A stretch of DNA of 41,295 nucleotides from Candidatus Rokuibacteriota bacterium (lineage in GTDB: Bacteria; Methylomirabilota; Methylomirabilia; Rokubacteriales; CSP1-6): positions 1 to 41,295 of the forward strand of contig QHSP01000104.1 of the NCBI GenBank assembly GCA_003220495.1. Direction: 5' to 3'. Of the stretch, positions 1-41,295 are shown piece after piece. The notes below the pieces were generated by a model, which was not told where the DNA came from, ran no database searches, and saw only the letters and a list, made by a program, of their open reading frames with translations. Every line of letters starts with the position of its first letter. Positions within the stretch are counted from its first letter, which is position 1. The position numbers and the translations under genes are program-made.

Positions 1-2
1 AG

Positions 3-581
3 ATCTACGATCGCTTTCCGTTCCCGCCGGGCGGTCGACCGATCAGCACCGATGCCTACGAGCTGATCCTGAACAACACGTGGCGGCCCGCGCTCGCGAT
101 CACCGGCGCCGCCGGGCTTCCGTTGCCCGCCGACGGGGGCAACGTGCTCCGCCCGAAGACATCGCTCAAGCTCTCGCTCCGGCTGCCGCCGACGTGCGAG
201 GCCGGCCGCGCGGTACGCCGGCTCAAGGAGATCCTCGAGGCCGATCCGCCCTACGGCGCGCGCGTCACCCTCGACACCTATGGCGACGCCGGCAACGGCT
301 GGAACGCGCCGGCGACGGATCCGAAGCTCCTCGAGTCGATCCATCGCGCGTCGGCCAGCTATTTCGGCAAGCCCGCGATGTTCGCGGGCCTCGGGGGCTC
401 GATTCCGTTCATGAGCATGCTCGGCGAGCGCTTCCCGCAGGCTCAGTTCCTCATCACCGGGGCGATGGGCCCGGGCTCGAACGCCCACGGACCGAACGAG
501 TTCCTTCACTTGCCGACCGGCGCCAAGGTGACCGCGTGCGTCGCGCAGGTCATCGCCGACCACACGGGGAGAGCGAAATGA
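3..581 (+). CDS. M20-family metallopeptidase, C-terminal part (5' end outside window)
   Basis: The frame is open from the first bases of the window and ends at TGA 579-581, giving the last 192 residues of a longer protein. The sequence matches the C-terminal half of M20 dinuclear zinc peptidases (carboxypeptidase/dipeptidase group). It has the strand NTWRPALAITG, then an RPKTSLKLSLRLPPT stretch typical of the lid domain of this group, and near the end the segment SNAHGPNEFLHLP, where the conserved His and Glu of the last metal-binding region sit. The N-terminal catalytic domain with the other zinc ligands lies upstream and cannot be seen. The stop overlaps the next gene's start (ATGA), so the two are translationally coupled. 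M20 enzymes hydrolyse peptide, acyl-amino acid or carbamoyl bonds; the substrate is not evident. The family call is firm. Confidence 0.85.
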   Translation: MYDRFPFPPGGRPISTDAYELILNNTWRPALAITGAAGLPLPADGGNVLRPKTSLKLSLRLPPTCEAGRAVRRLKEILEADPPYGARVTLDTYGDAGNGWNAPATDPKLLESIHRASASYFGKPAMFAGLGGSIPFMSMLGERFPQAQFLITGAMGPGSNAHGPNEFLHLPTGAKVTACVAQVIADHTGRAK

Positions 582-1696
582 AAGCCGGCTTCCGTGTCCT
601 CGACAGCGATCTTCACGTGATCGAGCCCTCGGACCTCTACGATCACTATCTCGACCCGGCCTTTCGCGATCGCACGCCCCGCCCCACCGCCACGCGCGGC
701 GCCTACACGAGCCAGTGGACGGTCGGCGACTTCACGTTCCCGCGGCCGCTCGGCCGCGGGCGGGTCGACGCCGAGAAGCGCGCCGCCACCGTGCTGAAAG
801 ACTACGCCGCCGCGCGCTTCGATTCGGTCTCGCAGCAGCGCGCGATGGACGTCGAGGGGCTCGACGTGGCCGTGCTCTTCCGCACCCTGCCCGTCGTGTG
901 CGTCGACGCGTTCGAGCCCGCGTTCGCGATCGCGCTGTGCCGGGCGTGGAACGACTGGGCGGCGGATTTCCGAAAGCCGGCGCCCGCGCGGATGCAGGCC
1001 GCGGCGCTCGTGACCTTGCACGACGCGACCCTGGCGGCGAGCGAGCTCCGGCGGTCCGTCAAGGAGCTCGGCTTCGTCGCGGCCCAGATGATGCCGAATC
1101 CGGTGAACGGCGTGAACCTGCACGACCCGGCGATGGATCCGCTCTGGGCCGAGGCCGAGCGCCTGGGCGTGCCGATCTGCTTTCATCCGGCGCCGAACAA
1201 CTACTCCGACACGCACTTCGTCAACCGCTACCTCACGGCGCCGAGTACGACCATCGCCGGCGGGCTCAACAATCCAATCGAACTGATGGCCGCCGTCGCC
1301 TCGATGACGGCCGGCGGCGTCCTCGAGCGCTTCCCGCGCCTGCGCGTCGCGTTCCTCGAGGGCAACTGCAGCTGGCTGCCGTGGCTCCTCTGGCGGCTCG
1401 ACGAATACTGGGAGATGGCGAAGAGCGGCGAGACGACGAGGCTGCAGGCGCCGCCCAGCGAGTACTTCAAGCGCCAGTGCTTCATCAGCGTCGATCCCGA
1501 CGAGGATCAGGTGGAGTGGGTGATCCAGCGACTCGGCGACGACACGCTCGTCTTCTCGACGGACTATCCGCACTCGGACTCGCACTTTCCCGAGGCGACC
1601 AACATCTTCCTCAAGCTCCCGCTCTCTGACACGAGCAAGCGGAAGATCCTCTGGGACAACTGCGCCCGGCTCTACAACATCCCAGGGGCGGCGTGA
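578..1696 (+). CDS. Amidohydrolase-family metal-dependent hydrolase (amidohydrolase_2 type)
   Basis: A 372-residue TIM-barrel hydrolase or decarboxylase of the amidohydrolase_2 group (relatives include ACMSD and gamma-resorcylate decarboxylase). It starts at ATG 578, which overlaps the stop of the M20 gene. An upstream in-frame extension exists but lies inside that gene and is not used. Visible signatures are VLDSDLHVIEP at residues 8-18, where D-x-H replaces the usual HxH on strand 1; FHPAPNN near residue 208, giving the barrel His; a Glu in FLEGNCSWLPW; and FSTDYPHSD, giving the terminal catalytic Asp. In this group the Asp polarises a metal-bound water or assists decarboxylation. Pairing with a peptidase suggests degradation of an amide or aromatic acid, but the substrate is unknown. 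Confidence 0.88.
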   Translation: MKAGFRVLDSDLHVIEPSDLYDHYLDPAFRDRTPRPTATRGAYTSQWTVGDFTFPRPLGRGRVDAEKRAATVLKDYAAARFDSVSQQRAMDVEGLDVAVLFRTLPVVCVDAFEPAFAIALCRAWNDWAADFRKPAPARMQAAALVTLHDATLAASELRRSVKELGFVAAQMMPNPVNGVNLHDPAMDPLWAEAERLGVPICFHPAPNNYSDTHFVNRYLTAPSTTIAGGLNNPIELMAAVASMTAGGVLERFPRLRVAFLEGNCSWLPWLLWRLDEYWEMAKSGETTRLQAPPSEYFKRQCFISVDPDEDQVEWVIQRLGDDTLVFSTDYPHSDSHFPEATNIFLKLPLSDTSKRKILWDNCARLYNIPGAA

Positions 1697-1709
1697 CGCC
1701 CGCGCGGTA

Positions 1710-3053
1710 GTGCTCGGCGCGGCGGTCGGCGCCCAGGTCGCGAGCGCCGCGGCCGGCTCGGACTCCGCCGTCGGGAGCGGCGCGGAGGAGATCACACTCC
1801 GGCTGCTCTACCAGCTCATCGTGATCCTCCTCGCGACACGGCTCGTGACCTCGATCGTGCGCCGGCTCGGCCAGACCGATGTGTCCGGTGAGATCCTCGC
1901 CGGCGTGCTCCTGGGGCCGAGCCTGCTCGGAGCGCTCTTCCCGGACTTCATGCACGCCCTGTTTCCCGCCTCGACCGCCACCATCTTCACGGGCCTGGCC
2001 CAGGTCGGTCTCATCTTCCTGATGTTCCAGATCGGCCTCGAGTTCGAGTTCCAGCGGCATCTGGGCGGAAACCACCGGTCGATCGTCCTCATCAGCCTGA
2101 TCGGACTCGCGGCCCCCTTCGCGATGGGCTATCTCTCGGCGCCGTGGTTCCACGCGCGGCTATCGGAGCCCGTGCCGCTGTTCGGCTTCCAGCTCTTCTT
2201 CGCTGTCGCGATGTCGATCACCGCGATCCCCGTACTCGGCCGCATCTTCATGGAGCTCCGTCTCTCGCACACGCGGACGGCCGCCCTCACGATCGGCGCC
2301 GCAGCGATCGACGACGTGTCGGGATGGATCATCCTCGGCGCGATTTCACTGCTCGTGAAGGGCGCCTTCAGCTGGGGCTGGATCGTCCCGCGGGTCGCGG
2401 GCCTGGCCGCGTACGTGGCCCTGGTCTTCTTCGTGATCCGCAAGCCGCTTCGGCGCGCCGTCGCGAGCCACCTCGCTCGGTACGGCGGGATGCGGTTGAC
2501 GTCCATCCCCTACATCGTGATCCTGCTCTTCGCTTCCGCGGCGATCACGAGCAACCTCGGGGTCTTCGCGATCATCGGGGGGTTCGTGATCGGCGTGGCG
2601 CTCCACGACGATCGGCAATTCGTCGAGGAGTGGAAGCGCCGGATCTCGCCGATCGTCTGGGTGTTCTTCCTGCCGATCTTCTTCGCCTATACCGGGCTGC
2701 GCACCGACATCGGCGCGATCCAGGGCTGGCCGGGCCTGGTCACGCTGCTGCTGGTCCTCGCCGTGGCCTTCCTCAGCAAATTCGGTGGCGCCTACGTGAT
2801 CGGCCGGCTCGTCGGCGAGGGACATCGAAGCGCCCTCACGATCGGGGTCTGCATGAACACACGGGGGCTGATGGAGCTGATCGTGCTCAACATCGGCAAG
2901 GACCTGGGGCTTCTGCCGACGGACGTCTTCTCGATGCTCGTGATCATGGCGTTGGTGAGCACCTTCATCGCCACGCCGCTCATTCGGTGGCTGATGAAGG
3001 GCCAGGAGTGCCGGGCGACGCCGTTGGGGGAGCCGGCCGCCGCGAGGGGGTAG
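1710..3053 (+). CDS. Cation:proton antiporter, CPA2 (KefB/NapA-like) family
   Basis: A 447-residue integral membrane protein with about 12 hydrophobic segments. I take GTG 1710 as the start, 13 nt after the amidohydrolase stop; this leaves a small Ala/Gly/Ser-rich lead that could be the rest of a signal-like N-terminus. CPA2 hallmarks are present: VSGEILAGVLLGPSLLG in the first core helices, AIDDVSGWIIL carrying the paired Asp residues that bind the cation, GVFAIIGGFVIGVAL, and MNTRGLMELIVLNIG with the conserved Arg-Gly-x-x-Glu. There is no C-terminal TrkA-N or TrkA-C nucleotide-binding domain, unlike KefB/KefC, so it resembles short NapA/GerN-type Na+ or K+/H+ antiporters. It is probably cotranscribed with the upstream hydrolases. 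Ion specificity cannot be read from sequence. Confidence 0.9.
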   Translation: MLGAAVGAQVASAAAGSDSAVGSGAEEITLRLLYQLIVILLATRLVTSIVRRLGQTDVSGEILAGVLLGPSLLGALFPDFMHALFPASTATIFTGLAQVGLIFLMFQIGLEFEFQRHLGGNHRSIVLISLIGLAAPFAMGYLSAPWFHARLSEPVPLFGFQLFFAVAMSITAIPVLGRIFMELRLSHTRTAALTIGAAAIDDVSGWIILGAISLLVKGAFSWGWIVPRVAGLAAYVALVFFVIRKPLRRAVASHLARYGGMRLTSIPYIVILLFASAAITSNLGVFAIIGGFVIGVALHDDRQFVEEWKRRISPIVWVFFLPIFFAYTGLRTDIGAIQGWPGLVTLLLVLAVAFLSKFGGAYVIGRLVGEGHRSALTIGVCMNTRGLMELIVLNIGKDLGLLPTDVFSMLVIMALVSTFIATPLIRWLMKGQECRATPLGEPAAARG

Positions 3054-3054
3054 G

Positions 3055-3594
3055 CTAGGAGAGGTCCCTTCGCTTCCTCGCTTTCCACGCGACACGGTCG
3101 ATGGCGTACCACACGACCGGAACTTCGGGATTCATCCAGTAACGCGTGCCTCGGTACGTGAGCCCCGCCTTTTCCATCACACGGCGAGCGGCGGTGTGCG
3201 CGGCGGCTGTGACACTGATGATGCGCTCGAGGCCGTGCTGCTCAAAGCCGAAGTCGAGCGCCGCCACGGCTCCTTCGGTGGCGAGGCCTTGGCCCCACCA
3301 CGCCTTGTGAAGCTCGAACCCTACCTCGATCTTGTCGGCTTCCGGCCAGTCATCGAGCTCATCGAGACCGAGCCGGCCGATCCAGCAGCCGGTGGCCTTC
3401 TCGACAGCCGCCCACGGGCCGAACCCGTTCACTCGCCATTGTCGCAAGCTGCTTTTGGCGAACCCGGCGATTCGGTCTGGAGGCATATGTCGGCCACCCC
3501 TGACGGCCGAGTCGCTCAAAAGGCGCTGAAGCTCGACGCCATCGTCTTCACGCCAGGGACGCAAGAGAAGCCGAGCCGTCTCAACCCTCATCAT
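3055..3594 (-). CDS. GNAT N-acetyltransferase, RimJ/RimL-like
   Basis: A 179-residue acetyltransferase. The opening TARLLLRPWREDD is the standard first strand of the RimJ/RimL branch. The segment KAWWGQGLATEGAVAALDFGFE is motif A, whose Q/G-x-G-x-A/G loop binds the acetyl-CoA pyrophosphate. TAAAHTAARRVMEKAGL is the C-terminal motif B helix. Two ATG codons occur at the start (3594 and 3591); a GAGGAA Shine-Dalgarno runs into the first, so the second may be the true one. The gene ends 1 nt after the antiporter stop (convergent) and is divergent from the SnoaL-like gene. The substrate could be a ribosomal protein N-terminus, an amino acid or a small amine. Confidence 0.88.
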   Translation of the reverse strand: MMRVETARLLLRPWREDDGVELQRLLSDSAVRGGRHMPPDRIAGFAKSSLRQWRVNGFGPWAAVEKATGCWIGRLGLDELDDWPEADKIEVGFELHKAWWGQGLATEGAVAALDFGFEQHGLERIISVTAAAHTAARRVMEKAGLTYRGTRYWMNPEVPVVWYAIDRVAWKARKRRDLS

Positions 3595-3712
3595 TTCCTC
3601 GGTCTCTCATTCATGCATATCTATCCCGACCCGCGCCATTTCACAGCATTATCGGGTGTCGCTCATGGCACGGAAGAGGCACAATCATGCTGAATCAGAG
3701 AAAGGACAGGCA

Positions 3713-4153
3713 ATGACATCGCAACAGCTGGAGCATCTGTGGGCAGAACACCTCAAAGGGGAGTTCGAGAGCAAAGACGTCGAGGCGACGCTGGCCACCA
3801 TGGTCGACGATGCCTCCGTCAACCATATGCCTGTGAGCACCGGGGGCCGTGGAAAGCATGCGTTGCGAGCGTTCTATCGCGATGACTTCATCCCCTCATG
3901 GCCCGGCGATCTACAAACGACGCCCGTGAACCGTGTCGTCGGCGAGGGGCAACTCGTGGACGAGCTGCGCCTCACGTTCACGCACAGCAAGCCGATGCCG
4001 TGGCTCTTGCCGAACGTCCCGCCGACGCACAAGAAAATCGCCATGGATGTCGTGGTGGTGGTGCAGTTTCGCGGCGACAAGCTCGCTTGCGAGCGGATCT
4101 ACTGGGATCACGCCGCCGTCCTTCGACAGGCAGGTCTGCTGAAGGTGGAGTGA
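3713..4153 (+). CDS. SnoaL-like / nuclear transport factor 2-fold protein
   Basis: A 146-residue protein with the alpha+beta cone fold of the SnoaL/NTF2 group. The N-terminal helices with HLKGEFESKDVEATLATM, then ASVNHMPVSTGG and the long strand pair KIAMDVVVVVQFRGDKLACERIYWDHAAVLRQAGLL, are typical. The final YWDHAAVLRQAGLL matches SnoaL-like proteins near carboxymethylenebutenolidase/dienelactone hydrolase genes. I chose ATG 3713 because AAAGGA at 3701-3706 sits 6 nt upstream; the longer frame from 3656 has no such site. These proteins are polyketide-cyclase-like isomerases or dehydratases, or non-catalytic binding proteins. The leader between 3595 and 3712 looks more AT-rich than its surroundings and should hold the divergent promoters, though I found no clear consensus pair. 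Confidence 0.8.
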   Translation: MTSQQLEHLWAEHLKGEFESKDVEATLATMVDDASVNHMPVSTGGRGKHALRAFYRDDFIPSWPGDLQTTPVNRVVGEGQLVDELRLTFTHSKPMPWLLPNVPPTHKKIAMDVVVVVQFRGDKLACERIYWDHAAVLRQAGLLKVE

Positions 4154-4178
4154 GGACGGCGCGCCGCGTCCGACGGCT

Positions 4179-6147
4179 CTACGCGATCGCGCGGCGCTTG
4201 TTGCGGACGTAGTCGACCAGAATGTACTCGCCGAGGCGATCGGGGCTCGCGAAGAACGCGCGGCCCTTGTTGATGCGGGCCAGCTGCTCGATGAACTGCG
4301 TCAGCATCCGGCTCTGCTCGAGCATGAACGTGTTGATGGTGATCCCCTCGCGCGTGCAGCGCTGGACCTCCTTCAACGTCTCCTCGAACGTGCGCCGGGT
4401 GGGCGGGTAGGAGAAGTCGGCTTCGCCGCCTTCCATGTGGGCGGTCGGCTCGCCGTCGGTGATCATGATGATCTGCTTGTTGCCGCCCTTCTGCCGCCCC
4501 AGAAGCCGCCGCGAGAGCTGGAAGCCGTGGTGCATGTTGGTGCCGATGTTCCACTCGCTCCACGCGAGCTTCGGAAGGTCTTCGGCCTTGAACTCTTTCG
4601 CGTAGAGGGAGAACCCGAGGATGTACAGGCTGTCGCGCGGGAACTGGCCGCGGATCAGCGCGGTCAGCGCGAGCGCGACCTTCTTGGCCGGCAGGAAGTA
4701 ACCGTTGTTGATCATCGAGCGGCTCATGTCGAGCATCACGACCGTCGAGGCCTGGGTCGAGAGCTCGGTCCGGATCACCTCGAAATCGTCCGGCGAGAGC
4801 CGCACAGGCGTGCCGGCGCCGTTGCGCTCGACCGCGTTCATCAGCGTCTTCTTGAGGTCGAGCAGGAAGGGATCGCCGAACTCGTAGCGCTTGGCCTCGT
4901 CGGTGGGATCACCGCCCGCGCCCCGGCGCTCGATGTTGTGCCGCCCGAAGCGGTCGCGCTTGAGGGTCGCGAAGATGTCCTTGAGCGCCTTGTCGCCAAG
5001 CTTGCGGATCGCGCGCGCGGTGAGCTCGAGCCGGTCGCCCTTGCGCTCGAGGTAGCCCGCCTCCTCCAGCTTCTTCGCGAGCTCCTTCAGCCGCTCGAGG
5101 TCTTGCGCCGACTCCTCGCCGAGCAGCTTCTCGACGTCGATCGGATCGATCTTGTCCAGATCGTCCGGCGACTGGACGCGGCGCAGCTGGCGCTCGAGCT
5201 CCTCCATCTGCTGGAGCTCGTCCATCAGCTTCATCGCCTCGCGCATCGTCACGTCGTCGTCGCCGCGGAAGTCGTAGCGCCGGCGGAACTCCTCGGTGAG
5301 GCCGAGCTGGTCGAGATGCATGGCGAGCTGGGCCATCTCGGCTTCCAGCCGCTCGTCCTTCATGAACAGGCTCGACATCATCTCCTGCAGCTGGCGGCGC
5401 TGCCCGGGCGACATGCTGTCCAGGAGCGACTGCAGCTGCCCGGCCTGGCGTCCGAGCTGCTCGAGCAGCTCGTCGAGGCTCTCGACGCCGGGGAAGTTCT
5501 GACCCCACTTCTGCTTGAACGCGTCGAAGTCGGGCTCGTCGCCCTCGGCGCGCTGGCGCAGCATCTGGTTGAGATCGCGCATCATCTCGCGAATGCGCTT
5601 GAGGTCGTCGGCGCTCATGTTCTGGAGCGACTGCTTCATCCCCTGCATGAACGGCTGCAGCATCTGCTGCTGCAGCTGTTGCATCAGCTCCTGGAACAGG
5701 CGCTCCGCTTCGGGGTCGGTGAAGTTGTAGTCCTGGAGCTGCTTGATCCGGCCGGCCGGATCGGGCGGGAGCTGATCGAGGGGCTCGAGCTTCTTGGCGC
5801 TCGAGCTTCTTGGCGCGCTCGCCCGCGTCGGGCACCTGCCGCTCGATGCCGGCGCGCTCGGTGCGGATGACCTCGTCGAGCTTCTTCTTGATGTCCTCGA
5901 GCGCCGAGCCCAGATCGTAACGGTCGAGCTGCTCCTGCCGCCGCTTCCGCAACCGGTCCATCAGATTCTGTAGGCCGGGTATCTGGGGCCCATGGGGGGT
6001 CTGAAGCCCTCGCTGGAACATGCGCCGGAGCGCGTTCCACAAGTCACCGTCGGACATGAGGTCGTCGGACATCGCCGCCAAGAGGTCGTCGGCGTCGAGG
6101 TCGGCGAGCTGCTGGCTGCCGTCCCAGCGCGAATAGCGGAAGAGCAT
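4179..6147 (-). CDS. VWA-domain protein, partner of a MoxR/ChlI-type AAA+ ATPase; frameshifted by a tandem duplication
   Basis: The gene reads in two frames. Residues 1 to about 117 (MLFRYSRWDGSQQ to GERAKKLE) start at ATG 6147. The rest (LDQLPPDPAGRIKQL onward, ending YVRNKRRAIA) is in another frame down to TAG 4179. The break falls in a 16-bp tandem duplication at 5783-5814. Removing one copy restores exactly 651 codons, a 650-residue protein. It has a long charged helical middle, then a VWA domain with the MIDAS motif LDMSRSM (Asp near intact residue 468), an IIMITDGEP strand and a YILVDYVRNKR C-terminus. VWA proteins of this kind pair with MoxR/magnesium-chelatase-like ATPases such as the one at 8110-9501 to insert metals or remodel proteins. 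As written, the gene yields a truncated N-terminus or a restart product such as ATG 5684. It is either a recent pseudogene or an assembly error. Confidence 0.85.
5783..5816. repeat. 16-bp perfect tandem duplication inside the VWA gene
   Basis: The unit GCTCGAGCTTCTTGGC occurs twice back to back (5783-5798 and 5799-5814), and the period holds two bases further. On the coding strand it encodes AKKLE twice, in different frames, because 16 is not a multiple of 3. It is the sole cause of the frame break in the VWA gene. Confidence 0.95.
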
Positions 6148-6154
6148 GGACGTG

Positions 6155-6184
6155 ATTATAGGGCCGTTGGTTGTCGTATGCTAA
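6155..6184 (-). promoter_or_regulatory. Putative leaderless sigma-70-type promoter of the VWA gene
   Basis: On the minus strand a perfect TATAAT (6160-6155) lies 7 nt before the VWA ATG at 6147. TTAGCA (6184-6179) lies 18 nt further upstream as a 4/6 match to TTGACA. With the start point about 7 nt after the -10, the mRNA would begin at or next to the ATG, so it would be leaderless. The -35 element overlaps the start of the divergent aminotransferase gene. A perfect -10 hexamer in such GC-rich DNA is unlikely to be noise, but no experiment supports it. Confidence 0.5.
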
Positions 6185-7407
6185 CCGTCATGACCACTCC
6201 GACCCCGACCGCCCGCTTCGAAGATCTCCTGTCGACCCGCGCCCGCATCGGATGGGGCGGGTCCGTCACGACCGCCCGGCCCGTCCCGAAACCATTCTAC
6301 GAGTTCGGGGGCGGCTTCCCCGACCCGGCCTCGTTCCCGTACGACGGCATGGTCGAGGCCACGCGGAAGATGATGGACGCCGAGGGCGCCGAGGCCCTCA
6401 CCTACGGCGACCCGCAGGGCTATCACGGGCTTCGCGAGCTGATCTGCCACAAGTACAAGTTCTACGAGAATCTCGCGGTGACCCCGGAGAACATCTTCAT
6501 CGCCAACGGGTCGGGCGCCGCGCTCTCGCTGGCGTTCAGCGCCTTCGTCGACCCGGGCGATCCGATGATCATCGAGGCGCCGACGTTCTCGGGCTCGCTC
6601 AACAATATTCGCCGGCACGGCCCCGAGATCTTCGGCGTCCCGGTCGACGCCGACGGCATGGTCATCAGCGCGGTCCGTGAGAGCCTCGAGAAGATCAAAA
6701 AATCCGGCCGCCGGTGCAAGCTGATCTACACGATCGTGAACTTCCAGAACCCGGCGGGACCCGATCTGTCGATCGGGCGACGCCAGGAGCTGATCGAGCT
6801 GGCCGAGGAATACGACACCATCATCCTCGAAGACGACGCTTACAACGAGCTCAGGTTCGAGGGCGACTCGAAGCCACCGGTCTACGCGCTCGATCGCACC
6901 GGGCGCGTCATCCGGGCGGGCACGCTCTCGAAGATCCTGGGCGCCGGGGTCCGGCTCGGCTGGCTCTGCGCGCCGCCGGCGATGCTGCCGGCGTTCCAGG
7001 GCTTCAACTTCGGCGGCGGCGTCAACCCGTTCATGTCGCGCGTGGCGACCTACTTCCTCCGGGACCACATGGAAGCGCACGTCAAGGTGCTGGTGGGCGT
7101 CTATCGCGCCAAGCGCGACGCGATGCTCCGCGGTCTCTGGGAAGCGCTCGAGGGCACCGACGTCGAGATCAGCCGGCCGCAGGGCGGGTTCTTCATCTGG
7201 ATCAAGCTGCCGTCGGCCACCAACGTGGCCAAGCTCGAAGAGCTGGCGCTGGAGGCGCGCGTGCAGTACACGCCCGGCCGCGCGTTCTTCGCCGGCAAGG
7301 GCGGCGAGCGTCACATCCGCCTGGCGTTCAGCTACGAGCAGCCGGACAAGTGCTACGAGGGAAGCCGCGTCCTGGCCAAGGCGATCCTCGCCGCATCACG
7401 CTCGTAG
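6178..7407 (+). CDS. PLP-dependent aminotransferase, class I/II fold (LysN/MocR-domain-like)
   Basis: A 409-residue fold-type I aminotransferase. Visible landmarks are YGDPQGYHGLRELI near the N-terminus, NGSGAALSLAFSAFVDPGD, NFQNPAGPDLS (Asn contacting the cofactor), ILEDDAYNELRFEG (Asp pairing with the pyridine nitrogen), and GTLSKILGAGVRLGW with the Schiff-base Lys at about residue 252. The C-terminal FSYEQPDKCYEGSRVLA completes the small domain. This pattern matches 2-aminoadipate, valine or aromatic aminotransferases and the enzymatic half of MocR regulators; no DNA-binding domain is fused here. ATG 6178 is taken as the start, and ATG 6190 is an alternative. The gene is divergent from the VWA gene, with only 30 bp between starts. 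The amino donor is not predictable. Confidence 0.9.
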   Translation: MLTVMTTPTPTARFEDLLSTRARIGWGGSVTTARPVPKPFYEFGGGFPDPASFPYDGMVEATRKMMDAEGAEALTYGDPQGYHGLRELICHKYKFYENLAVTPENIFIANGSGAALSLAFSAFVDPGDPMIIEAPTFSGSLNNIRRHGPEIFGVPVDADGMVISAVRESLEKIKKSGRRCKLIYTIVNFQNPAGPDLSIGRRQELIELAEEYDTIILEDDAYNELRFEGDSKPPVYALDRTGRVIRAGTLSKILGAGVRLGWLCAPPAMLPAFQGFNFGGGVNPFMSRVATYFLRDHMEAHVKVLVGVYRAKRDAMLRGLWEALEGTDVEISRPQGGFFIWIKLPSATNVAKLEELALEARVQYTPGRAFFAGKGGERHIRLAFSYEQPDKCYEGSRVLAKAILAASRS

Positions 7408-7424
7408 CTCGCCCGCGCCCCGCC

Positions 7425-8018
7425 TTACTTCTGACCGACTTCCTGATAGTCGACGTTGCTGACGACGCCGCGCTCGTCGTACGTCACGACCAGGTGCTTC
7501 TGGTAGAACTTCACGTTGAAGGGGCCGCCTCGGGTCTCCGCATATAGGTAGACGTCGGCTTGCCTGGTCTGATCCGGGATCAGGGGATACGCGTACTTCC
7601 CGCCCGGACGTCCGATCAGTCGAAGAACCTCGTCGCGGGTCGATACTCCCTTCTTGATCTCCGGCACCTTCGCGCCGTCGAAATTCGTCTGGTCGTCTCT
7701 CCACGAGCTCGCGAAGTCGTATCCCGCGAGCTTGTCGTCCAGAAAATAGAAGCCCTGGCCTCGCGTCGGGACGACGCCGTCTCGCACCGGCGCCCCGGTG
7801 GTGGTCGCGAAGGCGTAGCTCAGGGTCTTGAGCTGCTTGCCGTTCTTGGTGGCGGTTCCTTCGCGGTAGGGAGTGCCCAGCCGCTGCAGAATGTCCTGAC
7901 GAGTGGTCTGGCCCAGCACGAGGGCGTCCTCGGACTGCTTGGCGAAATCGGATCCGGCACATCCGGCGGCAACGAGCGAGAGCGCCAGCGCCAGGTATCC
8001 CGTGAGACGTGACGTCAT
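7425..8018 (-). CDS. Lipoprotein with SmpA/OmlA (BamE)-like repeats
   Basis: A 197-residue predicted lipoprotein. The signal segment MTSRLTGYLALALSLVAAGC ends in a lipobox with Cys20, the site of lipidation after signal peptidase II cleavage. The start is set at ATG 8018 because AGGGGG (8030-8025) is 6 nt upstream; the upstream in-frame ATGs at 8042 and 8024 do not fit that site. The mature part holds two BamE-like units with the typical start LVLGQTTRQDILQRLGTPYREG and then VSTRDEVLRLIGRPGGKYAYPL. BamE-fold proteins sit on the inner face of the outer membrane or in the periplasm. The gene is convergent with the aminotransferase and lies between the VWA and AAA+ genes. Any role with them is inference. 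Confidence 0.8.
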   Translation of the reverse strand: MTSRLTGYLALALSLVAAGCAGSDFAKQSEDALVLGQTTRQDILQRLGTPYREGTATKNGKQLKTLSYAFATTTGAPVRDGVVPTRGQGFYFLDDKLAGYDFASSWRDDQTNFDGAKVPEIKKGVSTRDEVLRLIGRPGGKYAYPLIPDQTRQADVYLYAETRGGPFNVKFYQKHLVVTYDERGVVSNVDYQEVGQK

Positions 8019-8109
8019 GGTCATCCCCCTGGTCAGGAACATCGGGCGACCGTTGCCGCGCGCGTCACTGCGTCTCTCGAGCGTACGACGGCCGCCGCCG
8101 CGGGGAGGC

Positions 8110-9501
8110 TCAGCTCCGGTAGCGGTAGCGCCCGGCGCGCGAGTCCTTGTTGAGCTTGCGGCTCAGATGCAGGCCCTCGAGCACGAACTCGAGCGCCGCG
8201 GCGGTGCTGGCGGGGTCACTCGCGCCGAGCTTCTTCAGCGCCGGCTGCAGCGAGCGCACCTCGGCGATCTGCTGCACGTACTCCTTCGACGGCATCGAGT
8301 CCGCGACGTCGATGCCGAAGCCGCCCTGGAAGGCGGCGACGACCGCGTCGAGCTCGCCGCCGGCGAAGCTCCGGTTGAAGACGTTGAGCACCGCCTTCTG
8401 GACGAGCTTGCCGAGCACCTTGTCCTCGCCGCCGTCGCCGAGGGTCTCCAGCTCGATCTTGCCGCTGGTCGAGGCGACGATGGCGCCGAGGTCGCTGACG
8501 CGCGGCGCCACCTCGCGCTCGTCGAGGCGAATGGCGCGCTTCAGCGCGTTGGACAGGAGGTTCTCCCAGTTGCAGATGCTGACGCGCACCGACACGCCCG
8601 AGCGCTGGCTGATCTCCGGCGCCTTGCGCGCCAGGTGGGTCAGCTCGGCGACGACCTGCTTCATGTACCCCGCGGGCGCGTACTGGAAACCGGCGGCCGG
8701 GAACTGCGTGAGCTCGGCCTCCATGATCGCGATCTCGTCCTCGAGCCGCCGCGGATAGTGGGTGCGGATCTGGGAGCCGAAGCGGTCCTTGAGGGGTGTG
8801 ATGATCCGGCCGCGGTTGGTGTAGTCCTCGGGGTTCGCGCTGGCGACCACGTAGACGTCGATCGGCAGGCGCACCTTGTAGCCGCGGATCTGGACGTCGC
8901 GCTCTTCCATGATGTTGAGCAGGCCGACCTGGATGCGCTCGGCCAGGTCCGGCAGCTCGTTGATCGCGAAGATGCCGCGGTTGGTCCGGGGCACGAGCCC
9001 GTAGTGGATGGTCAGCTCGTCGGCAAGGTAGCGGCCCTCGGCGACCTTGATCGGGTCGACCTCGCCGATGAGGTCGGCGATCGTGATGTCCGGGGTCGCG
9101 AGCTTCTCGCCGTAGCGGCGGTCGCGCGGGATCCAGGCGATCTCAGCCTTGTCGCCGCGCTCGGCGACGGCCTGGCGGCAGGCCTGGCAGATCGGCGCGA
9201 ACGGGTTGTCGTTGATCTCGCAGCCGGCCACTGCCGGCATCTCGTCGTCGAGCAACTCGGTCAGCAGACGCGCCATCCGCGTCTTGGCCTGGCCGCGCTC
9301 GCCCAGGAAGACGATGTCCTGGCCGGAGAGGAGCGCGTTCTCGATCTGCGGCAGAACGCTCTCCTCGTAACCGACGATGCCCGGGAAGAGACCCGTGCCG
9401 TTCTTGAGCCGCGCGATCAAATTGTCGCGCAGCTCCTGCTTCACCGTCTTCGGCTGATACCCGCTCGCTCGCAGCTCGCCGATCGTTCGCGATTTGCTCA
9501 T
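8110..9501 (-). CDS. AAA+ ATPase of the magnesium chelatase ChlI / MoxR clade
   Basis: A 463-residue ATPase starting at ATG 9501 (MSKSRTIGEL); the in-frame extension to 9555 falls in a duplicated spacer and is unlikely to be used. Walker A is GERGQAKT at residues 67-74. Walker B lies in RGIFAINELPDL near 175-186, where Asn-Glu replaces the usual Asp-Glu, as is common in ChlI/MoxR. The sensor strand VVASANPEDYTNRGR follows near 218-232. Between Walker A and B there is a Cys cluster (C94-x10-C105-x2-C108) that could bind zinc. The C-terminal helical domain ends SRKLNKDSRAGRYRYRS. Such ATPases form hexamers and work with a VWA partner, here the gene at 4179-6147 on the same strand. Function is probably metal insertion or complex remodelling; true chlorophyll synthesis is not implied. 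Confidence 0.88.
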   Translation of the reverse strand: MSKSRTIGELRASGYQPKTVKQELRDNLIARLKNGTGLFPGIVGYEESVLPQIENALLSGQDIVFLGERGQAKTRMARLLTELLDDEMPAVAGCEINDNPFAPICQACRQAVAERGDKAEIAWIPRDRRYGEKLATPDITIADLIGEVDPIKVAEGRYLADELTIHYGLVPRTNRGIFAINELPDLAERIQVGLLNIMEERDVQIRGYKVRLPIDVYVVASANPEDYTNRGRIITPLKDRFGSQIRTHYPRRLEDEIAIMEAELTQFPAAGFQYAPAGYMKQVVAELTHLARKAPEISQRSGVSVRVSICNWENLLSNALKRAIRLDEREVAPRVSDLGAIVASTSGKIELETLGDGGEDKVLGKLVQKAVLNVFNRSFAGGELDAVVAAFQGGFGIDVADSMPSKEYVQQIAEVRSLQPALKKLGASDPASTAAALEFVLEGLHLSRKLNKDSRAGRYRYRS

Positions 9502-9538
9502 AGCGGCACTATGTGGCCTGGTACCACTGGCTGTCAAT

Positions 9539-9566
9539 TCATAGGCTCGCCTCATAGGCTCGCCTC
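9539..9566. repeat. 13-bp tandem duplication in the spacer upstream of the AAA+ gene
   Basis: ATAGGCTCGCCTC occurs twice in direct succession (9541-9553, 9554-9566), and the period extends 2 bases upstream. It lies in the 112-bp spacer between the DinB stop and the AAA+ start. It adds an extra in-frame ATG (9555) that a gene caller may choose by mistake. Confidence 0.9.
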
Positions 9567-9613
9567 GGACGGCGAGGCCCCAGCCCCGCGACGTCCTGCG
9601 GCTCGCACTGCCA

Positions 9614-10150
9614 TCACACGCCGATTGCGGGGCCCGCGCCGATCAGGGTTCGCACGAGCTCGATCTCGCCGGCGTGCGCCATGCCGTGTGAGACGCAGGT
9701 CTGGCCGAGCGCGCGGACGCCGGGCATGTCGCCCAGCGGCTTCACGGTGATGACCGCGTCGAGCGTGGCCGGGTCCGTCTTCGCGATGAAGTCCTCGGTG
9801 CTCGCCCAGACCTTCTGCGTGTAGTCTCGGAACAGCGCGACGTCCCTCAGCCGCAGCGCCTGGGCGTCGGCCGTCGACATGCCCGTGCCCTGGGCCACCG
9901 GCGGCAGGCCGAGCTTCTCCGCGTAGCCGCCTTCCGCCCACACGGTCGGGCGGCGATTCTGCAGCACGAAGCGCACGACGTTGTCCTCGGTCCGCGCGTA
10001 GTGGAAGAAGATCCACGCGAGCGTGTTCGCCTTGGGATGGCTCGCGGGCACCGCGTGAAGCTGGGCGGGGGTCAGGTCGGCGATCGCCTTGTCCAGCATC
10101 CCGTGCAAGCGCTTCAGCTCGGCGTGAATGAACTCGAGGGCGGTCATCAT
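9614..10150 (-). CDS. DinB/YfiT-like four-helix-bundle protein
   Basis: A 178-residue protein of the DinB superfamily. The His positions that usually bind the metal are visible: His in WIFFHYARTEDNVVR (first helix pair) and the two His of CVSHGMAHAGEIELVR near the end. The helices and length fit the family well. Some DinB-fold proteins are thiol-dependent S-transferases using mycothiol, bacillithiol or glutathione; others have no known activity. ATG 10150 is the start, with GGGAGA 6 nt upstream; a second ATG follows directly. It is upstream of the AAA+ gene on the same strand but separated by 112 bp. Substrate unknown. Confidence 0.85.
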   Translation of the reverse strand: MMTALEFIHAELKRLHGMLDKAIADLTPAQLHAVPASHPKANTLAWIFFHYARTEDNVVRFVLQNRRPTVWAEGGYAEKLGLPPVAQGTGMSTADAQALRLRDVALFRDYTQKVWASTEDFIAKTDPATLDAVITVKPLGDMPGVRALGQTCVSHGMAHAGEIELVRTLIGAGPAIGV

Positions 10151-10379
10151 GGCGACTCTCCCTTTCGGAGAAGCGGAGTCAAGTCTTCGGTCGAAACGAG
10201 CCGGCGGCTCACGCGATGTCAGACGGAGGCTAGACGGTGAACAGGCGCGCCGTCAAGCGACCGAGGCCTGCCGCCGCGCGCGGATCGTTCAGGGAGCGTG
10301 TCTCGTGTCCGCGTGTAAGAGTTTCAGCATCGCGGCGCGTCGCCGAGAAGCGCGCTACTCTCTACGCTCGGACACGCTC

Positions 10380-12002
10380 ATGGGCGACTGGTTTCCGAAG
10401 CAGACGCTCGGCTCCCTGCCCGAGCGCGCGGCCGAGCGCTGGGGCCGGCGTGAAGCGCTCTACTTCCAGGGACGGCGCTGGAGCTTCGCCGAGCTGTCGG
10501 CCGGGATCGACCGGCTGGCGCGCGGGCTCATCGGGCTCGGCGTGCGGCCCGGCGAGAAGGTCGCGCTCTGGATGGTGAACCGGCCCGAGTTCATCGAGGC
10601 GATGTTCGCGGTGATGAAGATCGGCGCCGTGCTCGTCCCGATCAACACGCGGTTGCGCACGGAGGATACGGCCTACATCCTCGGCCAGTCGGATTCCGCG
10701 ACGCTGCTCATCGCCGATCGCTCCGGTCCCGTCGACTACCTCGGCATGGTGCAGGAGCTGGCGCCGTCTCTTCGCGGCGGCGCGGTGCGCGAGGCGAGGT
10801 TCGAGCACCTGCGACTGGTCGTCTCGGCCGGTGACGAGCCGCGCGCGGAGACACTTCACTGGACGGCCGCCGTGGCGGCGGGTCAGGGCGTCGACGACTC
10901 CGCGCTTCGCTCGCGGGCCGCCGCGGTCGATCCCGACGCCACCGCCTTCTTCATGTACACGTCCGGGACGACGGGGTTCCCGAAGGGCGCGATGCACGGC
11001 CACGCGATCGTCCGCAACCTGCTCGACCGCGCCGTTCGCATGGCCATCACCCCGGACGACACGATCATGATGTACCTGCCGCTGTTTCATCTGTTCGGCT
11101 TTTCGGACGGCGCGCTCATGTCCATGGTGACGGGCGCTCGCCAGGTGCTGACCGAGACGTTCGACCCCGCCGAGAGCCTCGGCCTCGTCGAGCAGGAGCG
11201 CGCGACGATCCTCCACGGCTTCGACACGCATTTCAAGGAGCTGATGGAGGCGCACGAGCGTTTTCCCAGAGACGTGTCGAGCGTCCGAACCGGTATCCTC
11301 GCCACCGGCATGTCGAGCTCGGTGCCGATTGCCCGCAAGGCGCGCAAGGTGTTCGGGCGGTTCCTCTCGGGATACGGGATGAGCGAGTTCGGTGTCGGCG
11401 CCGCGCTCAGCGCGCTCGACTCGACCGAGGAGCAATGCACGGAGGCATCGGGATTCCCGGCGCCCGGGTACGAGATCCGCGTGGTCGATCCCGTGACGGG
11501 AATCGATCGGCCGCCGGGAGTGCCCGGCGAGATCCTCGTGCGGAGCTACATGACGATGCGGGGCTACTACGGCAAGCCCGCCGAGACGGCGCAGGCGCTC
11601 GATCGCGACGGCTGGCTGCACTCGGGCGACATGGGCATCGTGCGGGATGACGGGCATCTCCGCTTCATGGGCCGCTACAAGGACATGCTGAAGATCGGCG
11701 GCGAGAACGTCGACCCCATGGAAGTGGAGGCCTTCCTGATGAGCCTCGCCGGAATCAATCTGGCCGCGGTCGTGAGCTTCCCCGACGCGCGCCTGTCGGA
11801 GGTCGGCGTCGCCTTCGTGAAGCGCGAGCCCGGGCAGGCGCTCACCGACACCGAGGTGATCGCCCACTGCAAGGGACGGATCGCGAGCTTCAAGATCCCG
11901 CGCCACGTCATCTTCGTCGACGACTTTCCGATGACGAGCTCGGGCAAGATTCAGAAGGTGAAGCTGCGCGAGGAGGCCCTGAGACGTCTCACGCCCGCGT
12001 GA
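10380..12002 (+). CDS. AMP-forming acyl-CoA synthetase / ligase
   Basis: A 540-residue ANL-superfamily enzyme that adenylates a carboxylic acid and transfers it to CoA. Motifs in order: the P-loop YTSGTTGFPKGAMHGH (about residues 190-205), PLFHLFGFSDG, LSGYGMSEFG (adenine contact), DGWLHSGDMGIVRDDGHLRFMGRYKDMLKIGGENV (ribose contact and hinge), and the catalytic Lys in MTSSGKIQKVKLRE near the C-terminus. It starts at ATG 10380 (MGDWFPKQTL). An open frame runs upstream to 10128, but that part has no family similarity. The substrate-binding protein gene follows 61 bp later, so ligase and importer may act on the same acid; that is inference. The 229 bp upstream (10151-10379) hold no gene I can support. 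Confidence 0.92.
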   Translation: MGDWFPKQTLGSLPERAAERWGRREALYFQGRRWSFAELSAGIDRLARGLIGLGVRPGEKVALWMVNRPEFIEAMFAVMKIGAVLVPINTRLRTEDTAYILGQSDSATLLIADRSGPVDYLGMVQELAPSLRGGAVREARFEHLRLVVSAGDEPRAETLHWTAAVAAGQGVDDSALRSRAAAVDPDATAFFMYTSGTTGFPKGAMHGHAIVRNLLDRAVRMAITPDDTIMMYLPLFHLFGFSDGALMSMVTGARQVLTETFDPAESLGLVEQERATILHGFDTHFKELMEAHERFPRDVSSVRTGILATGMSSSVPIARKARKVFGRFLSGYGMSEFGVGAALSALDSTEEQCTEASGFPAPGYEIRVVDPVTGIDRPPGVPGEILVRSYMTMRGYYGKPAETAQALDRDGWLHSGDMGIVRDDGHLRFMGRYKDMLKIGGENVDPMEVEAFLMSLAGINLAAVVSFPDARLSEVGVAFVKREPGQALTDTEVIAHCKGRIASFKIPRHVIFVDDFPMTSSGKIQKVKLREEALRRLTPA

Positions 12003-12063
12003 GGTATGATGCGGCCCGTCCCGGCCACCCGGCGCGGGGTATTCGAATCCGGAGGAGCCGACC

Positions 12064-13614
12064 ATGCCGAGAATCTTCAACGGGTTCGCGCTCGTCGTGG
12101 GGGCGCTCGCGGCGCTCACCCTGACTGACGCCGCCCATGCGCAGAAAAAGACGCTCGTCGTCGCGCTGAATCAGGATCCCGACATCCTGGACCCCACCCT
12201 GGCTCGCACCTACGTCGGGCGGATCGTCTTCTCCCAGATGTGCGAGAAGCTCTACGAGATCGACGAGGGGCTGCGGATCCATCCCCAGCTCGCGGCCAGC
12301 ATGCCCGCGATCAGCGACGGCGGCCGCACCATCACGCTCAAGCTGCGGTCGGGCGTGAAGTTCAACGACGGCACCACGATGGACGCGGAGTCGGTCCGGT
12401 TCTCGCTGGAGCGGCACCGCACCTTGAAGGGCTCGAATCGGGCCAGCGAGCTGGCGCCGGTCGAGGCCGTCGAGGTGGTGGATCCGCTCACGATCCGGCT
12501 ACGCCTGAAGGCGCCGTTCTCGCCGCTGCTCGCCCAGCTCACGGACCGGGCGGGCATGCCGCTGTCGCCGACGGCGGTCAACAAGCTCGGCGAGAGGTTC
12601 GGCACCGCGCCGGTCTGCGTCGGGCCGTGGCAGTTCGCGGAGCGGGTCGCGCAGGATCGGATCGTCGTCGAGAGATCCACACACTACTTCGACCCGGGAC
12701 AGGCGAAGTTCGACAAGATCATCTTCCGGATCATCCCCGACGACAACGTGCGGGTGGCGAACCTGAAATCCGGCGATATCGACGTGATGCACATGGTGTC
12801 TCCGACCGACGCGACCGGCATCAAGCGTGAGGGACGGTTCGAGCTGTCCAACGTGACCGGGCTCGGCTATCAGGGCATCACCATCAACCTCCGCAACAAG
12901 ACCGGGAAGACGAATCCGCCCGGCGATCTCGGCACGCCGCTGGCCAACGACCCGCGCGTGCGCGAAGCCCTCGAGCTCAGCATCGATCGCGAGGCCCTGA
13001 ACCAGGTGGCGTGGGACGGCCTCTTCACGCCGGGCTGCACGCCGATCCCGCCGATCAGCGTCTTCTTCGACAAGAGCCGCAAGTGCCCAGGTCGCGACGT
13101 GACGCGGGCCAAGAAGCTCCTGGCCGACGCCGGGCTCGCCGGCGGCTACAGCTTCGAGATGACCGTCGTCAACAACCCCCGCGAGCGTCGCGTGGCCGAG
13201 GTGATCCAGCAGATGGCACGCGAGGCCGGCTTCAACATCTCGCTGCGCGCCCAGGAGTTCGCCTCGGCGCTGACCGACGACGACGACGGCAAGCACCAGG
13301 CGTTTCAGATCGGCTGGAGCGGCCGCGTGGATCCCGACGGCAACATCCACATGAACCAGACCTGCAAGGGGAGCCTGAACGCCACGCTCGCCTGCGACGA
13401 GAAGGTCGACGCGATCCTGAACCGCGCGCGCGAGGTGAGCGACGTCGACCAGCGACGAGGTCTCTACCGGGAAGCGATCGATCTCTTCACGGCCCGGCGC
13501 AACATCATCTACGTCTACCACCCCAACTACATCGTCGCCTTTCCGAAGAACCTGAAAGGGTACAAGGCCGTGCCCGACGGCCTGATCCGGATCAAGGGCA
13601 CGTCCTGGAACTGA
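12064..13614 (+). CDS. ABC transporter substrate-binding protein, family 5 (peptide/nickel type)
   Basis: A 516-residue periplasmic solute-binding protein. The signal peptide runs through residues 1-26 with a TDAAHA cleavage site before QKKTLVVALNQDPD. The family-5 opening DPDILDPTLARTYVGRIVFSQMCEKLYEID, the middle segment GVKFNDGTTMDAESVRFSLERH and the later DPRVREALELSIDREALNQVAWDGLFTPG are all classic SBP_bac_5 features. GGAGG at 12051-12055 lies 8 nt before ATG 12064. It delivers oligopeptides or other solutes to the two permeases encoded next. The family also carries nickel, glutathione, opines and sugars, so the ligand is open; the acyl-CoA ligase upstream hints at a carboxylic acid or amide. 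Confidence 0.92.
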   Translation: MPRIFNGFALVVGALAALTLTDAAHAQKKTLVVALNQDPDILDPTLARTYVGRIVFSQMCEKLYEIDEGLRIHPQLAASMPAISDGGRTITLKLRSGVKFNDGTTMDAESVRFSLERHRTLKGSNRASELAPVEAVEVVDPLTIRLRLKAPFSPLLAQLTDRAGMPLSPTAVNKLGERFGTAPVCVGPWQFAERVAQDRIVVERSTHYFDPGQAKFDKIIFRIIPDDNVRVANLKSGDIDVMHMVSPTDATGIKREGRFELSNVTGLGYQGITINLRNKTGKTNPPGDLGTPLANDPRVREALELSIDREALNQVAWDGLFTPGCTPIPPISVFFDKSRKCPGRDVTRAKKLLADAGLAGGYSFEMTVVNNPRERRVAEVIQQMAREAGFNISLRAQEFASALTDDDDGKHQAFQIGWSGRVDPDGNIHMNQTCKGSLNATLACDEKVDAILNRAREVSDVDQRRGLYREAIDLFTARRNIIYVYHPNYIVAFPKNLKGYKAVPDGLIRIKGTSWN

Positions 13615-13634
13615 CCCGGTAGTCGGCGGCGCCG

Positions 13635-14597
13635 GTGTTCGACTTCCTGGTCCAGAGGGCCGCGATCTCGGTCGTGACCCTCTTCGTCATCAGCATGGTC
13701 GTCTTCACCGGCGTGCGCATGATCCCCGGCGATCCGGCGCGCGTCCTGGCCGGGACCGACGCGGACGCCGCCGGGATCGACGCCATTCGCGAGAAGTACG
13801 GCCTGAATGATCCGATCCCCATCCAGTATCTGCGCTGGGTGGGGCTGGCGCTCCGCGGAGACCTCGGACATTCGATCCGCACGCGGGAGTCGATGATCCA
13901 CACGGTCGCGACGAAGCTGCCGATCACGATCGAGCTCGCGTTCCTGGCGCTCGTCATCGCCGTGGGCATCGCCATCCCCGCCGGCGTCCTGGCCGCGGTG
14001 CGCCGCAACACGCTCTGGGACATGCTGGCCAGCGGCGCGTCCCTGGGCGGTGTGTCGATTCCGAACTTCTGGCTCGGGATCATGCTCATCCTGTTCTTCT
14101 CGGTGCAGCTCGGCTGGCTGCCCGCCTCGGGGTTCGTCCCGATCTGGGAGAGCCCGCTCGACAATCTGCGGCGCATGGTCATGCCCGCCTTCGTGCTCGG
14201 CACCGCGCTCGCCGCGGTCCTGATGCGCCAGACCCGCAACAGCATGATCGAGGTCATGAGCGCGGACTACATCCGGACCGCCTACAGCAAGGGGCTGGCG
14301 AGCCGCGCCGTCGTCTTTCGTCACGCGATCCGCAACAGCCTGATCCCGGTCGTCACGATCCTCGGCCTTCAGATGGGCGCGCTCCTGAGCGGCGCGGTCG
14401 TCACCGAGCAGATCTTCGTCGTGCCGGGGTTCGGGCGGCTGATCGTCGAGTCGGTGTTCACGCGCGATTATCCGCTCGTTCAGGGGGTCGTGCTCATCAC
14501 CGCCAGCTCCTACGTGCTGATCAACCTGCTGGTCGACGTGTCCTACTCGCTCCTGAATCCCCGGATCCGCATCGGCGGCGCGGCCCGTGAGTCCTAG
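13635..14597 (+). CDS. ABC transporter permease, DppB/OppB type
   Basis: A 320-residue inner-membrane permease with six predicted helices. The start is GTG 13635, 20 nt after the binding-protein stop. The N-terminus ISVVTLFVISMVVFTGVRMIPGDPAR is the conserved DppB lead with GDPAR. The EAA loop that docks the ATPase lies in SADYIRTAYSKGLASRAVVFRHAIRNSLIP, and VVPGFGRLIVESVFTRDYPLVQG is the standard C-terminal segment. It pairs with the DppC-type permease at 14587, with which it overlaps by 11 bp. Confidence 0.93.
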   Translation: MFDFLVQRAAISVVTLFVISMVVFTGVRMIPGDPARVLAGTDADAAGIDAIREKYGLNDPIPIQYLRWVGLALRGDLGHSIRTRESMIHTVATKLPITIELAFLALVIAVGIAIPAGVLAAVRRNTLWDMLASGASLGGVSIPNFWLGIMLILFFSVQLGWLPASGFVPIWESPLDNLRRMVMPAFVLGTALAAVLMRQTRNSMIEVMSADYIRTAYSKGLASRAVVFRHAIRNSLIPVVTILGLQMGALLSGAVVTEQIFVVPGFGRLIVESVFTRDYPLVQGVVLITASSYVLINLLVDVSYSLLNPRIRIGGAARES

Positions 14598-15480
14598 CAC
14601 GACCGCGCCGAGTGCGCTGCTGGCGCGAGCGCCGTCCACCGAGCCGAGCCGCGTGGCCCGGGCGTGGCGGCAGGCGCGGCATCGGCCGGCGTCCGTGGTG
14701 GGCGCCGTGATCGTGCTCCTCTTCGTGGTCGCGGCGATCGGCGCGCCGTGGATCGCCGGCGCGGACCCGATGCAGACCGACTGGAAGCTGGTCCGCAAGG
14801 CGCCGACCCTCGCGCACCCGTTCGGCACCGACGATCTCGGCCGCGACACCTTCGCGCGCGTCGTCTGGGGCACCCGCATCTCGATGCAGGCCGGGGTCTT
14901 CTCGATCCTGCTCGCGATCGCCGTCGGCGTGCCGCTCGGCCTCGTCGCCGGCTTCTACCGCGGCGTCCTCGATCAGACGATCATGCGCTTGACCGACGCG
15001 TGGCTCGCGTTCCCGTTCCTGATCCTGGCCATCGGGCTCGTGACGATCATGGGGCCGTCGCTCACGAACGCGACCGTCGCGATCGGGCTCGGCGCGACGC
15101 CGACCTACATCCGGCTCACGCGCGGCCTCGTGCTCGCCACGGCGGCCGAAGACTACGTCCAGGGCGCCCGCGCGCTCGGCGCCGGGGATCTCCGGCTCAT
15201 GAGCCGACACGTCTTGCCGAACATCGTGAGCTCGCTCCTGGTCCAGGCGACCATCTCGATCCCGATCGCGATCATCGCCGAGGCGGTGCTGTCCTTCCTC
15301 GGGCTCGGCGTGCAACCCCCCGCCCCGAGCTGGGGGACCATGCTGAACACGGCGCAGCAATTCCTGGAGACGGCGCCGTGGATGGCGTGGTGGCCCGGGC
15401 TCGCGATCTTCTCGCTCGCCCTGTCGTTCAATCTCGCCGGCGACGGCCTGCGCGATCTCCTCGACCCCCGAGACTACTGA
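14587..15480 (+). CDS. ABC transporter permease, DppC/OppC type
   Basis: A 297-residue permease starting at GTG 14587 inside the end of the DppB gene. The first helix is SVVGAVIVLLFVVAAIGAPWIA, followed by the DppC periplasmic segment HPFGTDDLGRDTFARVVWGTR. The EAA loop is AEDYVQGARALGAGDLRLMSRHVLPN, and PPAPSWGTML and FSLALSFNLAGDGLRDLLDPRDY are the typical C-terminal parts. No ATPase gene (DppD/DppF type) follows; the next sequence is a truncated SDR. The permeases must use ATPases encoded elsewhere, or those genes were lost. Confidence 0.93.
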   Translation: MSPSTTAPSALLARAPSTEPSRVARAWRQARHRPASVVGAVIVLLFVVAAIGAPWIAGADPMQTDWKLVRKAPTLAHPFGTDDLGRDTFARVVWGTRISMQAGVFSILLAIAVGVPLGLVAGFYRGVLDQTIMRLTDAWLAFPFLILAIGLVTIMGPSLTNATVAIGLGATPTYIRLTRGLVLATAAEDYVQGARALGAGDLRLMSRHVLPNIVSSLLVQATISIPIAIIAEAVLSFLGLGVQPPAPSWGTMLNTAQQFLETAPWMAWWPGLAIFSLALSFNLAGDGLRDLLDPRDY

Positions 15481-15527
15481 CGGCCTCGCGGCTTGTGCGT
15501 GAGGACGAGCGCGGGCAAGCTCGAGCT

Positions 15528-16001
15528 ATGCAATGGTCGCATCATCTCTTGCCGCTCCTCATCGACAGGCCGGGCGGCCGGCGCGTCGAGGTGACCGATG
15601 GCACCCTCGACTACAACGCGTCACGCTATCGGATCTCCGTGTTCTACGACCTGGCCAAGGTGGCCGTGAACCGGCTGGCGTTATCTCAGGGCCAAGCGCT
15701 GAAGCCACACGGAGGGTCCGCGGTCGCCATCACGCCTGGATGGCTTCGCTCGGAGATGATGCTCGACAACTTCGGCGTCTCCGAGGCGAACTGGCGCGAC
15801 GCCGTCGATCGGACCACGGCCCCCGCCGACTTCGCGCTCTCCGAGTCGCCTCGATACGTCGCACGCGCCGTCGTCGCGCTCGCGTCGGATCCCGATCGGG
15901 GCCGATGGAACCAGCAATCGGTCAGCTCCGCGCAGCTCGCACACGAGTACGGGTTCACCGACCACGACGGCTCGCAGCCCGACATCTGGCGCCGGATATA
16001 A
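15528..16001 (+). pseudogene. Short-chain dehydrogenase/reductase, N-terminally truncated
   Basis: About 157 residues matching only the C-terminal half of an SDR. YDLAKVAVNRLALSQG holds the catalytic Tyr-x-x-x-Lys, followed by AVAITPGWLRSEMMLDNFGV and RDAVDRTTAPADFALSESPRYVARAVVALASD, which are typical of SDRs that have an extended tail ending in an HEYGFTDHDGSQPDIW segment. The Rossmann half with TGxxxGIG, the NNAG motif and the catalytic Ser strand is missing. The frame upstream of ATG 15528 is unrelated sequence up to the DppC stop. It cannot bind NAD(P) as it stands, so it is most likely a deletion remnant. Expression as a short protein is possible but I see no ribosome-binding site. Confidence 0.75.
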
Positions 16002-16008
16002 TCGGCGA

Positions 16009-16635
16009 ATGCGTCCGACTCTCGTCCTCCTGGTGCGCCACGGGCAGACGCCGACGACCGGCAAGGTTCTCCCGGGGCAGGCGCCGGGTTTGCACCTCGC
16101 CGAGGAGGGTCAGCGCCAGGCGAACGTCGTCGCCGCGCGCATCGACAAGCTGCCCAAGGTCGCGGCCGTGTATGCATCGCAGCTCGAGCGCGCGCGGGAG
16201 ACCGCGCTGCCGATCGCCCGCACGCACGGGCTGGCGGTGCGCGTGGATCGTGACCTGGCCGACGGCGACGTCGGCGAGTGGACGGGCCAGAAGCTGCGCC
16301 GCCTCGCCCGCAAGCCCGAGTGGCAGACCGTCCAGCGCCACCCGAGCGGGTTTCGCTTTCCCGGCGGCGAGTCGTTCATCGAGATGCAGACCCGCGTGGT
16401 CTCCGCGCTGGCCCGGATCGTAGAGCGCCATCCCGGCGCCGTCGTGGTCGCCGTGTCACACGCCGACCCGATCAAGGCCGCGGTGGCGCACGCGCTGGGC
16501 ATTCATCTCGATCTCTTCCAGCGGATCATGATCGCGCCGTGCTCCGTCACCGCGATCGGGTACCATCGCCATGGTCCGATCGTGCTCACCGTGAACTCCG
16601 TCGACGGGGATCTCGGCTGGCTGGGAGGCTCATGA
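16009..16635 (+). CDS. Histidine phosphatase family protein (MSMEG_4193-like)
   Basis: A 208-residue member of the phosphoglycerate-mutase-like superfamily. LVLLVRHGQTPTTG holds the catalytic RHG (phosphohistidine), VYASQLERARETALPIA the second Arg, GDVGEWTG the acid position, and VVVAVSHADPIKAAVAHALG the second catalytic His. Its best match in my knowledge is the TIGR03848 group, named after M. smegmatis MSMEG_4193. The next two genes also belong to that conserved set, and the stop overlaps the next start (ATGA), so it is translationally coupled to DUF3090. The physiological phosphate ester is unknown. Confidence 0.88.
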   Translation: MRPTLVLLVRHGQTPTTGKVLPGQAPGLHLAEEGQRQANVVAARIDKLPKVAAVYASQLERARETALPIARTHGLAVRVDRDLADGDVGEWTGQKLRRLARKPEWQTVQRHPSGFRFPGGESFIEMQTRVVSALARIVERHPGAVVVAVSHADPIKAAVAHALGIHLDLFQRIMIAPCSVTAIGYHRHGPIVLTVNSVDGDLGWLGGS

Positions 16636-17132
16636 GCGCGTCGTTCGAATTCGTCGCCCCCGATCACTTCACCGCCGGCGCGGTCGGCCCGCCGGGGCAG
16701 CGCGTCTTCTATCTCCAGTCGCGCGAGAAGGGCACGCTCGTCACCCTGAAGAGCGAGAAGGAGCAGGTGCGCGCCCTCGCCCAGTACCTGTCCGGTCTTC
16801 TCGAGAAGCTGCCCGCCGTCGGCGAGCGGATGCCGCGCGATCTGTCGCTCATCCAGCCCGTCGACGAGGCCTGGATCGTCGCCTCGATCGCCGTCGGCTA
16901 CGACGAGGCGCGCGACCGCATCCTGGTCGTCGCCAACGAGCTCCAGGAGGAAGAGGAGAGCGGCGATCCCGCGTCGGCGCGCGTGCTGATCACACGCGCC
17001 CAGGCGGCGGCGTTCGTCAAGCAGGCGGAGGTCCTGATGAAGGCGAGCCGCCAGATCTGTCCGTGGTGCAGCCAGCCCAAGGATCCCGGCGGGCACACCT
17101 GCCCGCGGAGCAACGGCCACGTCCACCACTGA
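16632..17132 (+). CDS. DUF3090 family protein
   Basis: A 166-residue protein of the DUF3090/TIGR03847 family. Features are FEFVAPDHFTAGAVGPPGQRVFYLQ at the start, a central acidic helix with VVANELQEEEESGDPASARVLITRAQAAAFV, and a C-terminal metal-binding-looking segment CPWCSQPKDPGGHTCPRSNGHVHH with three Cys and several His. The family has no established function. In actinobacteria it is encoded between the phosphatase and the kinase-like gene just as here. The start ATG 16632 overlaps the phosphatase stop, and the stop lies 1 nt before the next ATG, so the three form one operon. Confidence 0.88.
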   Translation: MSASFEFVAPDHFTAGAVGPPGQRVFYLQSREKGTLVTLKSEKEQVRALAQYLSGLLEKLPAVGERMPRDLSLIQPVDEAWIVASIAVGYDEARDRILVVANELQEEEESGDPASARVLITRAQAAAFVKQAEVLMKASRQICPWCSQPKDPGGHTCPRSNGHVHH

Positions 17133-17133
17133 G

Positions 17134-17817
17134 ATGTCGGACATCCTGGTCCGCGGCGAGGTGACCGTGAAGGGCCGGATGCCGTGGGCCTCCAACGCGA
17201 CGTTCCTCGTCGAGCTGGCGCTCCCGAGCGCGACGATCCTCGCCGTGTACAAGCCGGAGCGCGGCGAGCGGCCGCTGTGGGATTTCCCGCGCGGCCTCTA
17301 CAAGCGCGAGCTCGCGGCCTGGCATCTCTCGGAAGCGTTCGGCTGGGGGCTCGTGCCGTTGACGATCGAGCGCGACGGGCCCTACGGCGAGGGCTCGTTC
17401 CAGCTCTTCATCGAGGCCGACTTCGAGCAGCACTACTTCACGCTGCGCGAGAAGCCCGAGCACCGCGCGCAGCTCCAGCGGATCTGCCTCTTCGACCTCG
17501 TCGCCAACAACGCCGACCGCAAGAGCGGCCACTGCCTGCTCGGGCCGGACGGGATCTACGGCGTCGACAACGGCCTCTGCTTCCACGTCGAGCCGAAGCT
17601 GCGCACGGTCATCTGGGATTTCGGCGGCGAGCCGATTCCGGGCGAGATGCTGGCGGACGTCCGGCGCTTCGCGCGCGCGAAGCTGCCGAAGGCGCTGGCG
17701 GCGCTGCTCGATCCGGACGAGCAACGGGCGCTGCGCGCCCGCGCCGCTGCGCTCGCAAACGCCGCGTGCTTCCCCGTCGACACCGGCGGCCTCCGCTACC
17801 CCTGGCCGCTGGTGTAG
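17134..17817 (+). CDS. SCO1664-family protein, PI3/4-kinase-like fold
   Basis: A 227-residue protein of the SCO1664/TIGR03843 family, a group distantly related to phosphatidylinositol 3/4-kinases and HipA. ASNATFLVEL and AVYKPERGERPLWDFPRGLYKRELAAW hold the ATP-binding Lys and helix-C-like Glu. LFDLVANNADRKSGHCLL resembles a catalytic loop, and YGVDNGLCFH the metal-binding Asp segment that plays the DFG role. It is the third gene of the phosphatase-DUF3090-SCO1664 triad, starting 1 nt after DUF3090. A kinase and a phosphatase side by side suggest a phosphorylation-based regulatory or metabolic switch, but no target is known. Confidence 0.85.
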   Translation: MSDILVRGEVTVKGRMPWASNATFLVELALPSATILAVYKPERGERPLWDFPRGLYKRELAAWHLSEAFGWGLVPLTIERDGPYGEGSFQLFIEADFEQHYFTLREKPEHRAQLQRICLFDLVANNADRKSGHCLLGPDGIYGVDNGLCFHVEPKLRTVIWDFGGEPIPGEMLADVRRFARAKLPKALAALLDPDEQRALRARAAALANAACFPVDTGGLRYPWPLV

Positions 17818-17843
17818 GCCGCCCGCCTCCGTTCCATCCGAGG

Positions 17844-18803
17844 ATGCCTGAGCTGCCCGACGTCGCCGTCTACATCGAGGCGCTCGAGGCCCGCATCGCA
17901 GGCGCGACCCTCGAGCGGGTGCGGCTCGCGAGCCCGTTCCTGCTCCGCTCGGTCGATCCCCCGATCACGGCGGCGGCCAACCGCCGCGTCACCGGCCTTC
18001 GCCGGCTCGGCAAGCGCATCGTGATCGGTCTCGACGGGGATCTCTTCCTGATGCTGCATCTCATGATCGCCGGGCGGCTGCACTGGAAGGCCGCCGGCGC
18101 CAAGCCGCCCGGCAAGATCGGCCTGGCCGCGTTCGACTTCTCGTCGGGGACCCTCGTGCTGACCGAGGCGGGCACGAAGCGACGCGCGGCGCTCTATCTC
18201 GTGCGCGGCGAGGCCGGGCTACGCGAGCACGATCCGGGCGGGCTCGAGGTATTCGACGCGGACCTCCCGGCGTTCAGGGCCGCCCTGACGCGCGAGAACC
18301 ACACGCTCAAGCGCGCGCTGACCGACCCGGGGATCCTGAGCGGCATCGGCAACGCGTACTCGGACGAGATCCTGCATCGCGCGAAGCTCTCGCCCGTGAA
18401 GCAGACCCGGCAGCTCTCGGAGGAGGACGCCGCGCGACTCTTCGATGCGACCCGCGCGACGCTCCTGGACTGGTGTGATCGGATCCGGGCCGAGGCGGCC
18501 GGCGAGTTCCCGGAGGGCGTGACGGCATTTCGCGAGGGCATGGCCGTGCACGGGCGCTACGGCAAGCCGTGTCCGGCGTGCGGATCGCCCGTGCAGCGGA
18601 TTGCCTACGCCGACAACGAGACCAACTACTGCGCGGTCTGCCAGACCGGCGGCCGGCTCCTGGCCGACCGCGCGCTGTCACGCCTGCTCAAGCAGGACTG
18701 GCCGCGAACGCTCGAGGAGCTCGAGGACCGCCTTCAGGCCGGACGGCGCGGTGTGAGCGCGCGCAGCACCTCGGCGAGCGAGGGCGACGGACCGTCCTTG
18801 TAG
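17844..18803 (+). CDS. Fpg/Nei-family DNA glycosylase
   Basis: A 319-residue base-excision repair enzyme. It begins MPELPDVAVYIEAL with the catalytic Pro2 and Glu3. LRRLGKRIVIGLDGDLFLMLHLMIAGRL holds the conserved Lys and the MLHL segment, and LTDPGILSGIGNAYSDEILHRAKLSP is the helix-two-turn-helix. The zinc finger uses C243, C246, C263 and C266. The usual finger arginine (as in GR-S/T-T-Y/F-Y-C) is replaced: the strand reads ADNETNYC. The tail after the finger is longer than in E. coli Fpg. The last 70 bp overlap the convergent dehydrogenase gene. The start ATG 17844 lies 26 nt after the SCO1664 stop, probably in the same operon. Substrate range may differ from 8-oxoguanine given the altered finger. 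Confidence 0.9.
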   Translation: MPELPDVAVYIEALEARIAGATLERVRLASPFLLRSVDPPITAAANRRVTGLRRLGKRIVIGLDGDLFLMLHLMIAGRLHWKAAGAKPPGKIGLAAFDFSSGTLVLTEAGTKRRAALYLVRGEAGLREHDPGGLEVFDADLPAFRAALTRENHTLKRALTDPGILSGIGNAYSDEILHRAKLSPVKQTRQLSEEDAARLFDATRATLLDWCDRIRAEAAGEFPEGVTAFREGMAVHGRYGKPCPACGSPVQRIAYADNETNYCAVCQTGGRLLADRALSRLLKQDWPRTLEELEDRLQAGRRGVSARSTSASEGDGPSL

Positions 18804-19576
18804 ATCGCCATGCGGCGATAGATCTCGGCCGCGCCCTGATGGAAACCGTCGGGAAGCCCGGCCGCGGCGTACGTGGCGGCGATCTCCTCCATCTCGCCGA
18901 TGAAGCGCCACGCCTTCTTCGCGTTGGACTTGGCCGCGCCCTCGGCCCGGGCCGAGAGATCGGGCTGCGAGATCTTCCACTCGCGCACGAGCGAGTCTTC
19001 GACGCCCTCGGCGCTGGCCATCGCGCACACGGCCAGCAGCAGCGCGGAGCTTCCCTTGGTCCACGACGCGTACGCCATCTTCACGGCCGAGGCTGCGCCC
19101 GGCCCCCCGGGGACGACGATGGACTCGAGCGGTCCGACGGTGAGGAGCTTGGCGATGCGCTCGGCGCCCGAGCCGGAGACATAGAAGCGCGTGCTGCCCG
19201 GCTTCACGGGCGGCGGACCGATGATGCCGCCGTCCACGAACGTGGCGCCGCCCTTCTCGACGATCCCGCCGACCTCGCGCGCCGTGGCCGGGGAGACCGC
19301 ATTGCCGTCCACGTAGGTCCCGGCGAAGCGCAGCGCGGCCACCTGGGTCGCGAGGTCGACGGCCGCGTGGGGTGGGCAGACCGAGAGGATCACGTCGCTG
19401 GCGCGGGCGACCGCGGCCACCGAGCCCGCGTCCTCGAGCCCGGCGTCGCTCGCGCGCTTGCGGGTGGCCGCGCTTCGGCCTTCGCCCGCCCACAGGACCC
19501 GGGCTCCCCCGGACCGCACCGCGGCGCCGACCATGCTGCCCATCTCACCTGGATTCAGGAGCCCAATCGTGGTCAT
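18734..19576 (-). CDS. NAD(P)-dependent oxidoreductase, 3-hydroxyisobutyrate-dehydrogenase-like with DUF1932 domain
   Basis: A 280-residue beta-hydroxyacid dehydrogenase relative. The N-terminal MTTIGLLNPGEMGSMVGAAV is the Rossmann GxGxMG-type loop, with Pro in one glycine position. VDGGIIGPPPVKPGSTRFYVSG follows. GGPGAASAVKMAYASWTKGSSALLLAV holds the conserved Lys of the family (GxxGxxxK pattern), and the C-terminal helices match DUF1932. Enzymes of this group reduce or oxidise 3-hydroxyacids. The gene is last in a minus-strand group; its end overlaps the Fpg gene by 70 bp on the opposite strand. The substrate is unknown. Confidence 0.87.
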   Translation of the reverse strand: MTTIGLLNPGEMGSMVGAAVRSGGARVLWAGEGRSAATRKRASDAGLEDAGSVAAVARASDVILSVCPPHAAVDLATQVAALRFAGTYVDGNAVSPATAREVGGIVEKGGATFVDGGIIGPPPVKPGSTRFYVSGSGAERIAKLLTVGPLESIVVPGGPGAASAVKMAYASWTKGSSALLLAVCAMASAEGVEDSLVREWKISQPDLSARAEGAAKSNAKKAWRFIGEMEEIAATYAAAGLPDGFHQGAAEIYRRMAIYKDGPSPSLAEVLRALTPRRPA

Positions 19577-19580
19577 GCCC

Positions 19581-20075
19581 TCACCCTCCCTGACGAGCCG
19601 GCCTCGCGAGGCCGATCGTGCGCCCCACTTGCGGCGGCCGCGGCAGCGCGTCGTGCGCGTCCTGGATTCGCGCGAGCCGCTCCAGAATCTCCGCGGCCAT
19701 CGACGCGCTCCGGCGCGTGGCCTGGCTCACGTGCAGCGACATCAGCTCGTTCGTCGCCGCCAGATAGCCTTCCTTCGCATGATACATCTGATGAATGTAG
19801 TGGAGGCGCTTCACGTCGTGCCCGAGCAAGAGGGTCGTGAACCGCAACGGATCGCCCTCGCGGACCTCCTGGTGGTAGGTCACGTGGGCCTCGAGGCAGA
19901 ACGTGGTCACATGGTGCTGCCGTCGGTGCGCGTCGTCGAGGCCGATCCACCGAAAGAACTCGTCGGTCGCGAAGTCGAACACGACCAGGTAGTAGCCGAC
20001 GTTCATGTGCCGGTTGTGGTCGATCCACTCGGGCCGGACCAGATCCCGGTACTTGTCGAGCGGAGCTTCGATCAT
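19581..20075 (-). CDS. Acyl-CoA thioesterase, 4HBT hot-dog fold
   Basis: A 164-residue hot-dog-fold protein. PEWIDHNRHMNVGYYLVVFDFATDEFF carries the D-x-N-x-HMN pattern of 4-hydroxybenzoyl-CoA thioesterase/YbgC relatives, with Asp as likely nucleophile. VTTFCLEAHVTYHQEVREGDPLRFTTLLLGHD is the central strand set. The C-terminal helix with RRSASMAAEILERLARIQDAHDALPRPPQVGR is longer than in YbgC. It would hydrolyse an acyl- or aroyl-CoA. It precedes the dehydrogenase gene by 4 nt on the same strand, so both act in one pathway, plausibly beta-hydroxyacid metabolism. Confidence 0.85.
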   Translation of the reverse strand: MIEAPLDKYRDLVRPEWIDHNRHMNVGYYLVVFDFATDEFFRWIGLDDAHRRQHHVTTFCLEAHVTYHQEVREGDPLRFTTLLLGHDVKRLHYIHQMYHAKEGYLAATNELMSLHVSQATRRSASMAAEILERLARIQDAHDALPRPPQVGRTIGLARPARQGG

Positions 20076-20099
20076 CGCCGGCGCTCGAGCTCGGACTAG

Positions 20100-21122
20100 C
20101 TAGAGCGCCAGCTCGGCCATGAGGCGGATCGCGTCGATCTTGCCGCGGATACCGAGCGTCGTGACACCAGCCGCCTGCCATTCGGCGAGCCGCTCGCGGA
20201 TTCGCTCGCGCGGGCCGCAGAGCGTCACCTCGTCGACGAGGGCGTCCGGCACCGTAGCCTCCGCCTCGGCCTTGCGGCCCGCCAGGTAGAGATCCTGGAT
20301 CTTCGCCGCCGCCTCTTCGTAGCCGTAGCGCCGCACCACCTCGTTGTAGAAGTTCCGGCTGCGCGCGCCCATCCCGCCGACGTAGAGCGCGATGGCCGGC
20401 TTGTGGGTTGCGAGGCAGGCGCTCACGTCGTCGCCGACGATCACCGGGCACGACGGCATGATGTCGAACGTCGCCGGCGCGCCGCCGCGCGCGCGAAAGC
20501 CCTCGTCGAGCCAGCCGCGGAAGAGCGGCATGCGCCGCGGCGAGAAGATCGTCGGGATCCAGCCGTCGGCGAGCTCGGCGGTGAGGGTCACGTTCTTCGG
20601 CCCGATCGCGGCCAGGTAGATCGGAAGGTCCGCGCGGCCGTGCAGGATGGAGCGCAGTGGCTTGCCCAGGCCCGTCGCGTCGCGACCGCCGTACGGGATC
20701 TGGTAGTACTCGCCGCTGAACTCCAGGGGCTTCTCGCGCCTCAGGATCGCGCGGACGATCGCGACGTATTCGCGGGTCTTGCGGAGCGGCTTGCCGAAGG
20801 GCTGCCCGTGCCATCCCTCGACCACCTGCGGCCCGGACACGCCGAGCCCGAGCCTGAACCGTCCGCCCGAGAGGGCGTCGAGCGTCATCGCGGTCATCGC
20901 GGTCGCGGCCGGCGTCCGCCCCGCCATCTGCATGATCGCGGTTCCGACGTGCATTCGCTGCGTGCGGGCCGCGATCCACGTCGCGGTCGTCACCGCGTCG
21001 GAGCCGTACGATTCCGAGGTCCAGACCGAGTCGTAGCCGAGCCGCTCGGCCTCGAGCACCCGGTCGATTTCGCCGGACAGACTTGCCGCACCCGAGAGGC
21101 CTTGATTCAAGGCAAGCTTCAT
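20100..21122 (-). CDS. LLM-class flavin/F420-dependent oxidoreductase
   Basis: A 340-residue bacterial luciferase-like monooxygenase. [23 protein letters not shown] is the first barrel segment, [49 protein letters not shown] is the highly conserved central part, and [23 protein letters not shown] the later strand. The pattern matches F420-dependent members (TIGR03559-like) rather than FMN alkanal monooxygenases. It starts at ATG 21122, overlapping the stop of the upstream LLM gene by 4 bp. The two LLM genes are thus coupled but quite different in sequence, so they are not recent duplicates. Confidence 0.9.
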
Positions 21123-22207
21123 GTCGATCGCTCCGTCGAAAACTTATTCAGAGCCGGCTGGTTGAGAGCCGGGGGAGTCTGAGGGGGGTCGCCCCACTCA
21201 GCACTAAGGAACCTCGGCATGACTTCGGTGCTCCACAAGGCCAGCGAGCGGCTCGCCTGCTCGTACGACAGATTCCCGTACATGAAGCGGCCCACGAAAT
21301 AGTTGCAGCCGGTGGCCGCCAGGTGGCGTTCGACTTCGGCGCGCACCGTCGCCGGCGAGCCGACGATCGCCGCGTCGATGGTGAGCGCGCGCTCGAGCGT
21401 CTCGGCGAACCGGACGGGCACCGTGTTGAACTGACGCCAGAGGCTCGTCAGGCTGTCGTACCAGGCCTGGTAGGCCGCGCGCGCGCCGGCGGTCGCCTCG
21501 GCGTCGGTCTCGGCCACGAACACGTGGCGCTGGATGCCCACCATCGGCGCCCTCTCGCCCGATTTCTTGCTCCACGCCTCGAAGTAGCGCTCGACGACCT
21601 CTTTCATCCGAGCGTTCGGCGCGGTCCCGACGATGTTGACGCCGCGCGCGGCGGCCGCGGCCGCGCCCTCCGGTGAGGTCACGCCCTGCCAGAGCGGCGG
21701 ATGCGGTCGCTGGACCGGCGTGAGCTCGATCGGGACGTCGAGATATCGGTAGTACCGCCCACGATGGGTCAAGCGCCCCCCGCAGAGTCCCGCCAGGATC
21801 ACGTCGAGCGCCTCGGCGTACATCGCGGGCGCCTCGAGAAAATCCACGCCGCAGTACGCGAGCTCGTAGGGCGAGATCCCGCGGCCGACTCCGAGCTCGA
21901 AGCGCCCGCCGCTCATCTGGTCGAGCATCGCAATTTCTTCGATGAGCCGCAGCGGCGTGTAGAGGGGCAAGAGGTAGACGAGCGGCCCGAACCTGATCCG
22001 GCGCGTGCGTTGCGCCACCGCGGCCAGGAAGATTCCGGGCGACGGCGCCATGCCGAGTCGTGTGGCGTGATGCTCGGCCACGTGGTAGGTCCTGAACCCC
22101 GCGGCCTCGGCGGCCTCGACGAGCTTCAGCCGATGCTCGTACAGCGCGCCGATCGGCTCGTCCGACCGATCGACGTGATCGAAGACTCCGAAAGCCGCCG
22201 CGGGCAT
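21119..22207 (-). CDS. LLM-class flavin-dependent oxidoreductase
   Basis: A 362-residue luciferase-like protein. The start is taken as ATG 22207 ([13 protein letters not shown]); a TTG-initiated version from 22225 would run into the promoter region. Family marks are [43 protein letters not shown] and [30 protein letters not shown]. After the last family helix ([17 protein letters not shown]) comes an unusual tail [18 protein letters not shown], encoded by a GC-rich hairpin element (21171-21201), so the C-terminus looks extended by inserted repeat DNA. The gene is divergent from the amidase gene. Alkanal-monooxygenase-like chemistry with FMN is probable. Confidence 0.88.
21171..21201. repeat. 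GC-rich hairpin element at the 3' end of the LLM gene
   Basis: GGGGGAGTCTG runs into a hairpin at 21179-21201: CTGAG pairs with CTCAG (5 bp), one mismatch, then GGGG pairs with CCCC around a 3-nt loop. The layout GGGGG-x-GTCTG followed by a hairpin ending in CAG is shared with 41152-41191. It lies inside the coding region and encodes a Pro-rich C-terminal tail. Confidence 0.55.
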
Positions 22208-22220
22208 AGCCCGGGCAGCA

Positions 22221-22227
22221 TACAATA
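22221..22227. promoter_or_regulatory. Possible bidirectional -10 region between LLM and amidase genes
   Basis: The 29-bp gap between the divergent starts (22207 and 22237) contains TACAATA. On the plus strand TACAAT could serve the amidase; on the minus strand TATTGT could serve the LLM gene. No good -35 hexamer is seen on either side, so this is tentative. Confidence 0.25.
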
Positions 22228-22236
22228 GCCGCCACC

Positions 22237-23652
22237 ATGAACAACAGCGAGCTCTGCTGGATGTCCGCCTCCGATCTGGCCGCCGCGATCGCGAAGAAGA
22301 AGGTGTCGCCCGTCGAGGTGGTCGACGCCGTGCTCGAGCGGATCGGCACGCTGAAGCAGCTGAACGCGTACGTCACGCTCGACGCCGACCGCGCGCGTCA
22401 GACCGCGAAGGCCGCCGAGCGTGCGGTGATGCGGCGCGGTGCCCGGCTCGGGCCGCTCCACGGCGTGCCGTTCTCGGTGAAGGACCTGATCATCACCAAG
22501 GACGTCCGCACCACGTTCGGCTCGCCGATCTACCGCGACAACGTGCCGACCGAGGACGCGCCCTCGGTCGAGCGGCTCAAGGCGGCCGGGGCGATCATGC
22601 TCGGCAAGACCAACACGCCGACGCTGGGCTGGGTCGGCGTCACCGACAATCTCGTATTCGGCGTCACGCGCAACCCGTGGAGCCTCGGCCATACGCCGGG
22701 CGGCTCGTCCGGCGGCGCCGGGGCCGCCGTCGCGGCGGGGCTGGCCCCCCTCGCGCTCGGCACCGACGGCGGCGGCTCGATTCGCAAGCCCGCCGCCTGG
22801 TGCGGGATCTACGGGCTCAAGGCCTCGTGGGGCCGGATTCCCGTCTATCCCTCGAGCGCCGCGTGGAGCCTCTCGCACGCCGGGCCGATGACGCGGACCG
22901 TGAAGGACGCGGCGCTCATGATGAACGTGTGCGCCGCGCCCGACGAGCGCGATCAGTACTCGCTGCCGGCGACGACCGTCGACTACGTGAAGGCGCTCAA
23001 GGGAAGCCTCAAGGGGCTGCGCGTCGCGTGGAGCGAGAAGCTCGGCGTCGCGCCGGCGGTCGACCCCGAGGTGAGCGCCGCGACCGCGAAGGCCGCGCGC
23101 GCGTTCCGCGAGCTCGGCTGCAAGGTCGAGAGCGCCGAGCCCACGTGGCCCTCGCCCTACGACTGCTGGCGCACGATCTTCCTCGGCGGCATCGGCGCGC
23201 GGCTCGCGCCCTACCTCGATCGCCGCGACCAGATCGATCCCGGTCTGCTCCCGATCGTCGAGGAGGCCACGAAGCTCCCGCCGACGAAGTACGTCCAGGC
23301 GTGGTTCGACCGGCTCGCCTGGTGGCAGCACGCCCGGGCCTTCTTCGAGCGCTACGATCTCTTGCTCACGCCGACCGTCGCGTGCCCGCCGCTCCCGATC
23401 GGCCAGTTTTATCCGGACGAGATCGGCGGCGTGAAGGTCGGGCGCGAGGCGGCGAGCGCGTTCACCTACATCTTCAACATGACGGGCCAGCCGGCGGCGA
23501 CGGTGCCCTGCGGCTTCACGAAGGCCGGGCTGCCGATCGGCCTGCAGATCGTCGGCCGCCGCTTCGACGACGTGACCGTGCTGCGCGCCTCGGCCGCGTT
23601 CGAGGCGGCGCATCCGTGGGCGCCGCGGCGCCCCGCCATCGGCTCGCGATGA
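22237..23652 (+). CDS. Amidase (amidase-signature family)
   Basis: A 471-residue amidase-signature hydrolase with the Ser-cisSer-Lys triad. LHGVPFSVKDLIITKDVRTTFGS holds the catalytic Lys; TPGGSSGGAGAAVAAGLAPLALGTDGGGSIRKPAAWCG is the signature with the cis-Ser and the nucleophile in DGGGSIRKP. FTYIFNMTGQPAATVPCGFTKAGLPIGLQIVGRRFDD is the typical end. It cleaves a carboxamide; GatA-like tRNA amidotransferase function is unlikely because no GatB/GatC is nearby. The stop overlaps the start of the following LLM gene (ATGA), suggesting that the amide or its acid product is further oxidised. Confidence 0.92.
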   Translation: MNNSELCWMSASDLAAAIAKKKVSPVEVVDAVLERIGTLKQLNAYVTLDADRARQTAKAAERAVMRRGARLGPLHGVPFSVKDLIITKDVRTTFGSPIYRDNVPTEDAPSVERLKAAGAIMLGKTNTPTLGWVGVTDNLVFGVTRNPWSLGHTPGGSSGGAGAAVAAGLAPLALGTDGGGSIRKPAAWCGIYGLKASWGRIPVYPSSAAWSLSHAGPMTRTVKDAALMMNVCAAPDERDQYSLPATTVDYVKALKGSLKGLRVAWSEKLGVAPAVDPEVSAATAKAARAFRELGCKVESAEPTWPSPYDCWRTIFLGGIGARLAPYLDRRDQIDPGLLPIVEEATKLPPTKYVQAWFDRLAWWQHARAFFERYDLLLTPTVACPPLPIGQFYPDEIGGVKVGREAASAFTYIFNMTGQPAATVPCGFTKAGLPIGLQIVGRRFDDVTVLRASAAFEAAHPWAPRRPAIGSR

Positions 23653-24566
23653 AGATCGGCGTCAACCTCCTGAACTGGGGACCGGGCGTGAGTCCGGATG
23701 CGCTCGCGCGCACGACGGCGCTCATCGACGCGCTCGGCTATCACCTGGTCATGATCTCGGACCACGTGGCGCCGACCCCCGACGTGGCGACCAAGTATCC
23801 CCCGCCGCTCTACGACCCGTTCACCACGCTCGGCTGGCTCGCGGGCGCCACGCGCCGGATCGAGCTCGGCACCACCGTGATCATCCTTCCGTACCGGAAT
23901 CCCGTCCTCACGGCTCGGATGGCCGCGACCGTCGACCGACTGAGCGGAGGCCGCTTCATCTTCGGAGTCGGTGTCGGCTGGGCGAAGCAGGAGTTCGAGG
24001 CCCTCGGCGTGCCGTTCACGCGCCGCGGCGCCATCTCGAACGAGTATCTCGAGGCGATCAGGACCTTGTGGACCCGGGACGTCGCGTCCTACACCGGCGC
24101 GTTCGTCTCGTTCAAGGACGTGCACACCGCGCCGCGGCCGCTCCGCTCACCGCATCCGCCCATCTGGATCGGCGGCTCGAGCGATGCGGCGCTGCGCCGG
24201 GCGGTGCGCTACGGCGACGGCTGGCACCCCAATCGGGTTCGAATGGACTGGCTGCGAGACACCGGCCTGCCGAAGCTCCAGGCCGTCGCCGCCGCCGAGG
24301 GCAAGCCCGTGCCCGCGCTCTGCCCGCGCATCAGGCTGGAGCTGACCGAGTCGCCGCGGGCCGACGCCGAGCGTCTGATTGGCCAGGGCACCCTCGATCA
24401 GATGCGAAAAGATCTGGAAGCGCTGGACTCGCTCGGCGCCGCGTACGTGCTGCTGGACAGCGCGGGCGACGATCCGCAGGCGACGCGCGATCAGGAGCCC
24501 CTCTGGCGGATGCTGTCGACGCTCGCCGAAAAAGTGCTGGACCTCCCACACCAGACCCTGCGCTAA
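23649..24566 (+). CDS. LLM-class F420-dependent oxidoreductase
   Basis: A 305-residue luciferase-like enzyme starting at ATG 23649 within the amidase stop. MKIGVNLLNWGPGVSPDALARTTALIDALGYHLVMISDHV is the F420-type N-terminus; RRIELGTTVIILPYRNPVLTARMAATVDRLSGGRFIFGVGVGWAKQEFEALG is the conserved core, and HPPIWIGGSSDAALRRAVRYGDGWHP the later strand. This matches the probable-F420-dependent (TIGR03619) group. Its last 4 bp overlap the end of the convergent ornithine-cyclodeaminase-like gene. With the amidase it forms a two-gene catabolic unit, substrate unknown. Confidence 0.9.
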   Translation: MKIGVNLLNWGPGVSPDALARTTALIDALGYHLVMISDHVAPTPDVATKYPPPLYDPFTTLGWLAGATRRIELGTTVIILPYRNPVLTARMAATVDRLSGGRFIFGVGVGWAKQEFEALGVPFTRRGAISNEYLEAIRTLWTRDVASYTGAFVSFKDVHTAPRPLRSPHPPIWIGGSSDAALRRAVRYGDGWHPNRVRMDWLRDTGLPKLQAVAAAEGKPVPALCPRIRLELTESPRADAERLIGQGTLDQMRKDLEALDSLGAAYVLLDSAGDDPQATRDQEPLWRMLSTLAEKVLDLPHQTLR

Positions 24567-25459
24567 GCGACCCGGCGGCGCACGGCCTTGCGGTAGACGA
24601 GATCCGCGGACACCACGTCCTGGATCGCGACGCCGACCGATTTGTACAGGGTGATCTCGTCCGCCGACTGGCGTCCGGGTTTGATGCCCATCACGACCTC
24701 GCCGATCTCGGCGAAGATCTGACCGGCGGCGATCACGTCCCCGGACTCGCGGGTCGCCGCCTCGCGCGATTCGACGTAGAGCCGAGCCTTGCGCACCACG
24801 TCGTCGTCGAGCTCGCGCCAGGTCGGGCGCGGGGCGCCGACCGCGTTGATGTGCGTCCCCGGCGCGAGCCAGGCGCCCGACAGCACGGGCGTCTGCGAGC
24901 TCGTCGCCACCACGACCACGTCGGCGCCCCGCACCGCTTCTTCCGCCGACGCCGCCGCGCGGATCCCGAACTGCCGGGCGAAGGACGCCGCGTTCCGCGG
25001 GCTCCACACGCGGACCTCGCGGAACGTGCGGACCAGGCGGAGCGCTTCGAGATGGCTCCGCGCCTGGACCCCCGAGCCGAGAATGCCGAGCACCGCGGCC
25101 TCCGGTCGCGCGAGCAGCCGGGTGGCGACCGCCGACACCGCCGCCGTGCGCATTTCGGTGATGAGCCGGCCGTCCATCGTGACCAGCGGCTCGCCCGTTT
25201 CGGGCCGGAAGAGCAGGATCATCGCGTGGTGGCTCGGGATGCCCTGGTTGTTGGGGTAAAACGTGACCAGCTTGGCGCCGAGCGCGCCGCCGTAAGCCGG
25301 CATGAGCCCCAGGAAGCCCTGGTGCTCGGCGACCGGCAGCATCACGCGCATGGGCTGAACGACCTTGCCACTCGACAGGTCGGCCATCGCCTTCGCCATG
25401 GCGGGGATCAGATCCTCCATCTTCAGGAGATCGTGCACCGCCTGCTCGTCGAGGATCAT
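24563..25459 (-). CDS. Ornithine cyclodeaminase / mu-crystallin family protein
   Basis: A 298-residue NAD(P)-binding protein. It starts at ATG 25459 (MILDEQAVHDLLKMEDL), overlapping the VOC stop by 4 bp. Family marks are the substrate-side segments VVQPMRVMLPV, GAKLVTFYPNNQG and ITEMRTAAVSAVATRLLARPEA, then the Rossmann loop LGILGSGVQARSHLEAL, VRGADVVVVATSSQTPVLSG, and GTHINAVGAPRPTWRELDDD with the conserved Asp. It may be ornithine cyclodeaminase, alanine dehydrogenase, or an imine reductase; the family is hard to assign by sequence. It is coupled to a VOC protein on the same mRNA. Confidence 0.88.
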   Translation of the reverse strand: MILDEQAVHDLLKMEDLIPAMAKAMADLSSGKVVQPMRVMLPVAEHQGFLGLMPAYGGALGAKLVTFYPNNQGIPSHHAMILLFRPETGEPLVTMDGRLITEMRTAAVSAVATRLLARPEAAVLGILGSGVQARSHLEALRLVRTFREVRVWSPRNAASFARQFGIRAAASAEEAVRGADVVVVATSSQTPVLSGAWLAPGTHINAVGAPRPTWRELDDDVVRKARLYVESREAATRESGDVIAAGQIFAEIGEVVMGIKPGRQSADEITLYKSVGVAIQDVVSADLVYRKAVRRRVA

Positions 25460-25860
25460 CGGCGACCGAACCAGTGCCTCAGCTCGATGCTGTGTCCGTC
25501 CGGATCGCGGATCTCCGCCCTCGAATACTCGCCTTCGCGCACCCTCGGCCCCCAGGTGATCGGGACGCCCTTCTCGTTCAGATACGCGATGGTGCTCTGC
25601 ATGTCCGCCACTTCGAGAGCCATCATGCGATAGCCCAGGTGCTCCTGCGTGGGCGCGGGCGCGACGGGCCCACCGTACTTGATCAGCTCGATCGATGTCC
25701 CACCGAGATCCAGATAGGCGAGATCCAGCGAGACGCCGAGGCTCGAGCGGTCGATCCGATCTCGTGCGCGGACCTTGAATCCGAGCACGTCGGTATAGAA
25801 CTGCACGGAGCGCTCGAGGTCTCCGGTCACGATCTCGACGTGGTCGATCCTCTTGAACAT
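25456..25860 (-). CDS. VOC (glyoxalase/bleomycin-resistance/dioxygenase) family protein
   Basis: A 134-residue single-unit VOC protein. MFKRIDHVEIVTGDLERSVQFYTDVLGFKV is the first beta-alpha-beta unit with a metal-ligand His in DHVEI; GYRMMALEVADMQSTIAYLNEKGV opens the second, and EIRDPDGHSIELRHWFG ends with the Glu ligand in IEL. The second-unit His position (after GY) is Met, so the usual metal set is incomplete and activity is uncertain. The closest look is lactoylglutathione-lyase-like. ATG 25860 is the start. Confidence 0.87.
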   Translation of the reverse strand: MFKRIDHVEIVTGDLERSVQFYTDVLGFKVRARDRIDRSSLGVSLDLAYLDLGGTSIELIKYGGPVAPAPTQEHLGYRMMALEVADMQSTIAYLNEKGVPITWGPRVREGEYSRAEIRDPDGHSIELRHWFGRR

Positions 25861-25880
25861 GAAAGCCTCCTGGGGCGCAG

Positions 25881-26549
25881 TCACCCTCCGAGCAGACGCA
25901 CGACCTCTGCTCGCTTGTGCTTCGTGGCGATGTCGAGCGGCGTCTCGCCCTCGGGCGTCGGCACCGCCCGATCGGCGCCGCTGTCGAGGAGAAGGCGGGC
26001 GAGAGCCAGATCGCCGTTGAACGCGGCTTCGTGCAGCGGCGTGTGGCCGGCCGGTGATCCCCGGCCGTCGACCGGGGACCCCCGCGCGATGAGGAGCCGG
26101 ACGATGTCCGGACGGCGATCGGCGCGCGGCCCGGCGGCCGCGGCGTTGATCGCCAGGTTGGCTTCGGAATTCCGCGCGACGGCCCGCACGTCGGCGCTCG
26201 CGTCGAGGAGCGCCTCGACGGTCTCGCGATGGCCGAAGAACGCCGCCAGGTGGAGGGGCGGCCAGCCATCGTGGGACCACTGCCCCACGATCCCGGGATT
26301 CTCGGCGAGCTGTCGCCGGACGTCTGCGACGAGCCCGAGGGCGCAGGCCTCGAAGAAGCTCGCGCGCGCCCCGTGCTCGAGCAGGAGACGCACGATATCA
26401 TATTGGCCGGTGTACGTCGCGATCAGGAGAGGGGAATTCCCGCGCTCGTCGCGGGCGTTCGCCAGATCCGGACCGGCCGCCACCAGCTCAGCGACGGTCT
26501 CCGCCTCACCGCGACGAATGGCGCCGAGCAGGTCGGCGATTCCGCTCAC
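25881..26549 (-). CDS. Ankyrin-repeat protein
   Basis: About 222 residues made of ankyrin repeats. Repeat-like units are ERGNSPLLIATYTGQYDIVRLLLEHGA, DGWPPLHLAAFFGHRETVEALLDASADV, AGHTPLHEAAFNGDLALARLLLDSGAD and EGETPLDIATKHKRAEVVRLLGG; the second carries an insertion-prone loop before the next (ARNSEANLAINAAAAGP). No signal peptide is seen, so it is cytoplasmic. I chose GTG 26549 (VSGIADLLGAIRRGEAE) because the frame upstream runs into the VOC gene; no clear Shine-Dalgarno supports it. It sits between two VOC genes in one strand block. Ankyrin proteins bind partner proteins; the partner is unknown. Confidence 0.82.
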   Translation of the reverse strand: MSGIADLLGAIRRGEAETVAELVAAGPDLANARDERGNSPLLIATYTGQYDIVRLLLEHGARASFFEACALGLVADVRRQLAENPGIVGQWSHDGWPPLHLAAFFGHRETVEALLDASADVRAVARNSEANLAINAAAAGPRADRRPDIVRLLIARGSPVDGRGSPAGHTPLHEAAFNGDLALARLLLDSGADRAVPTPEGETPLDIATKHKRAEVVRLLGG

Positions 26550-26586
26550 GAGGTTCGGGCCCGCGGGCGAGCCCGGGGGCTGCCGA

Positions 26587-27099
26587 CTATGCCTGCAAGA
26601 AGGCCGGCGTGGGCTGCAGCGCCTCGTCCCACGGCCCGGGGAAGCGGCCTTTCGCGCCCTTTTCCGAGAACGGCCGCTCCCGGTTCCACTCGCTCCGGGG
26701 CTGCTCGTAGTACACCTCGAGGCCGTTTCCGTCGGGATCCGAGAAATAGATGCCGAGGGAGACCGTGTGGTCGGAGACGCTGACCGGGACGTCCTTGTCC
26801 TTGAGCCGCTTGTACATCTCGGCAAGGTCCTCGAGGTTCGCCATGCGCCAGGCGACGTGATTCAGGCCAACTTGCTTTTTCTGCGGCCCCGCGGCCTCTT
26901 CACCCACCTCGAAGAGCGCGATGTCGTGAGCGTGTCCGGAGTCGCACGAGAGGAAAGCGGCCCGCAATCTATTGGTTCCCGGAAACATCATGGTGTCCTG
27001 GGTGTGGAAGCCGAAGACCTCCGTGTACCACTTGTGAGAGCGCTCGGCGTTCCGGACGAAGATGTTCACGTGATCGATGGACACCGGCTTGTACGCCAT
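26587..27099 (-). CDS. VOC-family protein, extradiol-dioxygenase-like
   Basis: A 170-residue VOC protein with a full set of metal ligands: His in VSIDHVNIFVRN, His in VGLNHVAWRMAN and Glu in PDGNGLEVYYEQP. This H-H-E set and the surrounding residues resemble catechol 2,3-dioxygenase/glyoxalase-type enzymes, so Fe2+-dependent ring cleavage or isomerisation is plausible. The C-terminal tail (SEWNRERPFSEKGAKGRFPGPWDE) also fits dioxygenase-like members. ATG 27099 has AGGAG 8 nt upstream. A TATACT hexamer lies at 27141-27136, suggesting its own promoter. Confidence 0.87.
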   Translation of the reverse strand: MAYKPVSIDHVNIFVRNAERSHKWYTEVFGFHTQDTMMFPGTNRLRAAFLSCDSGHAHDIALFEVGEEAAGPQKKQVGLNHVAWRMANLEDLAEMYKRLKDKDVPVSVSDHTVSLGIYFSDPDGNGLEVYYEQPRSEWNRERPFSEKGAKGRFPGPWDEALQPTPAFLQA

Positions 27100-27135
27100 T
27101 TCCCTGTCTCCTGCGGGCAGGATCTCGCTCACCGG

Positions 27136-27141
27136 AGTATA
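27136..27141 (-). promoter_or_regulatory. Possible -10 element (TATACT) upstream of the VOC gene
   Basis: On the minus strand TATACT lies about 36 nt before ATG 27099, in the 70-bp gap after the DsrE-like gene. A near-consensus -10 in such GC-rich DNA is notable, but the -35 region is GC-rich and unconvincing. Confidence 0.3.
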
Positions 27142-27169
27142 CCCCACCGGGGCCGAGGCTCGCGACCAC

Positions 27170-27529
27170 CTACTCCGTGAGGATCTTGTCCGCCCACTCG
27201 ACGAGCGCCACGAGCGTCGGCGGGTCGGAGAACGAGGCGTTCTTCCCGGCAAGGTCGTCGATCAGGACCCCACGGGCCCGCGAGCAGGCGCCTCAGACGT
27301 GGATCGGCACGCGATGCGCGATCACCTTCGCGAGCGCCTCCGAGAGCGGCGCCCAGCCGACCGGCACGACCGCGGTCGCGACGACCGTACGCATCAGGGA
27401 CACGGCCTCCCCGAGCAAGAAGACCTGGACCTCGTGGCCGGCCTCGGCGAATGCGTTCGCGTGGTGAAACGGAAACGAGGCCTGCGTGGGATCGGCCGAC
27501 CCCCAGGCGCTCTTGATCAGGATCTTCAT
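27170..27529 (-). CDS. DsrE-like protein, predicted selenoprotein (in-frame TGA read as Sec79)
   Basis: Read through the TGA at 27295-27293, the gene gives 119 residues plus TAG (27172-27170), a normal length for small DsrE/DsrF-fold proteins. MKILIKSAWGSADPTQASFPFHHANAFAEAGHEVQVFLLGEAV is the family N-terminus, and VVPVGWAPLSEALAKVIAHRVPIHV leads into U-GACSRARG. In my knowledge of the family the motif is CGACSRARG, so TGA replaces the first Cys of a CxxC pair. After it, 40 conserved codons follow (VLIDDLAGKNASF, WADKILTE). A hairpin at 27279-27265 forms a plausible SECIS. ATG 27529 overlaps the GNAT stop by 4 bp. The likely role is a redox or sulfur/selenium-transfer reaction in the cytoplasm. 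The alternative is a Cys-to-stop mutation leaving a 78-residue stub. Confidence 0.75.
27258..27283 (-). promoter_or_regulatory. Candidate bacterial SECIS element downstream of the in-frame TGA
   Basis: Starting 14 nt after the TGA, GGGCCC (27279-27274) pairs with GGGUCC (27270-27265) across a GUG loop. That is 6 bp including one G-U. Below it, after an internal loop, UCG pairs with CGA (27283-27281 with 27260-27258). Counting the U of UGA as 1, the loop G is position 23 and the loop U is position 24, as in the E. coli fdhF SECIS. The bulged U17 of fdhF is not present; position 17 is a paired G. Confidence 0.6.
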
Positions 27530-28077
27530 CGCGCCATTTCCGCTTCTCCGAGATCGAGTCGAAAGCCCATGACCGTCGTGCCGGGCATGGGCTGAAAGTC
27601 CAGCTCGGGAGCGCGGACGAAGCCCATCCGCTCGTACATGCGCAGGGCGGTGTGCATCATCTCCGTCGTGTGGAGGCTCAGGACGCGTCCGCCGGCTCGA
27701 CGAACGCGACGCGCGCATTCCTGCATGAGCGCTGCGCCGACGCCCCGCCCGCGCTCGGCCGGCGCCACGGCGAGGAGCCGCACTTCGGGCCAGGGCATCT
27801 CGAGCCGACCCCCCTGAGGCAGCTCCAGACGGCGCGGGGGATAGAGCAGCACCGTGCCCACGATGGCACCGTCCCGCTCCGCGACGAGCTGCTCGGCCGA
27901 GCCGACCTCGGCGAGCGAGGCGAGGATGTTCCGGCGATAGCCTTCCCAGAAGGCCGGCATTCGCCCGGCATACTCCTGATAGGCCGCCAGGGTGACCTCG
28001 CGGATCGCCTCCCGGTCCGCCGGTCGCGCGTCGCGAACGAGCAGATCAGGCGCCGGGCTCGGAGAGCAGATCGACAT
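27526..28077 (-). CDS. GNAT N-acetyltransferase
   Basis: A 183-residue acetyltransferase. RDARPADREAIREVTLAAYQEYAGR is the first strand and helix pair, VRLLAVAPAERGRGVGAALMQECARR is motif A with the R-G-x-G-V/I-G acetyl-CoA loop, and MMHTALRMYERMGFVRAPELDF is motif B. It starts at ATG 28077, overlapping the end of the CYTH gene by 32 bp, the only ATG that covers the domain. Its stop overlaps the start of the DsrE-like gene. The substrate is unknown. Confidence 0.88.
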   Translation of the reverse strand: MSICSPSPAPDLLVRDARPADREAIREVTLAAYQEYAGRMPAFWEGYRRNILASLAEVGSAEQLVAERDGAIVGTVLLYPPRRLELPQGGRLEMPWPEVRLLAVAPAERGRGVGAALMQECARRVRRAGGRVLSLHTTEMMHTALRMYERMGFVRAPELDFQPMPGTTVMGFRLDLGEAEMAR

Positions 28078-28597
28078 ACGCTCCGTCGATGAGCTGCTCG
28101 TCGGCGAGGCCGAGCGCCGTCATCAGGGCGCGGGCCTCCTTGACGCCCGCGTCCGGACTCTCGCCCTCCGCCAGGACCACCTCGAGCTCGAGAAAGTGCC
28201 CCAGGCTCTCGACCCGGTCCAGGTGCACGCGCGTGCGGCCCACCAGATACAGAGTGCGGCGCTTTCGCACGCGCCCGGCCGTGCCGTAGGCGAGCGCCAG
28301 CGCCTCGCGCAGAGAATCGGGCGAGCCGGTCGGCGTGATGACGAAGCGGGACTCCTTGGGCCCGGCCTGATTCGCGCGGCGATAGAAGATCAGATTTCCT
28401 TCGGTCGGCGAGAACGTCCGCAGCTTGAGCCGACCACGCTCACAGACGAAGAACGTATCGTCTTGCTCGATCTCGATCGGGCCGCGGTCGGCGAGCGCGG
28501 CGACTCTCGGCGCCATCACCTCGACGCTCTCGATCCGCGCCTTGATCTCCACATTCCGCTTCTCGTGACTCGAGCTCGCCGATGCAGGTGCGGTCAT
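28046..28597 (-). CDS. CYTH-domain protein (class IV adenylate cyclase / thiamine-triphosphatase-like)
   Basis: A 183-residue protein starting at ATG 28597. KRNVEIKARIESVEVM carries a form of the ExExK signature of CYTH tunnel-fold enzymes. Further ligands appear in DDTFFVCERGRLKLRTF, NLIFYRRAN, KRRTLYLVGRTRVHLDRVESLGHFLELEVVL and ELEVVLAEGES, matching the alternating Glu/Lys/Arg strands that bind a triphosphate with Mg2+ or Mn2+. CYTH proteins act as CyaB cyclases, thiamine or inorganic triphosphatases. The short form without a CHAD domain fits the CyaB-like group. It lies between two GNAT genes with 1-nt and overlapping junctions, so they are one transcript. Confidence 0.87.
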   Translation of the reverse strand: MTAPASASSSHEKRNVEIKARIESVEVMAPRVAALADRGPIEIEQDDTFFVCERGRLKLRTFSPTEGNLIFYRRANQAGPKESRFVITPTGSPDSLREALALAYGTAGRVRKRRTLYLVGRTRVHLDRVESLGHFLELEVVLAEGESPDAGVKEARALMTALGLADEQLIDGAYVDLLSEPGA

Positions 28598-28598
28598 C

Positions 28599-29111
28599 TC
28601 AGCCTGGCCTCCGCCCGAGCTCGAGGATGTGCGTGAACTCGCCCCTCTCCGCGCCTGCCCGAAAGCCCATCGCCACGTAGAGGCGCGCCGCCGCTTCGTT
28701 GTCGGTGCGCAGGCGGAGGCTATCGAACCGATCGCGAGCGCTCTCGATGACGCGCGCGACCAGCTGCCGGCCCACACCGCGCCGGCGGAAGGATACCAGC
28801 ACGTAGAGATGCCGGACTCGACCAATACGATCGTCGCCGGCATAGGGATCGACGTTGAGCCCGCACACGCCGACGAGCCGTTCTCCGACCCGCGCGCCGA
28901 ACAGCGCCTCGCCGGGCCGGTCGAACCGGTTGGTCCGATCGGCCCACTCGTCCACCAGGCGGCGAGCGATCCTCGATCCGGCCGCTTCGCTGTCCGCGAG
29001 CAGATCACCGAGGCGATCCAGCGGTAAGTCGTCAAGCCTCTCGATGAGCGCGGGGCTGGACTCGCTCCAGCCTCCCGGCGGCCGGTGAACGCAGCCGCCG
29101 AGCTCGGTCAT
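28599..29111 (-). CDS. GNAT N-acetyltransferase
   Basis: A 170-residue acetyltransferase. The motif A segment is VRHLYVLVSFRRRGVGRQLVARVIESARD, preceded by RVGERLVGVCGLNVDPYAG; NEAAARLYVAMGFRAGAERGEFTH is motif B with the Tyr that often acts as acid. The start ATG 29111 overlaps the stop of the secreted-protein gene by 4 bp, and the stop is 1 nt from the CYTH start. It is the second of three GNAT proteins in this block; the three differ and are not recent copies. Confidence 0.87.
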   Translation of the reverse strand: MTELGGCVHRPPGGWSESSPALIERLDDLPLDRLGDLLADSEAAGSRIARRLVDEWADRTNRFDRPGEALFGARVGERLVGVCGLNVDPYAGDDRIGRVRHLYVLVSFRRRGVGRQLVARVIESARDRFDSLRLRTDNEAAARLYVAMGFRAGAERGEFTHILELGRRPG

Positions 29112-29623
29112 CGCCGGGTGCGGGTGATGATGACTTCGACGACGTCGAATCCCGGAGCCGGCGATGCGGTGCTGCTGAAGGCGACGGCCACCGAATACGC
29201 CGTCCCGAGGTCGGCGCCAGCGGCCGCCTCCATCTCGCGTCTCGTCTGGTCGCTGAATCGACGAAACGTCCCGACGGGATAGTAGCTACCGACGACAAGC
29301 GTCTCGGGCGGACCTTGCGGGTCCCTGAACGAGGGCCGCACGGCGAGCCCCACGCCGGTCTTCGGGTCGGTGGCGATGACGCCCGTGCCCTGCTCACCGG
29401 AACCGGGCCAGACCTTCCACGCCTGCGAATCCACCATGCGCCGGGCTTGCGCCTCCCACTGGGTACGGTTCAGCCCGAAGATCCGGTCCGCGTCCTGCTT
29501 GCTGACGATACGCTCCTGACCCGCCGAGGGCCCGGCCGTGACCACGCACAGCGTGAGGAGGAAAGCCGCGACGAACAGCCCGAGCACGCGGGAACGACCC
29601 CCAGATGCCAGCAAAAATAGCAA
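29108..29623 (-). CDS. Exported protein of unknown function
   Basis: I do not recognise a family. The start is a TTG at 29623, chosen because GGGAGG (29637-29632) lies 8 nt upstream and because translation then begins directly with a signal peptide: a short Arg-containing lead, then VLGLFVAAFLLTLCVVTAGPSAGQE. The mature part of roughly 135 residues starts with SKQDADRIFGLNRTQWEAQARRM. It contains GTGVIATDPKTGVGLAVRPSF, ETLVVGSYYPVGTFRRFSDQTRREMEAAAGADLGTAYSV and ends VIITRTRR. It is probably periplasmic. The stop overlaps the GNAT start. The upstream spacer carries repeated GTGGATT sites. Confidence 0.6.
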   Translation of the reverse strand: MLFLLASGGRSRVLGLFVAAFLLTLCVVTAGPSAGQERIVSKQDADRIFGLNRTQWEAQARRMVDSQAWKVWPGSGEQGTGVIATDPKTGVGLAVRPSFRDPQGPPETLVVGSYYPVGTFRRFSDQTRREMEAAAGADLGTAYSVAVAFSSTASPAPGFDVVEVIITRTRR

Positions 29624-29642
29624 TGTTCGATCCTCCCGTGAA

Positions 29643-29677
29643 GTGGATATGACGAATCCACCGAGAGCGTAATCCAC
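29643..29677 (-). promoter_or_regulatory. Repeated GTGGATT/ATCCAC sites upstream of the exported protein gene
   Basis: On the minus strand GTGGATT occurs twice with a 16-nt period (starting at 29677 and 29661). The second copy forms an inverted repeat with ATCCAC at 29648-29643 across 7 nt. The cluster lies 20 to 54 bp upstream of the TTG start in a relatively AT-rich 77-bp gap, so it could be an operator. No regulator can be named. Confidence 0.35.
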
Positions 29678-29700
29678 ACCCCCCGCCGCGACGAAAAATT

Positions 29701-29901
29701 TTAGGCCGCGAGCCGCCCCAGACACGCCGCCAGCTCGGCCGGCGTTCCACACAGGCCGTCCGCGCCGGCGTCGGTCAGCTCGGTCTCGGATCCATAGCCC
29801 CAGAGCACCCCGATCGAGCGGATGCCGTTGGCCCTGGCGCCCACGATGTCGCCGGCCCGGTCGCCGATCATCACCGCCCGTTCCGGCACGAGCGGCTTCA
29901 C
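29701..29901 (-). pseudogene. HAD-superfamily hydrolase, C-terminal fragment
   Basis: Only 66 residues remain, opening KPLVPERAVMIGDRAGDIVGARANG, which holds the HAD motif III Lys region and motif IV (GDxxxD), and then SIGVLWGYGSETELTDAGADGLC, as in phosphoglycolate phosphatase. The nucleophile Asp (motif I), motif II and the cap domain are missing. The frame is open from GTG 29901, which overlaps the EthD stop, so no room is left for the N-terminus. It is a deletion remnant and should be inactive. Confidence 0.75.
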
Positions 29902-30569
29902 GCGACGATCACGTGCTCCGTCGTGACGATGAACGCGACCGGACCGGGGGCGACGAAGTTCTCCTCGTCGGCCTTGACGCGATCCCATTCGGGAGTCGTG
30001 GTCGCCGCGCGCAGCGCTTCCGCGTCATCGAACCAGATGATGGCGATGCCGTCCCACGCCGGATCGCGCCCGCGGCTGTAGGCCGAGCGCCGCGGGTGGC
30101 TCTGGACGTAACGCCTCAGGGTCGGGAGCGCCGCGCCGAGAGGCCCGTGCACTTCCCGCCAGTGCCGTTGAAATGCCTCGACCGTCATCCCGGGCTTCCG
30201 GCGGGCGAATCCGACCCCTTTCGCCGCGCCGGACGGTGCGGGACCGTCCTTGATCACGTGGTCGTCCGTAATGATCATCTCCATCGTGGATCGATCGATG
30301 AACCGCGCCTCGTCGGCCTGGACGGCTGCCACCTCCGGCGTGCCGCGGAGGGCGTGCATCGCCGCCGTGTCCTCGAACCACACTTCGGCGATGCCGTCGT
30401 ATGCCGGCTCCCCGTCTCGGTAGGCGGCCGGGCGCGTGTGCGACTGGACGTACCGATGCACGCCCGGGAGCTTCGTGACCACGTCGGGGTGCCGGGTGCG
30501 CCAGTAGGCCTGGAACTCATCGACGGGCATCCCCGCCCGGCGCTTGAAGAACGAAAGGGCTTTCACCAT
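29898..30569 (-). CDS. EthD-domain protein with two tandem EthD units
   Basis: A 223-residue protein built from two dimeric-alpha+beta-barrel units. Unit 1 is MVKALSFFKRRAGMPVDEFQAYWRTRHPDVVTKLPGVHRYVQSH to about residue 105; unit 2 is VGFARRKPGMTVEAFQRHWREVHGPLGAALPTLRRYVQSH to the end. The two share the pattern K/RKPGM-x-V-x-x-FQ-x-x-W-R-x-x-HGPL...RYVQSH-x-R and later W-F-D/E-D. EthD was named for ethyl tert-butyl ether degradation, and the fold also binds heme or polyketide-like ligands. A duplication would let one chain form the barrel that usually needs a dimer. ATG 30569 overlaps the end of the GNAT gene by 7 bp. Confidence 0.88.
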   Translation of the reverse strand: MVKALSFFKRRAGMPVDEFQAYWRTRHPDVVTKLPGVHRYVQSHTRPAAYRDGEPAYDGIAEVWFEDTAAMHALRGTPEVAAVQADEARFIDRSTMEMIITDDHVIKDGPAPSGAAKGVGFARRKPGMTVEAFQRHWREVHGPLGAALPTLRRYVQSHPRRSAYSRGRDPAWDGIAIIWFDDAEALRAATTTPEWDRVKADEENFVAPGPVAFIVTTEHVIVA

Positions 30570-31051
30570 GCCTTCACCTCGACCTCGAATACCGGCAAGG
30601 TCCGATCGGGATCGCCTTCCACCGGAGCGGGCACCGTTCCTGTTCGTTGCGCGCCCATCCGCGCATAGAATCCCGCGGCGTACGGGTCGGCCTCGATGAC
30701 CATGACGCCCGGCCGAATGGCTCGGACTCGATCGAGGGCGTGGCCGTACATGTACAGTCCGACGCCTCGTCCGTGCCAGCGCGGGTCGACCCAGAAGTGC
30801 TCGAGCGACCAGCGGTCCCCCCGCGGCTCCAACGCATAGAACCCGACCGTCTCGTGATCACGCGCGGCGACGTAGACCAGCTGGCGTTCGACGTACTCCG
30901 GCGTGATGCGCAGAACAGGCGTCCAGGCCGCCAGCCACGCTTCAGGGTAGCCCCAGTGAGCCTTCGCGGCGCGCGCGAGCTGCGACAGGCGCTCCGAGTC
31001 GCCGGGCAGCGCCGGTCGCATCCGAAGCTCGACGTCGCGCTCGGACTGCAC
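30563..31051 (-). CDS. GNAT N-acetyltransferase
   Basis: A 162-residue acetyltransferase. MRPALPGDSERLSQLARAAKAHWGYP is the first element, LEHFWVDPRWHGRGVGLYMYGHALDR is motif A with the HGRGVG acetyl-CoA loop, and ADPYAAGFYARMGAQRTG is motif B. The start is GTG 31051, with AAGGAAAGG just upstream; ATG 31021 is an alternative. It opens the long minus-strand block that runs down to 24563. The 98 bp above it (31052-31149) hold no gene. Confidence 0.85.
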   Translation of the reverse strand: MQSERDVELRMRPALPGDSERLSQLARAAKAHWGYPEAWLAAWTPVLRITPEYVERQLVYVAARDHETVGFYALEPRGDRWSLEHFWVDPRWHGRGVGLYMYGHALDRVRAIRPGVMVIEADPYAAGFYARMGAQRTGTVPAPVEGDPDRTLPVFEVEVKAW

Positions 31052-31149
31052 GTGGCCTTTCCTTGCTCCGGGGTCGGCGTGATGTGGGCGAGTCGAACAT
31101 AGCCCAGACGAACCTGACGGACAAGCCGCGTCGAGCGGATCTGCGCGGG

Positions 31150-31890
31150 CTAGTCGGCCGGCTGACGCTTGAACACGGCGCCGAGCACCGGATGCGGACC
31201 GTCGGAGAGCGGGACCGCCCGCCGGCAGGAGTACTCGATCCACAGCGGCCCTTCGTCGCGGGCCGGGTCGATCTCGACCACGAGGTACATGAACGAGCCC
31301 GGCCAGCGGTAGACGAGCGCGCCGTCGTTTCCGTCGGCGCGAGCGCCCTGAACGACCGCTCCCCATTGCGTCTGAGCGCGTTCCCGCGAGCGCGCGCTGA
31401 GGCGCAGGCCGAGCACCGTGATCGGCGGCACGGGCTCGCGCGAGCCCGACGGACGTCCGCGGCCTTCGTGGCGCGGCGGCGGGCTCGGCGAATCGGCGCT
31501 GGGCTCGGCGAATTGGACGACGATGCCTTGCGCCTGGCGGGGGTGCAGGAACGCTTCCTTCCACTCCGGATCCGAATCGTCGTAGCCGACGATCGCATAG
31601 CCGAGGGCCCGGGCGCGATCGCACGCGTCGACGAGGCTCGGCACGGTGAACGTGACGTGGTGGATCCCCGGCCCGCGCTGGGCGATGAAGCGATGCAGGA
31701 AGCCGTCGGCGCCCGCGGGCTCGAGGACTTCGAGGTCGCCGCCGCCCTCGTAGCGCCAGTGCCTGAAGCGGAACGCGGCGGTCGTCATGCCGTACGTCGA
31801 GCGACCGCCGAGCTCGCCCGCCAGGATCGCCTCGGCATCGGCCAGGCGCGGGACGGCGATCGCGATGTGGTCGAACAGGACCGAGCGCAC
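31150..31890 (-). CDS. VOC-family protein, two-unit, with repeat-like linker insertion
   Basis: A 246-residue protein. VLFDHIAIAVPRLADAEAILAGELGG and GPGIHHVTFTVPSLVDACDRARALGY form a methylmalonyl-CoA-epimerase-like first half with His ligands, followed by GIVVQFAEP. A low-complexity linker of about 25 residues follows (SADSPSPPPRHEGRGRPSGS to REPVPP). A second half begins ITVLGLRLSARSRERAQTQWGAVV and ends WIEYSCRR. The linker DNA (31431-31513) is rich in short palindromes and repeats, which suggests an inserted element in frame. The start is GTG 31890. The gene follows the enolase-superfamily gene by 5 nt. Confidence 0.82.
   Translation of the reverse strand: MRSVLFDHIAIAVPRLADAEAILAGELGGRSTYGMTTAAFRFRHWRYEGGGDLEVLEPAGADGFLHRFIAQRGPGIHHVTFTVPSLVDACDRARALGYAIVGYDDSDPEWKEAFLHPRQAQGIVVQFAEPSADSPSPPPRHEGRGRPSGSREPVPPITVLGLRLSARSRERAQTQWGAVVQGARADGNDGALVYRWPGSFMYLVVEIDPARDEGPLWIEYSCRRAVPLSDGPHPVLGAVFKRQPAD
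31431..31513. repeat. Palindrome and repeat cluster inside the VOC linker
   Basis: An 18-nt perfect palindrome, CGGGCTCGCGCGAGCCCG, lies at 31431-31448. GGGCTCGGCGAAT occurs at 31481-31493 and again at 31501-31513, so GGGCTCG appears three times and its complement once within 83 bp. The region codes for the Pro/Arg/Gly-rich linker of the VOC protein. Confidence 0.55.
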
Positions 31891-31895
31891 CGGGC

Positions 31896-33005
31896 CTAGG
31901 ACAGGACGGCGGTCTTCTTCCGCTCGATCAGCGCGAAGTCGATCGCGGCGCCGAGGCCGGGGCCGTTCATCGCGTGCACGAACCCGCTTCGGTCGACCTC
32001 GATGTCCTCCACGAGGCCGTACTTCTGCGCGCCGGAGGGCAGCAGCACCTCGAAGAACTCGCAGTTACGAATCGCCATGATCACGTGGAGGTTGGCGACG
32101 TTGTTCAGCGAGTTGCCGCCGTGGTGCACCTCGAAGTTCATGTGGAAGCCTTCCGCCAGGTGCGCCGTCTTGACCAGCGACGTGATCCCGCCCTTCACCG
32201 CCACGTCGCCGCGCAGGTAGTCCGTCGCCTGCGCGGTGAGCCACGGCGCGAAGGCGGTGAAGCCGCCGGGCGCGTATTCGGTGGCGAGGATCGGGATCGA
32301 GAGCTTCTGCTTCAGCTTGACGTAGTTGTAGATGTCGTCGTCGGCCAGCGGGTCCTCGTACCAGTGGAAGCCGAGCCGCTCGACCGCTTGCCCCACGCGC
32401 AGCGCATCGGGATAGACGTAGGCCCACGTCGAGTCGAGCATCACGGTGAACTGGTCGCCCACGGAGCGGCGAACCGCCTCGCAGACCTGGATGTCGACCT
32501 TGGGGTCGGTCGGCGGATGGATCTTGTACGCGGTCCAGCCCTCGGCCTTGAACCGGGCGGCTTCTTCCGCGTAGGCCTCCTTCGACGCGAGCACCGCCGA
32601 GCTCGCGTAGGCCGGCACAGTGTCGCGATACGAGCCGAGGAGCCGGTGGATCGGCTGCCCGGCGACCTTGCCCGCGATGTCCCACAAGGCGATGTCCACG
32701 GCGCCGATCGCGCGGTACGTCGTCGCGCGGTTGCGCTGCCAGAGCCCTTGATACAGGCGCTCGCGATCGAGCGGGTTCTGGCCCATCACGACGGGCTTGA
32801 GGAACTGGATCAGTGACTCGCCGTCCAGGTTGGCGCCGCGCTGCGCCGAGCCGAGGAAGGCGTGGCCCTCGACGCCGTCGTCGGTCTTGATCGCGAGCAG
32901 GCCGAGGTGGCTCTTGCCGCTGAAGCGTCCGGTATGCCGGCCGTACGTCGTCGCGGGGATATCGGTCCAGGCAAATATGGTAAGCGTGACGTCGGTGATC
33001 TTCAC
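31896..33005 (-). CDS. Mandelate racemase / muconate lactonizing enzyme family protein
   Basis: A 369-residue enolase-superfamily enzyme. GTG 33005 is the start because GGAGGGG lies 8 nt upstream; the open frame to 33044 is not needed. The capping domain opens VKITDVTLTIFAWTDIP. The barrel shows K161-I-H163 (KxH general base), the metal ligands D191 (VMLDSTWAY), E217 (WYEDPL) and E243 (ATEYAPGG), then D267 in RGDVAVKGG and H294/H295 in NFEVHHGGNSLNN. The KxH plus His/Asp dyad fits the mandelate-racemase or acid-sugar-dehydratase branch rather than cycloisomerases. It abstracts the alpha-proton of a carboxylate. Adjacent acyl-CoA dehydrogenases and VOC proteins suggest a shared catabolic route. 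Confidence 0.92.
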   Translation of the reverse strand: MKITDVTLTIFAWTDIPATTYGRHTGRFSGKSHLGLLAIKTDDGVEGHAFLGSAQRGANLDGESLIQFLKPVVMGQNPLDRERLYQGLWQRNRATTYRAIGAVDIALWDIAGKVAGQPIHRLLGSYRDTVPAYASSAVLASKEAYAEEAARFKAEGWTAYKIHPPTDPKVDIQVCEAVRRSVGDQFTVMLDSTWAYVYPDALRVGQAVERLGFHWYEDPLADDDIYNYVKLKQKLSIPILATEYAPGGFTAFAPWLTAQATDYLRGDVAVKGGITSLVKTAHLAEGFHMNFEVHHGGNSLNNVANLHVIMAIRNCEFFEVLLPSGAQKYGLVEDIEVDRSGFVHAMNGPGLGAAIDFALIERKKTAVLS

Positions 33006-33087
33006 GCGGCAGCCCCTCCATTTTCTCTGTTGCCGATACTGCACGCGCCGATCGATGGCGCCCCGAAAGTCTGCTGTCTCTTCAATC

Positions 33088-34146
33088 TCATCGCGCGGTC
33101 AGGTGCGGCCAGAGCGCGTCGGCGCCGCGCTCGGCGACCGAGCGCCCGAGCTCGACCGCCCAGTCGCCCTCGCCGCCGAACTCCGCCCGCCACGACCAGA
33201 GCCGGCGCGTCGCGAACTGGAGCGCGTGCTCGTACGTGAACCCGATCGCGCCGTGCACCTGATGGGCGATCGAGGCGCCGATCCCCGCCGCCTCGCCGAC
33301 CCGCACCTTCGCGACGGCGATCTCGAACGCGGCGTCGCCGCGGTCGGCGGCGCGGAACGCGTTGGCCGCGGCCGTGCCCGCCGCGGCCGTGTGCCCGGCG
33401 AGCACCGCCAGGTTTTGCTGGATCACCTGGAACGAGCCGATCGGCTTGCCGAACTGACGCCGCTCGGTGGCGTACTGCGAAGCCTGGCGCAGCACGTCAT
33501 CGAGGCCGCCAGCCATCTGGGCCGAGCGCACCAGCGCGCCGTAGAGCCACACCGCTTGCGCCGGGACGCCGCGCCCGGCCGGCGTGGCCGCGACGACGGG
33601 CGCGGCCTCGAAGGCCAGGGTGTCGCGCGGCTCGCGCGCGAGGTTCTGATCCGTCTTGACCTGGCCGGCGCCGCGCGCCGCGAGCGCGACCAAGGTCCGC
33701 CCCTCGGCCTCGGTGACGACCACGACGTGGCCCGCCGCGCGTCCCCACGGCACGCGCGTCGCGGTACCGTCGAGCCGCCAGCCGCTTCCGGCGCGCGTCA
33801 AGCGCAGACGCTCGTCGCGATGGACGGGCGCGATCGTCAACGGCCCGGACGGCACGTCGAGGCCGGACGCCGAGAGAAGCCACGAGCCCACGATGGTCTC
33901 GGCGATCGGAAGCGGCACCGCGTGGCGGCCGGCGGCGCGCGCCACCACGAACGCGTCGCTCCAGCTCCCGCCGGCGCCGCCCTTCGACTCCGCGACGAGG
34001 GGCACGGTCAGACCGTTCTCCTCCGCCGCCTGCCAGAGCGTATCGGGCCAGGCACCCGTCTCGGCGGACTCGAGCAGATCCTTCGTCACGAGGTCCGTGA
34101 AGAGGCGCGTGACGACGTCGCCGAGGATCGTCCGCAGCTCGTTCAT
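33088..34146 (-). CDS. Acyl-CoA dehydrogenase-family protein
   Basis: A 352-residue flavoprotein, slightly short for the family (about 380). The N-terminal helical domain (MNELRTILGDVVTRL, GLTVPLVAESKGGAGGSW) and the middle beta-domain are weakly conserved. The C-terminal bundle is clear: QYATERRQFGKPIGSFQVIQQNLAVLAG, where Arg-Gln-Phe-Gly is the FAD-contact motif, and IAHQVHGAIGFTYEHALQFATRRL. The HG-x-IGFT-x-EH pattern is that of FadE proteins that work in alpha2-beta2 pairs on steroid or bulky acyl-CoA substrates. The start ATG 34146 overlaps the stop of the companion ACAD by 4 bp, supporting a heteromeric enzyme. Confidence 0.9.
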   Translation of the reverse strand: MNELRTILGDVVTRLFTDLVTKDLLESAETGAWPDTLWQAAEENGLTVPLVAESKGGAGGSWSDAFVVARAAGRHAVPLPIAETIVGSWLLSASGLDVPSGPLTIAPVHRDERLRLTRAGSGWRLDGTATRVPWGRAAGHVVVVTEAEGRTLVALAARGAGQVKTDQNLAREPRDTLAFEAAPVVAATPAGRGVPAQAVWLYGALVRSAQMAGGLDDVLRQASQYATERRQFGKPIGSFQVIQQNLAVLAGHTAAAGTAAANAFRAADRGDAAFEIAVAKVRVGEAAGIGASIAHQVHGAIGFTYEHALQFATRRLWSWRAEFGGEGDWAVELGRSVAERGADALWPHLTAR

Positions 34147-35291
34147 CGGAGCCCCAGCCCGCGCGCGATGATGCCGCGCAGGATCTCGCGCGTGCCGCCG
34201 CGCAGGGAAAACGACGGGGCGCGCTGCATGAGAAAGCCGAGCACCTGCTGGAGGTCGCTGCCGCTGTCGATCGTCGGCTCCACGCCGAGCAGGGCGTGGA
34301 CGACTTCGGGCACCTCTTGCTCGAAGGTCGTGCCCACGTCCTTCACCACGGCGGCTTCGAGGTTCGGATTCTCGCCCGCCTGGAGCATGAGGGCGACCGA
34401 GAGCGACATCTGCCGCAAGGTCGCCAGGTGCGCGACGAGCCGACCGACGGTCGCGGCGGCGCGCTCGCCGGGATCCTTCGACACCTCGCGGATCAGCTCG
34501 AGCAGCAGCGCGAAGCTCGACAGGTATCGCTCCGGCCCGCTGCGCTCGAAGGCGAGCTCGGTCGTCACCTGTTTCCAGCCCGCCCCCTCCTCGCCGACCC
34601 GCATGTCCTCGGGCACGAAGGCATCCTCGAAGACCACCATGTTGAAGTGGTGCGAGCCGGCCAGGTCGATGATCGGGCTCAGCGTCATGCCCGGCAGCGT
34701 CGTGTCCACGAGGAACTGCGTCAGCCCTTCGTGCTTCTTGGCCGGGTCGTGGTGCGTGCGGAACGTCGCGATCATGTAGTCGGCGAGATGGGCGTTGCTC
34801 GTCCACACCTTCGTGCCGTTGACGCGGTAGCCGCCCGAGACCCGCTCGGCGCGCGTCCGGAGCGAGGCCAGGTCGGAGCCCGAGTCGGGCTCGCTCATCC
34901 CGATCGCGAACGACAGCTCGCCGCGCGCGATCGCCGGCAAGAACTTCTGCCGCTGCGCTTCGGTGCCGAACCGCAGGAGCAACGGACCGGACTGCCGGTC
35001 GGCGATCCAGTGGGCGGACACCGGCGCGCCTGCCGCCAGCATCTCCTCGAGCACGACGTAGCGCTCGAGCGCGCTCTTCTCGTGGCCCCCGTAGCGCTTC
35101 GGCCACGTCATGGCGATCCAGCCGCGCGCGCCCATCTTCTTGCTGAACTCGCGGTCGAAGCCGCCCCACGAGTGCGCGCGCCGCACCGGCGCGGCGTCGC
35201 CGAGCTCCTGGCGCAGAAACTCGCGCACCTCGGCGCGCAACGCCTCGGCCTCCGGCGAGAGCTCGCCGAGCTCGAACCGGAACGTCTGCAT
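34143..35291 (-). CDS. Acyl-CoA dehydrogenase-family protein
   Basis: A 382-residue acyl-CoA dehydrogenase. GWIAMTWPKRYGGHEKSALERYVVLEEML is the N-terminal part, FAIGMSEPDSGSDLASLRTRAERVSGGYRVNGTKVWTSNAHLADYMI is the signature with flavin contacts, and QRAPSFSLRGGTREILRGIIARGLGLR is the standard C-terminus with the GGTxEI motif. The start ATG 35291 is right after the VOC stop, and the stop overlaps the second ACAD. It introduces a 2,3-double bond into an acyl-CoA, passing electrons to ETF. The pair probably forms one enzyme. Confidence 0.93.
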   Translation of the reverse strand: MQTFRFELGELSPEAEALRAEVREFLRQELGDAAPVRRAHSWGGFDREFSKKMGARGWIAMTWPKRYGGHEKSALERYVVLEEMLAAGAPVSAHWIADRQSGPLLLRFGTEAQRQKFLPAIARGELSFAIGMSEPDSGSDLASLRTRAERVSGGYRVNGTKVWTSNAHLADYMIATFRTHHDPAKKHEGLTQFLVDTTLPGMTLSPIIDLAGSHHFNMVVFEDAFVPEDMRVGEEGAGWKQVTTELAFERSGPERYLSSFALLLELIREVSKDPGERAAATVGRLVAHLATLRQMSLSVALMLQAGENPNLEAAVVKDVGTTFEQEVPEVVHALLGVEPTIDSGSDLQQVLGFLMQRAPSFSLRGGTREILRGIIARGLGLR

Positions 35292-35293
35292 GC

Positions 35294-35683
35294 TCACGCG
35301 TACGTCTCGCGCTTGCGAAGCTCCACGAAGAGGCCGTGCGTGTCTTGTGGATGCACCCAGGCGACGTCTGGGCGGCGTCCGTCGACGCGGACGCCGGCTT
35401 TCTTCAGGCGCTCGACGCTGCCCGGGATGTCCTGGCACTCGAAGCCCACGAGATAAACGCCTTCGCCGTGCTTGGCGAGGAAGCGGCCGACCGCCTTGTC
35501 CGGGTCGGTCGGCTGCAAGAGCTCGATGTGGCCGATGCCCGTCGGCAGGATCGCGTTCTTGAACCCGAACTCCTTGGACTCGGCGCGGTGATGGACCTTC
35601 AAGCCGAAGAGCCCCGTGAAGTGCTCGATCGCGGCCTCGATGTCACGCACCACGACGGTCAACTCGACGATGTCGCCCAGCAT
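35294..35683 (-). CDS. VOC-family protein, methylmalonyl-CoA-epimerase-like
   Basis: A 129-residue VOC protein. MLGDIVELTVVVRDIEAAIEHFTGLFGLKV opens it; the usual His at the first ligand is Glu (VELTV). GHIELLQPTDPDKAVGRFLAKHGEGVYLVGFECQD is very like methylmalonyl-CoA epimerase, where the HxxGxG-x-HH segment would bring a His; here it reads KHGEGVYLVG. WVHPQDTHGLFVELRKRE holds the final Glu. The altered ligands make epimerase activity doubtful. GGAGGTG about 5 nt before ATG 35683 is a strong ribosome-binding site. It leads the ACAD operon and is divergent from the MFS gene. Confidence 0.87.
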   Translation of the reverse strand: MLGDIVELTVVVRDIEAAIEHFTGLFGLKVHHRAESKEFGFKNAILPTGIGHIELLQPTDPDKAVGRFLAKHGEGVYLVGFECQDIPGSVERLKKAGVRVDGRRPDVAWVHPQDTHGLFVELRKRETYA

Positions 35684-35720
35684 GATTCACCTCCTCGATA
35701 CGGCAGAGCGGATCATACAG

Positions 35721-35726
35721 TAGAAT
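35721..35726 (+). promoter_or_regulatory. Possible -10 element (TAGAAT) before the MFS gene
   Basis: TAGAAT lies 12 nt before ATG 35739 in the 55-bp gap between divergent genes. The short distance would give a very short leader. No convincing -35 element is seen. Confidence 0.25.
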
Positions 35727-35738
35727 CATTTGGCCCGC

Positions 35739-37037
35739 ATGCGCCGCTCCCTCGCAAAACTCTTCTACGGCTGGATCGTCATCGCGATCGCGTTCGTCAC
35801 GATGGGCATTGGCGTGAACGCGCGCACGGCGTTCTCGCTCATGTTTCCGCCGATCCTCGACGAGTTCGGCTGGCCGCGCGGGCTCACCGCCGGCGCCTTC
35901 TCGTTCGGCTTCCTGGCCTCGGCGATCCTGGGGCCGGTCCTCGGCCGCCTGATGGACCGGCGGGGGCCGCGCTCGGTGATGCTGCTCGGTGTCGCGATGG
36001 TCGGCGCCGGTCTCGGCCTGGCTCCGCTCGTGACGGCGCCCTGGCATCTCTACCTGACGCTCGGCGTGCTCGTCGCCGGCGGCACCGTGTGCCTGGGCTA
36101 CACGGGCCACGCGCTCTTCCTGCCGAACTGGTTCGTGCGGCGGCGCGGCCTCGCGATCGGCGTCGCGTTCTCCGGCGCCGGCGTCGGCGCGATCGTCATC
36201 TTGCCGTGGCTCCAGCGCCTGATCGCCGGCGCCGGGTGGCGCACCGCGTGTCTCGCGATGGCGGCGCTCGTCGTCGTCGTGCTGGCGCCGCTGAATTTCT
36301 TGACGCGGCGCCGTCCTGAAGACATGGGGCTCTGGCCGGACGGCGATCGCGTCCCGGAGGCCACCGGTCGAGGCGGCCTGCATCCCGCGAACGTCGTCGA
36401 TCACGCCTGGGCGTCGACCGACTGGACGCTCGGGCGCGCGATGCGGACGGCGCGCTTCTGGTGGGTCTCCGTCGGATTCGTCGGCGGGCTCTGGGCCTGG
36501 TACGCCGTGCAGGTGCACCAGACGAAGTACCTGATCGAGATCGGCTTCGCGCCGACGGCGGCCGCCTACGCGCTCGGCTTCGTCGGGTTCACCGGCATCG
36601 TCGGTCAGATCGCGCTCGGCCATCTCTCGGACCGCGTCGGGCGCGAGTGGGTGTGGACGCTCGCGTGCGCCGGCTTCGTGATCTGCTACGCGCTGCTCCT
36701 CGTGATGCGCGAGCGGCCGACGCCGGCGCTGCTGTATCTGATGGTTGCCTCGCAGGGCGCCCTGGGCTACGGCCTCGCCTCGGTCTTCGGCGCGATCCCG
36801 GCCGAGCTCTTCCAGGGCAAGCACTACGGCATGATCTTCGGCACGCTCAGCCTGACGTCGATCATCGGCGGCGCGATGGGCCCCTGGATCGCGGGCGCGC
36901 TGCACGACCGTACCGGCGATTACGTGCTCGCGTTCTGGCTCTCGATCGGCGCCAGCCTCGTGTCGGCCGTCGCGATCTGGCTCGCCGCGCCGCGCAAGGT
37001 GCGGGCGGTGGCAGGGCGCGTGCCCCGCGGTTCATGA
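35739..37037 (+). CDS. MFS transporter
   Basis: A 432-residue protein with about 12 hydrophobic helices. LFYGWIVIAIAFVTMGIGVNARTAFSLMFPPILDEFGWPRG is typical of the oxalate/formate or monocarboxylate MFS group. LGRLMDRRGPRSVMLLG is the MFS signature between helices 2 and 3, and LGHLSDRVGREWVWTLA the repeat between 8 and 9. FFYGxxV-like starts and the LFQGKHYGMIFGTLSLTSIIGGAMGPWIAGALHDRTG end are common in uptake systems for carboxylates. ATG 35739 is the start; a TTG at 35730 is in frame but lacks a ribosome-binding site. It is divergent from the ACAD/VOC operon, so it could import the acid that operon degrades. Confidence 0.9.
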   Translation: MRRSLAKLFYGWIVIAIAFVTMGIGVNARTAFSLMFPPILDEFGWPRGLTAGAFSFGFLASAILGPVLGRLMDRRGPRSVMLLGVAMVGAGLGLAPLVTAPWHLYLTLGVLVAGGTVCLGYTGHALFLPNWFVRRRGLAIGVAFSGAGVGAIVILPWLQRLIAGAGWRTACLAMAALVVVVLAPLNFLTRRRPEDMGLWPDGDRVPEATGRGGLHPANVVDHAWASTDWTLGRAMRTARFWWVSVGFVGGLWAWYAVQVHQTKYLIEIGFAPTAAAYALGFVGFTGIVGQIALGHLSDRVGREWVWTLACAGFVICYALLLVMRERPTPALLYLMVASQGALGYGLASVFGAIPAELFQGKHYGMIFGTLSLTSIIGGAMGPWIAGALHDRTGDYVLAFWLSIGASLVSAVAIWLAAPRKVRAVAGRVPRGS

Positions 37038-37053
37038 GGTGGTCGTCGCCCGG

Positions 37054-37450
37054 TTACGTTTTGGGGAACACGAACGTCAGGACGAAGCGGATGCCCCAGT
37101 CCGGCCCGCCGGCGGGCCGCTCGGCGTAGTAGCGTCCGCCGAGGGTCAGGCTGATCGGCTGCGAGCCGAGCCTGAACAGGTGGCTGACGGTCAGGTTGAT
37201 CGGCACGGTCCACTGCTCGGCTTCCCAGTCGTAGGTCGATTCCGTGTTCAGGCCGAACGTGGTCTTCGTCGCCGTCGTGTATGTGACGAAGGGCCCGTCC
37301 TTGCTTCAGCAGCACGGCCATCGGACCGAGGCCGAATTTCTCGGAGCCGATGCAGTAGTCCAACGACCCAGGGCTTGGACGGCAATGAGACCTTTGTCCA
37401 GTGGGCTATGATGTTGCTCAGCACGCCCGGTCGGAACGCGTGCCGGACGA
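37054..37450 (-). pseudogene. Outer-membrane transporter/porin remnant, C-terminal, frameshifted
   Basis: The last 80 or so codons, to TAA 37056-37054, encode DGPFVTYTTATKTTFGLN, WTVPINLTVSHLFRLGSQP and GGPDWGIRFVLTFVFPK. This is the C-terminal barrel end, with a final Phe-containing strand, of the transporter family once annotated neuromedin U or phenol-degradation MetA. Just upstream the match continues in another frame (DYCIGSEKFGLGPMAVLLKQ). An extra A in CAAGGAC near 37305 would explain the shift. Further up, GVLSNIIAHWTKVS is in yet another frame. The rest of the barrel and the signal peptide are gone. It is a decayed gene, and the interval 37038-37505 holds nothing else I can support. 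Confidence 0.7.
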
Positions 37451-37505
37451 GAGGATAGACCCGGGCCGGGGCCGCGCCGGCCGAGATGCGCCTATGAAAA
37501 CGTCG

Positions 37506-38180
37506 CTACTTGGCGATCTCGAGCAGCTCGACCTCGAAGACCAGGGTGGCGCCGGGCTTGATCGTCGGCGGCCGGCCCTGGTCGCCGTACGCGATTTCCG
37601 ACGGACACACGAGCTTGCTCTTGCCCCCGACCTTCATGAGCTGCACGCCCTCGCTCCAGCAGCGGATCACGCCGTTCAACGGCAGGACGATGGGCTCGCC
37701 GCGCTGGACCGAGCTGTCGAACACCGTGCCGTCGGTGAGCGTGCCGTGATAGTGGACCTTCACCTTGTCGGTGGCCTTGGGCGAGGGCCCGGTGCCGGGC
37801 TTGAGCGTCGTGATGATGAGCCCCGACGCGGTGCGCGTCGCACCTTTCTCGGACGCGGCGCGGTCGAGAAAGGCCTGGCCCGCTTTCTTTTCGACGGCCG
37901 CCGTCGCGCCCGCGCGCGAGGCCTGCAGCTGCGAGATCTTCGGCGCGTACGTCTGGACGTCGACCTTGTAGTCCTTCTTGAGCACCCCGTCGCTGACACC
38001 GGCCAGGACCGATTCGAGATCGGATGGGCTCAGGTTGAAGCCGGCGAGGTTCTGACTGATCACGAGGCCCAGGGCGTAGAGGGTTTTCTGATCGTCGGTC
38101 TTCAGCTCGGGGCCGGCGGCGCCGCTGACGGCGACGGCGGCCAGAACGAGGACGACGGAGAGGGCGAAGGATTTGAACAT
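37506..38180 (-). CDS. FKBP-type peptidyl-prolyl cis-trans isomerase, exported (FkpA/Mip-like)
   Basis: A 224-residue isomerase. MFKSFALSVVLVLAAVAVSGAAG is a signal peptide. Residues around 26-110 form the FkpA/Mip-type helical dimerisation domain (DDQKTLYALGLVISQNLAGFNLSPSDLESVLAGVSDGV). The C-terminal FKBP domain has DKVKVHYHGTLTDGTVFDSS, GEPIVLPLNGVIRCWSEGVQLMKVGGKSKLVCPSEIAYGDQG and PGATLVFEVELLEI, which include the active-site aromatic and Asp residues. It catalyses prolyl isomerisation and acts as a chaperone for proteins crossing the periplasm. ATG 38180 has AGGATC upstream. It is divergent from the ThDP gene pair. Confidence 0.92.
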   Translation of the reverse strand: MFKSFALSVVLVLAAVAVSGAAGPELKTDDQKTLYALGLVISQNLAGFNLSPSDLESVLAGVSDGVLKKDYKVDVQTYAPKISQLQASRAGATAAVEKKAGQAFLDRAASEKGATRTASGLIITTLKPGTGPSPKATDKVKVHYHGTLTDGTVFDSSVQRGEPIVLPLNGVIRCWSEGVQLMKVGGKSKLVCPSEIAYGDQGRPPTIKPGATLVFEVELLEIAK

Positions 38181-38242
38181 CAGGGATCCTTTCTTCGCGC
38201 CGATTAGCGTAGGATAAGTCGATCTTCTCACGGGAGGCCCGG

Positions 38243-38779
38243 ATGCCGGAATCGATTCCTGCGCCGCTGATCATCGACACGCTCAAGGATACGTTTCGCG
38301 AGGCGCGGGGCGGCAGCACGCGCGAGCCGCTCGGCTGGATTCTGAGCGTCCCCGACACGCATCAGAAGAGCGTGCTGGCCGCGCTCGACAAGGAGCGCGC
38401 GCTGCGCGTGGTCACGTGCGCCACCGAGGACGAGGCCAACGCCATCGGCGCCGGACTCTGGATCGGCGGCGAGCCGGTCGTGCTGATGATCCAGCACGCC
38501 GGGTTGTATGCCTCGGTGAACACGTTGCGCGGCGTCGCGATGGACGGGCGCGTGCCGATGTTCTACATGATCGGCCTGCTGCAGCGCGAGCGCGACCGTG
38601 ACCCGAAAGAGTCGCGGCACTCGATGGTGCGCTTCGCCGAGCCTCTGCTCGACACGTTCGGCGTCCCGCACGCGCGGCTCGAAGGGCCGGACGACGTGCA
38701 TCTGATTCCCGAGTACTTTCGCCTGAGCCGCGCGCGGCGAGGGCCGGCGGCGGTGCTCGTCGGTCTGGAGACCAGCTAG
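38243..38779 (+). CDS. ThDP-binding protein, alpha-type subunit (sulfopyruvate/phosphonopyruvate decarboxylase-like)
   Basis: A 178-residue protein corresponding to the N-terminal (Pyr) domain of ThDP decarboxylases. RVVTCATEDEANAIGAGLWIGGEPVVLMIQHAGLYASVNTLRG carries the catalytic Glu that activates ThDP (EDEAN) and the QHAGL segment. It resembles the ComD subunit of sulfopyruvate decarboxylase and the N-terminal part of phosphonopyruvate decarboxylase. GGAGG about 7 nt before ATG 38243 is a good ribosome-binding site. The next gene supplies the PP domain, so the active site lies between subunits. The keto-acid substrate is unknown. Confidence 0.87.
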   Translation: MPESIPAPLIIDTLKDTFREARGGSTREPLGWILSVPDTHQKSVLAALDKERALRVVTCATEDEANAIGAGLWIGGEPVVLMIQHAGLYASVNTLRGVAMDGRVPMFYMIGLLQRERDRDPKESRHSMVRFAEPLLDTFGVPHARLEGPDDVHLIPEYFRLSRARRGPAAVLVGLETS

Positions 38780-39355
38780 ATGGCGATGAAGCCCGAAGAG
38801 ATCCTTCGCGCGATCGCCGCCGCCCGCGGCGATGCGATCTGCGTGCCGACGATGACGACCTCTCCGGCCTGGCGCTCCCTCGCGCCCGACGACCTTTCGA
38901 TCGGCTGCGTCGGCTTCATGGGCGGCGCCTCGTCGCTCGGTCTCGGGCTGGCGCTCGCGATGCCCAGGCGCCGCGTGATCGTCTTCGACGGTGACGGCTC
39001 GCTCTTGATGCAGCTCGGCTCCCTGGCGACGATCGCCGGGGCCGCGCCCCGCAATCTGACGCACCTGCTCTTCAAGAACGGCGTCTACCACACCTCCGGC
39101 TCTCAGGACATTCCGGGGGGCCTGTCCGTCGACTTCGTCCAGATGGCCAAGGGGGCGGGTTATCGCAAGGCGTACGCCGTCAGCGATTTCGAGGATTTCA
39201 AGCGCCGCTTACCCTCGATGCTGACCGACGAGGGCCCGCTGCTCGTCGAGCTCCACACGGGCCTGGCCGACAAGACGCCGATGACCGATCGCGGCGGTCA
39301 GCCCTTTCACCAGCAGGTCGAGAGCTTGTACCAGAAGCTCCACAAGGCCGGGTGA
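38780..39355 (+). CDS. ThDP-binding protein, beta-type subunit (PP domain)
   Basis: A 191-residue protein that starts at the first base after the alpha-subunit stop. FMGGASSLGLGLALAMPRRRVIVFDGDGSLLMQLGSLATIAGAAPRNLTHLLFKNGVY is the ThDP diphosphate/Mg2+ motif (GDGS at about residues 71-74 to Asn100). GSQDIPGGLSVDFVQMAKGAGYRKAYAV then matches the ComE/phosphonopyruvate decarboxylase C-terminal part. With the alpha subunit it should form an alpha/beta decarboxylase of 2-oxo acids. Confidence 0.9.
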   Translation: MAMKPEEILRAIAAARGDAICVPTMTTSPAWRSLAPDDLSIGCVGFMGGASSLGLGLALAMPRRRVIVFDGDGSLLMQLGSLATIAGAAPRNLTHLLFKNGVYHTSGSQDIPGGLSVDFVQMAKGAGYRKAYAVSDFEDFKRRLPSMLTDEGPLLVELHTGLADKTPMTDRGGQPFHQQVESLYQKLHKAG

Positions 39356-39403
39356 GCTCGCACACGATCCGGACATGCATTGCCATACGTAGTGTCTGGT
39401 GGT

Positions 39404-39608
39404 ATGGCCGCCTTCGAGATCGACGCCTATCTCGCGCGCTCCGGCGCGCTCGACGTGAGGGATATCGATTGGGCCGACGTTCCGATGAGCGGGGCGGGCC
39501 GCCGCCCGCAGGGCCGACGAGACAATCCACAAGCTGCCGGGCTTCACGACGGTACGACTGCTAGAGAGCTGGCTCGATCGTTTCGCCAACGGAGGATGGA
39601 ATGGCAAC
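39404..39608 (+). pseudogene. Small gene remnant, possibly ferritin-like/iron-containing redox enzyme
   Basis: From ATG 39404 the frame gives MAAFEIDAYLARSGALDVRDIDWADVP, which looks like the N-terminus of ferritin-like proteins common in this kind of genome, then loses sense. A different frame from about 39513 gives ADETIHKLPGFTTVRLLESWLDRFANGGWNGNRSD up to TGA 39606-39608, which looks coding. The two pieces appear joined by an internal deletion. It overlaps the start of the dehydratase gene by 8 bp. The family assignment is weak; decay is the safer statement. Confidence 0.4.
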
Positions 39609-41112
39609 CGTAGCGACTGATCACTACCGAGCCTACGCGCCCCGACCCTTCACCCGAGCCGAGCGCGATTCCGTGACGATCCTGTTCGGAGGACTCCACT
39701 GGCGCATCGAGCGGATCCTCCAGGCCGTGCTGGAGGGCAGCGGCTACCGCGCACAGATCTTGCCCGTCGCGACGAAGGCTGACCTGCTGACCGGGCGCGA
39801 GACCGCCGACATCGGTCAGTGCTGCCCGACCAGCTTCACCACCGGCAACCTCGTCAACTTCCTCAAGAAAGAGTCGAAGGAGATCGGCGTCGAAGAGGTC
39901 AACAAGAAGTACGTCTATTTGACGGCGGGATCCTGCGGCGCCTGCCGCTTCGGCCAGTATCACGCGAGCTACGAGCTGGCGCTCAGGAACACCGGGCTCG
40001 AGAGGTTCCGCATGTTCCTGATGGCCCAGGACAACCTGGACCAGAACATGGGCGACGGGCTCGACCTCAACCTGCCGATGACGCTCGGCTGTCTCTGGGG
40101 CATCTTCTGCACCGACCTCGTGCAGGACCTCGAGTACCAGGTGCGGCCCTACGAGGTGCTGCCGGGCCAGACCGAAACGGTCGTCAAGGAGAGCATCGAG
40201 TATCTCTACCAGGTGTTCCGCGAGCGGCCGGCGATGTCGCCGAAGAAGTCGGTGCTCTGGCATCTCACGACGCCCTACTTCACGCGCGCGATGCGCGCGG
40301 TGCGGAGGAAGTTCGCCGAGATCGAGGTGGATCGGCTGCGCGTGAAGCCCAAGGTCAAGATCACCGGTGAGTTCTATCTGCAGACGGTGGAGGGCGATCC
40401 CAACTACAACATCCACCGCTGGCTCGAGGCCGAGGGCGCCGAGGTGTACCCCGCCGCCATCACCATCTGGATGGACTACCTCCTGCGGCTCGGCCTGCAG
40501 CGCTTCGAGGACTACAGCGGCATCGAGAAGCACGCGCGCCTGAAGCTCGGCCTGGGGCGCGCGGCCCAGGGCATCTACCGGCTGACCGTCAACCGCCTGC
40601 GCCGGGCGATGGGCAACCTGCCGCACGAGACGCCGAGCCAGTTCGAGCTGCGGCGGCTGGCCGCCCCGTATTTCCATCGCAATCTCGACGGCGGCGAAGG
40701 CGACATGCTCGTCGGCAAGACGCTCTGGTCGTATCACAAGAAGAAGGCGCACATGATCTGCGAGCTGTCGCCGTACTCGTGCATGCCGAACACGATGTCG
40801 ATCGGCGCGATGGCGGGGGTGATCGGCAAGTATCCCGAGATCCTCTACGCGCCGCTCGAGATCAAGGGCGACGCCGAGGTCCACGCGCTGTCCCGCTGCC
40901 AGATGATCCTGACCGAGGCCAAGAAGCGCGCCCAGCGCGAGTTCGACGAGGCCCTGCGGCGCACGCGGCTCACCGAGGCCGAGGTGCGCACGTACCTCCA
41001 GGCGCATCCGGAGATGAAGAAGGCCACGTATGCGATCCCCCACGACGGCACCGCCGCCGGCACCGCGGCCAAGACGGTCCTCCACGTCGCGAAGCGGATG
41101 GGCCGGCGATGA
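39601..41112 (+). CDS. 2-hydroxyacyl-CoA dehydratase / activase-associated family protein (COG3580/COG3581-like)
   Basis: A 503-residue protein starting at ATG 39601, with GGAGG at 39591-39595. Conserved Cys positions fit an Fe-S cluster: C74-C75 in DIGQCCPTSFTTGN, C112 and C115 in TAGSCGACRFGQYH, and the two Cys of CELSPYSCMPNTMSIG near residue 390. The segment around TLGCLWGIFCTDL carries two more. This layout matches the DUF2229-type dehydratase-related proteins that are often fused to an ATPase activase. Here the activase is a separate gene beginning inside its stop codon. The system would couple ATP hydrolysis to a low-potential one-electron transfer for a radical dehydration or reduction of an acyl-CoA. 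Confidence 0.8.
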   Translation: MATVATDHYRAYAPRPFTRAERDSVTILFGGLHWRIERILQAVLEGSGYRAQILPVATKADLLTGRETADIGQCCPTSFTTGNLVNFLKKESKEIGVEEVNKKYVYLTAGSCGACRFGQYHASYELALRNTGLERFRMFLMAQDNLDQNMGDGLDLNLPMTLGCLWGIFCTDLVQDLEYQVRPYEVLPGQTETVVKESIEYLYQVFRERPAMSPKKSVLWHLTTPYFTRAMRAVRRKFAEIEVDRLRVKPKVKITGEFYLQTVEGDPNYNIHRWLEAEGAEVYPAAITIWMDYLLRLGLQRFEDYSGIEKHARLKLGLGRAAQGIYRLTVNRLRRAMGNLPHETPSQFELRRLAAPYFHRNLDGGEGDMLVGKTLWSYHKKKAHMICELSPYSCMPNTMSIGAMAGVIGKYPEILYAPLEIKGDAEVHALSRCQMILTEAKKRAQREFDEALRRTRLTEAEVRTYLQAHPEMKKATYAIPHDGTAAGTAAKTVLHVAKRMGRR

Positions 41113-41295
41113 GCAGTGCGGGTGGGCATAAGAACGAGCCTTCAGAACGGTGGGGGGGTCTGGGGGAGGAGCGGCGCTCGCTCCCCCCCAGTAAAACAAT
41201 CGGGATTGACGTCGGCTCGACCACGGTCAAGGCCGTTGTGGTCGGTAACGACGGTAAAATTACCTGGCAGGACTATCAGCGACACAATACGCGGC
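41109..41295 (+). CDS. ATPase activase of the BadF/BadG/BcrA/BcrD (ASKHA) family, 5' part
   Basis: The first 62 residues of a protein that runs out of the window. ATG 41109 overlaps the stop of the dehydratase-family gene. After an unusual Gly/Glu/Arg/Pro-rich lead of about 30 residues, TIGIDVGSTTVKAVVVGNDG is the phosphate-1 loop of the acetate-kinase/Hsc70/actin fold. In the family the protein carries a [4Fe-4S] cluster between two monomers and drives electrons into the dehydratase. The lead is coded by a GC-rich hairpin element (41149-41191), so the real start may be nearer the SKTIGIDVG segment. Confidence 0.85.
   Translation, partial: MSSAGGHKNEPSERWGGLGEERRSLPPSKTIGIDVGSTTVKAVVVGNDGKITWQDYQRHNTR
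41149..41191. repeat. GC-rich hairpin element at the 5' end of the activase gene
   Basis: GGTGGGGGGGTCTGGGGG leads into a strong hairpin at 41159-41191: CTGGGGG pairs with the C-run ending CAG, and GAGC pairs with GCTC around the tip. It shares the pattern G-run, GTCTG, G-run, hairpin, CAG with 21171-21201. It encodes the odd N-terminal lead of the activase. Confidence 0.55.

Follow-up and report, generated by a model that had tools for sequence, protein, structure and literature searches.

Selenocysteine (Sec) has been described before in DsrE-like proteins. Members of this family with a UxxC motif were found in the Sargasso Sea metagenome in 2005 (PMC1088965) and in the GOS data in 2008 (PMC2398784), a DsrE-like selenoprotein of D. 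vulgaris was listed in 2006 (PMC1794560), and a 2026 review gives the family with UxxC only. PMC13188914 cites a MAG of the Methylomirabilota in which 63 selenoprotein genes have been predicted. Among characterized members, DsrE of A. vinosum and TusD of E. coli both have Cys78 as the essential sulfur-binding residue, which has been proposed to be the active site throughout the superfamily (PMC3397948), and YedF, a SirA–DsrE fusion, has been linked to selenium metabolism (PMC5322559).

The window analysed here, a stretch of 41,295 nucleotides from a Candidatus Rokuibacteriota bacterium, contains a gene whose product, judged from comparative evidence, is almost certainly a DsrE/DsrF-like selenoprotein, with UGA codon 79 read as Sec. 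Because DsrE-like UxxC selenoproteins are already published, the gene adds a member to a known family; a preliminary description of the window had correctly pointed to such proteins from metagenome surveys (PMC1088965, PMC2398784). Like the Sargasso Sea, GOS and D. vulgaris proteins, with which it was compared by family and motif rather than by alignment, the predicted product belongs to PF02635, carries Sec in UxxC and has a predicted bacterial SECIS after the UGA; unlike them, it comes from a Rokubacteria-type genome with a second Sec-DsrE copy. It shares with YedF a DsrE domain whose YedF counterpart has a CGxC motif, but it consists of the DsrE domain only (119 residues), has no N-terminal SirA-like domain and would carry Sec inside the motif.

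An open frame across UGA codon 79

The gene lies on the minus strand at 27170..27529, with an ATG start at 27529–27527 and a TAG stop at 27172–27170, and its predicted product of 119 residues, with Sec at 79, is delimited by translation, the PF02635 match, homologues and an AlphaFold2 model. The TGA at codon 79 and the TAG ending a 120-codon frame had both been described previously, with the strand unstated; they are found in the minus-strand translation. Read-through would yield a product containing HVUGACSRARGVLIDDLAGKN and ending in WADKILTE, with the motif U-G-A-C at Sec79. The UGA codon (27293..27295, minus strand) aligns with the catalytic Cys of DsrE and TusD, and the TGC codon of Cys82, the proposed resolving residue of UxxC, follows at 27284..27286 on the same strand; every homologue in the alignment has Cys or Sec in this column. 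Upstream, the reading frame continues without a stop as far as an ATG at 27718 (ORF 27293–27718). At 27526–27529, the sequence ATGA overlaps the DsrE start codon with the TGA stop of a GNAT gene, which suggests translational coupling of the two genes.

The read-through protein matches PF02635 over residues 10–118 with 56.1 bits (cut-off 22.7). AlphaFold2, run on the family alignment, returned a model with pLDDT 98.0 and pTM 0.91, in which residues 80–119 supply further core strands and helices. On the basis of this model, we are confident that the full-length product would form a complete DsrE fold, in which U79-x-x-C82 lies where a core strand ends and a helix begins. The top PDB folds recovered by Foldseek were YchN, DsrEFH and the DsrE of Syntrophomonas (S. 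wolfei). E. coli YchN (PDB 1jx7) is the best match both by fold (E 1.5e-7, TM 0.78) and by profile (E 5.2e-6), and its CKTC aligns with UGAC, but it has Cys instead of Sec and is 22% identical. DsrE of DsrEFH (2hy5) and TusD of TusBCD (2d1p) share the fold, whereas the window gene has no neighbouring dsr or tus genes. Sec79 is aligned to the first Cys of LCKTC in YchN and to the C of NIC in TusD, and thus sits at the position of the catalytic Cys78 of DsrE and TusD. Assignment to the TusD/DsrE equivalog (TIGR03012) was rejected, at 18.3 bits against a cut-off of 89.25.

Relatives and selection on both sides of the UGA

Scanning named species genomes revealed relatives at 62–92% identity in Rokubacteria, Alphaproteobacteria, Nitrospinota and one Terriglobia MAG, and all of those that are full-length over the Sec79 column have TGA there. 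In a survey of the phylum, a homologue was found in 40 of the 95 genomes, with one or two TGA codons in every match spanning the column; the corresponding count for Nitrospinota is 5 of 18 genomes, all with TGA. One protein alignment that contained a misregistered row was left out of the analysis. The closest named relative, a gene from 'Candidatus Rokuibacteriota bacterium AR14' (L020), is 93% identical to the window gene at the protein level and is itself identical to the gene of G050, a genome from the same genus as the window. On these grounds, we assign the window to Rokubacteria, which belong to the GTDB phylum Methylomirabilota.

This distribution bears on the possibility that the TGA is a sequencing or assembly error for a true TGC or TGT. 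The window does come from a draft genome, yet the same TGA recurs in dozens of genomes that were assembled independently, L020 of the same genus among them, and is followed by a SECIS; an error at this codon therefore has a vanishingly small probability.

The ratio dN/dS after the UGA is 0.12 against L020 and 0.15 against L036, compared with 0.15 and 0.09, respectively, before it. By this measure, the 40 residues after the UGA are under purifying selection similar to that on the preceding part; together with the confident DsrE fold, these ratios (0.12 and 0.15) agree with the earlier proposal that the C terminus beyond the TGA is coding. They also speak to whether the TGA could be a nonsense mutation and the gene a DsrE copy that has lost its function. 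One observation lends itself to such decay: in a near relative, represented by L029 (L029:3001–3357) and L040, the SECIS lacks one base immediately downstream of the UGA, and the frame is shifted. This is either an assembly error or a decaying copy, so DsrE-like copies do sometimes decay or are mis-assembled. Against a nonsense mutation stand the TGA at the same column in homologues of several phyla, constraint after the UGA that equals that before it, and a DsrE fold kept past the UGA. For the family as a whole, the shared UGA and the purifying selection downstream refute a pseudogene; for the window gene, we regard it as very improbable.

Cys forms also exist at the UGA column. The motif is CHSC in L071 and CGTC in L032 and L033, and a more distant CSPC paralogue is present in the phylum, so that Cys does occur where the preliminary description had expected it in homologues. 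L071 (G134:C1:3725117–3725467), from the order of L022, has no in-frame stop and is a homologue (E 6.7e-40); the tree groups it with the Sec gene L027 within the Sec clade (94/94, long branch), a position that hints that it may be a Sec-to-Cys replacement. The genome of L071 carries selB despite the Cys form of the gene. Among the genomes sampled, members of this DsrE subfamily are as a rule Sec forms, and Cys forms are exceptional.

The genome of the window holds a second DsrE-like selenoprotein gene (L018:1492–1848; G000:C84:9600–9941), which has a UGKC motif, is 49% identical and shares the same SECIS core. A further DsrE-like subgroup (L076, L077, L078 and L081) has in-frame TGA codons in CUDTC, AUDSC and CUTTC motifs.

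The SECIS hairpin and the Sec machinery

Immediately downstream of the UGA, positions 17–31 counted from its U (27265..27279, minus strand) are predicted to form a SECIS hairpin, with a conserved stem of 5 bp, extended to 6 bp in the window, and an apical loop. Both the MFE and the centroid folds of the 42 nt contain the 6-bp stem 17–22/26–31 with G23, U24 and G25 in the loop, which is the same hairpin as the 6-bp stem with a GUG loop identified before. Its folding energy is not above chance for the single 42-nt sequence (z = +1.11, in a GC-rich stretch), so energy alone is no proof of a SECIS; we set it aside as evidence and used covariation instead.

Across 33 distinct sequences, 95.8% of cells in stem 17–21/27–31 are paired, compared with 35–62% in slid controls, in which the partner was moved by 1–3 columns, and 83% in shuffles. 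Double changes occur in three pairs: 17–31, which is U-A in 12 of the 33 sequences, G-C in 10 and A-U in 6; 18–30, which is G-C, C-G or A-U; and 21–27, which is C-G or G-C. RNAalifold recovered the same stem unprompted. The loop bases G23 and U24 (27272..27273, minus strand) are visible in codon choice, U24 being the third base of the Arg86 codon CGT. This codon is CGT in 27 of 34 homologues but accounts for only 10 of the 127 other Arg codons of these genes (8%; Fisher p 3e-16, a nominal value because the 34 sequences are related), and its share of Arg codons in neighbouring genes of the window is likewise 8%. Exceptions at Arg86, such as L020 with CGG, retain G23. From this codon usage, U24, one of the loop bases that E. 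coli SelB reads in fdhF, is maintained through codon choice at Arg86. In the Cys homologue L071, the corresponding nucleotides do not form the hairpin and the Arg86 column has CGC. Given the covariation, the codon choice at U24 and the conserved UGA, the hairpin is more than a chance fold.

The genome of the window, a 6.0-Mb draft of 98.4% completeness in which the window is contig 20, encodes selA, selB, selD and tRNA-Sec, the four genes singled out previously as those to look for. tRNA-Sec lies at C152:34565–34658 (69.8 bits against a cut-off of 47; ARAGORN anticodon TCA), and selB is found on the same contig at C152:29930–31813 (356.6 bits) with selA adjoining it (591 bits). The selD gene (L085, G000:C1:77537–78481; 336.7 bits) has one in-frame TGA, in CAGUASK, making SelD itself a selenoprotein candidate. 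Because tRNA-Sec is near-universal in the phylum (79 of 95 genomes), its co-occurrence there with Sec-DsrE is weak evidence. A tRNA-Sec match is absent from 4 of the 40 phylum genomes with a Sec-DsrE gene (G038, G054, G060 and G076), all of them drafts, and from the genome of L021, also a draft.

These data weigh on a further explanation, in which an amino acid other than Sec is inserted at the UGA, whether by reassignment of the code or by general read-through that needs no SelB. The frame being open through the UGA fits such a reading. However, UGA is the ordinary stop in five of the eight neighbouring genes checked, the GNAT gene among them; moreover, the hairpin covaries, other homologues have Cys at the UGA column and the genome holds the full Sec machinery, all of which make decoding as a different residue highly unlikely. 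With a SECIS directly after the UGA, G23 and U24 in its loop, and SelA, SelB, SelD and tRNA-Sec in the organism, UGA 79 is expected to specify Sec. The Cys-column homologues and the sel machinery thus support the selenoprotein interpretation first put forward in the preliminary description.

Two-UGA relatives and proposed chemistry

A DsrE-like subfamily with two in-frame TGA codons, in UGGU or UTGU motifs (UxxU; L061, L082 and L087–L105), was found in genomes of the same phylum (G015–G035, G060, G065, G074, G082 and G091), among which G025 is a single contig with a completeness rating of 100%. A second hairpin, GGUCUU-loop-AAGACC, is predicted in 15 of 18 distinct UxxU sequences, with its loop starting 24 bases from the second UGA; L102 and L103 have a different hairpin, further downstream. 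The UxxU group is too conserved to tell structure from coding constraint for this second hairpin. The 5′ arm of this hairpin shares bases with the 3′ arm of the first stem; the two hairpins cannot form at once, and double Sec insertion in the main UxxU group would depend on alternative SECIS switching. We tentatively propose, as a reading with somewhat less than an even chance, that the window gene lies within a Methylomirabilota Sec-DsrE radiation that includes the UxxU form, in which two UGAs nine bases apart would each have a hairpin at a SECIS-like distance and, in the main group, mutually exclusive hairpins would allow double insertion by switching between SECIS folds. In a limited literature search, UxxU was found for other families and not for DsrE, and the UxxU DsrE subfamily is more novel than the window gene.

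The window protein is probably a selenium-based sulfur-transfer or redox enzyme in which Cys82 acts as the resolving residue. Sec79 would act in place of the catalytic Cys found in DsrE and TusD: its selenolate would attack a sulfane-sulfur or disulfide substrate, a Se–S intermediate would form on Sec79, and Cys82 would resolve this intermediate through a Se–S bond that a thiol reductant could then re-open. The main role could be either that of a sulfur carrier or that of a disulfide/persulfide reductase. Gene neighbourhood was discarded as a clue to function, as homologues of the window's type share no conserved neighbours; for the second type, the gene in L045 lies between an upstream redoxin and a downstream phosphogluconolactonase-like gene, an arrangement that the copy in the window's own genome (L018) does not share.

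Alternatively, the protein could be a selenoprotein outside sulfur transfer, with Sec79 and Cys82 forming a site that detoxifies peroxide or metals and metalloids. UxxC is common in thiol-redox selenoproteins (PMC1088965), the gene stands alone, and a search for the DsrC/TusE acceptor gave no TIGR03342 match in the window's own draft genome, leaving it without such a partner there. By contrast, the fold and the position of the active site are those of DsrE sulfurtransferases, and we consider a detoxifying site unlikely, albeit a serious contender.

In the selenoprotein reading, the apparent truncated stub and the gap after it together make up one intact gene. With the UxxU relatives, one can ask how a single mRNA could direct the insertion of Sec at two sites nine bases from each other, and the window gene, with Sec predicted at the sulfur-binding position of the superfamily, would offer a natural test of what selenium contributes to sulfur-transfer chemistry.
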